From Vibrio marisflavi CECT 7928 (GTDB lineage: Bacteria > Pseudomonadota > Gammaproteobacteria > Enterobacterales > Vibrionaceae): a DNA stretch of 64,000 nt. The position numbers were made by a program, and so were the translations under genes. Shown in pieces: positions 1 to 64,000 of this stretch (position 1 is its first letter; each line of letters starts with the position of its first letter). The notes beneath the pieces are model-generated. The model was not told where the DNA came from, did not search any database, and saw only the letters and a list, made by a program, of their open reading frames with translations. The stretch lies in assembly GCF_921294215.1 (NCBI RefSeq), contig NZ_CAKLDM010000001.1, positions 868,001-932,000 of the forward strand, given 5' to 3'.

Positions 1-1
1 G

Positions 2-391
2 TATTACAACAGCCATAGTTGCGTCGCTTTAAAGCGAGAAGGAGACTCGCTCAATCACTGGATTCAACAAAGAACAAAACAGAAGCAACCATACATGATT
101 TTGGGGGACTTCAATCATCAGCTTGCTCGATCAAACGACTGGTTATGGAATTTGATTGTAAAAGGTATCAAACCTAACCCAACACTATCGACAAAAAATA
201 TAAAAGCTGGTTGCTTAGTTAGGTCAAAGAAAAACCCAACAAAAACTCATCGATATCGAAGTTTAATCGACCATATTATTCTGAGCCACAATTTAAAGGC
301 GAACAATACTAGTCAGTTGAGTTTTGCAAAGGGGGATGTCTTGAAGAGAAACTTAAGTGATCACTGCCTTGTCAGCCTAGAGCTTAACTAG
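2..391 (+). CDS. Endonuclease/exonuclease/phosphatase family protein, C-terminal part
   Basis: Only the C-terminal 129 residues are present; the reading frame is open to the left edge, so the true start lies outside the window. The fragment begins with a segment of the form NSHSCV, followed by the family metal/catalytic motif GDFN at about residues 34-37, an IDHI segment and a C-terminal SDHCLV motif with the catalytic Asp-His pair. These are the hallmarks of the Mg-dependent EEP fold shared by DNases, exonuclease III and phosphodiesterases. Substrate cannot be told from this part. A hairpin at 414-439 follows its stop and probably terminates both this gene and the convergent phaC. Confidence 0.75.
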   Translation, partial: YYNSHSCVALKREGDSLNHWIQQRTKQKQPYMILGDFNHQLARSNDWLWNLIVKGIKPNPTLSTKNIKAGCLVRSKKNPTKTHRYRSLIDHIILSHNLKANNTSQLSFAKGDVLKRNLSDHCLVSLELN

Positions 392-413
392 ACTTCTACT
401 GGACATATACAAC

Positions 414-439
414 AAAGCCCAACTAAATAGCTGGGCTTT
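414..439. terminator. Bidirectional Rho-independent terminator
   Basis: Inverted repeat with arms AAAGCCCA (414-421) and TGGGCTTT (432-439), flanked by T-rich sequence in both directions. It sits between the convergent stops of the EEP-family gene (391) and phaC (456), so it can serve both. Confidence 0.75.
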
Positions 440-455
440 TGGGTTACGTTTAAAC

Positions 456-2228
456 TTATTCTTTAATAGGTAGAACTTGTTTAACGTAATCGCCTGGTGC
501 AGCACCAATTACTGGATTCTGCTCAGAACCTTGAGTGAATGGTTCGATTTTCTCTTTAGGATTAAATCCACCTAACCACTCATTCCAGTGAGTCCACCAA
601 GAGCCTTCATTATGCTTAGCATTTGTGAACCACTCATCAGCAGATTCGTCTAGGTTATCGTTAGTCCAGAAACCATACTTATTCTTCGCAGGATGGTTTA
701 CGATACCTGCGATATGGCCTGATTCACCGAGTACAAATGTCTTATTGCCACCTGTTTTCAGTGCACCACGATATGTACCTTGCCAAAGTGCGATGTGATC
801 TTCTTTCGTTGAGATGAAGTAGCATGGAACTTTGATCTTATTAAGATCAATCCAAACACCACCAATCTTAACACCTTTATCTTCAACTAATTTGTTTTCA
901 AGATATAGGTTTCTTAACAAGAAGTTATGAGTCGCAGCAGCAACGTTTGTGCTATCGCTGTTCCAGTACAACAAGTCGAAATCTACAGGGCTATTGCCTT
1001 TCAAGTAGTTATCTACGTAGTAGTTCCAGTACAAGCTATTTTCACGTAGAAGGCTGAATGTTACGCTCAGAGAACGTCCATCCATGTAACCTTTCGTGTT
1101 GTTTTGCGCCTCAATTGCATCAATCAATGTTTCATTGACGTATGCACCTACTTCACCTGGCTGACCGAAGTCTAGAAGCGTAGTAAAGAAAGTTGCAGAC
1201 TTAATACGTTTTTTCATACGCTTAGCAGCGTAGTACGCAACAGTCGAAGCTAGAACCGTACCACCGATACAGTAGCCAGCAGCGTTAACTTGGTCTTGGC
1301 CCGTAATGTCTTCGATAGCATTAACAGCTTTAACAACACCGTCAGTAACATAGTCACCAAATTCTAGTTTAGCCTGCTCTTTGCCCGGGTTACGCCATGA
1401 CATCAAGAATACGCTATGGCCTTGTTCAAGCAACCAACGAACCATTGAATTCTTCTCGCGAAGATCAAGGATGTAGTACTTGTTGATGAACGGAGGAACG
1501 ATTAATAGCGGTGTAGCATTAACTTTCTTAGTTAACGGCTTATATTGGATTAATTCGAACAATTCGTTCTTAAATACTACGTCACCGGCAGTATTTGCAA
1601 CGTCTTCACCAATGCGGAAAGCATTGTTGTTTGTCATTCGAATTTTTAGGATATCAGCACTGGACTCTAGGTCCTCTTTAAGCGTATCCAAACCAGCCAT
1701 CAAGTTTTCGCCATTTTTTTCTAACGTAAGTTTTAGCAACTCAGGGTTAGTAGCGATAAAGTTACTTGGTGACATAGCGTTGATCATTTGACGAGAGAAG
1801 AACGAAACACGCTCTTTAGTTTTCTCGTCTAAGCCTTCAACGCTTTCAATTGTATCTTGGTAAGTTTTGCTAAATAGCAAATACGACTGTTTGATGAAGC
1901 TGTAGAACGCATCGTTCTTCCAAGATTCATCAGCAAATCGTTTATCACCTTTTTCGGCTTCAACATGGCATTTGCTGTTACCAGCAAGCGCAATATTTTG
2001 CCAAATTTGCAATTGTTGCTCCCACCACTTGGTCTGAATTTGAAGAAGGTTCGCAGGTTGATGTGCGGCCTTTTCAAACAGCTTTGCAGTATCTTCAAGG
2101 TTGAGTTCATGCATTGCTTTGTTCAGAGGGGAGTTAACGGCTGCCTTGCCTAGTTCAAGATCTTGCCACCACTGTTGATTGGTTTCTTGGAGCTTAACAA
2201 GGTAGTCCGAAAAGAAGTGTTGAAACAT
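456..2228 (-). CDS. phaC: Class I poly(3-hydroxyalkanoate) synthase
   Basis: Polymerises (R)-3-hydroxyacyl-CoA, mainly 3-hydroxybutyryl-CoA, into PHB at the granule surface. The 590-residue length fits class I enzymes. An N-terminal PhaC domain is followed by an alpha/beta-hydrolase core with the lipase-like box GYCIGG; the catalytic triad is visible as Cys320, Asp477 (in KEDH) and His505 (in GESGH), at nearly the same spacing as in Cupriavidus necator. It is the last gene of the phaB-phaA-phasin-phaC operon. Its ATG at 2228 is preceded by a good AGGAG ribosome site. A terminator lies just downstream. Confidence 0.97.
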   Translation of the reverse strand: MFQHFFSDYLVKLQETNQQWWQDLELGKAAVNSPLNKAMHELNLEDTAKLFEKAAHQPANLLQIQTKWWEQQLQIWQNIALAGNSKCHVEAEKGDKRFADESWKNDAFYSFIKQSYLLFSKTYQDTIESVEGLDEKTKERVSFFSRQMINAMSPSNFIATNPELLKLTLEKNGENLMAGLDTLKEDLESSADILKIRMTNNNAFRIGEDVANTAGDVVFKNELFELIQYKPLTKKVNATPLLIVPPFINKYYILDLREKNSMVRWLLEQGHSVFLMSWRNPGKEQAKLEFGDYVTDGVVKAVNAIEDITGQDQVNAAGYCIGGTVLASTVAYYAAKRMKKRIKSATFFTTLLDFGQPGEVGAYVNETLIDAIEAQNNTKGYMDGRSLSVTFSLLRENSLYWNYYVDNYLKGNSPVDFDLLYWNSDSTNVAAATHNFLLRNLYLENKLVEDKGVKIGGVWIDLNKIKVPCYFISTKEDHIALWQGTYRGALKTGGNKTFVLGESGHIAGIVNHPAKNKYGFWTNDNLDESADEWFTNAKHNEGSWWTHWNEWLGGFNPKEKIEPFTQGSEQNPVIGAAPGDYVKQVLPIKE

Positions 2229-2286
2229 TTTAGTACTCCTATACTCGGAAAAATTGCCGCCTATGAAAGGCGGCAGATAAGCAGTG

Positions 2287-2634
2287 TTATGCAGGAGTCA
2301 CTGTCTTAAGGTTTTCCGTAGTAAGTTTTTCAACGTCATCTTTGAATTCTTTCGCGATGTTTTGAAGCTTGTTGCTGTCATCCATCATTTGTTGAGAAAG
2401 TTTTGTAAGAACAGACAGTTGTTGACCGTTGAAAGAAGTAAGAGAAGTTACATCTTTGATTTCGCTTGCAGCTTTCATTTGAGCTAGGCCCATTTCGCTG
2501 TAAGTACGGATAGCGTTTAGTTGAAGTTCAGTTAGAACTTCTACGTTCTTAGTTACAAGCTTGTTGAACTTGATGAACGGTTCTAGGTTTTTTTCAGTTT
2601 GATCAGCGTAAGTTTTGAAGAAATCAGTGTACAT
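2287..2634 (-). CDS. phaP: Phasin family protein (PHB granule-associated)
   Basis: A small 115-residue, helix-rich amphipathic protein without a signal peptide. It has the phasin-like N-terminus with FFKTYADQTEKNLEPF followed by heptad-like helices. Phasins coat PHB granules and control their size and number. It lies between phaA and phaC in the same orientation, with only about 40-60 bases on either side, which supports the assignment. A strong AGGAG site precedes the ATG at 2634, in keeping with the high expression usual for phasins. Confidence 0.9.
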   Translation of the reverse strand: MYTDFFKTYADQTEKNLEPFIKFNKLVTKNVEVLTELQLNAIRTYSEMGLAQMKAASEIKDVTSLTSFNGQQLSVLTKLSQQMMDDSNKLQNIAKEFKDDVEKLTTENLKTVTPA

Positions 2635-2675
2635 AATAATGCTCCTAACGATTGACGATAAAATTCTTTTCTAAA

Positions 2676-3884
2676 TTAATTAACAGACTTAACAACAACA
2701 GCAGTACCCATACCACCGCCCACACACAATGAAGCGACGCCATAGTTACCGTTTTGCTTAGTCAGTTCGTGAATGAGGGTAACTAGGATTCGGTTACCAG
2801 ATGCACCTAGAGGATGTCCTAGAGCAATTGCACCACCATTCAAATTCGCTTTGTCTAAAATAGACTCTTTAGTTACATCATGCTCTTGAGCTAGACCATG
2901 CACAACGCCTAGTGCTTGTGCTGCAAAAGCTTCGTTTAGCTCGAATACGTCAACATCTTGGATTGACATATCAGCTTTGCTTAGAGCTTGAGTAACAGAT
3001 TGTACTGGACCTAGACCCATCACTTTTGGATCCAAACCAGTTTGCGCGTAGCTCACAACTTCTACTAGAGGAGTAAGGTTGTGCTCTTTTACTGCGCTTT
3101 CAGAAGCTAAGATAATTGCACTAGCTCCATCATTAATACCTGACGCGTTACCTGCTGTCACAGTACCTTCACGATCGAATGCCGGACGAAGTTTCTGTAG
3201 ACCTTCTAAAGTAGCGTTTGATTTTGGATACTCATCTGTATCGAAAACAACTGTTTCGCGACGCTTCTTAACTTCAACAGGTACGATTTCATCTTTGAAC
3301 TTGCCAGCTTCTACTGCAGCAACAGCTTTTTGTTGACTGCTTAGTGCAAAAGCATCTTGCTCTTCACGAGTAAGGCTAAATTCTTTTGCTACATTTTCAG
3401 CAGTTACACCCATGTGGTAACCATTGAAAACATCTGTTAGACCATCAGCAACTAGAAGGTCAACAAGATTCATGTTGCCCATTTTGTTACCATCACGGAT
3501 TGAAGCAGGAGCAGCAAAAGGAATTTGCGACATAACTTCAACACCTGCAGCAACAACTACGTTTGCGTCGCCAGCACGGATGTGAGAAACCGCATCCATT
3601 ACTGTCTTCATACCACTACCACAAACCATGTTTAGCGTGTATGCAGGAACAGTTTCTGGGATACCAGCGTAGATAGAAGCCTGACGACCAACGCTCATGC
3701 CTTGAGCTGCGCCAACTACGTTACCAACGATAACTTCGTCGATACACTCTGGAGAAACATTACCAGCTTCAAGTGCACCTTTAATTGCAACTGAACCTAA
3801 TTTACCAGCAGTTTCGCCTTTTAAAGAACCACCAAATGAACCTAGAGGGGTGCGTTTTGCCGCAACAACAAATACTTTTTCCAT
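2676..3884 (-). CDS. phaA: Acetyl-CoA acetyltransferase (beta-ketothiolase)
   Basis: Condenses two acetyl-CoA to acetoacetyl-CoA, the first step of PHB synthesis. The 402-residue protein shows the thiolase nucleophile Cys88 in NMVCGSGMK, the GHPLGASG histidine motif, and the C-terminal second cysteine in SLCVGGGMG. I chose the ATG at 3884 (start MEKVFVVAAKRTPLG) because it has an AAGGAAG ribosome site and matches the family N-terminus; the longer open frame reaching 3959 would overlap phaB. Only 13 bases separate it from the phaB stop, so the two are co-transcribed. Confidence 0.96.
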   Translation of the reverse strand: MEKVFVVAAKRTPLGSFGGSLKGETAGKLGSVAIKGALEAGNVSPECIDEVIVGNVVGAAQGMSVGRQASIYAGIPETVPAYTLNMVCGSGMKTVMDAVSHIRAGDANVVVAAGVEVMSQIPFAAPASIRDGNKMGNMNLVDLLVADGLTDVFNGYHMGVTAENVAKEFSLTREEQDAFALSSQQKAVAAVEAGKFKDEIVPVEVKKRRETVVFDTDEYPKSNATLEGLQKLRPAFDREGTVTAGNASGINDGASAIILASESAVKEHNLTPLVEVVSYAQTGLDPKVMGLGPVQSVTQALSKADMSIQDVDVFELNEAFAAQALGVVHGLAQEHDVTKESILDKANLNGGAIALGHPLGASGNRILVTLIHELTKQNGNYGVASLCVGGGMGTAVVVKSVN

Positions 3885-3897
3885 TTTTAGCGCTTCC

Positions 3898-4638
3898 TTA
3901 GTGCATGTGTAGGCCGCCGTTAACCGACAGCGTAGAACCAGTGATATAAGCACCTGCATCGCTTACTAGGAAGCTAACAGTGCTTGCAATTTCTTCTGGA
4001 GTCGCAAGACGCTTCATTGGGATTTGACCCTTGATTGCGTCTAGTACTTCTGGTTTCATTTTCTCAACCATCGGAGTGCCAGTGTAACCAGGTGCTACAA
4101 CGTTAACTGTTACACCACTTTTCGCGCCTTCGAAAGCTAGTGCTTTAGAGAAGCCGATCATGCCAGCTTTTGCTGCAGAGTAGTTAGTTTGGCCAAACTG
4201 ACCTTTAAGGCCGTTTACAGAAGAGATATTTACGATGCGACCGTTGCCTTTTTCACACATTGCGCCGAAAAGAGGCTGAGTAACGTTGAATAGACTGTTT
4301 AGGTTAGTATCAATGACATCGCGCCAAGCTTGGACTGTCATTTTCTTAAATACACCATCACGCGTAATACCAGCATTGTTTACGAGTACATCGACAGTGC
4401 CTTCTTCTTGAACTAAAGTACACAAACGATCTGCACACTCTTCAGCGTTTGTAACGTCAAGTTCGAATAGACGAACTTGCTCATTAGTGAACTCTTTTTC
4501 GTTAAACCAATCTTGAGCCGACTGTAGGTTACCTGTTGAGTAAGTAGCAATTACTCGGTATCCGTCGTTCACTAGTTGAGAAGTAATAGCAGAACCGATT
4601 CCGCCTTTTGATCCCGTGATCAAAGCGACTTTTTTCAT
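3898..4638 (-). CDS. phaB: Acetoacetyl-CoA reductase (NADPH-dependent, SDR family)
   Basis: Reduces acetoacetyl-CoA to (R)-3-hydroxybutyryl-CoA, the PhaC substrate. The 246-residue short-chain dehydrogenase has the cofactor motif TGSKGGIGSA at the N-terminus, NNAG near residue 87, and the catalytic Ser/Tyr/Lys set in NISSVNG and YSAAK. The ATG at 4638 is preceded by GGAGT and gives the family N-terminus MKKVALITG. It is the first gene of the pha operon. A perfect 7-base-arm palindrome at 4675-4694, in the leader or promoter, may be an operator. Confidence 0.96.
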   Translation of the reverse strand: MKKVALITGSKGGIGSAITSQLVNDGYRVIATYSTGNLQSAQDWFNEKEFTNEQVRLFELDVTNAEECADRLCTLVQEEGTVDVLVNNAGITRDGVFKKMTVQAWRDVIDTNLNSLFNVTQPLFGAMCEKGNGRIVNISSVNGLKGQFGQTNYSAAKAGMIGFSKALAFEGAKSGVTVNVVAPGYTGTPMVEKMKPEVLDAIKGQIPMKRLATPEEIASTVSFLVSDAGAYITGSTLSVNGGLHMH

Positions 4639-4674
4639 TAAGAGACTCCATCTTAACAGCAATATAAAACAACT

Positions 4675-4694
4675 GCGCAATATATAAATTGCGC
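4675..4694. promoter_or_regulatory. Candidate operator upstream of phaB
   Basis: Perfect inverted repeat GCGCAATATATAAATTGCGC (7-base arms, 6-base spacer) located 37-56 bases upstream of the phaB ATG, where a repressor would overlap the promoter or 5' leader. The binding protein is unknown; a PHB-responsive regulator or the divergent TetR protein are possibilities. Confidence 0.4.
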
Positions 4695-4810
4695 TTTTGC
4701 AAATGGTGTTCCTAATAACAAGTAACACCAACTAACGTAATAAATTATTTTTCTTGGTATTAATTCCCAAGATCTTTTCTAGGGGTATAAATTAAACGTT
4801 AAGTGTTACA

Positions 4811-4829
4811 TTTCAAACATTATTTGAAA
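4811..4829. repeat. Palindrome TTTCAAA-N5-TTTGAAA
   Basis: Perfect 7-base-arm inverted repeat in the gap between phaB and the TetR gene. It could be a protein-binding site or an RNA hairpin. Confidence 0.35.
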
Positions 4830-4884
4830 AAACGTTTATAAAAGTGATCCATGTCTCACATATCATGTAATGTTACAACAATGT

Positions 4885-4903
4885 AATAAGTTTATAACTT
4901 ATT
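4885..4903. promoter_or_regulatory. Candidate operator (19-base palindrome)
   Basis: Perfect palindrome AATAAGTTTATAACTTATT with 8-base arms about a 3-base centre. Its size suits a TetR-family dimer, and a TetR regulator begins at 5538. Only the palindrome itself is seen; the link to any regulator is inference. Confidence 0.35.
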
Positions 4904-4940
4904 GTTTTTAAGGGATTTTTACTCAAACAACAAATCCATC

Positions 4941-4976
4941 AAAAGCCCATATGTACTTGTTATATATGGGCTTTTT
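4941..4976 (+). terminator. Rho-independent terminator without an obvious upstream gene
   Basis: Arms AAAAGCCCATA and TATATGGGCTTTT separated by a short loop, followed by a run of six T on the plus strand. No protein-coding gene on this strand precedes it within 4 kb, which is why a small RNA is suspected. Confidence 0.65.
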
Positions 4977-5537
4977 TCAAATGAAACAAAATTACATACA
5001 ATGTATAAGGCAAATAAATACAAAAACATAGGTAAAATAAATGTATTGCCAAAGTGAACTGACTATTGGTCACAAAAATCACACATAAAAAGATTTGGAT
5101 CTCAAATATACAATTTTTCAGATAGTTAGCCTTGTGCACCTAATTTTACATTATGTAGCTTTATTACAGAAATTAACAACTAGACAACATAAAAGACACA
5201 ATCAGCATAATTTATGGTCAATTTAACAGGATTACGATGAAATAGAGTTTTTATTCGATGCTGGATATATAAATGCAGATTATTCCAGTAGTGTAAATAA
5301 ATGTTAATTTTGTAAGTAATAATTATTTGTTATGTGTTTAGTTACAATATATAGGTGCGGGATAATATAGCCACTCAACAATCCATACGTATTTCATACG
5401 TCATTTGACTAGAATATTTTGGCATTTTACTTCTCTAGCCGAACATATGAGATTTTAGTTATTCAACAATGGCTTTTATTACACATATGGATAATAATCA
5501 TCTCTGGACAAGCTTAAGCACCTAAATCAGAGATACT
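4977..5537. other. Long AT-rich gap before the TetR gene
   Basis: No convincing reading frame was found here on either strand. It presumably holds the TetR gene promoter. A small TACAT-ACA-ATGTA palindrome occurs near 4992-5004. Nothing else could be supported. Confidence 0.4.
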
Positions 5538-6263
5538 ATGTCAGCAAAAAAACCAGGCCGAAGAAGTGCTGTAGATGCAGAAAAGACAAAACAAGAAATC
5601 TTACGAGTCGCAATGCAACTGTTTTGTGAGGAAGGATATGACAAGGTTTCATTGAGAAGTATTAGTGAAATAGCAAATGTGTCACATAGCCTCATTCGCC
5701 ACCACTTTGGCAGCAAAGAAAAAATTTGGCATAGCATTAGTGATGAACTACAAGTGTACATGGCGAGCTATATCACTGAAATTTTGAACAACATCGAACC
5801 AGAGAAGCAAGCAAACTATAAGCTGTACAGATTCACAACGCACCTACTTGCTCATATGCTAGTTTATAATAGACCCATCCAATTGTTAGCAGATGCTGTA
5901 AGGCAAGGTGACGAATTGATAGAAAGGTTCATCAATAATGCCGGCAACTTGCAACAACTGCTAAGCACTCTATCAACCGAGTTTGAGCAACAATTTCCAG
6001 ACATACCAATTAATATCAGTGAAGTGAAATGGCAGATACTCATCTTTGCGCATGGCTCGGCTAGCCTCAAACCGTTTTTGAAAGAGACATGGTCAGATGA
6101 CAATCTAGACTACGAAGATTGTTTACTCAAGCACTGGGCTCTTTTCAACAACATCATGGCAAATACTTTCAATATTAGTCCTGAGCAAAGGCTAACTCCT
6201 CAGTCTATCTATGATTTAGTTTATGACTTACCCTTCAAATTAGCTCAATGGCACAAGCACTAA
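5538..6263 (+). CDS. TetR/AcrR family transcriptional regulator
   Basis: A 241-residue protein with the TetR DNA-binding domain at about residues 15-62: ILRVAMQLFCEEGYDKVSLR followed by the helix-turn-helix ISEIANVSHSLIRHHFGSKE. The C-terminal part is a divergent ligand-binding and dimerisation region, so the effector cannot be named. It is divergent from the PHB operon across about 900 bases with several palindromes, and is followed 8 bases later by the convergent acpH-like gene. Its targets may be its own promoter, the phaB promoter, or both; this is inference from position. Confidence 0.88.
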   Translation: MSAKKPGRRSAVDAEKTKQEILRVAMQLFCEEGYDKVSLRSISEIANVSHSLIRHHFGSKEKIWHSISDELQVYMASYITEILNNIEPEKQANYKLYRFTTHLLAHMLVYNRPIQLLADAVRQGDELIERFINNAGNLQQLLSTLSTEFEQQFPDIPINISEVKWQILIFAHGSASLKPFLKETWSDDNLDYEDCLLKHWALFNNIMANTFNISPEQRLTPQSIYDLVYDLPFKLAQWHKH

Positions 6264-6271
6264 AGATATGT

Positions 6272-6862
6272 TCATATTTGTCTAAAGTTCTGCTTGGCCG
6301 AAGAAAGCACTTGTGGATATAGTTCGCCGAACATCGATGTAAGTTTTTGTTCATGCTGTAGTATTGTTGTAAAACAGTTGCTAAGTGGCTTTATTCTGGG
6401 AGTTCGTTGAGATATGCGGTCCAACACATATTCAACATTTTCTAAATATTGGTAAGACTCCAACCAGCGATTTGTCCACATCAGATGAGCAGTCTGCCTT
6501 GCCCTTTCAGGAATGTTTGAATCTGACAAATCGAAAAACTGAGCTTTAGCTTGTTCGCAGAACTGTGGCAATGAGATCTTATGATAATTCTGCCAATTGC
6601 TGGCTAAGCAAAAATCCCAAAAAACATCGAGTGCTATTGGCGAAAATCGGATCAACGGAGTTGGAAATAGGAGTTTGGCGTTCTTTACAATTTCGTGGCT
6701 ATCCACATAAGAATCAACGAATCGATGTAACTTGATTCCTTTCAATATGCTTTGCTGTCGAAAGTGTTTTGCAGGATTACCTTTTACGAAGTCGCCTAGA
6801 AAATTTCCAAGTAAGCTTGAGCCACAATGCTCTGCTATGTGTAAGTGAGCTAAAAAGTTCAT
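6272..6862 (-). CDS. acpH: Acyl carrier protein phosphodiesterase family protein
   Basis: Similar to E. coli AcpH (YajB), which removes the 4'-phosphopantetheine arm from holo-acyl carrier protein. The 196-residue protein begins MNFLAHLHIA and contains GNFLGDFVKG, LHRFVDSYVDSH and DVFWDF, the conserved His/Asp-rich segments of this HD-like family. I chose the ATG at 6862; a GTG one codon earlier is possible. No clear ribosome site lies next to it. It is a single-gene unit convergent with the TetR gene. Confidence 0.88.
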   Translation of the reverse strand: MNFLAHLHIAEHCGSSLLGNFLGDFVKGNPAKHFRQQSILKGIKLHRFVDSYVDSHEIVKNAKLLFPTPLIRFSPIALDVFWDFCLASNWQNYHKISLPQFCEQAKAQFFDLSDSNIPERARQTAHLMWTNRWLESYQYLENVEYVLDRISQRTPRIKPLSNCFTTILQHEQKLTSMFGELYPQVLSSAKQNFRQI

Positions 6863-6921
6863 CACTTATCTCAATATGTGGACGGATACTCCTTTCATTG
6901 TAGCTTTATATACAAAATGCA

Positions 6922-7050
6922 TTACGAATCCGAGTTCACGTTCTCTTCATCGCTGTCGTTCGCTTCTACCAAGTATTGAGACAGGTTTATACCAATCTCC
7001 ATTGCATCAATCATTTCGAGGCTCTCTTCAATTTCAATAAACTCACTCAT
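6922..7050 (-). CDS. Possible small acidic protein (42 residues)
   Basis: A short frame reading MSEFIEIEESLEMIDAME at the start and ending VNSDS. It is strongly acidic, cytosolic-looking and without membrane segments. A GGGAT ribosome-site-like element lies about 7 bases before the ATG, and the frame falls between acpH and tyrP where no other gene fits. I do not recognise the family. The acidic composition and ribosome site favour a real gene, but so short a frame could occur by chance. Confidence 0.45.
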   Translation of the reverse strand: MSEFIEIEESLEMIDAMEIGINLSQYLVEANDSDEENVNSDS

Positions 7051-7135
7051 AAAGCAATCCCTTTTTTGTAATCATGTGCGTTCTTCAATATTTGTACACA
7101 TTGTATATTACATTTTTAATACGGTTAGAAGCTTT

Positions 7136-7149
7136 GTTTGTATACAAAC
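7136..7149. repeat. Palindrome upstream of tyrP
   Basis: Perfect 14-base palindrome GTTTGTATACAAAC about 215 bases upstream of the tyrP start. Several further TGTATAC-type elements occur nearby (7241-7280). Function unknown. Confidence 0.3.
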
Positions 7150-7211
7150 TTTTCAGCTTGTGACATCGGTAAGGCACACTTTTTTCGCCTCCAGCGAACG
7201 CCCTCATCTTT

Positions 7212-7229
7212 CGTAAATATATTTTTACA
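7212..7229. promoter_or_regulatory. TyrR box upstream of tyrP
   Basis: CGTAAATATATTTTTACA matches the TyrR consensus TGTAAA-N6-TTTACA at 11 of 12 defined positions. It lies 135 bases upstream of tyrP, a classic TyrR-regulated gene in enterobacteria. The TyrR gene itself is not in this window. Confidence 0.72.
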
Positions 7230-7363
7230 CATAGGAAATAAATGTATACACCACTATTGCATTTGTGTACAACATACTGCAAAATCACTTTCAAACTGGA
7301 TATAGGCTATGTCTAGCCAGTTATCACTTATACAGTAACCATAACTAGTAAAGAATAATATAC

Positions 7364-8569
7364 ATGGCTAAATCAAAAGTGTTTGGTAGTACTTTGATTA
7401 TCGCAGGTACGACTATCGGAGCAGGCATGCTTGCTTTGCCTCTAGCTTCCGCAGGAATGGGCTTCTTCTCTTCAATAGCAGTAATGTTGGTTTTGTGGGC
7501 GCTGATGTCGTTTACCGCGTTGCTTATGCTTGAGTTACATCAATATGCAGATAGCACTGCAACCTTACATTCTCTTGCCAAACAGATTTTGGGCAACAAA
7601 GGCAAATGGCTTGCAAGCTTTGCCATGCTATTTCTTTTCTACTCATTGTGTGCAGCTTATATAGCTGGCGGTGGTGCTCAATTTGGCGATCGACTTCGAG
7701 CATGGTTTAACTTAGATATTAGTGCTCATGGTGCAACTATCATTTTCACTATTGTTGTCGCATTAGTAGTGACGATCGGAACTGGAACAGTAGACAAGGT
7801 CAACAGAGTTCTATTTCTAATTAAGATAATCACTATGGCATTAGTTCTGACATTCCTTGCACCAAATGTTTCGGAACCTTACCTGTTAAGTATGCCCCTT
7901 CATCAAGGCTTAGTCGTCGCAGCCATCCCTGTCATTTTTACTTCATTTGGCTTTCATGGCAGCATCCCAGCGATAGTAAACTATCTAGATGGTGATACTA
8001 AATCACTTAAAAAAGCCGTCATTTTTGGCTCATCTATACCTCTGATCATTTACATCATTTGGCAAATCGTTACTTTGGGCGTAGTGAGCCAAAACCAATT
8101 GATCGCGAATTCAGGCCTTAGCGCATTAGTTTCTTCATTGGCACAGACAGTTCATCACTCGAGCTTGGGACAAGCAGTCGGAGTTTTCGCAGATCTTGCA
8201 CTACTCACCTCCTTCCTTGGAGTTAGCTTAGGGCTATTCGAATACCTTGGCGATGTGATTAAAGACAAAAATGGCAACTCGAACAGAATTGTTTCGTCGC
8301 TGATTACTTTTCTGCCGCCATTAGGCTTTGCTTTGTACTACCCTAAAGGCTTCATTCTAGCTCTAGGCTACGCTGCCATCGCTTTGGCAATATTGGCTGT
8401 ATTTCTTCCTATCTCAATGGTGTACAAAGTACGTAAAACACAAGCGAAAGAAAACGCCTACCAAGTAAAAGGCGGACATTTAGGGCTTGCGATCGCGGGT
8501 TTTGCTGGAGTCGGAATTGTATGTGCTCAGGTACTAATCACCGTGGGCGTATTACCAGCTCTTGGCTAA
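7364..8569 (+). CDS. tyrP: Tyrosine-specific transport protein (aromatic amino acid permease)
   Basis: Proton-coupled inner-membrane importer of tyrosine in the HAAAP family. The 401 residues contain about 11 hydrophobic segments. The N-terminal GTTIGAGMLALPLASAG, the central IPVIFTSFGFHGSIPAIV, and the late FLPPLGFALYYPKGF and ALGYA segments closely track E. coli TyrP and separate it from Mtr and TnaB. A TyrR-type box lies upstream. A hairpin with 8-base arms (8580-8601) follows the stop. Confidence 0.93.
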   Translation: MAKSKVFGSTLIIAGTTIGAGMLALPLASAGMGFFSSIAVMLVLWALMSFTALLMLELHQYADSTATLHSLAKQILGNKGKWLASFAMLFLFYSLCAAYIAGGGAQFGDRLRAWFNLDISAHGATIIFTIVVALVVTIGTGTVDKVNRVLFLIKIITMALVLTFLAPNVSEPYLLSMPLHQGLVVAAIPVIFTSFGFHGSIPAIVNYLDGDTKSLKKAVIFGSSIPLIIYIIWQIVTLGVVSQNQLIANSGLSALVSSLAQTVHHSSLGQAVGVFADLALLTSFLGVSLGLFEYLGDVIKDKNGNSNRIVSSLITFLPPLGFALYYPKGFILALGYAAIALAILAVFLPISMVYKVRKTQAKENAYQVKGGHLGLAIAGFAGVGIVCAQVLITVGVLPALG

Positions 8570-8579
8570 CACTTTTTTT

Positions 8580-8601
8580 AGGTGGGCCTCAACGCCCACC
8601 T
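8580..8601. terminator. Hairpin after tyrP
   Basis: Arms AGGTGGGC and GCCCACCT with a 6-base loop, 10 bases after the tyrP stop. The T-run lies before rather than after the stem on the plus strand, so its strength as a Rho-independent terminator is uncertain. Confidence 0.5.
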
Positions 8602-8802
8602 CTTGTCTAGATAAGCTGTGCTTTTCCCATCTGAACCCAAGAAATACTCCAATTTACAAGGCCCTAAGCCGGCACTTGATACAACATAAACGATAATTTA
8701 TTCAAAAACTGTTAGAGATCATGTTATTAAATTGGCTCTATGTATCAATCATTGAAAAGTTGCAACTATACTAAGATAGGTGCAGATTATGATTGGTGGT
8801 GT

Positions 8803-10827
8803 ATGAACAACCCAGATGAGCTGAGAACAGATAACAACTCCCCCAGCACAAATGGTTTAGAAAATGATGGTCACTCTAGCAGTTCTTATAGTGCCCGTAA
8901 GAACAGTCCTATCTATGGGAAAATAGGACGTAGGATTATCCTTATAATGATCCTGCTGAGTAGTACTATTACATTAGTCACAACAGTCGTTCAGCTTTAT
9001 TGGGACTATGAGCAACAGTTTAATAGCGTTGAACAACGACACCATGAAATCAAGACTATTCATGCAAACTTACTCGCTTCGTCGCTATGGAACTTTGATC
9101 TAATTCTTCTTCAAGAACGTCTTGACGGTTTGGTCCACTTACCGTCGATTGATTATTTGCAAGTCAATTCAGGCCAATACGAATTTAAGGCGGGAGAAAA
9201 AGTAACGGCTGATTATATTTCCGACACCTATCCTTTAATGCATTACAATGCTGATACTGACAAGTTCGAGGAGATTGGTAGCCTTTACGTAGAAACAAAT
9301 ACGCGCGAAATTTACGACTATCTCATTCATCAATTCATCGTAACGCTAGCGCTAAACGCTTTCAAAACAGCGTTAGTATGCTATTTGATACTCATTGTTT
9401 TCCATCGAAGTATTAATAGACGTATCTTTTCCATCGCCAAATACCTCGGAAACTATGATCCAGCTCGACCTTCTAAGCCACTCGTACTAAGGCACCAAAA
9501 ATACATTACAGAGAAAGGCGATGAACTATACTGGCTTGGCGATGAAACCAATAAGATCACGGCGAATGTAACTCAACTATATAAAAATATTAAATATCAA
9601 CAAGACCGCCTCACTGACTTTACTCATGTTTCTTCTGACTGGTTATGGGAAACCGACGAATTCGGCCATTTGATTTACTGCTCAGATATCATGCTTGAAG
9701 CCCTCAACATCGATACTAGTAAAAAACCACTTGTTAGTGAAGTCCCTATGCTTTCCGAAACAACAAAACTAGCTGACTGTTTAGCCAAGCACGCTGACTT
9801 TTCTATGTGTGAAGAAACTTTCGATATTGATGGCATCACGCACCACTTTATGTTTCAAGGAATGGCTAGGTATATTGATGATCAGTTCGTGGGCTACAGA
9901 GGAACGACCATAGACATCACTGAACTTAAAATGGCGCAACTCAAGCTCGAAGAGCTAAATACAGGGCTTGAACGTACTGTTGCTGAGCGCACATTAGATT
10001 TAAAACAAAGCATGCAGAAGCTACAAACTGCACAAGATCAGCTTATCGAGTCCGAAAAGCTTGCTGCATTAGGTGGTCTCGTTGCAGGTGTTGCTCACGA
10101 AGTAAATACCCCACTTGGTATTTCTGTCACTGCTACATCCGTTGTTAGAGACTCAGTCAAAGAGTTAAACTCAGCCTTCGAAGCGCAAACATTAACAACC
10201 GAGCAGTTTGCATCCTTGATGGGTTCGCTCAATGAAGGCGTCACGATGCTTGAGCATAACCTTGACCGAGCTGCAAAATTAGTACGTGATTTCAAGCAAA
10301 CCGCTGTAGACCAAGTCTCCGAGAGTCGCAGCGAATTTAACATCAAACAAGTACTCGATGCACTTATCGCTAGTTTGCACCCAGAGACTAGAACGGTTCC
10401 CGTAGTGCCAAGCGTTAACGGAGATGAATCTCTTACGATGAATAGCCTTCCAGGGGTTTTAACTCAGATTATTTCGAATTTAGTATTGAACAGTGTTATC
10501 CACGCTTTCAAAGAGCAGGAAGAACCATGTATTAGCATTGAGTTCTACCAAAAAGAAAGTAACATCATTTTTGAATATCGTGACAATGGCGCTGGCGTAG
10601 AAGATACATTACACCAAAAAATATTCGAACCATTTTTCACTAGTAGACGTGGACGAGGCGGTTCTGGATTGGGATTAAACCTAGTATTCAACTTAGTCAA
10701 ACAAAAGTTACAGGGTTACTTAGAGTTTGAGTCTGAGCTCGGGCATGGTGTTCATTTCACTATATCCATTCCTAGAGAGTTGCAAATGGATATAGTGAAC
10801 CCTGTTCCGAACAGCAAAACAGGTTAG
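8803..10827 (+). CDS. PAS-containing membrane sensor histidine kinase
   Basis: Inner-membrane sensor kinase of 674 residues from this start. A first membrane segment (IILIMILLSSTITLV) and a second (ALVCYLILIVF) enclose a roughly 120-residue periplasmic sensor. A PAS domain (DWLWETDEFGHLIYCSD) and a coiled coil follow. The phosphoacceptor is His432 in VAHEVNTPLG, with the N box (ISNLVLNSVIHAF), DNGAGV and GSGLGLNLV ATP-binding motifs after it. A start at 8740 adds 21 residues but has no ribosome site; 8803 has a nearby GGTGG. It has no receiver of its own and is convergent, 19 bases apart, with a receiver/HD-GYP protein that may be its partner. Confidence 0.9.
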   Translation: MNNPDELRTDNNSPSTNGLENDGHSSSSYSARKNSPIYGKIGRRIILIMILLSSTITLVTTVVQLYWDYEQQFNSVEQRHHEIKTIHANLLASSLWNFDLILLQERLDGLVHLPSIDYLQVNSGQYEFKAGEKVTADYISDTYPLMHYNADTDKFEEIGSLYVETNTREIYDYLIHQFIVTLALNAFKTALVCYLILIVFHRSINRRIFSIAKYLGNYDPARPSKPLVLRHQKYITEKGDELYWLGDETNKITANVTQLYKNIKYQQDRLTDFTHVSSDWLWETDEFGHLIYCSDIMLEALNIDTSKKPLVSEVPMLSETTKLADCLAKHADFSMCEETFDIDGITHHFMFQGMARYIDDQFVGYRGTTIDITELKMAQLKLEELNTGLERTVAERTLDLKQSMQKLQTAQDQLIESEKLAALGGLVAGVAHEVNTPLGISVTATSVVRDSVKELNSAFEAQTLTTEQFASLMGSLNEGVTMLEHNLDRAAKLVRDFKQTAVDQVSESRSEFNIKQVLDALIASLHPETRTVPVVPSVNGDESLTMNSLPGVLTQIISNLVLNSVIHAFKEQEEPCISIEFYQKESNIIFEYRDNGAGVEDTLHQKIFEPFFTSRRGRGGSGLGLNLVFNLVKQKLQGYLEFESELGHGVHFTISIPRELQMDIVNPVPNSKTG

Positions 10828-10829
10828 TT

Positions 10830-10862
10830 AAAATGAAAAATGCACTCTAATCAGGGAGTGCA
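10830..10862 (-). terminator. Terminator of the HD-GYP gene
   Basis: Arms TGCACTC (10841-10847) and GAGTGCA (10856-10862). Read on the minus strand, the stem is followed by TTTTTCATTTT. The stem overlaps the stop codon of the HD-GYP gene. Confidence 0.65.
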
Positions 10863-12391
10863 TCTCTAATGGCAATAAAGTCTTCCCAATGCTCTATCAT
10901 TAGATCCACTAACTCAGGTTCGAAGTGCTTACCTTTTTGCGCAACAATTTCCTGCATAATCTCGTCATCAGGCCAAGGTTCTTTATAAGAACGTTTCGCG
11001 CCCAACGCATCAAATACATCGGCGAGAGCTGTAATACGCCCAGATATAGGAATATCTTTACCAGACAACTGATTTGGGTATCCAGAGCCATCCCATTTCT
11101 CATGGTGAGTGCCAGCGATTTCTTTCGCGACTAAGATCAATTTCCTCTTAGATTTGCTCAAGATTTCTACGCCATACTCCACATGCTTTTGCATGATATC
11201 CCATTCTTCAGCGGTTAGCTTACCCGGCTTATGGAGAATACTATCGGGAATCGCGACTTTACCAACATCATGTAATGGTGAAGCTGCTTTGATTAGATTA
11301 ACGTCCGACTCTGGCAGACCATACAGTTCGGCGAGCTTTTCACATATTAAAGACACGCGTTCAACGTGCGCACCCGTCTCTTTGCTTCTTGCTTCAACGG
11401 CATTTGCGAGGTTATATACCAGCTCTCTAGATGTTTCTTTCAGATCGACTAAAAGGTTAAGGTTCTCGAACGTTAAACCTATATTCTGCATATAGATTTC
11501 AAGCAACTGTTTATCAAGCTCGGATAACTCCTGGTTGACGTTGACATACAGTAAGTTATCTAACCCTCTTTCGTCGCTAGTAAACAATACAAATGCATCA
11601 CCAAAGTCATGGGTTTGTCGATCTGTGAGTACTTCTCGACACCTATCTGACACTTGTTCAGGTAATAATTCGAATGAACACTCTGAGTAGAAGTTTACAT
11701 ACCCGCCTGTAGCAGCAAGAGTCAAAGCTCGGCTTTCTTCTCCTTCAGGCCGAGGCTGGACAATACAATAAAATGCAGAGGTGCTTAACCCAAGCAATGA
11801 GGTCAATTGATTCAATACGCTGGTAGCGTAGGTTTGCAAAGATGACGTATTTTGTACGTTTGCTGAAGCTTGAATGACTCTACTGAGGCCCTGTTTTTGC
11901 TCTTCAATCAAACAAAGATCGCGATAGGACCTTAGCATTGAATACAATAACGTTTTTAATTTTTGTGTCGTTAATTCGGTTTTTTCTTTGTAGTCATCAA
12001 TTTCATAATTCTGTATAACTAAGTCTTCCGGAGCTTGCCCTGCTTGCCCCGTTCTTAATACCAATCGAATTTTTTGGTTTTGAGTCTCTTCCCGAATATA
12101 CTTTACTAAATCCAGTCCTGCGTGTTCTGTTTCCATCACAACATCTATCAAAGCTAAAGCAATATCATCATGTTTATCAACGATATCACGAGCCTCTTGA
12201 CCGGATAATGCACATATAAGTTCTAATCGCCTATTTTGAAATTTGAATGTACTTAGGGCGAGTTTAGTAACTTGATGAACTTGTTCGTCATCATCAACCA
12301 CCAGCACTTTCCAAGGTTTCTCTGGCACGACTGTTGGCTGATGGGCTGCTGCCTGATCGTTAGCATCTCTTTGGTCAGCAAACAAATCCAT
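10847..12391 (-). CDS. Response regulator with HD-GYP cyclic-di-GMP phosphodiesterase domain
   Basis: A 514-residue cytosolic protein. The receiver domain covers about residues 27-145 with acceptor Asp83 in ALIDVVM. A DUF3369-type, GAF-like linker spans about 155-310, and an HD-GYP domain occupies 320-505. Metal-site residues are intact: His374-Asp375 in LHDVGK, and HHEKWDGSGYP at 429-439. Such proteins hydrolyse cyclic-di-GMP when phosphorylated. The gene is convergent with the PAS sensor kinase, so a two-component pair is likely. The first 26 residues are a Gln/Ala-rich tail. Confidence 0.92.
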   Translation of the reverse strand: MDLFADQRDANDQAAAHQPTVVPEKPWKVLVVDDDEQVHQVTKLALSTFKFQNRRLELICALSGQEARDIVDKHDDIALALIDVVMETEHAGLDLVKYIREETQNQKIRLVLRTGQAGQAPEDLVIQNYEIDDYKEKTELTTQKLKTLLYSMLRSYRDLCLIEEQKQGLSRVIQASANVQNTSSLQTYATSVLNQLTSLLGLSTSAFYCIVQPRPEGEESRALTLAATGGYVNFYSECSFELLPEQVSDRCREVLTDRQTHDFGDAFVLFTSDERGLDNLLYVNVNQELSELDKQLLEIYMQNIGLTFENLNLLVDLKETSRELVYNLANAVEARSKETGAHVERVSLICEKLAELYGLPESDVNLIKAASPLHDVGKVAIPDSILHKPGKLTAEEWDIMQKHVEYGVEILSKSKRKLILVAKEIAGTHHEKWDGSGYPNQLSGKDIPISGRITALADVFDALGAKRSYKEPWPDDEIMQEIVAQKGKHFEPELVDLMIEHWEDFIAIRDALPD

Positions 12392-12895
12392 TTGACCTCC
12401 TAAAATGAAAATCCTTATTATAAAGGTTTAGCACACTAACTCCCTCATTGATAAATAAAATTGAAATAGCTTCATTCAAAAACACGCACTTAATCTCCTT
12501 TTTATGCGTATGGTTGAAGATACTGCATCCGTCGCCATTCAACTTCTCTATATTACGCTACTAATTGTAGTCTTTTCTACCTAATCACATATAGGCCAAT
12601 CACACCTTTTGCTAATAAATATATAGAATCCACGCGCATTGATAGTTTATGTGACATAAGGTGAAACAGACCATTAAAGCCTTGATTGAAATGCACTGCG
12701 TTTACAGTGTAAACCACGTATCGTATCCAAATAAGCATCATGCAATTTCATAAATATATTAATGAGCATTTATTTTTAATGTTAAGGTGTTGACGGCTTT
12801 TTTGGGGCATTTAGTATAAGAAATGAGAGATCAAAGCTTTCCCATAGATCTATAGTTCCACTAGTACAAAGCGACTAATTACGGAGACATAATTT
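12392..12895. other. Divergent promoter region between the HD-GYP gene and gad
   Basis: No gene is seen. It carries a LuxR/HapR-like half-site CATTGATAAAT near 12445, a TTATGT-G-ACATAA palindrome at 12647-12659, and a sigma-70-like promoter for gad at 12790-12819. Confidence 0.45.
12790..12819 (+). promoter_or_regulatory. Candidate promoter of the glutamate decarboxylase gene
   Basis: A -35 element TTGACG (12790-12795) lies 16-18 bases upstream of TAGTATAA (12812-12819), about 75 bases before the gad start. It is the best sigma-70 match in this gap. Confidence 0.45.
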
Positions 12896-14290
12896 ATGCC
12901 CCTTCATGAAAAAGATACTGTCCGAGATAACTTGCTTGACGACATCTACTCTTCTAAAGACCTTTCAATCACATTACCCAAGTTTAAAATTCCAGAAAGT
13001 GAACAACTTTCAAAGCACGCTTATCAAGTCATTCATGACGAACTAATGATGGATGGGAACTCAAGACAAAACCTTGCCACATTTTGCCAAACATGGCTTG
13101 AAGACGAAGTTCACAAGCTCATGGATGAAAGCATTGATATAAACATGATTGACAAGGACGAATATCCGCAAACTGCAGAAATCGAATCTCGGTGTGTACA
13201 TATGCTCGCCGATTTATGGCATTCACCCGATTTAGAAAACCCTATGGGCTGCTCTACTACTGGCTCAAGTGAAGCGGCAATGCTAGGCGGAATGGCATTA
13301 AAGTGGGCATGGCGTGAAAAAATGAAACGCCAAGGCAAACCTACCGATAAACCGAACTTGATATGTGGCCCTGTGCAGGTTTGCTGGCACAAATTCGCAC
13401 GATACTGGGATATTGAGCTACGTGAGATTCCCATGGAGGGCGATCGTCTTATCATGACTGCGGAAGAAGTGATAAAGCGCTGTGATGAAAATACTATTGG
13501 TGTTGTACCGACTCTGGGCGTTACCTTTACCTGCCAATATGAACCAGTTAAAGAAGTTCACGATGCTTTAGATGAACTAGAACGAACTACCGGTTTAGAT
13601 ATTCCAATGCATATCGATGGTGCAAGTGGAGGCTTTATAGCTCCGTTTTGCCAGCCAGATTTACTCTGGGACTTTAGACTGCCTAGAGTAAAATCGATAA
13701 ACGCTTCTGGCCATAAGTTTGGTCTATCACCGCTTGGAGTTGGTTGGATTCTATGGCGCGATAAATCAGCACTGCATGATGATCTCGTTTTTGATGTCAA
13801 CTACTTAGGCGGCAACATGCCGACGTTTGCCCTCAACTTCTCCCGTCCAGGGGGGCAAGTGGTAGCTCAATATTACAACTTCCTGCGCTTGGGTAGAGAA
13901 GGCTACAGAAAAATACACGAAGCCTGTTACGCTAACGCTCGTTATATTGCCAAAGAAATTGAAAAAATGGGTATGTTCGATGTCATTTACGACGGAGACG
14001 GTGGGATTCCAGGGCTGAGTTGGTGTATCAAGGCTGGCGTAAATCCGGGGTTCAACTTATATGACTTATCAGACAGGATTCGCTCAAGAGGTTGGCAGAT
14101 CGCCGCTTATTCTATGCCTAGCCACAGAGAAGACTTAGTCATTATGAGAATATTGGTTAGGCACGGATTTAGCCGAGATCAAGCCGACATTTTGATTGCA
14201 GATTTACAACGCTGTGTGGATTTCTACGCAACACACCCTATAACTCATGGTAGTGACGCTGAAGAATCTGCTGGATTTAATCACGGCTAG
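12896..14290 (+). CDS. gadB: Glutamate decarboxylase
   Basis: PLP enzyme converting glutamate to GABA and CO2 while consuming a cytosolic proton. At 464 residues it closely matches E. coli GadA/GadB. The substrate/PLP segment [14 protein letters not shown] and the Schiff-base Lys274 in SGHKFG are present, as are [18 protein letters not shown] and the C-terminal decarboxylase region. The acid-sensing N-terminus is less similar to E. coli. No GadC antiporter is adjacent, so glutamate/GABA exchange would need a distant gene. A GGAGA ribosome site precedes the ATG. A bidirectional terminator follows. Confidence 0.95.
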
Positions 14291-14313
14291 CGATTTTATC
14301 TAAACTATTACAA

Positions 14314-14341
14314 AAGCCACCACTGCTATCTGTGGTGGCTT
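14314..14341. terminator. Bidirectional terminator between gadB and a LysR gene
   Basis: 10-base arms AAGCCACCAC and GTGGTGGCTT with an 8-base loop between convergent stops (14290 and 14342). A TTTT run follows the stem on the minus strand. Confidence 0.7.
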
Positions 14342-15292
14342 CTATAGAAGCTTGTTCACCATCATCTCTTCCATATCTTCCACACACTCTAGCAGGTAAT
14401 CAACCAGCACTTTTAATCTTTTAGGTACAAGTTTTCGATTAGGATACACAAGGCTTACGGGCAATGTAGGCATTTTGTACTCGGGCAACAACCGAACAAG
14501 CCGCCCTGAACTTAAATGCTCCAAACATATAAATTCTGGTATTAATGAGATCCCAAGCCCATCGAGACTCGCTTGTAGTGATGCGGTAATCGTATTGACC
14601 TGAAGCTGATGTGGCAAATTTACAATGGTGCTCATTCCATCGTTAGTTGAGAACTGCCAAGGTAGCGGCTTAACCGCCTTACTAATAATTTTTATTTTCT
14701 TGTGTGGCGGCGCTATGTCTTCTAGTTTAGTGATTTCGCCAAATTGCTGCAGATAGTCAGGGCTGGCTACTAATGCACGCTTTGAGTTTGTTATCGGCCT
14801 AGAAATTAAATTGGAATCGTTTAACTCGCCAACTTGTATATATAGGTCAATACCCTCTCCTACGATGTCTACTTCTCTGTTCGTCAATTCTAAGTTGATG
14901 TTTACTTCAGGGTATTGCTTTAAGAATGTATTTAAAAAAGGCCCAGCAAACAAGTGTCCTACTTCAACCGGCATCACCACGTTAAGCTTACCTCGCACTA
15001 AATCTTGGTTAGCTGAAACTTCTAGCTCTGCTTGCTCGATAACCTCAAGCATTTGTATCGCTGATTGATAGAACCTTTCACCCTCCGGAGTCAATATCAA
15101 ACTTCGAGTGGATCGAGTGATCAGCCTCACGCCTAAATGCCTCTCCAACTCGTCTATTTTCCTGCTGACTGTCGACTTAGTCATATCTAACGCACTCGCA
15201 GCCTGAGTAAAACTTGCATACTCAACAACATAACTGAATACCAAGACGGCATTGAGATCCATGGACGAAGTATTCTTTGTATTATTAGGCAT
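14342..15292 (-). CDS. LysR family regulator divergent from the efflux pair
   Basis: A 316-residue LysR-type regulator. The winged helix-turn-helix is at about residues 12-70 (FTQAASALDMTKSTVSRKID), and a periplasmic-binding-protein-like effector domain follows. It belongs to the CrgA-like branch, as suggested by TRSTRSLILTPEGERFYQ. The start at 15292 could be replaced by the internal Met11. It diverges from emrA across about 100 bases, the typical LysR layout, so it probably controls the EmrAB-like pump and itself. The inducer is unknown. Confidence 0.9.
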   Translation of the reverse strand: MPNNTKNTSSMDLNAVLVFSYVVEYASFTQAASALDMTKSTVSRKIDELERHLGVRLITRSTRSLILTPEGERFYQSAIQMLEVIEQAELEVSANQDLVRGKLNVVMPVEVGHLFAGPFLNTFLKQYPEVNINLELTNREVDIVGEGIDLYIQVGELNDSNLISRPITNSKRALVASPDYLQQFGEITKLEDIAPPHKKIKIISKAVKPLPWQFSTNDGMSTIVNLPHQLQVNTITASLQASLDGLGISLIPEFICLEHLSSGRLVRLLPEYKMPTLPVSLVYPNRKLVPKRLKVLVDYLLECVEDMEEMMVNKLL

Positions 15293-15391
15293 ATTTTTGC
15301 AACAGTGTTTCCCTTTTTTCCTATCTTATCATCCAATCAAATTCATTTACAATTCACTTTAATATGTAAACAAGTGTTTCTGGTCATTCTT

Positions 15392-16486
15392 ATGAACAAT
15401 ACAAACCCAGACAATTCAAAACAAGAAATTGCTGAAAGTTGCGCAACTACGCAGCCCGTAAAGAAAAAAAACAAAGCGCTGCTGACCGCCACTGCATTGA
15501 TTGCATTCGTAGGTGTTGCTGCGACTATCTATTGGTTTAGTTACGCACAATATTTTCAATCTACAGATAACGCATACTTGCAAAGCAACGTAACCACTAT
15601 CAGCCCAAAAGTTTCTGGCTACATTGTTAAGTCATTTGTTAAAGACAACGAGCATGTAAAAGCTGGACAGCTACTTGTCCAAATAGATGATAGAGATTAC
15701 GTCCAAGCCCTAAATAAAGCACAAGGCAACTTAGCCGAAAGTGAAGCGAACGTGCAAAACCTTGTTGCTGAGAAAAATCTGCAAAATAGCAAGATTAACC
15801 AAGCTGCTAGCCAAATTGCCGCAGCTCAAGCCCAGTACAAACTTGCCACTCAAGAAGTGAATCGTGTTCGCAGTTTAAAGAAGAAAAACTACGCTTCTCA
15901 AAATGAGTTGGATACCGACATTTCTCAACAAAAAGTGACACTAGCTAATGTTAATGAGGCGAAAGCTAACTACAAAGCAGCCACCGATGAAATTGCGGTA
16001 ATTAATACTCAAATTACTGAAGCTCAAGCGACAGTTGAAGAAGCTAAGGCAGAAGTTAACCAAGCTAAATTAAACCTAAGCTATACGAAAGTGTACGCTC
16101 CTGTCAGTGGCGTGGTAGGTAATCGCAGCTTAAGGGTAGGTATGCTAGTTCAATCTGGAACACCATTACTTAGCTTGGTGCCAACGCAAAATGTTTGGTT
16201 AGTAGCGAACTTCAAAGAAACGCAAATTAGTCACATAAAGAAAGGCCAGAAAGTAAAAATTATCCTTGATGCTTATCCAGACAAACCATTACAAGGGGTA
16301 GTAGATAGCTTCTCGCCAGGTACTGGTGCTCAATTCGCCTTACTTCCACCAGAAAATGCAACTGGCAACTTTACAAAAATCGTTCAGCGAGTACCGGTTA
16401 AAATCGATATTGTAAACCCAGAAGCACTTAACGGCCGTTTAGTACCGGGACTCTCTGTCACTGCAACTGTCGACACTAGAGGCTAA
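15392..16486 (+). CDS. emrA: EmrA-like membrane fusion protein of a drug efflux pump
   Basis: The 364-residue periplasmic adaptor (HlyD family) has one N-terminal membrane anchor (about residues 30-50), a lipoyl half-motif (TISPKVSGYIVKSFVKDN), a long Ala/Gln-rich coiled-coil hairpin at about 100-230, then the second lipoyl half (VYAPVSGVVGNRSLRVG) and a beta-barrel. It links the inner-membrane MFS partner to an outer-membrane channel. I chose the ATG at 15392; the longer frame from 15305 reads like untranslated leader. It ends 4 bases before emrB, so the pair is an operon. Confidence 0.9.
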   Translation: MNNTNPDNSKQEIAESCATTQPVKKKNKALLTATALIAFVGVAATIYWFSYAQYFQSTDNAYLQSNVTTISPKVSGYIVKSFVKDNEHVKAGQLLVQIDDRDYVQALNKAQGNLAESEANVQNLVAEKNLQNSKINQAASQIAAAQAQYKLATQEVNRVRSLKKKNYASQNELDTDISQQKVTLANVNEAKANYKAATDEIAVINTQITEAQATVEEAKAEVNQAKLNLSYTKVYAPVSGVVGNRSLRVGMLVQSGTPLLSLVPTQNVWLVANFKETQISHIKKGQKVKIILDAYPDKPLQGVVDSFSPGTGAQFALLPPENATGNFTKIVQRVPVKIDIVNPEALNGRLVPGLSVTATVDTRG

Positions 16487-16490
16487 TCTC

Positions 16491-18041
16491 ATGGAAGTGG
16501 TTATTCCTGTAGGTGACAGCAACCCAAACAAAGTGGTGACAACGCGTGATTGGATTGCGCTGTTTGGAGGGCTGTTAGGTGCCTTCATGGCAATCTTAGA
16601 TATCCAGATCACTAATTCCTCACTGAGTGCTATCCAAGGAGCGTTGTCTGCGACACTTGATCAAAGCTCTTGGATTTCCACTTCGTACCTTGTCGCAGAG
16701 ATGATCGCTATTCCACTCAGTGCTTGGTTTGCTAAATCACTCGGTGAAAGACGTTACCTTGCGTGGACAACTGCATTCTTTGCGCTCTCCTCGTTTTTGT
16801 GTTCCCTTTCGTGGAACCTAAACTCCATTATTGTCTTTCGTGCAATACAAGGGTTCAGTGGTGGCGCACTTATACCGTTGGCCTTCTCACTGATCACTCA
16901 AATCTTGCCTTTGGAAAGACGCGCAACTGGCATGGCATTATTTGGTGTCGCAGCTACGTTTGCGCCATCAATTGGCCCTACTTTAGGTGGCTGGTTAACC
17001 GAAGTGTTGTCATGGCACTACATTTTTTACATCAATATTCCTCCAGCTTTCGCTGTTATCGCAATGATTTGCTATGGACTAGACAAAAAAGACATCGACT
17101 ATGATAGTTTAAAATCCGGAGACTGGTTGGGCATATTAACCATGGCACTTGGCTTAGGCTGCTTAGAGGTAGTTTTAGAACAAGGCAATGATGACCAATG
17201 GTTTAGCTCTAGCTTTATCGTCACACTCAGCATCATCTCTGCTATTAGCTTGATTTATTTTGTGATTATTGAACTACAGAGAGAAAAGCCTCTGGTCAAT
17301 CTTAAGCTGATGCGTGACCCGCAGTTTGCTGCCTCAGGGATTGCATTTTTGATATTGGGTATGGCGATGTATGGTTCGATCTACGTGATACCAATGTATT
17401 TAACGCAGGTTCAGAACTACAACTCTTTACAAATTGGTACTGTACTCATGTGGATGGGATTACCTCAGCTACTGATTTTCCCGCTATTACCTAAAATCAC
17501 CAAGTATATTAAGTCGACTTACTTAGTGGCATTTGGTTTTGTAATCTTTGGTATCAGCTGTTATGTAAACACTCATATGACCGCTGAATACGCTGGGCAA
17601 CAGATGATAGTATCGATGGTTCTTAGAGCACTAGGCCAGCCATTCATCATTGTTCCAATTTCATTGCTTTCTTTGAAAAATATAAAACTCAAAGACAGCC
17701 CAGATGCGTCCTCTATTACCAATGTCATGAGAAACCTTGGTGGGGCGATAGGTATTGCAGCAATTTCCACGTTACTACAAAACAGAACCACTCTGCACTT
17801 AGATCGAATTGAATCTACTTTGTCTTCTACAAGCGAAGCAGGTTGGGCAAAACTCAACCAACTACAAAGCTACTTTATGCACGCGGGAAGCCCAGCATCA
17901 ACAGCTTCGTTGCAAGCAAAAGCTGACTTACTCAATACGATGCAAGCAAATGCGGCTATCATGGCTTATAACGACGTGTTCTTTATCATGTCGGTACTAC
18001 TAGTGTTTGCTGCCGCACTAATTTTGTGTATGAGAAACTAA
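16491..18041 (+). CDS. emrB: EmrB-like MFS multidrug exporter (DHA2, 14-segment type)
   Basis: A 516-residue inner-membrane proton antiporter with about 14 hydrophobic segments. DHA2 motifs are visible: LDIQITNSSLSAI near the first segment, WISTSYLVAEMIAIPL, the loop motif RAIQGFSGGALIPLAFSLI, and FGVAATFAPSIGPTLGGWLT (motif C of drug/H+ antiporters). With EmrA and a TolC-type channel elsewhere it would export hydrophobic toxic compounds. It immediately follows emrA and is presumably under the divergent LysR protein. Substrate is unknown. Confidence 0.92.
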   Translation: MEVVIPVGDSNPNKVVTTRDWIALFGGLLGAFMAILDIQITNSSLSAIQGALSATLDQSSWISTSYLVAEMIAIPLSAWFAKSLGERRYLAWTTAFFALSSFLCSLSWNLNSIIVFRAIQGFSGGALIPLAFSLITQILPLERRATGMALFGVAATFAPSIGPTLGGWLTEVLSWHYIFYINIPPAFAVIAMICYGLDKKDIDYDSLKSGDWLGILTMALGLGCLEVVLEQGNDDQWFSSSFIVTLSIISAISLIYFVIIELQREKPLVNLKLMRDPQFAASGIAFLILGMAMYGSIYVIPMYLTQVQNYNSLQIGTVLMWMGLPQLLIFPLLPKITKYIKSTYLVAFGFVIFGISCYVNTHMTAEYAGQQMIVSMVLRALGQPFIIVPISLLSLKNIKLKDSPDASSITNVMRNLGGAIGIAAISTLLQNRTTLHLDRIESTLSSTSEAGWAKLNQLQSYFMHAGSPASTASLQAKADLLNTMQANAAIMAYNDVFFIMSVLLVFAAALILCMRN

Positions 18042-18105
18042 TAAAGCTGAACTTAGGATAACTCACTTTGGTTGGGCCACGGTCATGAACACACTAGTTT
18101 TGGCC

Positions 18106-18573
18106 CTATTCGTTTTTGCTGCAATGGTAGACAAAATCCCGCATTTGATGTCTCAGGGTGAGTTTATCATTGGTTAAGGTGAGTATTTGATACTCTTCTT
18201 TTGACTCGCTTTTAAACATATTATGGATATTGTTGCCTTCGAAGCTAGTTTTGTTCGACTCCATAGTTTGCATATCCACAACATTTAACGTTAAAAGGTC
18301 ACCGTTAATTTGCCACAGCGCTTCTCCGGAGAAAGAGTACTCTTGCGGCGTTTCTCCAGCGATGGGGGTAGTTCTAATCACTCCTAAAGTACTTGCTGTT
18401 CCATCCAACCTAAACACTTCATTGGAGTGAACGGTGACATCATTTTGCCCCTGTTGAAATGAATAATCACATTTCCATGAACCTACGATATTATCTTTGT
18501 TTACGGTTTTTGGCGTTGCACATCCAGCTAGCAACACCAATGAACTACTCAAGAAAAATAATTTTTTGAACAA
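18106..18573 (-). CDS. Putative lipoprotein
   Basis: A 155-residue protein with a lipoprotein signal, MFKKLFFLSSSLVLLAGC; the lipobox LAGC puts the lipidated Cys at residue 18. The mature part begins with a short linker followed by NIVGSWKCDYSF, similar to the first strand of lipocalin-like or META-type beta-barrel lipoproteins, but I cannot place it in a named family. Cys27 and the Cys near the C-terminus could form a disulfide. It is convergent with emrB. Role unknown. Confidence 0.75.
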   Translation of the reverse strand: MFKKLFFLSSSLVLLAGCATPKTVNKDNIVGSWKCDYSFQQGQNDVTVHSNEVFRLDGTASTLGVIRTTPIAGETPQEYSFSGEALWQINGDLLTLNVVDMQTMESNKTSFEGNNIHNMFKSESKEEYQILTLTNDKLTLRHQMRDFVYHCSKNE

Positions 18574-18634
18574 TATTTTTACTCCTCAAGCAAGAGAGTT
18601 ATATCGCTTATAATATTAGTCAAATATAGCGCTA

Positions 18635-19339
18635 CTATGACAGCAGCCCTTTTAGTGAACTCTGAGCTGCATATTGAGCATGACATTCTGTACTATCGCA
18701 AATCGGCAAATCGCTATGAGTAGAATTGATAAGCATACCAATCTCGGTGCATCCCAATATCACACCTTGTGCACCATTTTGCTTTAGTTCATCCAACACG
18801 TTTATGTAGCCACGTCGAGAATCGTCAGATACAACTCCATGACACAGCTGCTCGTAAATCACCTTATGAACATATTCACGACTACTCTTTTTAGGAATCA
18901 CAACATCTATATTATGTTTGTCTTTCAAGCGTTCTTTGTAAAACGGTTTCTCCATCGTGAATTGTGTGCCAAGTAAACCCACGGTATCCACGTCCCCTTC
19001 TTGCAAACGCGCAGCCACCGCATCCACAATATGTAAGATAGGAATATCAACGGATTTTTGTATATCGTCTGCGACCAAGTGCATTGTATTGGTGCATATC
19101 AAGATGAAATCAGCACCAGCACTTTGTAGCGACTTTGCCGCTCCAGAGAGCAGTAACGCGGCTTCTTTCCACTTATGCTGACTTTGTAGACGCTCAATTT
19201 GAGCAAAATTAACGCTAAACATAACAATTTTCGCAGAATTAAGCCCACCGAGTCGCTGGTTAACTTCTCTATTAATAAGCTGGTAATAAAGAGCCGTAGA
19301 CTCCCAGCTCATGCCGCCCAATAAGCCAATGACTTTCAT
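18635..19339 (-). CDS. Aspartate/glutamate racemase family protein (YgeA-like)
   Basis: A 234-residue cofactor-independent amino acid racemase. It starts with MKVIGLLGGMSWESTALYY, characteristic of the YgeA/RacX branch, and keeps both catalytic cysteines, in CTNTMH (about residue 83) and GCTEIG (about residue 197). E. coli YgeA is a broad-specificity racemase with homoserine as a preferred substrate, so D-amino acid production is the likely role here. It lies just upstream, in transcription order, of the lipoprotein gene and just after a MazG-like gene on the same strand. Confidence 0.88.
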   Translation of the reverse strand: MKVIGLLGGMSWESTALYYQLINREVNQRLGGLNSAKIVMFSVNFAQIERLQSQHKWKEAALLLSGAAKSLQSAGADFILICTNTMHLVADDIQKSVDIPILHIVDAVAARLQEGDVDTVGLLGTQFTMEKPFYKERLKDKHNIDVVIPKKSSREYVHKVIYEQLCHGVVSDDSRRGYINVLDELKQNGAQGVILGCTEIGMLINSTHSDLPICDSTECHAQYAAQSSLKGLLS

Positions 19340-19386
19340 ATCGAACCTTCTACTTTTAATAAAAATACATAACGAAAGGTGCTTCT

Positions 19387-19755
19387 CTATTCAGCTTTAG
19401 CGTGCTCTTCTATTAGTCGCTGTTTTTGTTTTTGCTTAACGTTGTCCCAAGCAATTCCAGATTCCAATGCAGACACTCTTTCCTCATATTTTCTGCACGC
19501 TCGACGCAAAACCGAGTCAATACAAACGCCTTTTTCCTGCTCTAACGCTATAAGTGAATTGACGTAATCCCATAGAACATCTGCCAACTCGTCTTCTAGG
19601 AAACATAGCCTTTTTTTTTCAATTTCTTCAACGACTTCATCAACTTCGTTTTTGATTTCCTGTAAGTAAGTTTGTGAGCCAGCTGACCACGACGTAACCT
19701 TATCAAGGTCCGCTTTACGCCGCGCAACACCAATCAATTGATTCAACTCATCCAT
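19387..19755 (-). CDS. MazG-like nucleotide pyrophosphohydrolase family protein
   Basis: A 122-residue all-alpha protein. The MazG metal site is visible as EIKNEVDEVVEEIE (an ExxxE pair) and LEDELADVLWDYVN (ExxxD). Members of this family hydrolyse (d)NTPs to monophosphates and can act in nucleotide pool cleaning. The C-terminus is Lys/Gln-rich. It ends about 47 bases before the racemase gene on the same strand, so the two may be co-transcribed. The exact substrate is not evident. Confidence 0.78.
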   Translation of the reverse strand: MDELNQLIGVARRKADLDKVTSWSAGSQTYLQEIKNEVDEVVEEIEKKRLCFLEDELADVLWDYVNSLIALEQEKGVCIDSVLRRACRKYEERVSALESGIAWDNVKQKQKQRLIEEHAKAE

Positions 19756-19912
19756 AATCCAATTCCTTATGTTTCACGTTTAATCTGCCGCTCAGCAATA
19801 TAAGCAAACTTACTTACTCGCTTACCTACAGGCTCTTTACTGCTCAATTAGCCCACTAATAGCAATCTCTAATTCTATTTTCGGATTGGCCAGAGGAATT
19901 AGAGAGTACTGT

Positions 19913-20224
19913 ATGAAGCTATCAATATTTGCATTGCTCCTATCAAGCTTGATTTTCAGCTCCGGTCTCAATGGAAAAAATATTTTATTCATTGCGAGCT
20001 ATCATGAAGGCATGATTTGGGTACAAAGGCAAGTCGAGGGTTAAAAAACGTCGTTAGCGATAAATACCATATTGATTTGATCTACATGGATACATACCGA
20101 CAACTTAGTTCAGAGCACACGATGATTTGGAATCAAACTAGATATCCATGTTGACCAAGAAGGCCTAGACAAATATGGAATAACACTACCGGATCGGCTC
20201 CAAAACAGCGCTATAGTTCAATGA
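19913..20224 (+). pseudogene. Remnant of an ABC-type substrate-binding protein gene
   Basis: The frame from 19913 encodes a signal peptide followed by NILFIASYHEGMIWVQRQVEG and then stops at 20042-20044. Stepping back one base just before that stop restores GLKNVVSDKYHIDLIYMDTY, so a base appears lost. The frame fails again near 20147, and a third frame then gives LDIHVDQEGLDKYGITLPDR and a stop at 20224, which resembles the C-terminus of the same family (PF04392-like binding proteins). The middle, some 200 residues, is missing. I read this as a gene with a frameshift and a large internal deletion. Confidence 0.7.
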
Positions 20225-20256
20225 ACAAATATAGCGCCGTACAAAAATAGCGAGTA

Positions 20257-21420
20257 CTACTTAGCTACATTTCCTTTGATCGCTAGTACAAACACAATAA
20301 GTACCAAGTACATAATAAGCAAAGGTTCTGCAGAAGTAGACGGCAGTGATGATGCAGCAAACGATATTATCGCTGTCGCTATCCAACTACCTGAAAACAC
20401 AGTTGCATTTGCTACACCGGCTATATGGTTAAACGGTGCGAGTGCACGGCCAAGGTACAGAGGGAATAACATTCCTAACGAGGATATAATGACAGCTACA
20501 GGTGCTACAAACACATATAAGTTCAATCCATTTAGCCACAGATATATCGCACTAATTAACGTCGCAATGAAAGAAGCAGATAAGGATACCGTCGTTTTTG
20601 TAGCAGCGGAAACTCGAAAAAGAATGATGTTCATTGAGTTACCCAGTAGCCAACAAGCCGCTAAGAAAAGCGCTATATAGCCATAGAATACTGGACTGTA
20701 GCCCAATTGATTCTGAACCAAAAATGGCGAGACTGTGTTGAATGCAGGCAGAATGCTGTAGAAAACTCCGCAGATTATTGCAGAGCGCAAAAAACGGCTA
20801 TCAGAAAACATCTCGGCTAAGTTGCTTTTTATTGTGGTGTACCTAATTGGCTGCTGGTTAGTATGAGTTTCTTTATAAGTCACTGACAGCAATAACGTAC
20901 CAATAAATACACACGCTCCGACCGCCTCAAAGACCATTTGCCAGCCAAACATATCCTGAATATAGGCTCCGACAAAAGGTGACATTGTTATCCCTACAGC
21001 AAATGAAATGGTTATCCAGTTAACAGCCTTTAAGTATTCTTCGCCATGATATATGTCCTTTATTACCGCTCGGCCACCTACGCATACTAGAGACACTGAC
21101 AAACCTTGAATAACTCGCAATAAGATAACTAATTGTATAGAGGGTACAGTGGTGGTTAGAAAAAGAGATGCGACCAATAAGGCTCCGCCAATCAACATCG
21201 GTTTTTTGCGACCAAGTGCATCGACAATGAAACCCGCAAAAAACTGCCCAACACCAAAACCAATCATTGCAGCAGTAAACGCCCATTGCGTCAGCACTTC
21301 CGTCGAAGCAAAGGCCTTTTGAATAGAAGGTAGTGAAGGCACAATGATATCGACTACAATGCCGCCAAATGCGATCAGAAAATACATTAGGACAGGAACT
21401 AAACGATGATTTTTTGACAT
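20257..21420 (-). CDS. MFS drug-resistance transporter (Bcr/CflA-like)
   Basis: A 387-residue, roughly 12-segment inner-membrane protein. MFS motif A is seen as GFIVDALGRKKPMLIGG, and DIIVPSLPSIQKAF near the N-terminus is typical of Bcr/CflA-type DHA1 exporters. ITMSPFVGAYIQDMFGWQ corresponds to the antiporter motif C region. Proton-driven export of a small toxic compound is likely; the substrate is unknown. It lies 94 bases downstream of the large winged-helix/ATPase regulator on the same strand, which may control it. Confidence 0.88.
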   Translation of the reverse strand: MSKNHRLVPVLMYFLIAFGGIVVDIIVPSLPSIQKAFASTEVLTQWAFTAAMIGFGVGQFFAGFIVDALGRKKPMLIGGALLVASLFLTTTVPSIQLVILLRVIQGLSVSLVCVGGRAVIKDIYHGEEYLKAVNWITISFAVGITMSPFVGAYIQDMFGWQMVFEAVGACVFIGTLLLSVTYKETHTNQQPIRYTTIKSNLAEMFSDSRFLRSAIICGVFYSILPAFNTVSPFLVQNQLGYSPVFYGYIALFLAACWLLGNSMNIILFRVSAATKTTVSLSASFIATLISAIYLWLNGLNLYVFVAPVAVIISSLGMLFPLYLGRALAPFNHIAGVANATVFSGSWIATAIISFAASSLPSTSAEPLLIMYLVLIVFVLAIKGNVAK

Positions 21421-21514
21421 TTCAATACTCGGAAGTGTTACTTTATCGATATGTTGACATAGTTCTCATCTTAAATCTTTTGATACAGAATTCAGACGTC
21501 TGAAATTTTACTCT

Positions 21515-24268
21515 TCAACCTTTTCTCTGAGCCAATATCTTATGAGCCTCTAGAACGTATTGGTTTTGCTTGTCTGCATCGACTGACTCTAAACATTGTT
21601 CTATCTTTTGCAAAACGGCCTCGCTCTCTACTTGCTCATGCATTGAATGATACTGGCTTATCAAAGCACGAAGTAAAAGAGCTTTTGCCCCTTGCTCCTC
21701 AGCAACATCAACCGCAACATTTAGCTTGTCCCTCATCAAGTTAAGATCGCCTTTGGTTAGTAAACAAGAAGCTTGAATACCAAGAAACATTGACGCTGCC
21801 CAGTATTGATCCATTAATTGGTTGTCAGTAAGCAAAGTTGCTTCGAGCTGATCTTTATAGTTTAGCTCTGACCATATCTCAACTATGAGTGTGGTATAGG
21901 ACCAGTGTAGGTTGCTCAATTTAATCGAGTTGAGCTTGTCTGCTACTAGAGCCAAATCAGCTGAATGCTGATTACCTCTAACGCTTTCCCAAATCAAATA
22001 TATATCAGCATAAGCTTTCCAAAACGCTAAGTTTGAATTTGAAGACGTTTCTTTAAGCTCTAGTGCTAAGCTTCGTAAGCTGGAATAGTCTTTGTTCAAC
22101 GAAGCAACAGCACACTCACCTTCTGCCAAAGCACAGCATAGAGAGCTGATATGATCTAACTCCTTTGCCCTTGATACGCTATCTGATGCCAGTTGTTTTG
22201 CTGCAACTGTTTGTCCTAACACCCAAAGAGTTCGTGATAGGAATGCTTGAGCAGCGACGAGTTGGTCAAGCCCGAACCTATACGGTAAAGAAGAACGGCT
22301 TTTGGAGAAGTATTCAACAGACTGCGATAACCGCTGTTGGGCCTGTTCAAGTTCGCCTAAAAACAACGAAGACGAGCCTTGAATCCGTTTAGCCGTTTCT
22401 AAAGCATCACGGTCATTGAATAAGTCAGCTTTTTTAGTCATCAAATCAGCGTAATCGAGCGACCGCTGAATGTCCCCTGAGCGCAAATAGTATAGCCACA
22501 ACCCATAACAAGCTTGTAGCTGAGTTTCTTTATCCTCAAACTTTTCAGCCGACTCTAGCGCTTTATGCCAACATTGCCCTGTTTTTACAATTGGGCCTTT
22601 ACTCCATGACAACGATTTTCCAAGCGAAGAATTTAAGTACATTTCTTGAAGCTCGGAAATAGTAATATTTTTATCGAGAAGTGGCTCAATATAGTGTCGG
22701 CATTCGTCGTAAAGAGAAAAAGTAATCCAAAAAGGCGTCGCATGTTCTAGAAGCTGAACGCCGAGGTGTAAATGCTCAGGGCGATGTAATGACCAATCCA
22801 GTGTCGAGCGTATCTCTGCTAGCAATATACTGTGCTTTTCTTGCCACACCTTCGAAGGTAGCTTCAATGACTCTATCGATGCTTTTTCTGTTTCGTTGCA
22901 GCACACTTCAGCGAGCTCTCGACGCAAACATTCTAGTTCACCAGTGTCTTGTAATAGGTCCATTGAGTAACATCGAATGCTTTCTAAGAAAAAGTACCGC
23001 GTTTGATTAGCTACTGTCTCCGTTTGCAAAAGTGATTTTTCAACTAAACCATGTAAGAGGTTAGAAATTTGCCACTTGGTTAAGTTAAAACGCGCAAACA
23101 ACTCGCCTGCCAAATTTTTATTAAACTTTTTGGCAAAAATAGAAAGCCTTTGAAAAAACTGCTTCTCTTCAGTTGTTAGCAAGTTATATGACCACTCAAT
23201 GGTGGCGAACAATGTGCGATGCCTAGCAAGCGACGTTCTCTTCCCTGTAACAAGGCAGTTGAATCGTTCAGACAAGCCTTCATGAATTTCAGATACCGTT
23301 TCAGAAGTTAGCCTTGCGGCTGCCAATTCAATTGCTAGAGGTAAGCCATCTAAGCGACAGCAAATGGCGGCTATAGTCGCTTGGTCTTCTTCTGATGGAG
23401 AGAAATCGTGCTTAATCGCTCTGCTACGGGCTAAGAATAGAGCTGCAGCTGGTGTTTCATCCAGAGGGCTAAGCTTATAAAGTTGCTCACCGCTAACACG
23501 CAACGCTTCTTGGCTGGTAGTCACTATTTTTAGGTTGGGTGCGATACCTCTAAGCAGATCAACCAACCTCGCAACTCCATCAATGAGGTGCTCGCAATTA
23601 TCTAGAATCAATACTCCTTGCAGCCTACTAATGGCTCGTAGGTCGCCTGACGAGGCCTGATCGATATCGCTGTCTAAGTTAAAGCAATTCGCAATAGCTA
23701 GTTTTAGCATCCTGTCATCAGCTAACGAAGCTAACTCGACTAGCCATACTAAAGTTTGCGATTCTTCCAGCAACTTCTTGACAGCAATCACTAAGCTAGT
23801 TTTTCCTATTCCACCCGTGCCAGTTACAGTAACTAAATCGTAGTTCTTAACTAGTGTTTCCAGCTCGTAGGTTGCTCGATTACGACCGATTAGCGTTGTT
23901 TGCTCATGTTGAGATATTGGCAGTTCACATGACTTTACAGCGTTGTCTTCAAGTGCATTCGATACTGATAAAAACCGGTAGCCTCGACCAAACTCAGTAA
24001 CAAGCATCGCCCTATCAGTGCCAAGAGCTTTCCGAATAGCAGAAATTTGGGCTTGCAGGCTATTTTCCTCTACAACAACACCTCGCCAAACGAGCTCAAG
24101 CAGTTCATCCTTTGTCACTAAGTTGCCTTTTGCTGCAACTAACTGGTGCAAAACATCGAATGCTCTATCAGTTAAAACAACGGGCTTACTTTCCTTGAAA
24201 AGTTTTCGTTCATTGAGGTCAATTCGCCAATGGCCAAATGTGTAGGTATGTTGTTCCAGTATAGCCAT
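21515..24268 (-). CDS. Large regulator: winged helix, NTPase and TPR repeats
   Basis: A 917-residue cytosolic protein. Residues 1-100 form an OmpR/CadC-type winged helix (LTDRAFDVLHQLVAAKG ... FGRGYRFLS). A STAND/NB-ARC-like ATPase follows, with Walker A GTGGIGKTS at about 150 and Walker B GVLILDNCEHL at about 215, then RLDGLPLAIELAAARL, the GLPLA-type signature of this class. The remaining 500 residues are helical, TPR-like repeats. Such proteins usually switch on by ligand-driven oligomerisation. The signal is unknown. The MFS exporter next to it is a plausible target. Confidence 0.85.
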   Translation of the reverse strand: MAILEQHTYTFGHWRIDLNERKLFKESKPVVLTDRAFDVLHQLVAAKGNLVTKDELLELVWRGVVVEENSLQAQISAIRKALGTDRAMLVTEFGRGYRFLSVSNALEDNAVKSCELPISQHEQTTLIGRNRATYELETLVKNYDLVTVTGTGGIGKTSLVIAVKKLLEESQTLVWLVELASLADDRMLKLAIANCFNLDSDIDQASSGDLRAISRLQGVLILDNCEHLIDGVARLVDLLRGIAPNLKIVTTSQEALRVSGEQLYKLSPLDETPAAALFLARSRAIKHDFSPSEEDQATIAAICCRLDGLPLAIELAAARLTSETVSEIHEGLSERFNCLVTGKRTSLARHRTLFATIEWSYNLLTTEEKQFFQRLSIFAKKFNKNLAGELFARFNLTKWQISNLLHGLVEKSLLQTETVANQTRYFFLESIRCYSMDLLQDTGELECLRRELAEVCCNETEKASIESLKLPSKVWQEKHSILLAEIRSTLDWSLHRPEHLHLGVQLLEHATPFWITFSLYDECRHYIEPLLDKNITISELQEMYLNSSLGKSLSWSKGPIVKTGQCWHKALESAEKFEDKETQLQACYGLWLYYLRSGDIQRSLDYADLMTKKADLFNDRDALETAKRIQGSSSLFLGELEQAQQRLSQSVEYFSKSRSSLPYRFGLDQLVAAQAFLSRTLWVLGQTVAAKQLASDSVSRAKELDHISSLCCALAEGECAVASLNKDYSSLRSLALELKETSSNSNLAFWKAYADIYLIWESVRGNQHSADLALVADKLNSIKLSNLHWSYTTLIVEIWSELNYKDQLEATLLTDNQLMDQYWAASMFLGIQASCLLTKGDLNLMRDKLNVAVDVAEEQGAKALLLRALISQYHSMHEQVESEAVLQKIEQCLESVDADKQNQYVLEAHKILAQRKG

Positions 24269-24363
24269 GGCTTAGAAGTTAGGTCGTTGATAAGGTAATG
24301 AAATAAGAGTAACACAAGGATTTAGAGTCCACTAAATCAACTTGAGTCTAGCGCAAAAATAAC

Positions 24364-24391
24364 AAAGCCCAAGCAATGATGTTTGGGCTTT
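24364..24391 (-). terminator. Terminator of ackA
   Basis: Arms AAAGCCCAA (24364-24372) and TTGGGCTTT (24383-24391). Read on the minus strand the stem is followed by GTTATTTTT. It lies 30 bases after the ackA stop and isolates ackA from the regulator gene downstream. Confidence 0.75.
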
Positions 24392-24421
24392 GGTTGGATA
24401 TCAAACGATTAGTATTTTAAG

Positions 24422-25615
24422 TTACAAGCGCTCAACACACTCTCGTGCAATAACTAGCTCTTCGTTAGTTGGCACAACCATAGCAACAGCGCCTAACAAC
24501 TCAGAACGAGCGATAATACCTTCGTTACCAAAGCGTGCTTTGTCATTGCCTTCTGAATCAACAACGAAGCCTAATAGCGAAAGATTGTTTAGGATTTCTT
24601 CGCGAATGATATTTGAGTTCTCACCAATACCACCAGTAAATACGATAGCATCTAGGCTTGTTAGTGGAATCAAATAAGATGCAATGTATTTAGCAACTCG
24701 GTAAGTGAAGACCTCAAATGCAAGTTTAGCGTCTTCATGGCCTTGTTCCATCGCTTCTAGTATGCCTCGAGCATCCGAAGTAATGTGAGATACGCCAAGG
24801 AAGCCAGACTTTTTGTTTAGCATGTCGAAGACTTGATCTTGGCTCCAACCTTTCTTCATTAGAAACTCAAGAATGCCTGGGTCAATATCACCAGAGCGTG
24901 TACCCATCATCAAACCAGCAAGCGGGGTGAAGCCCATTGATGTATCTTTAGACTTACCATTTTGTACCGCACAAACAGAAGCTCCATTACCTAGGTGAAC
25001 TGTAATGAAGCCCGATTTTTCCACTGGGATATCTAGGATCTTGGCCGCTTGACGACTAACGTAGAAATGGCTGGTGCCGTGGAAGCCGTAGCGACGGATA
25101 CCGTATTCTGTATATAGGTCTTTATCGATACCTGCAGTAAATGCTTTTGTAGGCATCGTTTGATGGAATGCTGTATCAAAAACAGCGAACTGAGGTAAGT
25201 TAGGAAAAGCTTCGATTGCAGCTTCAATACCTTTTGCTCCCGCTGGGTTATGCAAAGGCGCTAAGTCAGACAATCGTTCAATTTCAGTGAGGACTTGATT
25301 GTCGATTTTAACTGTCGACGTGAATTTCTCTCCACCGTGTACAACTCGGTGGCCGACTGCAACTATATCATTGGTAAAACCTAATGACTCAATCAAAGTA
25401 ACCAGTCGTTTAATCGCATGTTGATGGTGATTTCCCTGCGCTTCAATCGCTTCTTGCGTCTTTTCTCCATTAAACTTCCAGCTAATCGTCGCCTCAGGCA
25501 AACCAAAACACTCTCCTAAACCAGAAACAATAGCGTCGCCAGAAACAGAATCAATAATGGCAAACTTTAAAGAAGAGCTACCTGAGTTGATGACTAAAAC
25601 ATAAGAGTTAGACAT
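24422..25615 (-). CDS. ackA: Acetate kinase
   Basis: Interconverts acetate plus ATP and acetyl phosphate. The 397-residue enzyme starts at MSNSYVLVINSGSSSLKFAI, the family phosphate-binding signature. VGHRVVHGGE, the catalytic HLGNGASV, GTRSGDIDPG and FTGGIGEN motifs are all intact. I chose the ATG at 25615 rather than the longer frame to 25687, which reads as leader; a GAGGA lies upstream. No phosphotransacetylase gene is adjacent, so this is probably a stand-alone second acetate kinase of the kind carried by vibrios. It has its own terminator. Confidence 0.95.
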   Translation of the reverse strand: MSNSYVLVINSGSSSLKFAIIDSVSGDAIVSGLGECFGLPEATISWKFNGEKTQEAIEAQGNHHQHAIKRLVTLIESLGFTNDIVAVGHRVVHGGEKFTSTVKIDNQVLTEIERLSDLAPLHNPAGAKGIEAAIEAFPNLPQFAVFDTAFHQTMPTKAFTAGIDKDLYTEYGIRRYGFHGTSHFYVSRQAAKILDIPVEKSGFITVHLGNGASVCAVQNGKSKDTSMGFTPLAGLMMGTRSGDIDPGILEFLMKKGWSQDQVFDMLNKKSGFLGVSHITSDARGILEAMEQGHEDAKLAFEVFTYRVAKYIASYLIPLTSLDAIVFTGGIGENSNIIREEILNNLSLLGFVVDSEGNDKARFGNEGIIARSELLGAVAMVVPTNEELVIARECVERL

Positions 25616-25927
25616 AAGATACGTATCCTCAATTTTTATAGAATGACGGTGTGGCATGGCTCCACCGTATGTAAAACCATTATTCAATAATATTTGAATC
25701 TTTCAATAATATTTTATGGAATTTTATGTTACTCCCCACTCTTCGTTGATCTAAAACAAACAAGGATTTTTTTAGTCACTTAAAAATATTATATCTGTAC
25801 GGTAAAGTTCGCTTCTGTATTTAAGCAAAACACCCACACTCGCATCTAAGATCGGTAAGCACTACACTTTTTTATCTAACAAGTTACAATGAGCCAAATG
25901 AAGATGTCGTTGCCGCAGGGGACACAA

Positions 25928-26314
25928 ATGAATATCGGTACAGCTTCCAAGCTAACTGGCCTTTCAAGCAAGTCAATTCGGCTTTATGAAGAAAAAGGAG
26001 TGATTACACCGCCTTATCGCTCTGATTCTGGGTATCGTGAATATAGTGATACGCATATCCAAGAATTGAACCTCGTCGCTCGTGCTAAAAGTGCAGGATT
26101 CTCATTAGCTGAATGCAAAGAATTTGTACAGCTCGCCAACAACCCTACGCGTAAGAGCAGCGAAGTGAAGCAACGAGCGAAAGAGAAACTTGAAGAGATA
26201 GATCTTAAACTGAGGCAGCTAACCGAAATACGCGACCAACTCAGTCAGTGGGTCGACGCTTGTCCTGGTGACACCAACGCCGACTGCCCTATTATTGATG
26301 AACTAACAAAGTAA
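25928..26314 (+). CDS. cueR: CueR-like MerR family copper-responsive regulator
   Basis: The MerR helix-turn-helix is at the N-terminus (MNIGTASKLTGLSSKSIRLY), followed by a dimerisation helix and the C-terminal metal loop CPGDTNADCP, whose two cysteines match the Cu(I)/Ag(I)-binding pair of CueR. I chose the ATG at 25928 because an AGGGGA site precedes it and the protein then begins as CueR does (128 residues); a start at 25889 adds 13 residues. CueR usually controls copA and cueO-type genes, but no copper exporter is beside it here. Confidence 0.87.
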   Translation: MNIGTASKLTGLSSKSIRLYEEKGVITPPYRSDSGYREYSDTHIQELNLVARAKSAGFSLAECKEFVQLANNPTRKSSEVKQRAKEKLEEIDLKLRQLTEIRDQLSQWVDACPGDTNADCPIIDELTK

Positions 26315-26379
26315 CCGTAGACTTTCCACCGACTGTGTAATGTTCGGCTGCTTGATTCAATTTGACGAATTACTTCAAT

Positions 26380-26799
26380 TTAACCGAGGAAGTCCAAATT
26401 GCGGCGTCCTTGGGATTTGCCTTTATTTTCGGGTTTACGCTTTTCTGGCTGTTTTGGGCTATGTTGGACTTCTGTGTTTTCACTTTCAATCAACTCGCTT
26501 TCAAAGCTGCTATTTGCTTCCGTTGACGAATTTTCATTGAGTATTACGACATAAAACTCTTGGTTGAATTCGAAAAAGTCGCCATCGTACATTTTTCTTC
26601 TTTTGCGGGTTTCTAACTCACCGTTAACCGCGACATAGCCCTCGGCGATTGCGTACTTTGCTTCTCCCCCGCCACTCACAAGGTTTGCGACTTTAAGCAA
26701 TTTGTACAACTCTATTGGTTGGCTAAGAACCTCTATCGCTGACGCCTCGATTTCAATCTCTTGATTTTCATCTGCGTAATTTTCTGTATCGCTATTCAT
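26380..26799 (-). CDS. S4-domain RNA-binding protein (YbcJ-like) with charged tail
   Basis: A 139-residue protein. An acidic lead of about 25 residues is followed by an S4 RNA-binding fold (ELYKLLKVANLVSGGGEAKY, then AIAEGYVAVNGELETRKRRK), close to E. coli YbcJ. The last 45 residues are low-complexity, first Ser/Glu-rich and then Lys/Arg-rich, and end in RRNLDFLG. Its ATG overlaps the stop of the upstream receiver-TPR gene (TAATG), so the two are translationally coupled. The RNA target is unknown. Confidence 0.82.
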   Translation of the reverse strand: MNSDTENYADENQEIEIEASAIEVLSQPIELYKLLKVANLVSGGGEAKYAIAEGYVAVNGELETRKRRKMYDGDFFEFNQEFYVVILNENSSTEANSSFESELIESENTEVQHSPKQPEKRKPENKGKSQGRRNLDFLG

Positions 26800-28448
26800 T
26801 ACTCTGTAACACTAACTAATTGATTAAATTTCTGTTTAACTTGCTTTAACAAGGACAGCGTTTTTTCTTTATCCGAGTTTCTTAAGCTAATTGAATAGGC
26901 TATTAACTGTTCAGAGTTGGTAATAACCTTTCGCAACGACTGACGCGGAACATCTTTTGGAAAGTGCTCAGACATCAGTTCTATTGCTAACAAAGCTGAT
27001 GGTACACAATACGGGCGATTAGCTGTTAATTCAATCGCAGATAAAACTGCTTTATATGTACTATCAGTTTTAGATTGTCGAACTTCAGACAACGCAGTCT
27101 CTAGTAATTCTTGTCGTTTCTCAAGCTGTTTAACTAAGGAGTCTCTTCGCAGGATTTCGCAGACATCTATAAGTCGTGTTTTTTTATTGCTGCCAATGAG
27201 AAAATTATAGTGAGCTGCCACTCTCTTAAACCAATAATCGTCATGAGCCCAAAAAAGTAAATTGAGCAAATACCAACAGTTGGACGCGTCAAGTCGATCT
27301 AACCCCTTCAACAACGCACTAAAAAGAGAGCGCAAAGTACGATGATCTTTATTTAATAGCGTGATATGCGCTTTTAATAGAATTAACGAAAGTTTGTCAT
27401 TATCAAACCGTGCAGTTTTCTCAATTGCTCGAGCTTGCTTTTCTATCAATGAGGAGTCCCAAAGGCTACCGGACGACTCCAGCTGCACCTGTAGTCGCAA
27501 CGTATCGATTTGTTCAGATACTTGTTCCTTTTGTCCCTGATAAGCGAGCTGCGCAACAAGCTGAGACGCTTGAAACGCGCGATCTATAATATTCGATGAC
27601 TCATAGAGAGTTGTAAGGCAACGAAGCCTATCCCGATTCCCCTTTGCAATGTCGTCAGCTTTATTCAAACAGAGTATTGCGCCTTCGACATTTCCTTTAA
27701 GTAACCGGACATGCGCGAGCGTATCCAATATTTTAGGACTTGAAGTGCCAAAACTGTCTATCGTCTCATTTAGGTAACTCTCAGCTCTCCCATAATCCCC
27801 TAACTGTATTAGGCATGTTGCCAAACCAACATAGGGCCAAGGCATTGAGTATTTAAGGCTACTTTTTTTGAAATGTACCAACGCAAGGCGATAGTCATTA
27901 ATAGAAATGTAATAGTCGCCTTTAATTTTATCTATCTCTTCTGTTTGCTCAGGGACAAGTTGACAAAAATGAGTAAACTTTTCTTCTATTTCTTTGGTCG
28001 ATTTCGTTTTATCCAGTTGATACAAACTCTTTAACGACAGCTTTTTTTGACAAACACTCTTTAACTGTCGCTTTAAACCAAATAATGAGTATGGCTTAGT
28101 CGCATAGTCATCCGCTCCTGCATCAACGATTGTTCTGAGATGCTCGCTGTCTGTTTCACTAGTGAGGATAAATAAAATGCACGAGGGGCTAATAAGGTTT
28201 CTCTCTTTTGCTTCAGTTAAGATTGAAGCCCCAGCTGCGTTTTGACAAAAATGAGCATCGCAAATAAACAAATCTATCGAATACTTGCGTAAAGAAGAGA
28301 TAACGTTGCTGCGGTCTTTAGCAACACAAACTAGACGGTCACTGAAACCCATCTCTCGTAACAAAATTTTGAGGTTAGCCACAACCAATGGAGATTCATC
28401 TGCGATAAGAACTTGGGCTTTACTAACATTATGAGGCAATGCAGACAT
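26799..28448 (-). CDS. Receiver-domain protein with TPR repeats
   Basis: A 549-residue protein. The N-terminal CheY-like receiver (about residues 10-130) has the acceptor Asp in LFICDAHF, the Thr in ILTSETD and the Lys in ATKPYS. The rest is helical and contains at least three TPR-like units (for example PWPYVGLATCLIQLGDYGRA). There is no DNA-binding or enzymatic output domain, so it probably signals through protein contacts. It is coupled to the S4 protein gene through a TAATG overlap. A partner kinase is not nearby. Confidence 0.85.
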   Translation of the reverse strand: MSALPHNVSKAQVLIADESPLVVANLKILLREMGFSDRLVCVAKDRSNVISSLRKYSIDLFICDAHFCQNAAGASILTEAKERNLISPSCILFILTSETDSEHLRTIVDAGADDYATKPYSLFGLKRQLKSVCQKKLSLKSLYQLDKTKSTKEIEEKFTHFCQLVPEQTEEIDKIKGDYYISINDYRLALVHFKKSSLKYSMPWPYVGLATCLIQLGDYGRAESYLNETIDSFGTSSPKILDTLAHVRLLKGNVEGAILCLNKADDIAKGNRDRLRCLTTLYESSNIIDRAFQASQLVAQLAYQGQKEQVSEQIDTLRLQVQLESSGSLWDSSLIEKQARAIEKTARFDNDKLSLILLKAHITLLNKDHRTLRSLFSALLKGLDRLDASNCWYLLNLLFWAHDDYWFKRVAAHYNFLIGSNKKTRLIDVCEILRRDSLVKQLEKRQELLETALSEVRQSKTDSTYKAVLSAIELTANRPYCVPSALLAIELMSEHFPKDVPRQSLRKVITNSEQLIAYSISLRNSDKEKTLSLLKQVKQKFNQLVSVTE

Positions 28449-28690
28449 CTGTTACTTCGATAGATTAAAAAGGAAAGAGCAGAATAATACAAAAAGATCT
28501 GCATATAAGAAATGGCAAACTAAGAGAAGTTGGCTAATGCTCCAAGTTTTTGTTTAGCCTTACAAGATTTAGTGTTAGTAAGTGCAACAAATGTACATCA
28601 AGCAAACAACTACTCGTATTGAGGGCAATTTACATACTTTTCACAAAACAATACAATCGGCACCCAATATAATCTTGCAGGTCAATTATC

Positions 28691-29083
28691 ATGATTACCC
28701 CACTCGCCATCCGCCTTACTGAAGGGGCTGATTTGAAGAAAGAAATAGCAAAGTTAGTGGCTCTACACGATATCAAAGCTGGGAATATTGCGTCATGTGT
28801 AGGTTGTGTATCTCACCTTTCCCTGCGGTTAGCAGGATCTATTGATACTCTATCCTTGAATGCTCCATTCGAGATCGTTTCTATCATGGGTACATTAACT
28901 CCGAACCATCAGCATATTCATATTTCTTGTGCTGATGAGCAAGGGAACGTGCTAGGCGGACATTTACTTGAAGGGACGATTATCGATACAACGGCTGAAC
29001 TTGTATTATTTAAGTATGAGTGTTTGGAGTTTGACCGAGAAATGGATGATTCTACTGGTTATACCGAGTTATGCATCCGCTGA
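28691..29083 (+). CDS. PPC/DUF296-domain protein
   Basis: A 130-residue single-domain protein with the PPC (DUF296) fold. The signature segments are IASCVGCVSHLSLRLAG, SIMGTLTPNHQHIHISCADE and GNVLGGHLLEGTII. Bacterial members form trimers; in plants the same domain is joined to AT-hooks. Biochemical function in bacteria is not established. It stands alone, with 242 bases of gene-free sequence before it and a LysR gene after it. Confidence 0.85.
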   Translation: MITPLAIRLTEGADLKKEIAKLVALHDIKAGNIASCVGCVSHLSLRLAGSIDTLSLNAPFEIVSIMGTLTPNHQHIHISCADEQGNVLGGHLLEGTIIDTTAELVLFKYECLEFDREMDDSTGYTELCIR

Positions 29084-29298
29084 ACACCGTCTCGTAACTA
29101 GCTATTTGACACTCGAAACCAATAGACATAATAAATAATTCAATTTATAGTGTGCGCGTTTTAACCCACCATTCTGTATGCGTTTTATACAAACCTCCAT
29201 TTGTATTTTTCCATATAGAACAGTTGCTTACAAAATGAATGCCAAATGTATTCACACAAATATCATTTGTAGTTGGAAGGTAAAAGAGTAGTTTCTGC

Positions 29299-30231
29299 AT
29301 GTCAAAGCTTACAAAGTCCGCAAACATCAATATCAACCACGTACGATACTTCCTCAAAGTTTACGAAACCCAAAGCCTTTCGCAAGCGGCGAAAGCATGC
29401 AACGTATCTCAGCCTACAATTACAAAAAGTATCCAAACGTTAGAAAAAAACTTCGGCTTGCCTCTTTTTCACCGTGACACACAAAATGTTCACCCTAGCG
29501 AGCCTGCACAGCTTTTATACGATGAATGTGTAGAGCTCATTCGAGCTGCAAATAGTGTAGAAAAACGCATTGAAAGCATAAAATCTTCTCAGCTAGGAGA
29601 AGTTCGAATTGGCATGGGTAAAATACTATCAAATCAGTTCGGCCACTTTCTTACCAAATTGTTTCCCAATGAATTTTCTAAGCTAAAACTCAGCATTACA
29701 GATGGTAATCTACCTGAACTAAACGCGCTATTGCTAAATCGTGAAGTAGACTTTTTGCTATGCTATGAGGAAGCTCAACACTACTTTTCTAATATGGATA
29801 AGATTAGTGTTAAAGAGTTCTATAAAGTTCCTATTGCTCATGTTGTCTCTCCGAATGCTCCATTTTACGAAGAAGGCAACGATCCACAGTATTACCCATG
29901 GGCAACTGTAAGTGAAATTGGCGGTGACAATGCTAAAAGGTCTCGTTGGCATGACTTTTACAATACGCTGCTAGAAAATGGCTGTGTGACCTACCGCATT
30001 AATAGCACTGATATTCGTCTTCAGCTAGCGAGACAGGGAGCTGCTGTTACTGTTGTACCTAGACATTTGGTACAAAAAGAGATTGACGAAGGTAGCCTTA
30101 TTGACTTGACTCCACAAGGGTTCGAAGAGTTTACGATTTCTGTCTATACCTTAACCAATAACCCTCTATCACTAAATAGTAAAAAAATCATTTCATCAAT
30201 GAAAATATTGGCAGATAGCTTCTATTGTTAA
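29299..30231 (+). CDS. LysR family regulator (first of a tandem pair)
   Basis: A 310-residue LysR-type regulator with helix-turn-helix SLSQAAKACNVSQPTITKSI at about residues 27-46 and a C-terminal substrate-binding-like domain starting near EVRIGMGKIL. It resembles the following LysR gene in size and layout, and the two lie head to tail, suggesting duplication or a joint task. The target is unknown; the Yej importer is the nearest operon but lies convergent, beyond the second regulator. Confidence 0.88.
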   Translation: MSKLTKSANININHVRYFLKVYETQSLSQAAKACNVSQPTITKSIQTLEKNFGLPLFHRDTQNVHPSEPAQLLYDECVELIRAANSVEKRIESIKSSQLGEVRIGMGKILSNQFGHFLTKLFPNEFSKLKLSITDGNLPELNALLLNREVDFLLCYEEAQHYFSNMDKISVKEFYKVPIAHVVSPNAPFYEEGNDPQYYPWATVSEIGGDNAKRSRWHDFYNTLLENGCVTYRINSTDIRLQLARQGAAVTVVPRHLVQKEIDEGSLIDLTPQGFEEFTISVYTLTNNPLSLNSKKIISSMKILADSFYC

Positions 30232-30456
30232 CAAGTTGTGTATTTAAATAGAGTCATTATGCACTCTGTTTATAATATTTTGACAACCTTAGCTTTCTAG
30301 TTTAATTGTTTAAACTTTAACCTAATATAAATCGGTTTTATCTTATCTTATTGTAACTATAGACTTATTCCAAAAGGTAATAGATTTATAACTCTATGCG
30401 TTAAATAGTAAGTGATATTATCCATCCAAAGCCTTACTTATATTTATATAGTTTAT

Positions 30457-31341
30457 ATGAGCACCAGAGTTATTGATAACCTTGCAATGCGTCACTTAGA
30501 GTCTTTTATTTCTATCTATGAATTAAAAAGTATTTCTAACGCAGCGTCTCGATGCAACATATCTCAGTCAGCTATGACTAAACATCTACAAAAGTTAGAG
30601 AACTACCTTGGTTTAACATTATTCTATCGACATACGCGCGAGCTAAAGCCTAGCCCTGCTGCAACCAACTTGTATTCATATGCCGTCGATTTATTTTCTT
30701 CTGCAATAAAGTTTCAAGAGCGCGCTGAAAACATTTACAAAATCAACAATCAAGAGGTTAGAATCGGTATAGACTCCCTTGTCCCTCAATGGTTGTGCAG
30801 TAAGTTAACCAGAGGTGCCTATTCGAAAATACCAGACCTTTCTCTGTTTTTAACATCAGGTAGCTGTGAAACACTCAACGAAATGACAGCGAAGAACGAA
30901 ATAGACTTTTTTATTAGTAGTATTTCGGGTCGTGAACAAACGATAAACTGTGACAGCCTAATATCTTCTCCACTGACAAACATTCCATTGGTTTGTGTTC
31001 GTTCAGCTGAGCAGGACGTTGAAAAACATTGCAACTGGGCAATACCTAGTACATTGAAGTGGCATCTGCAGAAAATTATCACTCAGTTCCCAGACCCAAC
31101 AACACATGCGATTCAAGAAATCGATAATATCCAATGCTGTATCGACCTTGCCTTGGGACAGTTGGCATTCACTATTGCTCCAAAAGATTATGTAGAGCCA
31201 TATTTGGAAACGGGTGAATTGGTTAAGCTGCCTGTTAACGACGTGTTTTATCAGCTATCGATTTTCCGCTCTCAATCGACGCCACTTTCAACCACCTCAC
31301 ATAAACTGGTTGAAATGCTACCTAGCTTAGTAAAGAGTTGA
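30457..31341 (+). CDS. LysR family regulator (second of a tandem pair)
   Basis: From the ATG at 30457 the protein has 294 residues: helix-turn-helix SISNAASRCNISQSAMTKHL, linker and effector domain (EVRIGIDSLVPQWL). A start at 30412 would add 15 hydrophobic residues not expected of a LysR protein. The gene is followed after 7 bases by the convergent yejF stop. The effector domain is divergent from the classical co-inducer fold. Target unknown. Confidence 0.87.
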   Translation: MSTRVIDNLAMRHLESFISIYELKSISNAASRCNISQSAMTKHLQKLENYLGLTLFYRHTRELKPSPAATNLYSYAVDLFSSAIKFQERAENIYKINNQEVRIGIDSLVPQWLCSKLTRGAYSKIPDLSLFLTSGSCETLNEMTAKNEIDFFISSISGREQTINCDSLISSPLTNIPLVCVRSAEQDVEKHCNWAIPSTLKWHLQKIITQFPDPTTHAIQEIDNIQCCIDLALGQLAFTIAPKDYVEPYLETGELVKLPVNDVFYQLSIFRSQSTPLSTTSHKLVEMLPSLVKS

Positions 31342-31348
31342 TATAGCA

Positions 31349-32938
31349 TTACACTGATAGACTAACTAACTCTTTCGTATAATCGTGTGCTGGATTTTGA
31401 AACAAAGATTGAGTTTCACCCTGTTCAATTATCTCTCCATTCCTCATGACAATCGTATAGTGGCAAAGGGATTTGACTACGTTTAAGTCATGGCTAATAA
31501 ACAAATAAGTTAGCTGATATTTAACCTGCAATTCTTTTAACAAATCTAACACTTGTGACTGCACCGTTCTATCTAACGACGACGTCGGTTCATCTAACAA
31601 TATGAACTCTGGTTTAAGAACTAACGCTCGCGCGATTGCAATTCTCTGCCTTTGACCCCCAGAAAATTCATTTGGATAGCGATGGCGAGTATCAGGGTCT
31701 AATTCAACTTCCTTCATCGCGTCACATATCATTGCATCTATGGTTTGTTCATCATGCTCCGAGTGAACGCGTAACCCTTCCCCAATAACTTGCGCTACAG
31801 ACATTCTCGGGTTTAGAGCTGAAAAAGGGTCTTGAAAAACCACCTGCATCTTGCTTCGGAAAGGTAACATCCCTTTTCTGTCTAATGGTTGTAGTGAAGT
31901 TCCTTTATACTGTATCGCCCCTTCAGAAGATACTAGCTTAAGTATCGCCATGCCGGTGGTTGACTTCCCAGATCCACTCTCACCAACTAGTCCAATTGAG
32001 TGACCCTTTTTAAGCATAAAGCTCATGTTAGTCACAGCTTTAATGTGTCCGATTGTACGCTTAAACAAACCTCCTGTGATTGGAAACCAAATCTTCAATT
32101 GTTCAACACTTAACAGCTCTTGAGCATCCGTGCATGTTGCTACTGGTAAACCTTTGGGGTCTGAGTCTATAAGTTGTTTTGTATAAGGGTGAGCTGGATT
32201 GTGGAATATTTGCTGACACGCTCCCACTTCAACAAGCTGACCACTTTGCATAACTGCTACTCGATCCGCTATGCGTTTTACAATACTCAGGTCATGAGTA
32301 ATAAAGAGCATTGCCATTCCAAGCTCTTGCTGCAGCTCCTTTAATAGACAAAGTATTTGTGCTTGTACAGATACATCCAAAGCAGTTGTGGGCTCATCAG
32401 CGATAAGCAGCTCTGGTTCATTAATTAAGGCCATAGCAATCATGACACGTTGGCGCTCACCTCCAGAAAGCTCGTGTGGATAAGCGGATATTTTTTTATC
32501 TGGGAATCGAATACCCACTTTTTTCATCCACTCTAACGCTAGCGCTTCTGCTTTAGATTGACGCATTCCTCTATGGATTGAGAGTGTTTCAATCAGCTGT
32601 TTACCAATTCGATGCAAGGGATTCAGCGAGACCATCGGCTCTTGAAAGATCATTCCAATACGACCACCGCGAATGCCTCGTAGTCTTCTCTCTGAGCAAC
32701 TCAGCATGTCATTGCCATCAAACTCGATACTACCATTCATGTAATGAGCGGATGTTTTTGGTAGAAGTTTGAGTATTGAATTCGCTGTAACAGACTTCCC
32801 TGAACCACTTTCTCCAACTAGAGCTAAAGTCTCTCCCTTTTTTATAGATAAGCTTACTTTGTCTGTAACCTGCTCTACTTGACCTTGCCTGCCAAAGCCA
32901 ACAGATAGCTCATTGATGGTTAGCACCGGTTTCGACAT
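31349..32938 (-). CDS. yejF: Oligopeptide/microcin C importer ATPase (two fused ABC domains)
   Basis: A 529-residue protein with two complete ABC ATPase domains. Each has a Walker A (GESGSGKSVTA near residue 42; GESGSGKSTTG near 320), a signature (LSGGERQRVMIA; FSGGQRQRIAIA) and a Walker B (LLIADEPTT; FILLDEPTS). This fused layout is the mark of YejF, which powers peptide uptake by YejABEF. It is the last gene of the yejABEF operon, 18 bases after yejE, and is convergent with a LysR gene. Confidence 0.95.
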   Translation of the reverse strand: MSKPVLTINELSVGFGRQGQVEQVTDKVSLSIKKGETLALVGESGSGKSVTANSILKLLPKTSAHYMNGSIEFDGNDMLSCSERRLRGIRGGRIGMIFQEPMVSLNPLHRIGKQLIETLSIHRGMRQSKAEALALEWMKKVGIRFPDKKISAYPHELSGGERQRVMIAMALINEPELLIADEPTTALDVSVQAQILCLLKELQQELGMAMLFITHDLSIVKRIADRVAVMQSGQLVEVGACQQIFHNPAHPYTKQLIDSDPKGLPVATCTDAQELLSVEQLKIWFPITGGLFKRTIGHIKAVTNMSFMLKKGHSIGLVGESGSGKSTTGMAILKLVSSEGAIQYKGTSLQPLDRKGMLPFRSKMQVVFQDPFSALNPRMSVAQVIGEGLRVHSEHDEQTIDAMICDAMKEVELDPDTRHRYPNEFSGGQRQRIAIARALVLKPEFILLDEPTSSLDRTVQSQVLDLLKELQVKYQLTYLFISHDLNVVKSLCHYTIVMRNGEIIEQGETQSLFQNPAHDYTKELVSLSV

Positions 32939-32956
32939 AACGTTTATTACCTCTAT

Positions 32957-34027
32957 CTATTTGCCGTGGTGATGGGGGTCGAATGCATCGCGGACTGCCT
33001 CACCAATAAATACAAGCAATGTCAGCATCAGAGAAAGAACAACAAAAGCGGAGATACCTAACCATGGAGCCTGCAGATTTGCTTTGCCTTGTGCTAGTAA
33101 CTCACCCAGAGACGGAGAGCCAGCCGGCAGCCCGAAACCAAGGAAATCAAGGGAAGTAAGAGTCGTAACTGAACCAGACAATATAAATGGCATCATAGTC
33201 AGAGAAGCCACCATCGCATTTGGAAGCATATGACGTAGCATGATTCGAGTATCGTTTACACCCATGGCCTGAGCCGCTCGTACATAATCAAAATTACGGC
33301 AGCGCAGAAACTCCGCTCTTACTACGCCCACCAAACTCATCCAACTAAATAGAACCATAATCCCGAGTAACCACCAGAAGTTAGGCTCAACAAAACTAGA
33401 TAAAATAATCAGAAGAAATAGTGTTGGCATACCCGACCAAACTTCAATAAACCTTTGACCCAATAAATCTAGCCAGCCGCCATAGTAACCTTGCGTCGCT
33501 CCGACAATGACACCAATGACGCTTGAAACAATGGTCAGTACGAAACCAAATAGTACAGATATTCTAAAACCATAGATTATTCTAGCTAGAACATCTCTAC
33601 CTTTATCGTCGGTCCCTAACCAATTGGTTGTATCAGGTGGTGAAGGTACCGAGCCAACAACATCTAAATTGATAGTGTCATAACTAAAACGGATTGGTGG
33701 CCATACGATAAAGCCATGCTCTTTAATTAGGTCATCGACATAAGGGTCGGTATAGTCGGCCTCGGTTTGAAATTCACCACCAAACTGCGTCTCTGGGTAT
33801 TGATGGAAGATAGGGAAATACCATTCGTTTTTGTAGTCCACCAACAAAGGTTTATCATTTGCAATAAATTCCGCAAACAGACTGATAAAGAACAGCACCG
33901 CAAAAAACCATAAAGACCACCAGCCCCGTTTATTTGCACGAAAGCGTTGCCATCTAGCCTGATTCAAAGGGTTACTGCGTTTTTCCTTTAAACGTGTTGG
34001 TATTATCCTTTTCAAAGCTATCAACAT
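32957..34027 (-). CDS. yejE: Peptide importer permease YejE
   Basis: A 356-residue inner-membrane permease. An N-terminal cytosolic stretch with SNPLNQARWQRFRANKRGWW and one membrane segment precede a periplasmic loop that is rich in aromatic residues. The BPD_transp_1 domain then gives about five more segments, with the ATPase-contact EAA loop at EFLRCRNFDYVRAAQAMGVN. This layout matches YejE/DppC-type permeases. It sits between yejB (2-base gap) and yejF. Confidence 0.93.
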   Translation of the reverse strand: MLIALKRIIPTRLKEKRSNPLNQARWQRFRANKRGWWSLWFFAVLFFISLFAEFIANDKPLLVDYKNEWYFPIFHQYPETQFGGEFQTEADYTDPYVDDLIKEHGFIVWPPIRFSYDTINLDVVGSVPSPPDTTNWLGTDDKGRDVLARIIYGFRISVLFGFVLTIVSSVIGVIVGATQGYYGGWLDLLGQRFIEVWSGMPTLFLLIILSSFVEPNFWWLLGIMVLFSWMSLVGVVRAEFLRCRNFDYVRAAQAMGVNDTRIMLRHMLPNAMVASLTMMPFILSGSVTTLTSLDFLGFGLPAGSPSLGELLAQGKANLQAPWLGISAFVVLSLMLTLLVFIGEAVRDAFDPHHHGK

Positions 34028-34029
34028 AT

Positions 34030-35118
34030 TTAACGAGCCTCAAAATCAATACGAGGATCAACCCATGTATAAGTAAGATCAGAAATAATACTTAGGATTA
34101 ATCCTAGTAACGTCATGATATACAAGGAACTAAAAACAACGGGATAATCGCGCTGAATCGTAGATTCGAATCCAAGAAGCCCTATACCTTCAAGAGAGAA
34201 CATTACCTCTATCAACATAGAGCCAGTAAAAAAGATACTGATAAACGCGCTAGGAAAACCCGCTATGATGATAAGCATCGCATTTCGAAACACATGCTTA
34301 TATAAAATGCTGCTTTCATCTAATCCTTTTGCTCTCGCTGTAACTACATATTGCTTGTTAATTTCGTCCAAGAAAGAGTTTTTCGTCAGCATACTCAACG
34401 TTGCAAAACCGCCAATGACCATGGCAAGGATTGGAAGAGTTAGGTGCCAAAAATAATCGGCAATCTGTTGATACCACGTTAACTGCTCAAAGTTACTCGA
34501 TACCAACCCTCTTAGCGGAAACCAACTAAAGTAGTTACCGCTTGCAAAAAAGATGATCAAGATAATTGCGAATAGAAAACCGGGGATCGCATATCCAACA
34601 ATGACTACTGCACTCGACCATATATCAAACCTAGAACCATGATGAATTGCTTTCATCACTCCTAAAGGAATTGAGATAAAATAGATAATTAGGGTGCTCC
34701 ACAGCCCTAGAGAAATAGACACTGGAAGACGCTCAACAATCAAGTCTATTACATTGCCACCTTTGAAGAGGCTCTCGCCAAAGTTGAATGTGGCGTAGTT
34801 TTTCAGCATATCCCAATAGCGCTCTAAGATTGGTTTATCAAAACCAAACTGTTTTTTTATTTCTGCTACTACTTCTGGGTCAAGCCCTCTCGAACCTTTA
34901 TAACCTGCTTTCGCATCATCTGGTTTGCTGAGGTCAACTTCGCTGCTACCCCCGCCTGCAAAGCGCTCCATTATCCCGGAGTTTCGACCTTCTAATTGAG
35001 CTATTGCTTGCTCAACAGGCCCCCCAGGGGCAATCTGTATAATGAAAAAGTTAATGGTGATAATGGCCCAAAGCGTTGGGATTACAAGCAATAACCGCCT
35101 AAAAATATAAGCCGCCAT
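34030..35118 (-). CDS. yejB: Peptide importer permease YejB
   Basis: A 362-residue inner-membrane permease. The start [20 protein letters not shown] and [20 protein letters not shown] are typical of DppB/YejB proteins. A hydrophilic insertion follows (residues 40-80, including [14 protein letters not shown]), as in YejB. The EAA loop is visible around [20 protein letters not shown]. It forms the translocation channel with YejE and is separated from yejA by 9 bases. Confidence 0.93.
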
Positions 35119-35127
35119 AACAACCTC

Positions 35128-36945
35128 TTACTGACGTTTTTCAGGTAATTTCTTAGCTTTCTCTTTCGATACCCACCATGTGTCTATACCAAGATCATAT
35201 GTTGGCATAATGGCCGGACGCTCAAATTTGTCCCAAGTAGCAACTCGGTACTTGTTGATATACCACTGCGGAATCATATAAAAGTTCCACTGCAGCACCC
35301 TATCTAGTGCTCGCCCAAGGGCAAGTAACTTTTGAGGGTCTTGCTGACTCGCCGCGATATCTTGAGTGAGTTGATCTATAACTGGGTCGGTGACACCAGC
35401 TTGATTATAAGAAGAGTCTAAGTACTGAGAGTTCCACACAATCATAAGATCAGGACGTGGGTAGTTCATTGCTGAATAGCGAGACGAAATCATGTCAAAG
35501 TCTCTATCTCTCCAACGCTTGGTATATTGAGTGGTATCTACAGTTCTAAGCTTCATCTCAATACCGAGACGCTTTAAGTTCTTTTGCAATGGAATGGCAT
35601 AACGCTCGGTTGAAGGGCTATAGATTAACAGCTCAAAGACAAATGGTTCGCCAGATTTCTTGTTGGTCATCACACCACCTTTTAACTCCCAACCTGCTTC
35701 TTTTAGCAACTTAAAAGCAACGCGCATTTCTTTTCGGATACGACCAGTTCCATCAGTTTTGGGCGGATTATATTCTTCAGTAAACACTCTCGCTGGTATT
35801 TTGCCTTTAAACTGATCTAATATCGCCAGCTCCTCTTTTGAAGGTAACCCTTTCGCTTCATAGTCAGAGTTTTCAAAGTAACTTCTGGTTCGCACGTAGG
35901 AGTTGTAAAACATGTTCTTGTTCATCCACTCAAAATCAAACACGTAATTAAGTGCTTCACGTACCTTCGGATCACTGAAAATTGGCCTTTTTATATTGAA
36001 AATAAAGCCTTGAGTAGCAACTGGTTTATGATGTGGGATCTCTTCCTTTTTAATGTAACCTTTATCAAAGTTAACGCCGTTATAAGATTTGGCCCAAAAT
36101 TTTGCAGAGCTCTCTTGGCGAAGGTCAAACTCACCTGCTTTAAAGGCTTCGAGCAATACTGTTTCATCTCGATAGTAGTCGTATTCCACCTTCTTAAAGT
36201 TGTTTCTTCCAACGTTAACAGGGAGCTGTTCCGCCCAGTAATTATCGACTAAGCCATAGGTGACACTTTGCCCGGATTTATAGTCAATGATCTTGTATGC
36301 CGAACTGCCAACTGGTGGTTTATCGAGTGGTTCAGCAAAGTTCTTATCTTTCCAGAAATGTTTGGGTAAAACAGGAATTCCTTGAACAAAGCTAAATAAC
36401 TTTTCTCGATTGGGCACAGCCATTTCGATCCTAGCTGTTTTGTCATTTAGCGCCTTTACTGACTTAATATCTTTGTAATATACGCGAAATTGAGGAACAC
36501 CTTCTTTCATAAACTTATTAAAGGTAAACTCGACATCGTGTGCTGTGATAGGAACACCATCGTGAAAACGTGCTTTGGGGTTTATGTCCACTTCTAACCA
36601 TTTAAAGTCGTCAGAGTAACGTACTTTCTCAGCGATAAGCGGGTAGTAGGAGTCAACTTCGTCTGCGGGGCCAAACATTAGAGTATCGTATAACTCTCCC
36701 GTTGCAGCAGCTGCAACTCCTCGAGAAGCATAACGGTTGAAGTTATCGTATGTTCCCATCTGCCCAAAGGTGACTTTGCCATATTTGGGAGCATTTGGGT
36801 TTACATAGTCAAAGTGTTGGAAATTCTCTGGATATTTTGCTTTGCCAAACCCGACTAAATGGGTGGACTCAATAACTTTAGAGTTGGCACACAAACTAAA
36901 TACGGAAAGTGTGGTTACCGCTAACAAACACCTCAGCGCTCCCAT
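35128..36945 (-). CDS. yejA: Periplasmic oligopeptide-binding protein YejA
   Basis: A 605-residue family-5 solute-binding protein. From the ATG at 36945, preceded by AAGGGAG, it begins with the signal peptide MGALRCLLAVTTLSVFSLCA; the longer frame to 37035 has no such site. Binding-protein landmarks include KYGKVTFGQMGTYDNFNRYA and ARFHDGVPITAHDVEFTFNK. In E. coli YejA delivers microcin C and peptides; in other proteobacteria related systems take up muropeptide-derived or other oligopeptides. It is the first gene of yejABEF, divergent from a ybjQ-like gene. Confidence 0.94.
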   Translation of the reverse strand: MGALRCLLAVTTLSVFSLCANSKVIESTHLVGFGKAKYPENFQHFDYVNPNAPKYGKVTFGQMGTYDNFNRYASRGVAAAATGELYDTLMFGPADEVDSYYPLIAEKVRYSDDFKWLEVDINPKARFHDGVPITAHDVEFTFNKFMKEGVPQFRVYYKDIKSVKALNDKTARIEMAVPNREKLFSFVQGIPVLPKHFWKDKNFAEPLDKPPVGSSAYKIIDYKSGQSVTYGLVDNYWAEQLPVNVGRNNFKKVEYDYYRDETVLLEAFKAGEFDLRQESSAKFWAKSYNGVNFDKGYIKKEEIPHHKPVATQGFIFNIKRPIFSDPKVREALNYVFDFEWMNKNMFYNSYVRTRSYFENSDYEAKGLPSKEELAILDQFKGKIPARVFTEEYNPPKTDGTGRIRKEMRVAFKLLKEAGWELKGGVMTNKKSGEPFVFELLIYSPSTERYAIPLQKNLKRLGIEMKLRTVDTTQYTKRWRDRDFDMISSRYSAMNYPRPDLMIVWNSQYLDSSYNQAGVTDPVIDQLTQDIAASQQDPQKLLALGRALDRVLQWNFYMIPQWYINKYRVATWDKFERPAIMPTYDLGIDTWWVSKEKAKKLPEKRQ

Positions 36946-37123
36946 TTTAGACTCCCTTCTAAATTCAAACCTGGCTCGCATATACTCTGTTGTATACCCA
37001 AACCACCGGAATATGTATAGTTTAATTTGTTGCAATCAGATAACGCTCACTGTTATAGCGATTCAATCGAACTATTTTCGTACTTGTCTATCCAACTGCG
37101 CTGTTGGCTAAGGAAAACTAATC

Positions 37124-37444
37124 ATGATAGTTACTACCACTCCTCATATTGAAGGCAAAAAAATTAAACAATACAAGGGCGTTATCGCTGGCGAAGCAAT
37201 ATTGGGGGCAAATATGTTTAAAGACATGTTTGCTGGCATTCGAGACCTCGTCGGCGGGCGTTCTGGAACTTATGAGAAAGAGTTGGAAAAAGCTCGCACG
37301 ATAGCGTTTCAAGAGCTCGAGCAAAAAGCTCGCGAGCTAGGTGCAAATGCTATTGTCGGTGTGGATATAGATTACGAAGTCCTAGGAAACAAAAACGGTA
37401 TGTTAATGGTTTCTACAAGTGGGACGGCAGTTGTTATTGAATAG
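37124..37444 (+). CDS. YbjQ/UPF0145 family protein
   Basis: A 106-residue protein of the YbjQ family, which assembles into pentamers and has been called a putative heavy-metal-binding domain. Visible family features are the N-terminal [33 protein letters not shown] and the ending [16 protein letters not shown] followed by GTAVVIE. No biochemical role is established. An AAGGAAAA site precedes the ATG. It is divergent from yejA. Confidence 0.88.
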
Positions 37445-37566
37445 TGAGAGCTTCAATACACCATTTAACATACACATTTAAAACATCATGCGCACCAAAT
37501 TGGACAGCTCTTCGCACTCAGCGCAAGTAACATACTTAGATATGCTAGTGCTGCCACTCTAAAAAT

Positions 37567-37845
37567 TTAAGTTCGGTACAAAACCTTAACTATGTGCCAA
37601 CCAAATTTGGTTTTCACTAGGTGAGGCGTAAGCGTTTCGCCGCTAAAGCACACCTTGTCAAATTGTGGCACCATCTGCCCGCGACGGAACTCACCCAAAT
37701 CTCCTCCTTTTTTACCTGAAGGGCAAGTAGAATATTTCTTCGCTAGGGTTTGAAATTTTGCCCCTTTTTTAAGTTGCTTAATAATATCTTCAGCCTGCTC
37801 TTTATGTTTAACCAAAATATGCAGGGCTGCCGCTGTTTGTGCCAT
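37567..37845 (-). CDS. ppiC: Parvulin-type peptidyl-prolyl isomerase (PpiC)
   Basis: A 92-residue single-domain parvulin without a signal peptide, hence cytosolic. [47 protein letters not shown] and [12 protein letters not shown] are the conserved parvulin strands and active-site segments. The size and sequence match E. coli PpiC. It catalyses cis-trans isomerisation of peptidyl-prolyl bonds. It is a stand-alone gene. Confidence 0.95.
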
Positions 37846-38004
37846 TGATAAGTCCTGTTTCTACATTTCGCGCTATTCTACTTCAGAAATCGCTAAACGT
37901 CACAATCTCTGTGCCATCAAGTATTCACTCAAAAAATATCTGATTACGCTGATACACAAATAGTTTATTATTAAAGGACATTACTAGCGTATTTGAGGCT
38001 CTCC

Positions 38005-38922
38005 ATGGCAAAAACAACAAGTAAAGCGAATCAGTCACAAGGCATGCTGATGTTCACGCTTAACTTGCAGCAGCAATTATTTGCAATTGGCACACTCAAA
38101 GTCCGTGAAATTGTTCCTTACATGCCAACCACGCAGATCCCCTACTCTCATCACCACGTAATTGGCACAGTTACTATACGAGGTATGACGATACCGGTTA
38201 TCGATATGTCCGCGGCTATTGGTTTTCGACCAATACAGCCTGAAGAATATGACAATTGCTATCTAATCGTTACTGACTGTCTTCGCACCATTGTTGCGTT
38301 TATGGTTAGAACAATAGACAAAATAATTGAATGCAATTGGCGCTCGATAGAACCCGCCCCAAATACTGCAGGCAAAAATATATTTGTTACTGGAATCACC
38401 CGTTTCGAAGAAAAAATTGTTCAATTGTTAGATGTAGAGCTATTGCTATCTAAAATTTATCCGCAATATGAGTCAGCAAATATACCTATGCTGACAGACA
38501 TTGAGCGTGAGCGTTTAAAAGCATTGAACATATTATTGGTGGATGACTCTTCCATCGCTCGTAAGCAGCTATCTGACGCGTTAGATGGCATCAATATCCC
38601 TTATCAGATCTGCAATAATGGTGATGAAGCGTTAACTCTAATGCAAAACCAAGCTGCAACTGATAAAGCAATCCATTTGCTCGTCAGCGATATCGAAATG
38701 CCGGGCTTAGACGGCTATGAATTGGCATTTGAAGTGCAAAACTCACCTGAATTGAAAAACATTTACTGTATCTTACATACTTCGTTATCTAGTGAAATTT
38801 GTGTCGACAGAGCGCATCAAGTAGGTGCGCACGAAGCGTTAGAAAAGTTTAATGCGGCTGAGCTAATCGACGCAATGTTGAGAGCGGCACAAAAGTTAGA
38901 GCAAGAAAAAGCAAGTGCTTAA
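38005..38922 (+). CDS. cheV: Chemotaxis coupling protein CheV (CheW plus receiver)
   Basis: A 305-residue protein. The N-terminal CheW-like domain covers about residues 10-160 (FTLNLQQQLFAIGTLKVREI, VIGTVTIRGMTIPVIDM), and a CheY-like receiver covers 175-300 with the acidic pocket LLVDDSS and acceptor Asp in LLVSDIEMPG. CheV links chemoreceptors to CheA and tunes the output when phosphorylated. I chose the ATG at 38005, with GAGG before it, over a TTG at 37993. Vibrios carry several CheV paralogues; no other chemotaxis gene is nearby. Confidence 0.93.
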   Translation: MAKTTSKANQSQGMLMFTLNLQQQLFAIGTLKVREIVPYMPTTQIPYSHHHVIGTVTIRGMTIPVIDMSAAIGFRPIQPEEYDNCYLIVTDCLRTIVAFMVRTIDKIIECNWRSIEPAPNTAGKNIFVTGITRFEEKIVQLLDVELLLSKIYPQYESANIPMLTDIERERLKALNILLVDDSSIARKQLSDALDGINIPYQICNNGDEALTLMQNQAATDKAIHLLVSDIEMPGLDGYELAFEVQNSPELKNIYCILHTSLSSEICVDRAHQVGAHEALEKFNAAELIDAMLRAAQKLEQEKASA

Positions 38923-38924
38923 AA

Positions 38925-39281
38925 CTAGAAACTAGACTCGATAGAAGCTCTTTCCGACTTTTTCAGTTTGCTGACGACCAGTCGATAGGAGCGCTCGCAT
39001 AACTCATGTAGTAGGCTTTCATCTATATCCGAGCTATCCATATAGACAGTAATCCAATGGCGCTTATTAATGTGATAGCCTGGAGTTATCGCATCAAATT
39101 GACTGGTTAGCACCTCACCATCTTCCGGCTGACATTTAAGGGTAATATATGGCCGCCCTTCTAACGTTGATACTAGAGCGAACATCTTACCTTTAACTTT
39201 ATATACCTCGACATCTTCACCAAACGGGTAATCAAGTACTGTTCCTGGAAATTTCGATAGGTACTCATTGATCGTATTCAC
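38925..39281 (-). CDS. MmcQ/YjbR family protein
   Basis: A 118-residue protein of the MmcQ/YjbR family, which has a CyaY-like fold. YPFGEDVEVYKVKGKMFALV, the strand KCQPEDGEVL and the NKRHWITVYMD segment are typical. The family is described as DNA-binding-like but no function is firmly known. It is convergent with cheV, with a 2-base gap. Confidence 0.85.
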   Translation of the reverse strand: MNTINEYLSKFPGTVLDYPFGEDVEVYKVKGKMFALVSTLEGRPYITLKCQPEDGEVLTSQFDAITPGYHINKRHWITVYMDSSDIDESLLHELCERSYRLVVSKLKKSERASIESSF

Positions 39282-39475
39282 GGTTAATCCTTAGCAGCGA
39301 GCTAGTCTCACTCATACATTAACACGTTTGCCTTACGTGACTAAAACTTAGCTACTCGACATAGCACAATTAAGTAAGGGTTCTTATGGTTGCTTTCAGA
39401 TTTTTGACAATTATTCGGAAAGCCACACTAATTTCCACTAGGCTTATGGTAGTCAAAGAGTGAGTATTAATAATA

Positions 39476-40492
39476 ATGACAGACAACGACTATAAAAAAG
39501 CCACTGAAAACCTAAAAAAAGCCGTTCCGTTAATGATGAAGAATCATGTCCCAGTTACACCGGCTAATTATGCTTTGTGGTATACCTATGTCGACAAAGC
39601 CATACCCAATTTAAATATTGAAATGGATTCAGCCATAGAGAAATATGGCATTTGCCCACCCGCTACAGGGCAAGACCTCTACACCAACTACATTGCGAGC
39701 AGAACAGAAGCTGATAGCCAAGAGCTGAAAGCGAGCTTAGAGTTACTGTTAGCCGAAACAGGAAGCTCGATGGATGACACGCTAAAGGGAACATCCAAGT
39801 TTTCTAAAGTAATAAACAAGAGTTTCTCGAACCTTAAGCGAGCGAATGACGATGGAATGACCATCGAAGACATCATGGAGGTCGTTCAAGAACTATTGTC
39901 AGAGTCGAAAGAAATACAAAACTCTACAAAATTTTTAAGTAATTATTTGCAAGATGCCAGTGGCGAGATTAATCGCTTAAAAGGAAAGCTTTCAGAGCTA
40001 CAGAAAGATGTGTTATTCGACGGCTTATCTGGCTTGTATAACAGGAGAGCTTTCGATGACGATTTGTTTACTCTCTGCCACGCACAACAAACCTTGTGTC
40101 TTATTTTGCTTGACATCGACCACTTCAAAGGGTTTAACGATGAATATGGACACTTATTTGGTGATACTGTGATACAGCAAGTTGCTAAACGGTTAAAAGC
40201 AGCGAGTAAAGAAGGGATTAGCGCTTATCGTTTTGGAGGTGAAGAGTTTGCTCTAATTATTCCAAATAAACCATTGAGCGTTGCTAAGCAGTTTGCTGAA
40301 ACCGTACGTAAGCTAATAGAAAACATATCGATTAAAGACAAAAAAACGGGCAATCAGATTCGTAATATTACTGCGTCATTTGGTGTTGCTGAATTGGAAG
40401 GCTCTGATAGTGCAGAAGATATCATAAACAGGGCTGACAGTTTAATGTACGAAGCGAAAGAGGCAGGTAGAAACAGGGTTTTTCCAGAGTAA
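39476..40492 (+). CDS. Diguanylate cyclase (GGDEF domain)
   Basis: A 338-residue soluble protein that should make cyclic-di-GMP. Residues 1-165 are a helical sensory part of the type starting with PLMMKNHVPVTPANYALWY. The GGDEF domain follows, with LFDGLSGLYNRRAFDDDL, the metal site ILLDIDHFKGFNDEYGH and active-site GGEEF at 254-258. The usual inhibitory RxxD site five residues before it is absent (the segment reads KEGISAYR), so product feedback may be missing. It has no membrane segments and no receiver. Confidence 0.9.
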   Translation: MTDNDYKKATENLKKAVPLMMKNHVPVTPANYALWYTYVDKAIPNLNIEMDSAIEKYGICPPATGQDLYTNYIASRTEADSQELKASLELLLAETGSSMDDTLKGTSKFSKVINKSFSNLKRANDDGMTIEDIMEVVQELLSESKEIQNSTKFLSNYLQDASGEINRLKGKLSELQKDVLFDGLSGLYNRRAFDDDLFTLCHAQQTLCLILLDIDHFKGFNDEYGHLFGDTVIQQVAKRLKAASKEGISAYRFGGEEFALIIPNKPLSVAKQFAETVRKLIENISIKDKKTGNQIRNITASFGVAELEGSDSAEDIINRADSLMYEAKEAGRNRVFPE

Positions 40493-40544
40493 CTTGTGAC
40501 AATACCGTTTCAACAATTACCGTGATGAAAGCTCCACTTTAAAG

Positions 40545-41477
40545 CTATCCATCGAGTGTAATTTTCTTAACTAACTCTTTCTGAACACGCTCAGCATCAG
40601 CCACTTCAACTTGGCACGTCCCTGCCGCTTTATGGCCTCCGCCACCGTATTTTAGCATTAGCTTGCCAATGTTTGTCTTCGAGCTTCGATCAAAGATTGA
40701 CTTACCCGTTGCAAATACAATCTTTTGCTTCTGATAGCCCCAAATTTTATGGATTGAAATATTACACTGAGGAAAAAGCGCATAAATAATAAAACGATTT
40801 CCAGCGTAGATCGTTTCTTCGTCGGTAAGGTCGAGCAAAACCAAATTGTCATACACCGTGGCACAACGTTGTATTTGTTGTTTAAACATATTCTCATGCT
40901 CACGATACAAATCAATTCTCTCTTTCACGTCAGGCAACGCTAAGATTTCATCAATATTATGGTTCTTACAATAATCAATTAAGTCCATCATCAACTTGTA
41001 GTTTGAAATTTTGAACTCTTTAAAGCGGCCTAACCCCGTTCTGGCGTCCATCAAGAAGTTCAAGAGATTCCACCCAGTAGAATCCAACACCTCATCTCTA
41101 CTAAATTGCGCAGAGTCACCCTTGTCTACTGCCTCCATCATATCTTCCCACTCTTGTGGAAACTTAGATAAGCCGCCGTAATAATTCCATACAACGCGCG
41201 CCGCTGAAGGCGTATCTGGTTCAATGATATGATTTCGGTGTTGACCCGGGTTTCGTAGCTTCTCAGACAAATGATGATCGAAAACTAGATGAGCCTGAGG
41301 TACAAAAGGCAAGTTAGTCACTATGTCTCTATTTGTTATTTCGACCAGACCATCCTGCATGTCTTTAGGGTGTACAAATTGAATTTCATCAATTAAATCA
41401 ATCTGTTTTAGCAGAACAGCGCAGACTAAACCATCAAAATCACTACGAGTCACTAAGCGATACTTGCTTTCCGACAT
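40545..41477 (-). CDS. DHH-family phosphoesterase-like protein
   Basis: From the ATG at 41477, which has an AGGA site, the protein has 310 residues; the longer frame to 41579 reads as leader. The DHH metal motifs are visible: TRSDFDGLVCAVLL at the N-terminus, HLVFDHHLSEK near residue 80 and IEPDTPSAARVV. The C-terminus has the DHHA1-like GGGGHKAAGTCQVE. The family includes RecJ, NrnA-type nanoRNases and cyclic-dinucleotide phosphodiesterases, so an oligonucleotide or nucleotide phosphodiester is the likely substrate. The exact role is unknown. Confidence 0.83.
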   Translation of the reverse strand: MSESKYRLVTRSDFDGLVCAVLLKQIDLIDEIQFVHPKDMQDGLVEITNRDIVTNLPFVPQAHLVFDHHLSEKLRNPGQHRNHIIEPDTPSAARVVWNYYGGLSKFPQEWEDMMEAVDKGDSAQFSRDEVLDSTGWNLLNFLMDARTGLGRFKEFKISNYKLMMDLIDYCKNHNIDEILALPDVKERIDLYREHENMFKQQIQRCATVYDNLVLLDLTDEETIYAGNRFIIYALFPQCNISIHKIWGYQKQKIVFATGKSIFDRSSKTNIGKLMLKYGGGGHKAAGTCQVEVADAERVQKELVKKITLDG

Positions 41478-41666
41478 ATGAAATTCCTTTTCAAAGCACA
41501 GATATAAGTGACATCTGTACAAGTTTGGGTGATAAACGATACTGATAAAATTCACTTTTGTTTTAATTTTAGACACCATCGATCTTTTAACAAACTTAAG
41601 GCAATGTTTTTTAGAGGTTCTTATATAATTTTCTTCAAAATAGGAAACAAATGCTATGGAGAGCGA

Positions 41667-41906
41667 ATGAAAAAAGTCTATGTTTTTACTGGGTTAGCAG
41701 TAAGTTTATTTTTATCGGGATGTGCTAGTCAGGATGAAAAATATCACGTAGCCGGAGAGCCAGCTGTAACAGAATCTGCGACTATTTATTGTGTACAAGA
41801 AGGTGGCACTATTAGTTTTGCTAACGCAAATGGCGAACGGCAAACTTTTTGTGATCATGACAACAACCATGTCGAACAATGGGCCTATTATAATCAACAC
41901 CACTAA
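41667..41906 (+). CDS. Small lipoprotein (79 residues)
   Basis: The ATG at 41667 follows a GGAGAG site. The signal MKKVYVFTGLAVSLFLSGC has a lipobox (LSGC), with the lipidated Cys at residue 19. The mature 60 residues contain two further cysteines (IYCVQEGG, TFCDHD) that could form a disulfide. It ends His-rich. The family is not recognised; several Vibrio small lipoproteins look like this. It is divergent from the DHH gene. Confidence 0.72.
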   Translation: MKKVYVFTGLAVSLFLSGCASQDEKYHVAGEPAVTESATIYCVQEGGTISFANANGERQTFCDHDNNHVEQWAYYNQHH

Positions 41907-42089
41907 TTAACTCCCCTTCAAATTAGCGCTTGAATTCAACTATAAAGAAAACAAGCGCTTATATCATATGCAACCAAGACGTCATTGACTTTACGCATGT
42001 TTAGGGTATTTTGTGTCGCTAAATCACCCTATCTTCGCTGTTTAGTATTAACTGCTAACACTTAAATTCTTATTCGTCGAAATTGAAAA

Positions 42090-42752
42090 ATGAAGTCAAA
42101 TATCAGAGTTAGCGCAAACAGCCCGCGCATTGCCAAAAGTAATGGAGCAAGTGGCATCAATAGAAATACTATAAGTGCCTACGCGCTTAGCGTTGTTGGC
42201 ATCATTTTAGTGCTAAACCTATGTATGCACTTCGACAGCTTTCATTCAGATATGCTGTTCAAAGGCACGTCAACCACAAGCTTTATCCAAAAGTTGATGC
42301 TTCTCACTAGCGCCTTCGCTTTCTTCAACCTAAGACGCTGGAGAAAAGACCTTAGAAACGGGCTTGTCTTCGTATCTGCGCTCTTCATGGTCGCTTTCTT
42401 ATATAAATCTAACTACTGGATAGAAGCAGTATTCAATGTTCCTTGGTATTTCCCTGCTCTTAAGTTCGTAGCGGTAGCCGGTATCGTTGCTTTTAGGGGC
42501 GGATTTGGACTGTATAGAGAGCTAAGCGAGGTATTTGCTAGCTATACAGCTAAACTAATTTTATATGCCGCAATTGCTTTAGCCTTATTTATGTCCACTC
42601 TACACCTTACTATTGTGTGGCAGTATCTACTATCATCCAGCTACTCAGATGCGCTCATGCATAGCATCAAAGAAGGTGGACAGTTGGCGATATTCATTTT
42701 TATTACAATCGAATCAATTAAGACTCGCATTACGTTAAAGAAACAAGCTTAG
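42090..42752 (+). CDS. Multi-pass membrane protein of unknown function
   Basis: A 220-residue protein with a 30-residue positively charged, Asn/Ser-rich cytosolic N-terminus and about five or six hydrophobic segments (ISAYALSVVGIILVLNL, FVSALFMVAFL, LKFVAVAGIVAF, LILYAAIALALFMSTLHLTI, LAIFIFITI). No known motif is visible. It lies between a small lipoprotein gene and sdaA on the same strand with gaps over 100 bases, so it is probably its own unit. Confidence 0.65.
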   Translation: MKSNIRVSANSPRIAKSNGASGINRNTISAYALSVVGIILVLNLCMHFDSFHSDMLFKGTSTTSFIQKLMLLTSAFAFFNLRRWRKDLRNGLVFVSALFMVAFLYKSNYWIEAVFNVPWYFPALKFVAVAGIVAFRGGFGLYRELSEVFASYTAKLILYAAIALALFMSTLHLTIVWQYLLSSSYSDALMHSIKEGGQLAIFIFITIESIKTRITLKKQA

Positions 42753-42859
42753 TTAGACTTTAAGCCTAGTGTTAGGCAACGTTTCGCAAAACACATATCA
42801 AGAGTCTAAAATTTATAATATTCTCATCAAGGCTAGCAAACCTAGAAAAGGTATACTTT

Positions 42860-44230
42860 ATGCTGTCGATATTTGATATCTATAAGATTGGTGTAGGCCC
42901 TTCAAGCTCACATACCAATGGCCCAATGCTTATTGGTTATAGTTTCACCGAACTTATCAGCGACAAAATCAATCAAGTTCAACGCATTCAAGTTGATTTG
43001 TACGGTTCTCTATCCCTCACGGGCAAAGGCCACCATACTGACAAAGCGGTGATTCTCGGGTTGTTAGGCAACAAACCTGACGCAATAAAAATGACTAGCG
43101 CGAAGAAGGCGTTAGAAACAGTGCTTAACGAAGAAAAACTTGCTTTATCTGGACAGCATCAGATTGCATTTAACTATCAGTCTGACCTTCTTTTCCATAA
43201 AACAAGCCTACCTCTCCATGAAAATGGCATGTCGATTCAAGCGTTTAACGGCGACAATCAGTTAGTTGCTTCAGAAACCTATTACTCGACTGGAGGTGGA
43301 TTTATAGCGACAGAAGCTGAGCTCAAAGCACAGGGTAGCCAACATGAAGTGCAAGTTAAATACCCTTTCAAGTCCGCAGAGGAAATGCTGAATAGCGCTG
43401 AGCAAAATGGCCTAAGCTTAGGTGGTATGATTCTACAAAACGAGCTCTCCTTTACATCAGCGCAAGATATAGAATCTAAAGCAGACAAAATTTGGAAAGT
43501 CATGTCTTTATGTATGAAGAGAGGTTTTGATACAGAAGGCATTTTAGAAGGCGGCTTAAGTGTTGTTAGACGAGCTCCAAACCTACTCAAGAGGCTAGAA
43601 TCGAATTCCTCTGCTAACAATGACCCAATGGAGATTCTAGACTGGGTAAACCTGTTTGCCTTTGCAATCAGCGAGGAAAATGCCGCAGGTGGACAGGTAG
43701 TAACGTCCCCAACTAATGGCGCTGCTGGAGTCATCCCAGCGGTTCTCATGTACTACAACAAGTTTATTCAGCCTCTAGATACTAAACAGCTTAAAGACTT
43801 CCTCGCCGTGTCTGGGGCAATTGGTATTTTATACAAAACTAACGCCTCGATAAGTGGCGCTGAAGTTGGATGCCAAGGTGAAATTGGCGTTTCTTCATCC
43901 ATGGCTGCAGCTGGCCTAACCTCCCTGTGTGGCGGAAGCAATGAGCAGATGTGTATTGCTGCTGAAATCGCTATGGAGCACTCGCTTGGTATGACTTGCG
44001 ATCCAATTGGTGGTTTAGTACAAGTTCCTTGCATTGAACGTAATGCTATGGGTGCAATGAAAGCTATTAATGCCTCTAGGATGGCATTAAAGCGCAACAG
44101 CAAATGTCTGATCTCTCTCGACAAGGTTATTGAGACTATGTATCAGACAGGTAAAGATATGAATAAGAAGTATCGCGAAACGTCTTTAGGCGGGCTTGCT
44201 ACCATACATTTAGGTCCACCTTGTGAATAA
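42860..44230 (+). CDS. sdaA: L-serine ammonia-lyase (iron-sulfur type)
   Basis: Deaminates L-serine to pyruvate and ammonia. The 456-residue single-chain enzyme begins MLSIFDIYKIGVGPSSSHT, the family N-terminus with the substrate-binding SSSHTNGPM. The alpha part has SPTNGAAGVIPAVLMYY and the [4Fe-4S] cysteines in LCGGSNEQMC, MTCDPIGG and VPCIERNAMG. This matches E. coli SdaA/SdaB. No serine transporter is next to it. It ends 5 bases from the convergent DUF1289 gene. Confidence 0.96.
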   Translation: MLSIFDIYKIGVGPSSSHTNGPMLIGYSFTELISDKINQVQRIQVDLYGSLSLTGKGHHTDKAVILGLLGNKPDAIKMTSAKKALETVLNEEKLALSGQHQIAFNYQSDLLFHKTSLPLHENGMSIQAFNGDNQLVASETYYSTGGGFIATEAELKAQGSQHEVQVKYPFKSAEEMLNSAEQNGLSLGGMILQNELSFTSAQDIESKADKIWKVMSLCMKRGFDTEGILEGGLSVVRRAPNLLKRLESNSSANNDPMEILDWVNLFAFAISEENAAGGQVVTSPTNGAAGVIPAVLMYYNKFIQPLDTKQLKDFLAVSGAIGILYKTNASISGAEVGCQGEIGVSSSMAAAGLTSLCGGSNEQMCIAAEIAMEHSLGMTCDPIGGLVQVPCIERNAMGAMKAINASRMALKRNSKCLISLDKVIETMYQTGKDMNKKYRETSLGGLATIHLGPPCE

Positions 44231-44235
44231 TAGGG

Positions 44236-44436
44236 CTAGTTGCTAGCAGACTCTCTGCGCTGTTGGCACAATTCTAATATCTCCGCCTTCCTTTCTGGCG
44301 GAGATGCAGACCAAGCAAGTATTTCATCTAAAGTCCGATAGCACCCTAAACAAACATCTTTTTCATTCAAGCAACAATGTCTCCTACATGGAGATTCAAC
44401 GTCCTCAGTAGCAACTTGCCTTGGGCTAGATTCCAA
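44236..44436 (-). CDS. DUF1289 family protein
   Basis: A short protein of 66 residues with the conserved Cys cluster CRRHCCLNEKDVCLGCYRT followed by LDEILAWSASPPERK. The four spaced cysteines suggest a metal site. I set the start at the TTG at 44436, which has an ideal AAGGA site 6 bases upstream; a longer frame begins with another TTG at 44472. There is no ATG before the conserved part. Function is unknown; the family is widespread in proteobacteria. Confidence 0.82.
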   Translation of the reverse strand: MESSPRQVATEDVESPCRRHCCLNEKDVCLGCYRTLDEILAWSASPPERKAEILELCQQRRESASN

Positions 44437-44605
44437 AATACGTCCTTTAGTAGTACATTTTCCACTATACAATTATAGCTCTCTTAACTTAATAAAAATG
44501 AACATTGAAGTTGATAACATTATCTATTAGTCATTTTTTAGTAACCTGTGTTAAGCAATTTTTGAACAACCTATATTCCCAACTAGCCATGAGCATTCAC
44601 TGAGT

Positions 44606-45427
44606 ATGAAATTACACTACCCTCATTTTGACAACAAATACCAACATCATGAGCACAAGTATTTCCGTGGTTTTCGTGTCGAGCTTAAACTGCTAGTGGG
44701 AGAGAAGCTTAAAGTATGGAACGCTCGCCGTCATAGAAAAGGGTTTAACCTGATAGGCAATGAGCACCACGAAACTGCCAACCCTTTAGTATTACTCAAC
44801 TTACCCATTGCGATACTTTTTATAGTCGGTTCAGCACACTTTATTTTTGCTAGTTTATTGCAATTGGAGTGGCTATCGTTTCAAACACATTTTGATATTA
44901 ATACAATCTTCTTTTATGGCTCGATATTTTTCACCTCAGCCGCATACATCCAATATTTGCAAGCCATAAACGGCACAGACAGCGTAGATACTCCACCGAA
45001 TTGGAAGGATTGGAAGTGGTTTGCTATACAGCCGCACAGAATTGGATTTTGGTCGACGTTTACGCAATTTGCTGGCACTCTACTTTTTAATGTTTCCACA
45101 TTCGCTGCAATATTTCCTGCTTCAGCCCATACTGCTTGGATATTTATTTGGGGCCCTGATTTTATTGGCTCGATACTCTTTCTGGTATCAGGGTACTTAG
45201 CAGTAGTTGAAAGCGATGCACATGTGCACTATTGGCCAAAAACAACTCTATCATCAGTTATCACTGTGTTCAATTTGTGGGGTTGCTTGTTCTTTATGAT
45301 CTCTGCGTTCATGGCTGTCCCCTCAATAGTCACTGTGCACATTATGTTAGAAGGCTCTCTCGCGACAACAGCGTTAGGTGGCGTATGCTTTATGGCATCT
45401 TCTTTTTTCTTAGCAATTGAAAAATAG
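44606..45427 (+). CDS. Multi-pass membrane protein, possibly YrhK-like
   Basis: A 273-residue protein. A His-rich, charged cytosolic N-terminus of about 65 residues (YQHHEHKYFRGFRVELKLL, and RRHRKGFNLIGNEHHE) is followed by about seven hydrophobic segments. The repeated pattern of an FxxGSxxF-like segment resembles YrhK-domain proteins, but I am not sure. It lies 35 bases before a transporter gene on the same strand, so they may form an operon. Confidence 0.6.
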   Translation: MKLHYPHFDNKYQHHEHKYFRGFRVELKLLVGEKLKVWNARRHRKGFNLIGNEHHETANPLVLLNLPIAILFIVGSAHFIFASLLQLEWLSFQTHFDINTIFFYGSIFFTSAAYIQYLQAINGTDSVDTPPNWKDWKWFAIQPHRIGFWSTFTQFAGTLLFNVSTFAAIFPASAHTAWIFIWGPDFIGSILFLVSGYLAVVESDAHVHYWPKTTLSSVITVFNLWGCLFFMISAFMAVPSIVTVHIMLEGSLATTALGGVCFMASSFFLAIEK

Positions 45428-45462
45428 TAACATCCCATCAGCCACAAGCTTAGGAGAGAAAC

Positions 45463-46584
45463 TTGGAAACCATCGCTCGTGTACTAGGTTTTATCCAGAA
45501 GCTAGATAAAATCATGCTAACTTTTTTTGTACTAGCATTGGCAACGAGCTTTCAGGTAACCCCTTCCCTCGACAGTATTAACTGGCCTGTCATTGTTACT
45601 CTATTTGCCCTAATTACGACTGTCAATTATTGGCAATATTTCGGACTACTAGAGCGAGTCATTGTTTCGCTTTCTTATCGCTTCAATAACACTAAAGCGC
45701 TGCAAACAGCTTTGATCTTCTGTTCCTTTTTCTCTTCAATGATTATCACAAATGACGTCGCCATTATTGTATTGCTGGCATTGTTTCTTCCGCTTTCTAG
45801 ACGCATAAACTTAGACCCAGTACCAAGTACCATTTTAATTATTGTCGCTGCAAACTTAGGCAGTGCTTTAACGCCACTGGGCAACCCCCAGAATATGTTT
45901 CTCTACCTCTACTCAAATTTGACACTTTGGCAGTTTTGCTCTGTTACAGCACCAATAGTGATAGCCGGTGCTATTATCTTATGGGGCCTATGCAATACAT
46001 TACCCAATAACCCGTTGAACGAATCTATTAAACCAAGTCATCGATTTTCCCTAGTCGGTAGTCTCACATTCTTTGGCGTGTTTGTAGCTATCCTTCTTAG
46101 CCTTTTTCACTTAATTCCAATTTACATTATATTACTCATAACACTTTCAGCCGCTATTACCTGTAACTACAAACAATTGGTTGAACAGCATTACAGCTTG
46201 CTTTTCACTTTCATATTTGCTTTTATTTTTATCGGTAACATAAACAAATGGCCAGAGTTAACCAGTTTATTAGAACAAACGGCCCAAACCTCCAAACACC
46301 TACTAATATCTTCCGTACTAATAAGCCAAGTGATTAGCAATGTACCGACCGCTATCCTCCTTGGGCACTTTACCGAAAATTGGCACCCATTAATTTTAGG
46401 AGTGAATATCGGAGGTCTAGGTACTCTTATCGCTTCAATGGCTAGCCTAATTGGATATAAAACATTAACCGTACATCACCCCAATTGTGCGAAGCGATTT
46501 GTATATAAATTCACAATTTTAAACATATTATTAGCTATCATTCTTTTAACCCCATACATTATTTATTACTCCTATATCAACTAG
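45463..46584 (+). CDS. YbiR-like anion transporter (ArsB/SLC13-type)
   Basis: A 373-residue inner-membrane protein with about 11 segments. TNDVAIIVLLALFLPL, SALTPLGNPQNMFLYLY and SQVISNVPTAILLGHF correspond to the two re-entrant motifs of the ArsB/NhaD/SLC13 superfamily and align well with E. coli YbiR. The start is a TTG at 45463 with a strong AGGAG site 7 bases upstream; an ATG at 45511 has none. Substrate is unknown. It may be co-transcribed with the membrane protein before it. Confidence 0.82.
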   Translation: METIARVLGFIQKLDKIMLTFFVLALATSFQVTPSLDSINWPVIVTLFALITTVNYWQYFGLLERVIVSLSYRFNNTKALQTALIFCSFFSSMIITNDVAIIVLLALFLPLSRRINLDPVPSTILIIVAANLGSALTPLGNPQNMFLYLYSNLTLWQFCSVTAPIVIAGAIILWGLCNTLPNNPLNESIKPSHRFSLVGSLTFFGVFVAILLSLFHLIPIYIILLITLSAAITCNYKQLVEQHYSLLFTFIFAFIFIGNINKWPELTSLLEQTAQTSKHLLISSVLISQVISNVPTAILLGHFTENWHPLILGVNIGGLGTLIASMASLIGYKTLTVHHPNCAKRFVYKFTILNILLAIILLTPYIIYYSYIN

Positions 46585-46673
46585 AAACAACATCTGTTTT
46601 ATTTATTTAACCTATCGGTTAATTTGCTGTATTCTCACAGCACATCATATGTAACCTACATTGGCCCTTAGTA

Positions 46674-47219
46674 ATGAAACTAAAAACACTTATTACTTTA
46701 ATACTTATATTCTTAGCTCCAGCCGTTTTTGCTCAAGGTACAGATACACTACTATTCAGTAATATCAACAATAGGCTTGGATATATGAAAGACGTTGCTT
46801 TATATAAAGCTCAACATCATAAGCAAATAGAGGATATTGCCAGAGAGGCTGTTGTAATTGAAAAAGCCCAAGCGCAAGCCAAAAAATTAGGTTTGAATCC
46901 AAGCTCTGTCAAGCCCTTTTTCGTTGCACAGATCAGTGCAGCTAAAGCTATTCAATACCGCTATAGAGCAGACTGGTTATCTAGCCCGAATAAACTGAAT
47001 GCAAAACCGCTCAACCTTAAAACTCAGGTGAGACCTGCTTTAATTACGTTAGGCAATACTATTCTTGCCGAAATGAAAGACCACTTAGAGAAGTTTGGAC
47101 CATTTAACCCTTCAGAAAGGGCTAAATTCATTCGCCATATTACCGTCGCGAATCTCACAATAGCAGATAAAGACATGCTTTATGATGGTCTTATGAAGGT
47201 AAGACTTGCAAAGAAATAG
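46674..47219 (+). CDS. Secreted (periplasmic) chorismate mutase
   Basis: A 181-residue protein with a cleavable signal peptide (MKLKTLITLILIFLAPAVFA, cleaved after Ala20). The mature part has the AroQ-gamma signature: FSNINNRLGYMKDVALYKAQ, then IEDIAREAVVIEKA and FVAQISAAKAIQYRYRADW. It converts chorismate to prephenate, but outside the cytosol where chorismate is not expected; the role of these secreted enzymes is unsettled. A perfect 11-base hairpin (47234-47260) follows. Confidence 0.88.
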   Translation: MKLKTLITLILIFLAPAVFAQGTDTLLFSNINNRLGYMKDVALYKAQHHKQIEDIAREAVVIEKAQAQAKKLGLNPSSVKPFFVAQISAAKAIQYRYRADWLSSPNKLNAKPLNLKTQVRPALITLGNTILAEMKDHLEKFGPFNPSERAKFIRHITVANLTIADKDMLYDGLMKVRLAKK

Positions 47220-47233
47220 CCTAGGTAAAATGA

Positions 47234-47260
47234 TAAGGCTCGTGCCTAACACGAGCCTTA
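47234..47260. terminator. Strong hairpin between convergent genes
   Basis: 11-base perfect arms TAAGGCTCGTG and CACGAGCCTTA with a 5-base loop. It lies between the chorismate mutase stop (47219) and the cold-shock/DUF1294 stop (47286). T-runs are poor on both sides, so termination strength is uncertain. Confidence 0.6.
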
Positions 47261-47285
47261 CTTACTAACGTACTCAGTAAGTAAG

Positions 47286-47879
47286 CTACAACAATAACAA
47301 CCAATTTATCACTACGGATAACTTTTCCTTACCAGTCGCTGTCAACGACCACGCAAATACTGCGATGTTTGATAAGATCATCAGCCAAAATACTGGAGTG
47401 TAAGTCACTGAGTTCGGCTTATACCTCATGAAAGATTGTGCCAGTATCGCGCCTGGCCACCCGCCAGCGAGCCCAAACAGATGGAAAACAACTTCAGGTA
47501 CTTGCCAATTTTCTGATGACGAGATCGATTTATCAACGCCATATAGAAGGTAAGTAAAGCCACTGATCAACAGTAAGTAATCAATAACGATAACTGGATA
47601 ATTGAGCAGATAGATACTTCCAACAACCATAGCAGCAAACCAAATAGTCAGTGCCATTGGAAAAGTAAACGCAATGGGCCGTTTAATATCTATCGCCCGA
47701 AGATTACCATTTGGATCTTTGGTTAGGCTAAACACAACGTTTTCACAAACTTGAGGCCTCATGCTATTACCAGAAAAGTCTGAGATATGAAAAACAATTT
47801 TTATAGGCTGATCATTAACCGAAATATAACCGTAACCTTTGTTCTCGTTCCACTCTGTTACTGTCCCTGTGATAGCCAT
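47286..47879 (-). CDS. Cold-shock domain fused to DUF1294 membrane domain
   Basis: A 197-residue fusion. Residues 1-65 form a cold-shock-like OB fold (TVTEWNENKGYGYISVNDQ ... VFHISDFSG), a nucleic-acid-binding domain. The rest has about four hydrophobic segments with the DUF1294 features LLYGVDKSISSSENWQVPE, FHLFGLAGGWPGAILAQ and RYKPNSVTYTPVFW. The fusion is common in gammaproteobacteria but its job is unknown. It is a single gene, convergent with the chorismate mutase. Confidence 0.87.
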   Translation of the reverse strand: MAITGTVTEWNENKGYGYISVNDQPIKIVFHISDFSGNSMRPQVCENVVFSLTKDPNGNLRAIDIKRPIAFTFPMALTIWFAAMVVGSIYLLNYPVIVIDYLLLISGFTYLLYGVDKSISSSENWQVPEVVFHLFGLAGGWPGAILAQSFMRYKPNSVTYTPVFWLMILSNIAVFAWSLTATGKEKLSVVINWLLLL

Positions 47880-48051
47880 CTAAAGCCCCTTCCCCGCCAC
47901 ACCAACAAAATGCACACCCAAAACCTGCGCTTATGATTTACAAGTTTATGCAAGGATCTGAATAACGGCCATTCTGAGATCACAATATAAAGAGGCTTTT
48001 TCCTATATAACTGATATAAATATCTTTTAATTATCTATCGGTTCATTAGTG

Positions 48052-48726
48052 CTAGTTTAACAAAAGAGCATTTAACTCATGAAGACAACTAACGGTGTAA
48101 TTGGGTTTAATGGTTTCATGTAACGCTTCACCGCTACGGTTCAACCAGCAAGTATCTATTCCATAATTGTTGCCACCAACAATATCCGAATGAAGGTTAT
48201 CTCCTACCATCAATACTTTGGCCCGGTCTGGTTGACCCATTTTGTTCATTGCATAGTCAAAAATACCAGAGTCTGGTTTAGCAATACCAACCTCTTCAGA
48301 TATGAACACATGCTCGAAGCGATCAGCTAAGCCAACCTTCTCTAACCTTATCGACTGCAACTCAACAAATCCGTTGGTGATAATTGCAAGTCTTGCTTTA
48401 TCGTATAAAGACTCAATCAGCTCCTTAGCGCCTGGAAGCAAAGTACAGATGTCGGCCATGGCTTGCAAAAAGCTACTATTCAAATCCATCGTCGTGGTAT
48501 CTAACTTATCAGCCCACAACTCAAAGCGTGTGTGCTTAATTTCTGTTGCAGTAACTAAACCTTGCTGATATTTGTCCCATAACGGCTTGTTAAGCTGCTG
48601 GTATTGATGGTAATCACTTGCTGTAAACTCTACGCCTTTGCGTTTGAACATCAACTGCATTCCTTTGAACGCATCAAAGTGGAAAATTGTTTCGTCTGCG
48701 TCAAACAGTATCCAATCGTATTTCAT
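48052..48726 (-). CDS. yjjG: Pyrimidine 5'-nucleotidase YjjG-like HAD phosphatase
   Basis: A 224-residue HAD-superfamily enzyme. Motif I is FDADETIFHFD, motif II ITNGFVELQ, motif III Lys in EEVGIAKPDSGIF and motif IV MVGDNLHSDIVGG. The sequence resembles E. coli YjjG, which dephosphorylates non-canonical and pyrimidine nucleoside monophosphates. It starts 1 base before the stop-side end of the upstream Cof-type HAD gene (gap of one base), so the two are translationally coupled. Confidence 0.87.
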   Translation of the reverse strand: MKYDWILFDADETIFHFDAFKGMQLMFKRKGVEFTASDYHQYQQLNKPLWDKYQQGLVTATEIKHTRFELWADKLDTTTMDLNSSFLQAMADICTLLPGAKELIESLYDKARLAIITNGFVELQSIRLEKVGLADRFEHVFISEEVGIAKPDSGIFDYAMNKMGQPDRAKVLMVGDNLHSDIVGGNNYGIDTCWLNRSGEALHETIKPNYTVSCLHELNALLLN

Positions 48727-48727
48727 G

Positions 48728-49540
48728 TTAATCCTTGCTTAGGTCATCTAAATAAGACTCAATAACCTGAATCACCCCATTTTCAGTGTTACTTGGCGCA
48801 ATATTGCGAGCATACGGTTTAACACCTGGATGCGCGTTTTCCATCGCATAAGAGTGATAACTAGCTTGCAGCATTTCAACATCATTAAAATAGTCACCGA
48901 AACTCATCGTTTCTTCATAGCTAAAGTCTAAAGCTTGTTGCAGATATCGAATCGCTTCACCTTTTGATGCGTTTGGATTCATGACATCAACCCAAATGCT
49001 TGAACTGACCACTACTTTAAATTTATCACCAAACGCTGAATTGATTGGTGGGTATATGTGTTCCTCAGAACCATCGAAATGCAATATTGCGACTTTTATA
49101 AACTCATCATCAACTTCTGCTATATCATTGACCATTTTGCATTCGTGATAATATTTCTTAATCTCTTCCATTGCGTCTGGACAAGGAGTGTCTATATACG
49201 CAGATTTTTTCCCACATAAGACAACATGTATATTTTCTATTGCCTTTGCTTTTTCTATGACACCGCGCACTGACATAGAATCCATTGTGGAACTATAAAC
49301 CTCTTTACCTTGATGCATCACTAAAGTGCCGTTTTCGGCAATAAAATACATCTGCTCAGCGACTGGGGCGAATAGACTCAACAAGCTGGAATACTGGCGT
49401 CCCGAAGCCGCACAAAAGTAGGCACCTTCGCTAATAAGCCTTTGGTATAAATCAAAAAAAGACGGATTTAGTTGACCTTTCTCATCAAGCAGCGTTCCAT
49501 CCATATCGGCTGCTATAAATTTAACTCTATTTTTAGGCAT
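48728..49540 (-). CDS. Cof-type HAD-IIB sugar-phosphate phosphatase
   Basis: A 270-residue HAD-IIB phosphatase of the Cof/YbjI type. Motif I is ADMDGTLLDEKGQ, motif II ASGRQYSSL, and motifs III/IV are around NPNASKGEAIRYL and SFGDYFNDVEML. Cof-type enzymes act on sugar phosphates or flavin and pyridoxal phosphates; the substrate here is unknown. It is the first of two HAD genes in an operon. Confidence 0.87.
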   Translation of the reverse strand: MPKNRVKFIAADMDGTLLDEKGQLNPSFFDLYQRLISEGAYFCAASGRQYSSLLSLFAPVAEQMYFIAENGTLVMHQGKEVYSSTMDSMSVRGVIEKAKAIENIHVVLCGKKSAYIDTPCPDAMEEIKKYYHECKMVNDIAEVDDEFIKVAILHFDGSEEHIYPPINSAFGDKFKVVVSSSIWVDVMNPNASKGEAIRYLQQALDFSYEETMSFGDYFNDVEMLQASYHSYAMENAHPGVKPYARNIAPSNTENGVIQVIESYLDDLSKD

Positions 49541-49961
49541 AGATATTCACATTGTATTCAAGGTAATATAAAACAAGAGGCTTAACGAATGCTCTCAATT
49601 CGATTACTGAATTATATACAAAACCTTCAGCTCATATCCATATGTAACCGGCTAAAAACCAAAGGCTTTCATGGAACAAGAATTGATCCATAGAAACAAA
49701 CTGACCAAATATTGCACAGAATATTTAGTATGAGCAATAACTACGCTTAACTTGCCCACATTATAACGCTAAACTAAAGCCAAACTTGAATATTATTTTC
49801 AAAAATAAATGAGTATAAAAGATTACATTTTACAATAGTAAGAAATAATAAATTAATAATGATAAACTTGATATAAATTACGACATTGGTCATATTCAGA
49901 ATATATAGAACATTTTTCTAGAATTAAACCTTAACCCTATAAATAAATTGGCTATTTAATT
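49541..49961. other. AT-rich gap without genes
   Basis: A very AT-rich divergent promoter region between the HAD operon and the BOF gene. No reading frame, hairpin or motif could be supported. Confidence 0.4.
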
Positions 49962-50303
49962 ATGAAGACAATCACTAAAACAATATTAATACTTTCCTGT
50001 TATTTTCTTGCTCCAGCAGTTTTCGCTAATGGTTATGATGGACCAACAAGTAATAGCTTTAAACAAGATTCATACTACACAAAGTCTGTCACTCTAGAGG
50101 GTCACATTGAGTCTAGAAACGGAACTAGCAATTACTATACGTTCAAAACAAATGACACTAAAGAAAGCTACATATTAAAAATTAATGATAGCACATGGTC
50201 AAACATTAAAATTACAAATAAAACCAATGTTGAAATATATGGAGTGTTAGAAGTGTCTAGGCAATTTCATTATATTAATGTCAAAAGCCTAAAGGTCATT
50301 TAA
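49962..50303 (+). CDS. Periplasmic BOF (YgiW/YdeI-type OB-fold) protein
   Basis: A 113-residue protein with signal peptide (cleaved after LAPAVFA, about residue 22) and one bacterial OB-fold: SVTLEGHIESRNGTSNYYTF, SYILKINDSTWSNIKI, NVEIYGVLE. E. coli relatives YgiW and YdeI are periplasmic stress-tolerance proteins. The gene is clearly more AT-rich than its neighbours, including many Asn/Lys AAT/AAA codons, as is the DNA before it, which may point to transfer. Confidence 0.78.
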   Translation: MKTITKTILILSCYFLAPAVFANGYDGPTSNSFKQDSYYTKSVTLEGHIESRNGTSNYYTFKTNDTKESYILKINDSTWSNIKITNKTNVEIYGVLEVSRQFHYINVKSLKVI

Positions 50304-50451
50304 TAGCCTACACAAGTTAAGCAAGAGTTAGTACTTTGTTGCAAATGAAAATATTTTGTTTTTCAATAAGAATATAGAAACCTGTGCAAACTCAGCGTTG
50401 TATATTTTGCAGGCACACCAAATGCAATATCGCTTACAACTACAACAATTA

Positions 50452-50474
50452 ATTCCATTATTGAGTAATGGAAT
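50452..50474. repeat. Hairpin upstream of elbB
   Basis: Perfect 9-base arms ATTCCATTA and TAATGGAAT around TTGAG, 116 bases before the elbB start. There is no T-run, so it may be an operator or an RNA structure rather than a terminator. Confidence 0.35.
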
Positions 50475-50589
50475 GATGCTTCTTTAAGTAGTTCGTCACA
50501 TTTTTCTCATGTGAAAACCATTTAATATCAGGCTATTGAAAATTTTTAATCTTAACTTTAGCTTATTATTTTATAGAGGACGCATCTTA

Positions 50590-51243
50590 ATGAAAAAAGT
50601 AGCAGTTATTTTAAGCGGTTCAGGTGTTTTTGACGGTTCAGAAATCCATGAATCAGTACTAGCGCTGCATGCCATAGAAAAACAAGGGGCCACTTGGCAT
50701 TGCTACGCACCAAACAAAAACCAAGCAAATGTTGTTGATCACTTAACAGGCGACGTAATGGAAGATCAATCAAGAAACATTTTGGTTGAATCCGCAAGAA
50801 TCGCAAGAGGCAACGTAAAAGACCTCGAAGAGCTGGATATCGAAGAGTATGATGCGCTTTTAGTCCCTGGTGGCTTTGGCGCTGCAAAAAACTTCACTGA
50901 CTTCGCAAACTCTGGCAGTGAGTGCAGTATCGACCCTCTTATCGCTTCAGTATGCCGTTCTTTCTCTGTTGCTAAGAAACCAGCTGGCTATGTGTGTATC
51001 GCTCCTGTAATCATTCCAATGATTTACGACAAAGGCGTAAAAGGCACGTTGGGTACTCACCCAGAAATGATTCAAGCATTTACTGAGCTTGGTGGGGAGC
51101 ACGTAGAATGCTCCGTTGGTGAAGTCGCATTCGACCAAGAACATAAAGTTCTTTCGACGCCTTCTTATATGCTTGCAGAGAACATTACTCAAGCAGCATC
51201 AGGTATCGAAAAGCTTGTACAAACTCTAGTTGAAATCGCATAA
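50590..51243 (+). CDS. elbB: Isoprenoid biosynthesis glyoxalase ElbB (DJ-1/PfpI superfamily)
   Basis: A 217-residue DJ-1-like protein. MKKVAVILSGSGVFDGSEIH, ALLVPGGFGAAKN and YVCIAPVIIP follow E. coli ElbB; the Cys sits at the nucleophile elbow (VCIAP). E. coli ElbB has glyoxalase activity and has been linked to isoprenoid production. I chose the ATG at 50590, which has an AGAGGA site; the frame to 50536 adds a hydrophobic leader not seen in the family. It is a single-gene unit. Confidence 0.92.
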   Translation: MKKVAVILSGSGVFDGSEIHESVLALHAIEKQGATWHCYAPNKNQANVVDHLTGDVMEDQSRNILVESARIARGNVKDLEELDIEEYDALLVPGGFGAAKNFTDFANSGSECSIDPLIASVCRSFSVAKKPAGYVCIAPVIIPMIYDKGVKGTLGTHPEMIQAFTELGGEHVECSVGEVAFDQEHKVLSTPSYMLAENITQAASGIEKLVQTLVEIA

Positions 51244-51411
51244 ATGATTCAATTATAAACTCCTAATCTACCCGAGTACTCATGCTCGGGTACATCCTTT
51301 CTTACATATATATTTCGATTGCATATCACAACTCTTTTCTGTCAGCTAAGCCTAATACTGGTGCTGTCCTAAACTCTTCTAAAACACCTAACACGATGAG
51401 TTGGAGGCTTT

Positions 51412-52143
51412 ATGAAGAAATGGCTTACAGGAATAGTTCTACTCTTGTCTACAAACGTATTTGCAGGACAGGACGTTGTTTACAGCATAAATGGACAAAA
51501 ATACGAAGGTTACTGGTCAAAAGTAGATGATAAAGCGCCGCTTGTTCTTCTTGTCCACGACTGGGATGGCCTAACAGACTACGAAAAAACTCGTGTCGAG
51601 ATGCTCAATCAAAAAGGTTATAACGTGTTCGCAGCAGACCTTTTCGGCAAAGGTGTTCGGCCAACAAAAGTAGAAGACAAACGCCAACACACTGGAGAAT
51701 TATATAAAGATAGAGAAAAACTTAGGGTATTGATGCAAGGCAGCTTAGATAAAGCTGGTACTCTAGGTGGAAACTTAAATAATGTAGTCGTAATGGGTTA
51801 CTGTTTTGGTGGCGCTGCAGTGTTGGAATCTGCTCGCGCAGGGATGAATGCAAAAGGCTTCGTTACCTTTCATGGCGGTTTAAAAACACCAGACGGCCAG
51901 TCGTATAACAATACAACCGCGCCTATTCTCGTTTTACACGGCACTGCTGACACAGCCATTCCTATGGAACAATTTGCCGCCTTAGCTGCTGAACTGGAAG
52001 AAGCAAACGTGCCCCATGAGATGATCACTTATAGTGGCGCTCCTCATGCCTTTACCGTATTCGGCTCTAACCGATATCGAGAAGATGCAGATAGGAAGTC
52101 TTGGTATGCCTTTAATGACTTCTTAAACGAAACAACTCGGTAA
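51412..52143 (+). CDS. Dienelactone hydrolase family protein, secreted
   Basis: A 243-residue alpha/beta hydrolase with signal peptide MKKWLTGIVLLLSTNVFA. The nucleophile elbow is GYCFGG, so a Cys is catalytic as in dienelactone hydrolases. The acid Asp is in HGTADTAIPM and His in GAPHAFTVF. LLVHDWDGLTDYEK supplies the oxyanion region. The natural substrate is unknown; such exported members are common in marine bacteria. A GGAGG site precedes the ATG. A terminator shared with secF follows. Confidence 0.88.
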   Translation: MKKWLTGIVLLLSTNVFAGQDVVYSINGQKYEGYWSKVDDKAPLVLLVHDWDGLTDYEKTRVEMLNQKGYNVFAADLFGKGVRPTKVEDKRQHTGELYKDREKLRVLMQGSLDKAGTLGGNLNNVVVMGYCFGGAAVLESARAGMNAKGFVTFHGGLKTPDGQSYNNTTAPILVLHGTADTAIPMEQFAALAAELEEANVPHEMITYSGAPHAFTVFGSNRYREDADRKSWYAFNDFLNETTR

Positions 52144-52166
52144 TTGCAACATCACACAGATAAAGA

Positions 52167-52200
52167 AAAAGCCCCTTACTTTTCACAGTAAGAGGCTTTT
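52167..52200. terminator. Bidirectional terminator between the hydrolase and secF
   Basis: Arms AAAAGCCCCTTACT and AGTAAGAGGCTTTT with one mismatch and a 6-base loop, flanked by A and T runs, between convergent stops at 52143 and 52225. Confidence 0.8.
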
Positions 52201-52224
52201 CTGCTTTCGCTTAGCTATGTTCTC

Positions 52225-53127
52225 TTAAGGCGCCGCATCTACTTCTACTGGTAAGTAGTGCTTAGGCTCCAATTTAAACCATTCTGGCAATACTGTACCG
52301 ATAGAGATAGAAGACCATGTACCTGACAAGATACCGATAAACATCGCGGTCGAGAATCCTTGAAGAGCTTGTCCGCCCATTAACCATAGCGCTGCCACAG
52401 TAAGAAGCGTTGTGCCCGACGTTACCATCGTACGAGAGAAAGTAGCGATAACCGCATCATCGTTAATGGTCTTGATTGTATCACGCTGCCTAGCGACTAG
52501 AAGCTCACGAATACGGTCTGAAACAATGATAGAGTCATTCAGTGAATAGCCGAGTATCGCGAGAACCGCCGCAAATGTTGTCAAATCGAATTGCATTTGA
52601 GTAATAGCGAAAAAGCCCAACACCAATACCACATCGTGTAGAAGTGCCATCAATGAACCTGTCGCTAAACGCCACTCAAAGCGGAAACACAAATAACCAA
52701 GAATACACAGCAGTGATGTAATCAATGCTAATCCGCCTTGGTTTACCATGCTTTTACCAACCTGCGAGCCAACCATACTCGTGCTGACTACTTTTACGTT
52801 GTTCGAGATCTTAGACAACGTTTGAGTCATCGAAGGCTCTTTAACGCCTTTTTTAGGGATAGCATAGCGAATCAACCAACGGCCTTCTTGGCCAGCATGA
52901 GTCACACTTGCAGACTCGCCGTAAGCTGGTTTAATCACCTTCAGTAGCTCAACATTAGTTAGGCTTTGATCAACAGAAACCTCTGTCAGCATACCGCCAG
53001 TAAAATCTAGTCCCCAGTTAAGCCCTCTTACCGCAAGTGCAGCTAGAGAGATTACGATTAAAGTAACCGATACAATACCTGTGATATAACGGACTTTACG
53101 AATGTTTTTCTTAAAGAATTTAGTCAT
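52225..53127 (-). CDS. secF: Protein translocase subunit SecF (second copy, SecF2)
   Basis: A 300-residue inner-membrane protein that with SecD pulls exported proteins across the membrane using an ion gradient. It has six predicted segments, the first-loop motif GLDFTGGMLTEV and, in segment four, ILGYSLNDSIIVSDRIRE, the diagnostic SecF motif. Its SD overlaps the end of secD, and the ATG comes 3 bases after the secD stop. Given the vemP gene upstream and no yajC, I infer this is the SecDF2 paralogue. Confidence 0.96.
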   Translation of the reverse strand: MTKFFKKNIRKVRYITGIVSVTLIVISLAALAVRGLNWGLDFTGGMLTEVSVDQSLTNVELLKVIKPAYGESASVTHAGQEGRWLIRYAIPKKGVKEPSMTQTLSKISNNVKVVSTSMVGSQVGKSMVNQGGLALITSLLCILGYLCFRFEWRLATGSLMALLHDVVLVLGFFAITQMQFDLTTFAAVLAILGYSLNDSIIVSDRIRELLVARQRDTIKTINDDAVIATFSRTMVTSGTTLLTVAALWLMGGQALQGFSTAMFIGILSGTWSSISIGTVLPEWFKLEPKHYLPVEVDAAP

Positions 53128-53130
53128 AAC

Positions 53131-54951
53131 TTAAACCTTTAGACCTCGACGTCCATCGCGACCCCAAACCAAGTTGATAATTGCACGTGAAGCAAATACC
53201 CCAGTAAACATACTCGTCAATAGACCTAAACCTAAAGTCATTGCGAAACCAGCAATTGGACCATTACCGATTGAGTACAGAATAACCGCGGTAATCATAG
53301 TTGTTACGTTTGCATCAAGAATGGTAGCAAATGCAGTGCTAAAGCCTTGATCTATAGCTTGAGCTAGAGAACGCCCCTCTCGAAGCTTATCTCGTATCCT
53401 TTCAAATATCAGTACGTTGGTATCTACCGCCATACCGACCGTCAGAACTAAACCTGCAATACCTGGCAAGGTCAGAACTGCACCCGGTAAAAGAGCGATC
53501 AAACCAATAAGTGAAACCATGTTAATTAGCAAAGCGACGTCCGCAACCCAACCTAAACGACGATACCAAAGCGCCATAAATGTTAGCGTAAGGCCCATAC
53601 CTAATGCCAAAGCAGCGAAACCATTGTGAATGTTTTCCGCACCTAAAGAGGCACCGATAGTTTGCTCTGCAACAATAGTAACTGGCGCTGTTAGAGAGCC
53701 TGCACGAAGTAATAATGCTAGTTGCTGTGCTTGCTGTAAGCTTCCAGCACCCGTGATTCGGAACTGGCTTCCCAACTTAGATTGGATGGTCGCGACACTG
53801 ATTACGCGCTCTTTACGTTCAGTTTGACCTTTCGCATTAGTTTGGTATTCACGATAAACCGTAGCCATTGGTTTGCCAATGTGAGTACCAGAGAATTGGC
53901 TCATTAGCTTACCGCCAGCGTGGTCAAGTGAGATATCCACTTCTGCCATGCCCATTTTATCAACGTTTGCTCGTGCGTTGATGATGTGCTCACCGGTTAA
54001 AACAGGACGACGGTTCAACACAACATTTTGACCTTCATTGTTCTTTAGAACGATGTCATCAGCAGTAATAGATTGTGTTGAAGGAATCACTTCATGGAAC
54101 GCTAAACTTGCAGTTGCACCGATGATTTTCTTCGCTTTAGTCGGATCTTGAACACCCGGCAAATCAATCAGAATTTTATTCGCGCCTTGTCTTTGCACTA
54201 ATGCTTCCGTGATCCCCAACTGTTCAATACGATCACGCATAATCTTCAAGTTTTGCGTTACCGTTGCGTTTTGGAACTCTTCACGGTTTGATTTTGTTGG
54301 AACAACTGTCAACTTGTCAGAGTAGTGTTTAACCGACCAACCTGAATAGTTGCTTTGAATGTAGTTTTGTACTTTGTTAAGCGCTGAAGAATCGTTGCTT
54401 GTAACGTCAAAACCTACGGCAGTGTCATTTTTGAACCTTACACCGTAAACACTTGACTTACTTAACATGTCTCTAATGTCGTCAACCATCGTGTCGCGCT
54501 GCTCAGAGAATGCTTTATCTACATCTACGTTTAGAAGGAACTGTACACCACCACGTAAATCCAAACCAAGTTTGATTGGAGCGAAGCCCATGTCTGTTAA
54601 CCACTGAGGTGCAACAGAAACGAAAGAGTACGTGATTGTATCTTTCTTACCCACAAGCGGGTCTAGAGCTTGGCGTGCTAGCGTCTGGTCATTTTCATTG
54701 TTGAAAATTAACGTCGTTTTCTCACCTTTTTGAGTGATTTTATCAACGTCAATGTTCTTTTCTTTTAGGTAGCCTGCCATTTTAGCGACTGAGCTTATCG
54801 CTTCATTTGGGTGAGCCATTGTTAATTGAATCGAAGGCTGTTCGCCGTACCAAGTTGGTATAGCACTGAGACCTAAAATGACCACTGTGACTATCAAAAA
54901 CACATATTTCCATTTGGAATAGTGATTTATAATACGTTTATTGTTCTTCAT
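53131..54951 (-). CDS. secD: Protein translocase subunit SecD (second copy, SecD2)
   Basis: A 606-residue inner-membrane subunit with a large periplasmic domain (residues 35-440) between the first and second of six segments. The P1-head entry motif LGLDLRGGVQFLLNVD is at about 128, and the RND-type segment-four motif GIAGLVLTVGMAVDTNVLIF carries the ion-relay Asp. Vibrios have a sodium-driven SecDF1 and a second SecDF2 that works in low sodium. This gene is not in the yajC-secD-secF cluster but follows vemP by 197 bases. An AGGA site lies 5 bases before the ATG, just downstream of a hairpin (54966-54983). Confidence 0.95.
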   Translation of the reverse strand: MKNNKRIINHYSKWKYVFLIVTVVILGLSAIPTWYGEQPSIQLTMAHPNEAISSVAKMAGYLKEKNIDVDKITQKGEKTTLIFNNENDQTLARQALDPLVGKKDTITYSFVSVAPQWLTDMGFAPIKLGLDLRGGVQFLLNVDVDKAFSEQRDTMVDDIRDMLSKSSVYGVRFKNDTAVGFDVTSNDSSALNKVQNYIQSNYSGWSVKHYSDKLTVVPTKSNREEFQNATVTQNLKIMRDRIEQLGITEALVQRQGANKILIDLPGVQDPTKAKKIIGATASLAFHEVIPSTQSITADDIVLKNNEGQNVVLNRRPVLTGEHIINARANVDKMGMAEVDISLDHAGGKLMSQFSGTHIGKPMATVYREYQTNAKGQTERKERVISVATIQSKLGSQFRITGAGSLQQAQQLALLLRAGSLTAPVTIVAEQTIGASLGAENIHNGFAALALGMGLTLTFMALWYRRLGWVADVALLINMVSLIGLIALLPGAVLTLPGIAGLVLTVGMAVDTNVLIFERIRDKLREGRSLAQAIDQGFSTAFATILDANVTTMITAVILYSIGNGPIAGFAMTLGLGLLTSMFTGVFASRAIINLVWGRDGRRGLKV

Positions 54952-54956
54952 ATACG

Positions 54957-55160
54957 TCCTATTTCCTCAAACATATGCTTGAGTATTCGTAGTATGTTTT
55001 TAAAGTAAGATAGTTGATAGCGATAAACCTGTAGCATTCACTACAGTCTCGCTAGATAGCTGACATCAGCAAACACCAACACTTAATCCTATACGAGCTC
55101 AAAAAGCCCAAATAGAGATAAGAGTACACTGTGTACTGATAAGAGAAATTAAGAATATTG
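54957..55160 (-). promoter_or_regulatory. vemP-secD leader: arrest site, hairpins and secD ribosome site
   Basis: The mRNA between the predicted VemP stall codon (55158-55160) and the secD ATG contains hairpins at 55123-55137, 55059-55070, 55029-55046 and 54966-54983. The last ends a few bases before the secD ribosome site (AGGA, 54957-54960). UCUAUUU (complement of 55110-55116) can pair with AAAUAGG over the ribosome site, and AUUUC at the vemP stop can pair with GAAAU there. Known VemP control works by a stalled ribosome freeing the secD ribosome site; which pairing does it here is inference. Confidence 0.6.
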
Positions 55161-55607
55161 ACTGTTTAGCGCCACATATTGGGCGTTACTGTCCTTCCAC
55201 CCGGAAATTCGATGGCTAGAATTGTGCTCTACACTGGTCTTAATCGCAGTAACTTGAGATGAACTCTGCGTCGACGGGATAGCTTGTGCATTAAGCTTAT
55301 TGCTATTCGGGTGAACTGGCTGGTTATTATCCGATTCTGCTCTCGATGAGCTCCATCGGCTTACGCCTAAATTCTCAAACGTCGAAGATTTATCTTGGCT
55401 TGCTGAAGAATCTGGAGAGCACTGAGTTGTCTCGTTTTTGCCACATTCACCGAACGCCTCTTTGAGATCAACTTGAGAAGTTGTTTGAAGCGTTAAACGA
55501 GAAGAAGACCCATTCGTATCATTTTGTAGCAGGGTCGCCATCGCTTGCGAAGGCAAAATTGTCGCAAGGATTGAGATAACAAAATATCTTAGAAAGCGAA
55601 TCGGCAT
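55149..55607 (-). CDS. vemP: VemP: secreted regulatory nascent chain controlling secDF2
   Basis: A 152-residue protein with a signal peptide (MPIRFLRYFVISILATILPS, cleaved near Ala24), a Ser/Gln/Asn-rich unstructured middle, and the C-terminus HRISGWKDSNAQYVALNSQ at 132-150 followed by two residues. That end closely resembles the arrest sequence of Vibrio alginolyticus VemP, which stalls on the ribosome near its C-terminal Gln until pulled by the translocon. Stalling raises secD2-secF2 translation when SecDF activity is low. Here the Gln150 codon is the likely stall point. The adjacent KDSNAQ differs from the KETNAM I recall for V. alginolyticus. No clear ribosome site precedes the ATG. Confidence 0.9.
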   Translation of the reverse strand: MPIRFLRYFVISILATILPSQAMATLLQNDTNGSSSRLTLQTTSQVDLKEAFGECGKNETTQCSPDSSASQDKSSTFENLGVSRWSSSRAESDNNQPVHPNSNKLNAQAIPSTQSSSQVTAIKTSVEHNSSHRISGWKDSNAQYVALNSQYS

Positions 55608-55743
55608 TTACAAAACGATAGTTATATAAAATCTAGCGTGAATACTAGGGATTCGCTTGTCAATCTGCAACTAAAATTTTCTAAAAGCGATTCTGGTGAT
55701 TTGAGTTGGCCAAATAACCACCTGATTTTCTAATAACTCAATA

Positions 55744-56409
55744 TCATTCAAATATCTGCCCTGTTTTGACGTCTAGGTAGATTTTATTAGATAGCTGTAG
55801 TCCGCCACAGTATACAAAATAGACTTCTCTATCCTTGTATTTAACAGATTTCACCCACCCTTCCAATTCCTGGAAATCTTGAGGTCGGCACTTGTCTTCT
55901 TTTAACAGTGTATCTGTTGCCTTTAGAAAAGCGGTTTCATGCAGTTTAAAGTCATCTGATTTACCAACAAATGAAATCAATGTTGCTCGACGTTCTTCCT
56001 CCGTAATGACGGGGGGAGAAGTGGCAAGGCCTACCATTGGTAACCAATCAGCCTCTTCTTTCCCTCCCTTGGAATAGACGTAATATCGAGAAATTCTGCC
56101 CCAGTCGCCTTTTCGCTCCAAAATCGTCACTTTCTCCCCTCGATACATATGATCATTGATAAACGCATCGTAGCTAGGGCCATCGCGGACACCTAACTCT
56201 TCGGTACTAACAAAGTATTCAGTAATAGGCTTCGGTGGCGGTGCTTTCTTTTCTTCTGTTTTGACTGGCTCTTTTTTTGGCTTTTCAATTTTTTTAGGCT
56301 TTTGAAGTTTTTTTGCGTCTTGCTCAGGCTTCAAAACAAAAATGTAATAGCCTCCACCAGCGCAGGCAAGCCCGAGAACAAGCAGTAACACCATCAACAA
56401 TTTTTTCAT
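55744..56409 (-). CDS. Membrane-anchored SH3-like domain protein
   Basis: A 221-residue protein from the ATG at 56409. One N-terminal membrane anchor (LLMVLLLVLGLACAGGGYYI) is followed by a Lys/Pro/Glu-rich linker (residues 35-65). A bacterial SH3-like domain lies at about 70-125 (FVSTEELGVRDGPSYDAF, VTILERKGDWGRISR). The C-terminal region has Cys residues in DKCRPQDF and VYCGG, possibly disulfide-bonded. SH3b domains often bind cell wall or peptides. It is upstream of vemP on the same strand, 136 bases apart. Function unknown. Confidence 0.75.
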   Translation of the reverse strand: MKKLLMVLLLVLGLACAGGGYYIFVLKPEQDAKKLQKPKKIEKPKKEPVKTEEKKAPPPKPITEYFVSTEELGVRDGPSYDAFINDHMYRGEKVTILERKGDWGRISRYYVYSKGGKEEADWLPMVGLATSPPVITEEERRATLISFVGKSDDFKLHETAFLKATDTLLKEDKCRPQDFQELEGWVKSVKYKDREVYFVYCGGLQLSNKIYLDVKTGQIFE

Positions 56410-56499
56410 GAAGCACTTCTCCAAAATATCGAGAGGTAAGGCTGATATTTTTCCCTATACTTACAATTATCACATAAACAACGTGCGTTGGATCACCTA

Positions 56500-57060
56500 A
56501 TGACTTGGCGACACATCACTCTTACTATAGCGACCATTGTTGCAGTAGCTTTACCTTCATGGGTAAAGGGTGAGCATTGCCGAGAAAATAGCTGGAATCA
56601 AGCGCTAGAGAAACAGCAACAACTGGATGATTGGTACAACAAGCACGCATCTTCCTTCAACCAAATGTTATATCTACATCGTCAAAAAAACTTTCTACAT
56701 CAACAATTTTCAATAACGGAGTTGAAGCAGTTTTGGTTACCTCAAAACGGCAGCTTGCAACTAAAGGTCAGCCAGCAGATATACAACGCCAATATGGTTG
56801 TCTCTCAGCTTCAAGAAGAAGAGACTCACTTACGCGCAAGTCTACCTAATGTGCAGGAAATGCAGAAGCAATGGGAACAGATTTCTTCACATTGTGATGA
56901 AGCAAAATTGGTAAGAAATGCCATTACTAGTACGCACTACGCACTCAGCAATTACAAACTAGAGAAAGACCTTACCACTCTGATCAATAAAGTTGGCTAT
57001 TTGAAATCTCTTTATCAGCAAGAAGCTGATTTACTTCAAGAGATACTCACCGAACAATAA
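56500..57060 (+). CDS. Secreted coiled-coil protein of unknown function
   Basis: A 186-residue protein with a signal peptide (MTWRHITLTIATIVAVALPS) and a mature part that is nearly all alpha-helical and Gln/Leu-rich, with long coiled-coil stretches (ALEKQQQLDDWYNKHASSF; LKSLYQQEADLLQEILTEQ). It has two cysteines (EHCREN, SSHCDE). I chose the ATG at 56500; a TTG at 56488 is possible. It is divergent, 90 bases away, from the SH3-domain gene, and the pair may work together in the envelope. I do not recognise the family. Confidence 0.65.
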   Translation: MTWRHITLTIATIVAVALPSWVKGEHCRENSWNQALEKQQQLDDWYNKHASSFNQMLYLHRQKNFLHQQFSITELKQFWLPQNGSLQLKVSQQIYNANMVVSQLQEEETHLRASLPNVQEMQKQWEQISSHCDEAKLVRNAITSTHYALSNYKLEKDLTTLINKVGYLKSLYQQEADLLQEILTEQ

Positions 57061-57118
57061 CGCACACTTTGCAAAATCTTTATGTTGCGAAACATAAACC
57101 AACATAATCAGTCTTTAC

Positions 57119-57177
57119 CAAAAAAGAAAAAACAGCCTGACACCCGGGTTGAAAGGGGATTCTGTGTCAGACTGTTT
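57119..57177 (-). terminator. Terminator of the phhA-phhB operon
   Basis: Long stem with arms AACAGCCTGACAC (57132-57144) and GTGTCAGACTGTT (57165-57177), one mismatch, 20-base loop. On the minus strand it is followed by CTTTTTT-type T-runs. It lies 31 bases after the phhB stop. Confidence 0.75.
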
Positions 57178-57207
57178 AAACCGTAAACTGTTACCTATGT
57201 GCGCTAT

Positions 57208-57543
57208 TTAATTCTCTATAAACTCATCACATTTAGCAGCGCATATAAAATCATTCTTGTGTAAGCCTTTGATTGAATGACTCCACCAAGTCACCGTTAC
57301 CTTACCCCACTCCAATAATATAGACGGGTGATGGAACTCTTGCTCAGCTAATTCTGAGACTTGGTTTGAAAAACTCCACGCCAGTTTGTAATTTTTAAAT
57401 CGGTACACTTTCTCTAACTGCGGTATGCCTTCCCTATCAAAAATCTTCCAATCATTAAGCTCAAGTATCAGCGATTGCCTTTCTGATTCTGAGAGTGCGA
57501 CTGACTCTTTACTACATGCCTCACATTGCAATTCATTCAGCAT
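57208..57543 (-). CDS. phhB: Pterin-4-alpha-carbinolamine dehydratase
   Basis: Regenerates the tetrahydrobiopterin-type cofactor used by PhhA by dehydrating the 4a-carbinolamine. The 111-residue protein ends with the dehydratase signature: EFHHPSILLEWGKVTVTWWS and HSIKGLHKNDF. The His pair and later His are the catalytic residues. I chose the ATG at 57543, preceded by AAGGAAG; it overlaps the phhA coding end by 11 bases, so the two are translationally coupled. Confidence 0.95.
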   Translation of the reverse strand: MLNELQCEACSKESVALSESERQSLILELNDWKIFDREGIPQLEKVYRFKNYKLAWSFSNQVSELAEQEFHHPSILLEWGKVTVTWWSHSIKGLHKNDFICAAKCDEFIEN

Positions 57544-58327
57544 TTGTGACTTCCTTTGCTTCAAATAGTGGTGGCAGTAACCCTGCCTTCATTGCCACTT
57601 CTACTTGTTCAATTAAGTTCACCTGACTCAGTCGGTAAAGTTCTTTCAGGTTACTTAATAGATAGTAGATGGGCTGCATAATATCAATTCGGTATGGTGT
57701 TCTTAATACAGTTTGTATATCAAATTCGGCTCTTTTCGGGGTGCAACTATCAAGGGAGTACACTGTTTCACCAGGTGACGAGAGAATCCCTCCACCGTAT
57801 ATCTTTGTCTGACCATTTTCTTTTACTAAACCAAACTCAACCGTAAACCAATACAGACGAGCTAAGTAAACACGCTTTTTCGCATCAGCACTCAAACCAA
57901 GTTTGCCATAAGTATGGGTAAAAGATGCAAAGTCTGGGTTGGTTAACATGGCGCAATGGCCAAAAATTTCATGGAAAAAATCTGGTTCCTGTAAGTAGTC
58001 AAACTCGTCACGCGAGCGCAAAAAAGTAGCGACTGGGAATTTGCGTTCTGATAACAATGCGAAAAATTTATCGAAGCTAATCAGAGCTGCTACAGGTTCA
58101 ACGCGCCAGCCAGTTTCCTTGACAAGAACTCTATTAATTTCAGGTAACTGTGGAACACGGTCGACTGGTAGGTTAAGCATTTCTAATCCATCAAGATAGG
58201 CTTGGCAGGCTCGATTCTGTATTACTTTCTGCTGTCTATCGACGAGATCGTGCCAAATACTATTTTCATCGTCATCCCAATCAACATAGCCTTGCAAATT
58301 GACTGGTTTGGAATGGTATTGAGTCAT
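57533..58327 (-). CDS. phhA: Phenylalanine 4-hydroxylase
   Basis: Non-haem iron, pterin-dependent conversion of phenylalanine to tyrosine. From the ATG at 58327, which has an AGGAGAG site, it has 264 residues, like Pseudomonas PhhA; a frame to 58387 adds 20 residues without support. Iron ligands are His and His in FHEIFGHCAML and Glu in FTVEFGLVKENG. INRVLVKETGWRV, YLQEPDFFHE and GILSSPGETVYSL are family landmarks. It is first in a phhA-phhB operon, divergent from acetoacetyl-CoA synthetase, with a TyrR-type box 91-108 bases upstream. Confidence 0.96.
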   Translation of the reverse strand: MTQYHSKPVNLQGYVDWDDDENSIWHDLVDRQQKVIQNRACQAYLDGLEMLNLPVDRVPQLPEINRVLVKETGWRVEPVAALISFDKFFALLSERKFPVATFLRSRDEFDYLQEPDFFHEIFGHCAMLTNPDFASFTHTYGKLGLSADAKKRVYLARLYWFTVEFGLVKENGQTKIYGGGILSSPGETVYSLDSCTPKRAEFDIQTVLRTPYRIDIMQPIYYLLSNLKELYRLSQVNLIEQVEVAMKAGLLPPLFEAKEVTNAE

Positions 58328-58417
58328 CAATACTCTCCTAATCCCTTCTGATACTTTAAGCCTATCTTTTTGATTTAATGGCGCCAATATCTGAGAACAT
58401 TTGCGAAAACCTACGCA

Positions 58418-58435
58418 TGTAACATTATATTTACA
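58418..58435. promoter_or_regulatory. TyrR/PhhR box between phhA and acetoacetyl-CoA synthetase
   Basis: TGTAACATTATATTTACA matches TGTAAA-N6-TTTACA at 11 of 12 defined positions. It lies 91 bases upstream of phhA and 146 bases upstream of the divergent synthetase, so one regulator could act on both. In Pseudomonas the TyrR homologue PhhR activates phhA. Confidence 0.72.
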
Positions 58436-58580
58436 TTAGACCTTTTTCCTATAAATATCATCTAGATGAAGGTGGTTATTTAGTTTGACTTTCTTATAAA
58501 ATGAAACAACACTTAACCTAAAATAACATCACGCTATTAAAGATTTCGACTAGCCGGCAAGCATAGGAATTGAATCAATC

Positions 58581-60557
58581 ATGTCTCACTCTGAACCAAT
58601 ATGGACCCCAAGTCGAGAGCGCGTAGAAAGCTCTAACCTGACCCAATTTATCAAGCATATAAATATGCAAGGTGAGGCTATTTCAGACTACAACTCTCTC
58701 CACAATTGGTCGGTTAAAGAAAAAAAGCGTTTCTGGCTAGAAGTCTGGCAGTACTGTGACATCATCGGTTTCATGGGAGATTGCATACATGGAGAAGGTA
58801 TCGCGAAGTGGGGAAATTTTTACCCTAGCCGCGATACGATATGGTTTCCTCAAGCACAACTCAACTATGCTGAAAACCTGCTTTCCTACGCTTTCCAAAA
58901 GCCCAATGAAATTGCCATCGAATTTAAAAATGAATGTGGCCAAAGTAGACAATTAACTTGGCAGAAGCTTTGCGACCAAGTGTCACTTATGCAGCAATGG
59001 CTAAAACAAAATGGTATCGAAAAAGGTGACGTTGTAGCGGGGTACTTACCTTATATACCCGAATCAGTTATCGCCATGCTGGCAACAACCAGCCTCGGTG
59101 CTATTTGGACCTCAACCTCACCCGACTTTGGCGTAGAAAGCGTCGTCGAACGGTTTGGGCAAGTGAAGCCAAAAATATTGTTTTGTGTAAATGGCTATAA
59201 TTTCAATGGCAAGACTTTCGAAATGCACGACAAGAATTCTGAAATTGTTTCCACAATTCCAAGTATTCGAAATATATGTCAAATAGAATATCTAGTAGAG
59301 AACCAGCAAAGCGAACCAAAAAACAGTAACTTTTCAGATTGGGAAGCAATATTATCGAGCTACATCCCGCGCGGGATTCGCTACCAGCGTGTCGCCTTCA
59401 ACGACCCACTTTATGTTCTCTACTCTTCAGGCACGACTGGCAAACCTAAATGCATTGTACACAGTGTCGGTGGAACTATTTTGAATCACTTAAAAGAACA
59501 CCAACTGCACTGCGACATACAACCCGGTGATAACGTCCTGTATTACACGACATGTGGTTGGATGATGTGGAACTGGCATGTTTCTTCTTTGGCAAGTGGG
59601 GCAACATTAGTCATTTATGACGGAAGCCCTGTACACCCTATCCCCAGTGTATTATGGCAGGTCGCACAAGAATTAGATGTCACTCTTTTCGGCACATCAG
59701 CAAAATACCTTGAAGCCATACAAAAGCAGCAAGTTAGCCCCAGCTTACACTACGATCTGCCAAAGCTGAGAACACTCTGCTCAACTGGCTCAGTGCTCTA
59801 CCCAGAGCAGTTTGAATTTGTTTACTCACATATCAAAGCTGATCTACATCTAGCTTCTATCTCAGGCGGCACTGATATATGTGGTTGTTTCGTTCTTGGT
59901 AATCCGATATCTCCTGTTTATAAAGGAGAGTGTCAATCTGCAGGCCTAGGGTTAGAAGTTTCTGCATTCAACGAAGAGGGCGAGCCTGTTGCTGAACAAA
60001 GAGGAGAGCTTGTATGCCTCAACAGCTTTCCAAATCAACCTCTAGGATTTTGGCAAGATGACGGCGAAAAATATCACAACGCGTATTGGGGCAAATACCC
60101 AAATACGTGGCACCATGGTGATGACGTCAAGAAGACCGAGACAAGCGGCTTTGTGTTTTATGGTCGAAGTGATACCACTCTAAACCCCGGTGGCGTAAGA
60201 ATTGGTACAGGTGAGATTTATCGACAAGTAAACCAGATTGATTCAATCCTCGATTCAGTTGCAGTTGGTCAGCTTGTCAACGGAGATGAACAAATCGTTT
60301 TATTTGTAAAACTTAACCCCGAACATAGTTTAACTGATGAGTTAGTTGGCGATATTAAAAAGCGCTTACGAAACCAGTGCAGCCCGCGCCATGTACCTTC
60401 AAAGATCCTTGCGATTAGTGATATACCAAAAACCAAATCTGGCAAAATCGTCGAGTTGGCTGTCAAGCAAGTGGTAAATGGGCAAACAGTGAATAACATT
60501 GGTGCTATAGACAATCCAGAGCTACTAGACGAAGTAGCCAAGCTGATTCACTCCTAA
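58581..60557 (+). CDS. Acetoacetyl-CoA synthetase
   Basis: A 658-residue acyl-adenylate-forming ligase that activates acetoacetate to acetoacetyl-CoA using ATP. The AMP-binding motif YSSGTTGKPKCIVHS is at about residue 282. The sequence also has the acetoacetyl-CoA-synthetase features FWLEVWQYCDIIG, TTCGWMMWNWHVS and SISGGTDICGCFV, and the adenylation loop YGRSDTTLNPGGVRIGT. The catalytic Lys is in KTKSGKIVE near the C-terminus. It is divergent from phhA and may use acetoacetate from aromatic amino acid breakdown, feeding the PHB pathway. A TyrR-type box lies between them. Confidence 0.94.
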   Translation: MSHSEPIWTPSRERVESSNLTQFIKHINMQGEAISDYNSLHNWSVKEKKRFWLEVWQYCDIIGFMGDCIHGEGIAKWGNFYPSRDTIWFPQAQLNYAENLLSYAFQKPNEIAIEFKNECGQSRQLTWQKLCDQVSLMQQWLKQNGIEKGDVVAGYLPYIPESVIAMLATTSLGAIWTSTSPDFGVESVVERFGQVKPKILFCVNGYNFNGKTFEMHDKNSEIVSTIPSIRNICQIEYLVENQQSEPKNSNFSDWEAILSSYIPRGIRYQRVAFNDPLYVLYSSGTTGKPKCIVHSVGGTILNHLKEHQLHCDIQPGDNVLYYTTCGWMMWNWHVSSLASGATLVIYDGSPVHPIPSVLWQVAQELDVTLFGTSAKYLEAIQKQQVSPSLHYDLPKLRTLCSTGSVLYPEQFEFVYSHIKADLHLASISGGTDICGCFVLGNPISPVYKGECQSAGLGLEVSAFNEEGEPVAEQRGELVCLNSFPNQPLGFWQDDGEKYHNAYWGKYPNTWHHGDDVKKTETSGFVFYGRSDTTLNPGGVRIGTGEIYRQVNQIDSILDSVAVGQLVNGDEQIVLFVKLNPEHSLTDELVGDIKKRLRNQCSPRHVPSKILAISDIPKTKSGKIVELAVKQVVNGQTVNNIGAIDNPELLDEVAKLIHS

Positions 60558-60565
60558 AAAAACAA

Positions 60566-60590
60566 AGAGCTCTTGCAAAACAAGAGCTCT
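60566..60590 (-). terminator. Terminator of the methyltransferase gene
   Basis: Perfect 10-base arms AGAGCTCTTG and CAAGAGCTCT with a 5-base loop between convergent stops. The T-run (TTTGTTTTTTTT) follows on the minus strand. It may also stop the plus-strand synthetase transcript. Confidence 0.75.
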
Positions 60591-60609
60591 AGCTTCTAGG
60601 AGCAGGCAA

Positions 60610-61194
60610 TTAGGCTTTTTTAGCTACACCCATCAGTACTTTTTTCACGCCTGTTTGCGTTTTTATTTCAAATGGAACGCTTACAGAAACAGATTCAAAG
60701 CCAACACTAGTCAATACTTGTTCGGTCTTAGCTTGTGTCATTCCAACACCCTGCTCGCCATCTTCTAACAACCAATCAAAGTGAACAAATGTCGAACCTT
60801 CGTCTAAAATGGCATAAATAATATCGGCAACTTCTGAAAAGCTTTTTAAGAAACCACAAACCGACGAAGCGACAACTAAATCAAATTGTTTACGAAATGC
60901 TGGATGCTGAGCTACAAGCCCTCGCGTCAACATATCTACAACTGGCTCAACATTCATGAGCATCTTCTTGTCTAGCTGTTCGATCATTGCTTCAGAGCTA
61001 TCCAAAGCAACTATATTTTTTACTAACGGCGATAACCTTTGACTAAGCAACCCTGTGCCACATCCAAAATCGAGCACCTCTAAATCCGTTAGCTCTACAA
61101 CTTCGCTCAGCGCTTTAAATGCATGATCTGCAAAGTGTATAGTCGATTCATCAAGCTCCCATTTTTCAGCGTAGTCATCCCATTCACTCGCCAT
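60610..61194 (-). CDS. Class I SAM-dependent methyltransferase
   Basis: A 194-residue protein. Motif I is VLDFGCGTGLLSQRL at about residue 40, followed by the acidic end of strand two in IVALDSSEAMIEQL and the motif-IV region DLVVASSVCGFL. It begins MASEWDDYAEKWELDEST, common in small-molecule methyltransferases of the UbiE/BioC type. Substrate is not evident. It is divergent from a LysR gene with 125 bases between, which may regulate it. Confidence 0.83.
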   Translation of the reverse strand: MASEWDDYAEKWELDESTIHFADHAFKALSEVVELTDLEVLDFGCGTGLLSQRLSPLVKNIVALDSSEAMIEQLDKKMLMNVEPVVDMLTRGLVAQHPAFRKQFDLVVASSVCGFLKSFSEVADIIYAILDEGSTFVHFDWLLEDGEQGVGMTQAKTEQVLTSVGFESVSVSVPFEIKTQTGVKKVLMGVAKKA

Positions 61195-61319
61195 AATGCT
61201 CTCCCAATTTACATTCTGCTTGGTTTGTATGCCAAGCGACTATCAATGTTATATCACCTTAAAAGACAATTTGGAAAAATTTGTTTATTATTCAGGTACT
61301 CACTATTTAAGAGCGTATT

Positions 61320-62198
61320 ATGAATCTTTCTCAAGTCGAAGCCTTTTGTACAATTGCCGATACCGGTTCTGTTTCTCAAGCTGCTCGGCAGCTCAATTGT
61401 AACCGAACCAAACTAAGTATGGCTATAAAAGCATTAGAAAAAGAGTTAGATACTGAGCTTTTTGCACGAAGTGGTAATAAATTAACCTTATCTGAAGCTG
61501 GAAAAGCCATTTATAAAGACTGTGAGAACTTACTAGCCACATCAGCCCGAATTAAACAAACCTGCTCACAAGTATCTGGTGAGTTCAACGCAGAAGTTTG
61601 GATTGCTCGTGATGACTCCCTACCAGATGAGCTATGGCAAGACTTAACACACCGACTAAATAACAACTTCCCAGCCACTTCATTCAATATTGTTCTAGCT
61701 TCTACCGGTGATCTCGCCAACTTAGTCGCGACCCAACAGGTTGATTTTGCGTTTGGTGTCGATTATGAACGCGTCGACGACCCAAAAATCACCTACAACC
61801 CGCTCGGCAAAATTCGCATGATGTCAGTTTGCAGCGGTGAACATTCCTTGTGCAAACTGCGAAGAGTCTCGGATGAAGTCCTTCGTGATGAAATGCAGGC
61901 AGTGATGGTTTACCTAAATGAAAAAGACAACCCTGAGCTGCAACCATTTTCGACACGATACATAGGCTTTTCTAGCTTTGACTATATGCTTAACACCATA
62001 TTAACGGAAGATGCATGGGGAGTATTACCGGAGCCACTAATACGCCATCATCTGCGTCAACAAAACTTAGCAGTTATTCGCCATACCTATGGGCTAACAC
62101 AAGAGGACTACTGCATGTTTACTGCATCGGGTATGCAGGAGCACCCCGGAATGACTTGGCTTGCAGATAAACTCAATGAATTTTTATTTGATTTTTAG
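61320..62198 (+). CDS. LysR family regulator
   Basis: A 292-residue LysR-type regulator: helix-turn-helix SVSQAARQLNCNRTKLSMAI at about 18-37 and a C-terminal effector domain (about 90-290) less typical in sequence. It begins MNLSQVEAFCTIADTGS. It is divergent from the SAM methyltransferase gene, its most likely target, and about 200 bases upstream of a CDF transporter. Inducer unknown. Confidence 0.88.
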   Translation: MNLSQVEAFCTIADTGSVSQAARQLNCNRTKLSMAIKALEKELDTELFARSGNKLTLSEAGKAIYKDCENLLATSARIKQTCSQVSGEFNAEVWIARDDSLPDELWQDLTHRLNNNFPATSFNIVLASTGDLANLVATQQVDFAFGVDYERVDDPKITYNPLGKIRMMSVCSGEHSLCKLRRVSDEVLRDEMQAVMVYLNEKDNPELQPFSTRYIGFSSFDYMLNTILTEDAWGVLPEPLIRHHLRQQNLAVIRHTYGLTQEDYCMFTASGMQEHPGMTWLADKLNEFLFDF

Positions 62199-62396
62199 AA
62201 GCATTTAGGCAAGTTTTCCCTCTTAATATAAGACCGTTCAAAAAACACTCACAGTCAATTTATTTGACACCCGTAATATTTTTATCCCTTTGTTTTTAAA
62301 GAGATTAATCAATCTTAGCAACATACCCACATTAAAAGACCAAGATGTCATTTGTATATTTCTACATATACGTAACAATAACAGTGTGTTCCTAAT

Positions 62397-63302
62397 ATGG
62401 TTGATTATATGTGTGCTAAAACAAGCTTAAACGAAAAAAGACTCCTTACTTTTTCAGCACTTGGCGCAGCTGGCTTTGCATTCGGAGGACTCGTTTTAGG
62501 TTTACTCGCTAGCTCGATAGTTATCATGTTTGACGGTGTTTACTCATTGGTCAGCCTACTGTTAACATTATTGTCACTAGCGGCTGCTCGATATATTCAA
62601 TCTCCAGCGAAAAACCATTTCCCATTTGGTAAAGCAATGCTTGAACCTGTGGTGATTGCCATCAAAGGCGCCGTTATTCTCGTGGTTGTTGGCACTTCAA
62701 TATACTCTGCAGTTATCGCAATGTTTAGCGGTGGTCGCCCCGTTGATACATCTTTAGCCACTCTTTTTGGCTTTGTGAGCACATTGGCATGCGGCTACGT
62801 ATGGTGGTCAATTAAGCAGAAAAGTAAGCTCTATTCATCAGGACTAATTGAAGCTGAAGTGAAACAATGGAAAATGGATACGTTACTTAGCTTCGTTGTA
62901 ATGACAGGGTTTGTGGCAGCATGGCTAATTTCGAAATCTCCTTGGGCTCACCTTTCAGTCTATGCTGACCCAGCAATGATGTTATTGATGGCAGGTTACT
63001 TCATTAAAGTCCCTTTCGACATGCTCAAAGAAGCGTTCAGAGAACTACTAATGATGTCACCGAGCAAAGACTTAGTCCGCACTGTCAACAAAGGTTTAGC
63101 TGATGCCAACAAAGAAACAGAACAACACATTGAACTAGCTGGTGTTACGAAGGTAGGACGCGAACTAAGAGTCAATGTCGATATTCATTCATCAAGCAAG
63201 AACTTAGCTGTCTCTGAGGTAGAAAAAACACGTTCCGCAATCAAACGAAAGTTATCAAAAATTAAGCTAGATCTTCAGCTAACCATGAATATTGCAAGCT
63301 AA
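62397..63302 (+). CDS. Cation diffusion facilitator family transporter
   Basis: A 301-residue inner-membrane protein. Segments include LLTFSALGAAGFAFGGLVLG and SSIVIMFDGVYSLVSLLLTL; the metal-site Asp is in MFDGVYS and the second in VYADPAMML. The paired H/D residue usually found in segment 2 as HSxxD is replaced by DGVYS, so the metal may differ from zinc. A cytosolic C-terminal domain follows (ELRVNVDIHSSS). It belongs to the divergent cation transporter branch. A start at Met5 (62409) is also possible. A clear terminator follows. Confidence 0.82.
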   Translation: MVDYMCAKTSLNEKRLLTFSALGAAGFAFGGLVLGLLASSIVIMFDGVYSLVSLLLTLLSLAAARYIQSPAKNHFPFGKAMLEPVVIAIKGAVILVVVGTSIYSAVIAMFSGGRPVDTSLATLFGFVSTLACGYVWWSIKQKSKLYSSGLIEAEVKQWKMDTLLSFVVMTGFVAAWLISKSPWAHLSVYADPAMMLLMAGYFIKVPFDMLKEAFRELLMMSPSKDLVRTVNKGLADANKETEQHIELAGVTKVGRELRVNVDIHSSSKNLAVSEVEKTRSAIKRKLSKIKLDLQLTMNIAS

Positions 63303-63314
63303 TCCCTAAAATGT

Positions 63315-63340
63315 AAAAGCGCTTCACTTGAAGCGCTTTT
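63315..63340 (+). terminator. Terminator of the CDF transporter gene
   Basis: Perfect 11-base arms AAAAGCGCTTC and GAAGCGCTTTT with a 4-base loop, 13 bases after the stop, followed by TTTTT. Confidence 0.85.
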
Positions 63341-63344
63341 TACT

Positions 63345-63688
63345 TGCCCTCCATCTAAGACAATCTCACCAAAAAACAGCCAAACGTAGTGACAGATTTG
63401 TTGCGTTTTTCGATTGTAGTAATTGGCAATATGCGCAACTATACTCTATTAAAACTTCTACACAGATTACATCACACTCTTCATCATCACTTTGTTTTCG
63501 CTCTCTAATAGTTAGAGGCTATAGTAGATATGCAACCCTTCTATATACTTCAAGTTTTATATAACTACAGCATTCACATAACAACACCATATGTGTTGAT
63601 TTTCATAACAAATAAAATCAAGCTAAATCGACTTTTTCGCCAGTAAGACGCCATATCCCGGCAAGGCATTATTTTAAAGGATTGATTG
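63345..63688. other. Gap before the final gene
   Basis: No supported gene; short frames here have no ribosome site or recognisable protein. It presumably holds the promoter of the gene at 63689. Confidence 0.35.
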
Positions 63689-64000
63689 ATGAAAAAACTT
63701 GGAACCATTCTAGCTACATTCTTTTTATCTTCCACTGTACACGCAACTGAATATCTAGGGCTTGATTTGGGTGTACAGTCTTTATCAAACACAGAGAAAA
63801 CAATTAAGGACTCTGGAGGGGGGTACAATGATAATTACGGTTATAAAGGATATACAAACCTGCCTATGTTGAAGGTGGTTAGCTTTGATAAGTTCGCTAA
63901 ATATGGAACGGTCAAAGAAGCTTGGCTAAGTTTCACTCCTGAGAAAAAGCTGTACAAAATAGCAGTCACTTGGTCCGACTCCGGAAGTGCGTTTAAGGTG
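63689..64000 (+). CDS. Secreted protein, N-terminal part, unknown function
   Basis: The first 104 residues of a gene running off the right edge. An AAAGGA site precedes the ATG. The signal peptide MKKLGTILATFFLSSTVHA is followed by TEYLGLDLGVQSLSN, a Gly/Tyr/Asn-rich stretch (GGGYNDNYGYKGYTNLP) and KVVSFDKFAKYGTVKEAWLS. I do not recognise the family. It appears to be a periplasmic or extracellular protein. Confidence 0.65.
   Translation, partial: MKKLGTILATFFLSSTVHATEYLGLDLGVQSLSNTEKTIKDSGGGYNDNYGYKGYTNLPMLKVVSFDKFAKYGTVKEAWLSFTPEKKLYKIAVTWSDSGSAFKV

Follow-up and report, generated by a model that had tools for sequence, protein, structure and literature searches.

The window analysed here, a 64,000-nucleotide stretch of Vibrio marisflavi CECT 7928, very probably holds an operon, from a Vibrio near V. 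sinus, in which VemP controls secD2-secF2. The VemP system as such is already known; what sets this small clade apart is that several mapped control residues are not those of other Vibrios. The operon lies on the minus strand, in the transcription order vemP, secD2, secF2 and a terminator-like hairpin:

55149..55607, minus strand: vemP, 152 amino acids, ATG at 55607 and stop at 55151-55149; secretion-monitor or arrest peptide, with arrest predicted by analogy
55536..55607, minus strand: N-terminal signal-peptide-like segment, residues 1-24, with a basic start, a hydrophobic core and ...SQAMA, recognized by eye
55419..55445, minus strand: Cys55...Cys63 (CX7C) pair, followed by Ser64-Pro65; confined to the clade by alignment
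55413..55415, minus strand: Pro65, likely counterpart of V. alginolyticus Pro67, at -19 from Arg84 and not at -18
55368..55379, minus strand: hydrophobic-segment slot, residues 77-80, here FENL; at the canonical spacing from Arg84 the hydrophobic character is lost
55356..55358, minus strand: Arg84, counterpart of Arg-85 of V. alginolyticus VemP
55152..55214, minus strand: arrest region, residues 132-152 (HRISGWKDSNAQYVALNSQYS), from the PDB match and alignment; Gln150 (55160-55158) is the predicted P-site residue
54952..55148, minus strand: intergenic stretch of 197 nt between vemP and secD2, which contains the ribosome-binding site of secD2, AGGA, at 54960-54957
53131..54951, minus strand: secD2, 606 amino acids, protein translocase subunit SecD (NF009545)
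52225..53127, minus strand: secF2, 300 amino acids, protein translocase subunit SecF (TIGR00966)
52166..52201, minus strand: intrinsic-terminator-like hairpin and T-run, 3' of secF2

Both translocase subunits scored well above their family cut-offs, SecD2 with 986.7 bits against NF009545 (cut-off 728) and SecF2 with 264.7 bits against TIGR00966 (cut-off 160); the '2' in the name secD2 is assigned from gene context and from the literature on VemP. The hairpin after secF2 is, with 15 pairs, the longest of four such sites in the region, where 3.8 sites are expected by chance. Across the window, an Rfam scan returned nothing at gathering score and ARAGORN called 0 tRNAs. The same genome carries a separate yajC-secD1-secF1 outside the operon, and its sole YajC match adjoins that other secDF. 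An earlier sequence-only reading had the open reading frames, gene order, lengths and Gln at residue 150 correct, leaving unmentioned that all three genes lie on the minus strand, and was right that the operon lacks yajC; the second, yajC-linked secDF that it proposed looking for is present. A SecD2 tree joined the window and V. sinus with 100/100 support, the stem of the pair measuring 0.43; with bootstrap not settled and a very long SecD1 outgroup branch, the tree leaves the place of this pair among other Vibrios unfixed.

The identity of the regulator follows from its C-terminus. Residues 125-152 matched chain s of PDB entry 5nwy, 'VemP nascent chain' (E=1.4e-5), the only match at E<=10 among 177,635 sequences, with 17 of the 21 C-terminal residues identical; the similarity to VemP on which the earlier identification had been staked is therefore there. 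The protein had no NCBIfam or Pfam family at E<=0.001, and its relatives, where named, are mostly called 'hypothetical protein', with a few UniRef names such as 'Uncharacterized protein', 'Lipoprotein' and 'Inverse autotransporter beta-domain...', which bears out the remark that pipelines label such proteins hypothetical. Searching with the single sequence found only 3 relatives, while a 30-row alignment, in which the basic-then-hydrophobic N-terminus is conserved and Met1 and Pro19 are invariant, found 153 (best 120 of 153 listed); the apparent isolation of this VemP is therefore a matter of sensitivity.

At the level of the family the operon alone is ordinary. A VemP profile was matched by 238 of 329 family genomes, many of them weakly; the match of its own genome (E=6.1e-47) is not independent, since the window protein sits in the alignment. 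In all 96 loci examined, the window included, secD lies downstream of vemP, and secF follows secD in 66 of 66 named loci, counting as secF the best SecF match after SecD of >150 aa and >100 bits, SecD and SecF being related. A 2024 survey had collected 339 VemP-like sequences with an RxxxWKxxNxxY-like motif (excerpts of PMC10987492).

Across 181 sequences, ten positions within the arrest region never vary (R, G, W, K, N, Y, V, A, L and N), and the window VemP fits the consensus HRIxGWKETNAMYVxLNxx / RxxxWKxxNxxY with three departures: E to D and T to S, both common in the family, and M to Q, polar in the clade only. This last change, Gln143 of the window protein (55181-55179, minus strand), stands in the arrest helix where V. 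alginolyticus has Met149, a position occupied by Gln or His in 5 of 5 clade sequences and by Met, Leu or Phe in 176 of 176 others. Calling the arrest region near-identical to that of V. alginolyticus, as the sequence-only reading did, is justified over the last 21 residues taken together, but not at the Met149 position, and of the three mapped cancellation elements the clade differs in two. According to excerpts of PMC5449182, alanine at 17 of the 19 stalling-window residues of V. alginolyticus VemP lowers arrest, the exceptions being S141 and S155; the arrest codon is given there as Gln156, in agreement with the printed sequence, and in excerpts of PMC11470409 as Asn-156. Among the papers listed from the open-licence literature searched, none was seen to report an arrest assay of the window VemP sequence.

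The divergent clade comprises five VemP sequences: those of the V. marisflavi window, V. sinus and V. profundum, the last 55% identical overall to the window protein, and two database proteins. Its spacer has drifted far more than the arrest residues, with 34 of 103 columns invariant. Among the mapped cancellation elements, the arginine required for regulated cancellation in V. alginolyticus (Arg-85; excerpts of PMC7793623) is retained, and its column, that of Arg84, holds Arg in 179 of 181 rows. Two further cis elements mapped in V. alginolyticus VemP, and not published family criteria, are the hydrophobic segment and the (Hphi)xP motif; both are altered here. The segment expected at -7 to -4 from the arginine has a mean hydropathy of -0.10 (FENL) in the window, as against 2.92 (sd 0.78) in 174 others, and this slot is lost in four of the five clade rows and weak in the fifth. 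The best four-residue run within 12 residues before the arginine, LGVS, abuts Arg84 and scores 1.70, a low value that still exceeds those of 5 of 77 rows. As for (Hphi)xP, to which the Pro67 described in excerpts of PMC11470409 belongs in our comparison, the window has Pro at -19 and Cys at -21 in place of Pro at -18, a shift common to all five clade members; Pro stands at -18 in 167 of the 174 others, and of these 167 the residue at -20 is S, Q, T, R, E, K, H or D in 125 and Cys in none. All 5 clade rows, but 0 of 174 others, carry a CX7C pair of mature cysteines before the conserved Arg, and no other 16-residue stretch of the clade spacer is as well conserved as the block around this pair (11 of 16). 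A Cys pair in VemP had no mention in the titles or abstract openings of the papers listed from the open-licence literature, and no description of such clade features (Cys pair, polar Met149 position and the like) was found in excerpts of PMC10987492.

We also asked what the leader RNA predicts. The intergenic region plus 22 nt of secD is more folded than shuffles (z -2.71). Across 66 loci, the predicted pairing of the secD2 ribosome site to the vemP stop-codon region averaged 0.41 versus 0.10 in shuffles, and reached at least 0.5 in 26 of 66 loci, a level attained by none of the 66 shuffle means (each from 12 shuffles); starts were placed by 16S-tail energy, and 66 of 67 loci gave a result (L075 dropped out). 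The corresponding values were 0.14 in the window and 0.00 in V. sinus, whose two leaders, aligned, are too few (n=2) for covariation. In a simulation of stalling, 16 of 66 loci opened by >0.2 and 2 closed, with start codons misplaced in some loci. For the window, removing the vemP end barely altered exposure of the secD2 site when at least 60 nt of secD were folded (AGGA 0.33-0.38 and GAGG 0.26-0.29 throughout; 0.40 and 0.40 in a separate fold). With only 20 nt of secD, the removal opened GAGG from 0.04-0.08 to 0.36 and shifted AGGA to 0.36, up from 0.09 or down from 0.48 depending on the start point. Because the result varies with the length folded, we do not claim an RNA switch for the window sequence; stall-dependent unmasking of the secD2 start is predicted for part of the family (those 26 loci), and not robustly for the window.

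On the V. alginolyticus model, VemP would be synthesized with a Sec signal, and its C-terminal region would fold in the ribosome tunnel and halt elongation while Gln150 occupies the P site; a ribosome stalled in this way would expose the secD2 start, allowing SecDF2 to be made. Pulling of VemP across the membrane by the house-keeping, yajC-linked SecDF1 would cancel the arrest and keep SecDF2 low, such that failed protein export would leave VemP jamming its own ribosome and switch on the backup export motor. Arrest, its site, its cancellation by export and the role of low sodium as natural trigger are all carried over from work on V. alginolyticus, and it is on this analogy that we infer the same sodium-linked regulation proposed in the sequence-only reading. 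Since the clade has changes at the Met149 position, in the hydrophobic segment and in the (Hphi)xP motif, its thresholds have probably been retuned.

In favour of a VemP-controlled operon we count the PDB match, the invariant residues, the gene order, the second secDF and the family-wide leader pairing; against it stand the weak or absent leader pairing in the window and V. sinus, the small change in exposure once at least 60 nt of secD are folded, and the Gln or His at the Met149 counterpart, set in a stalling window where most alanine replacements lower arrest in V. alginolyticus. An unrelated secreted protein with a chance match can be practically dismissed: the low identity outside the C-terminus (24-34% to 25 non-clade rows) is all that speaks for it, whereas full-length single-sequence matches to other genomes outside the clade reach down to E=2.7e-18, besides the PDB match and the downstream secD at every locus. 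Another rival is a VemP relative in which arrest has been lost or weakened in the clade, the C-terminus being kept by descent and secDF2 being more or less constitutive. The polar Met149 position, the lost hydrophobic slot and the weak or absent secD2-site pairing all point that way; we nevertheless judge it very unlikely, as each of the 5 clade rows retains all ten invariant residues despite the divergence of V. profundum and the much greater drift of the spacer.

A further proposal is a special case of the VemP-operon explanation and not its opposite, namely that a putative periplasmic Cys55-Cys63 disulfide partly replaces the hydrophobic segment, release then needing both the Sec motor and DsbA-type oxidation. 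The clade-restricted CX7C pair and the conservation of its block are consistent with this, but the five sequences are related and count as a single evolutionary event, cysteines are tolerated before the Arg (36 of 174 other VemPs have one or two mature Cys) and a weak hydrophobic segment is not unique, since 3 of the 174 others score 0.2 or less in the canonical slot; we regard it as unlikely, though conceivable. Unlikely, too, is a rewired sensor in the V. sinus / V. profundum clade, in which a weaker arrest helix (Met149 to Gln or His) and a disulfide replacing the hydrophobic pause segment would let one nascent chain report Sec motor force and periplasmic oxidation. VemP is a model force-sensing arrest peptide, the V. 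alginolyticus protein having served to map its cancellation elements, and a clade that keeps the invariant tunnel residues while changing the Met149 position, hydrophobic segment and (Hphi)xP together offers a ready test of general rules versus lineage-specific tuning.

The operon resembles V. alginolyticus VemP-SecD2-SecF2 (PDB 5nwy; excerpts of PMC5449182, PMC7793623 and PMC11470409) in its gene order, separate secDF1 and Arg-85 counterpart, and in a regulator of similar length, 152 versus 159 residues, with a putative signal (by eye here) and the shared C-terminus. Unlike V. alginolyticus VemP, the window protein has Gln for Met149, the CX7C pair, a (Hphi)xP proline shifted by one residue with Cys at -2 before it, and a weak hydrophobic segment next to the Arg, and in the window little pairing is predicted between the secD2 site and the vemP stop region. 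Like the VemP-like cluster described in 2024 (excerpts of PMC10987492), it carries the motif (RISGWKDSNAQY) upstream of secD. SecM-SecA, MifM-YidC2 and ApdP/uDF share the same logic, in which a nascent substrate monitors an export machine and controls a downstream gene, but differ in their unrelated arrest sequences and, partly, in their targets (excerpts of PMC7897499 and PMC10987492).

The sequence-only reading had placed a complete vemP-secD2-secF2 operon in the window, and this is upheld, with coordinates, lengths, gene order and the position of Gln150 as it had described them:

55607-55149, minus strand: 152-residue ORF (vemP), first of three genes
54951-53131, minus strand: secD (secD2), 986.7 bits against NF009545 SecD (cut-off 728)
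53127-52225, minus strand: secF (secF2), 264.7 bits against TIGR00966 (cut-off 160)
52201-52166, minus strand: terminator-like hairpin after secF

No NCBIfam or Pfam model matched the 152-residue protein at E ≤ 0.001, and its relatives are mostly named hypothetical protein where public sources give names; its sole PDB match was the VemP nascent chain of 5nwy, over residues 125-152 (E = 1.4e-5). Searching the genome with SecD2 recovered one other full-length SecD (G000:C2:2158287-2160119, 44% identical), and the single YajC match in the genome lies at C2:2160227-2160460; the fetched stretch of this genome (L035) has the order yajC, secD1, secF1, secF1 being named from its translation and a weaker match of the SecD2 search. 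Both the C-terminal similarity to VemP and a second, yajC-linked secDF elsewhere in the genome were thus found, the latter on contig C2 and the window on C1, so that neither of the two computable grounds for refuting the reading applies. In having two sets the genome agrees with what is described for Vibrio, where SecDF1 depends on sodium, while SecDF2 depends on protons and is induced when salinity is low (PMC7897499); ion use may be divided likewise here.

At 136 nt upstream of vemP, also on the minus strand, is a 226-aa ORF (55744-56424) whose SH3 match stays under the Pfam cut-off; 51 of the 66 named VemP loci have a relative. The 45 nt preceding vemP (55608-55652, minus strand) resemble V. 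sinus at 39 of 45 positions by eye and hold no clear Shine-Dalgarno sequence ahead of the ATG; a consensus promoter before vemP was looked for and not found.

Such an operon is an ordinary finding in Vibrio. Matches to a single-sequence query occur in 69 of 148 genus genomes, and to a 30-row alignment query in 238 of 329 family genomes from 8 of 13 genera (E ≤ 0.001; many weakly). All 96 of 96 loci have secD downstream of their VemP-like ORF; they come from two sets that overlap partly in species and count the window among their loci. secF follows secD at all 66 named loci, whose titles give 60 Vibrio, four Photobacterium, one Thaumasiovibrio occultus and one Vibrionaceae MAG; 15 further stretches, mostly picked among weak matches, all have a VemP-like ORF before secD. 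Because of this wide family spread and the 339 VemP-like sequences from 339 genomes reported in a published survey (PMC10987492), we regard the operon as one of a known kind.

Divergent VemP-like ORFs also stand upstream of secD in other stretches of the family (L132-L138, L140, L146). The anchor R[ILV]S[GA]WK[ED]SNL[LT]Y is kept in 9 of the 15 fetched stretches and the ends that follow it in divergent ORFs differ much (for example SQRLYPHA, TVYHHRLS and VQLSRDS), so that variation falls on the residues beside the peptidyl-transferase centre and spares the tunnel anchor. In Vibrio sp. HDW18 (L087), the vemP-secD operon is on a 599-kb replicon titled plasmid p_unnamed1.

The 197-nt vemP-secD2 leader, taken with 22 nt of secD, folds more than shuffles do (z = -2.71). 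Across 66 loci (L037-L102; leaders of 51 to 236 nt), pairing between the secD2 ribosome site and the stretch from -25 to +15 about the vemP stop codon, computed in the present analysis, had a mean probability of 0.41 against 0.10 in shuffled leaders, reaching at least 0.5 at 26 of 66 loci and in none of the shuffle means; such pairing is consistent with a ribosome that stalls immediately ahead of the stop and thereby unmasks the site. The same pairing was 0.14 in the window and 0.00 in V. sinus, and in single window folds with at least 60 nt of secD the site was masked to the same degree whether or not the vemP end was present, and it opened on removal of that end only when 20 nt of secD were included. 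These results support an RNA switch in some members of the family and leave it as a possibility in the clade of the window and V. sinus. Strong pairing was seen in, for example, V. harveyi, V. diabolicus, V. europaeus and V. tubiashii; V. coralliilyticus and V. neptunius, like V. sinus, were without it.

We aligned 181 distinct VemP sequences, of which loci supplied 74 and the protein database 107. Many are closely related, and the counts given here refer to sequences and not to independent events. The window falls in a five-member clade with V. sinus (L006/L037; 77% identical to the window), the database sequences P0001 (82%) and P0002 (76%), and V. profundum P0003 (55%). Residue 143 of the window's VemP corresponds to Met149 in V. 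alginolyticus; there the clade has Gln (two) or His (three), and the 176 others have Met (110), Leu (63) or Phe (3). In a reported alanine scan, 17 of 19 residues of the V. alginolyticus stalling window matter, the exceptions being S141 and S155 (PMC5449182).

Further changes lie before the conserved Arg, and the two rows without it, P0105 and L087 (where it is aligned as Leu, which may be an alignment matter), were dropped, leaving 174 others. The mature portion carries a CX7C pair in 5/5 clade members and 0/174 others. Of the 174, 167 have their Pro at -18 relative to the Arg; the clade has it at -19 (four) or -21 (one), with a Cys two residues ahead of it. At position -20, 125 of the 167 have S, Q, T, R, E, K, H or D, the other 42 have P, A, L, G or V, and none has Cys. 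Residues -7 to -4, the short hydrophobic segment of V. alginolyticus VemP (PMC11470409), have a mean Kyte-Doolittle value of 2.92 (sd 0.78) in the others and values of -0.10, -0.10, -0.10, 0.07 and 1.02 in the clade; 3/174 others are at or below 0.2. A weaker run, LGVS (1.70), immediately precedes the Arg, and 5 of 77 rows fall below it by a best-run measure, so the segment is weakened and displaced rather than missing, and weakness by itself is seen in other VemPs too.

We infer arrest, its cancellation by export and a sodium trigger for the window operon. In V. alginolyticus VemP, lower segment hydrophobicity, replacement of Pro67, and substitution of residue 65 by Cys, Ala or a hydrophobic residue each destabilise arrest (PMC11470409). 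These rules predict a readily released arrest for the window VemP, although its Pro has moved and not been lost. Either arrest would be shorter-lived in the clade or other residues would compensate, a reading that draws on five kindred sequences from a single lineage: in the SecD2 tree the window and V. sinus group together on a stem of 0.43, with 100/100 support. The Cys pair is a candidate for such compensation, and the published model would place that pair on the periplasmic side during arrest. As a naturally divergent form of a well-studied sensor, the window VemP has some interest.
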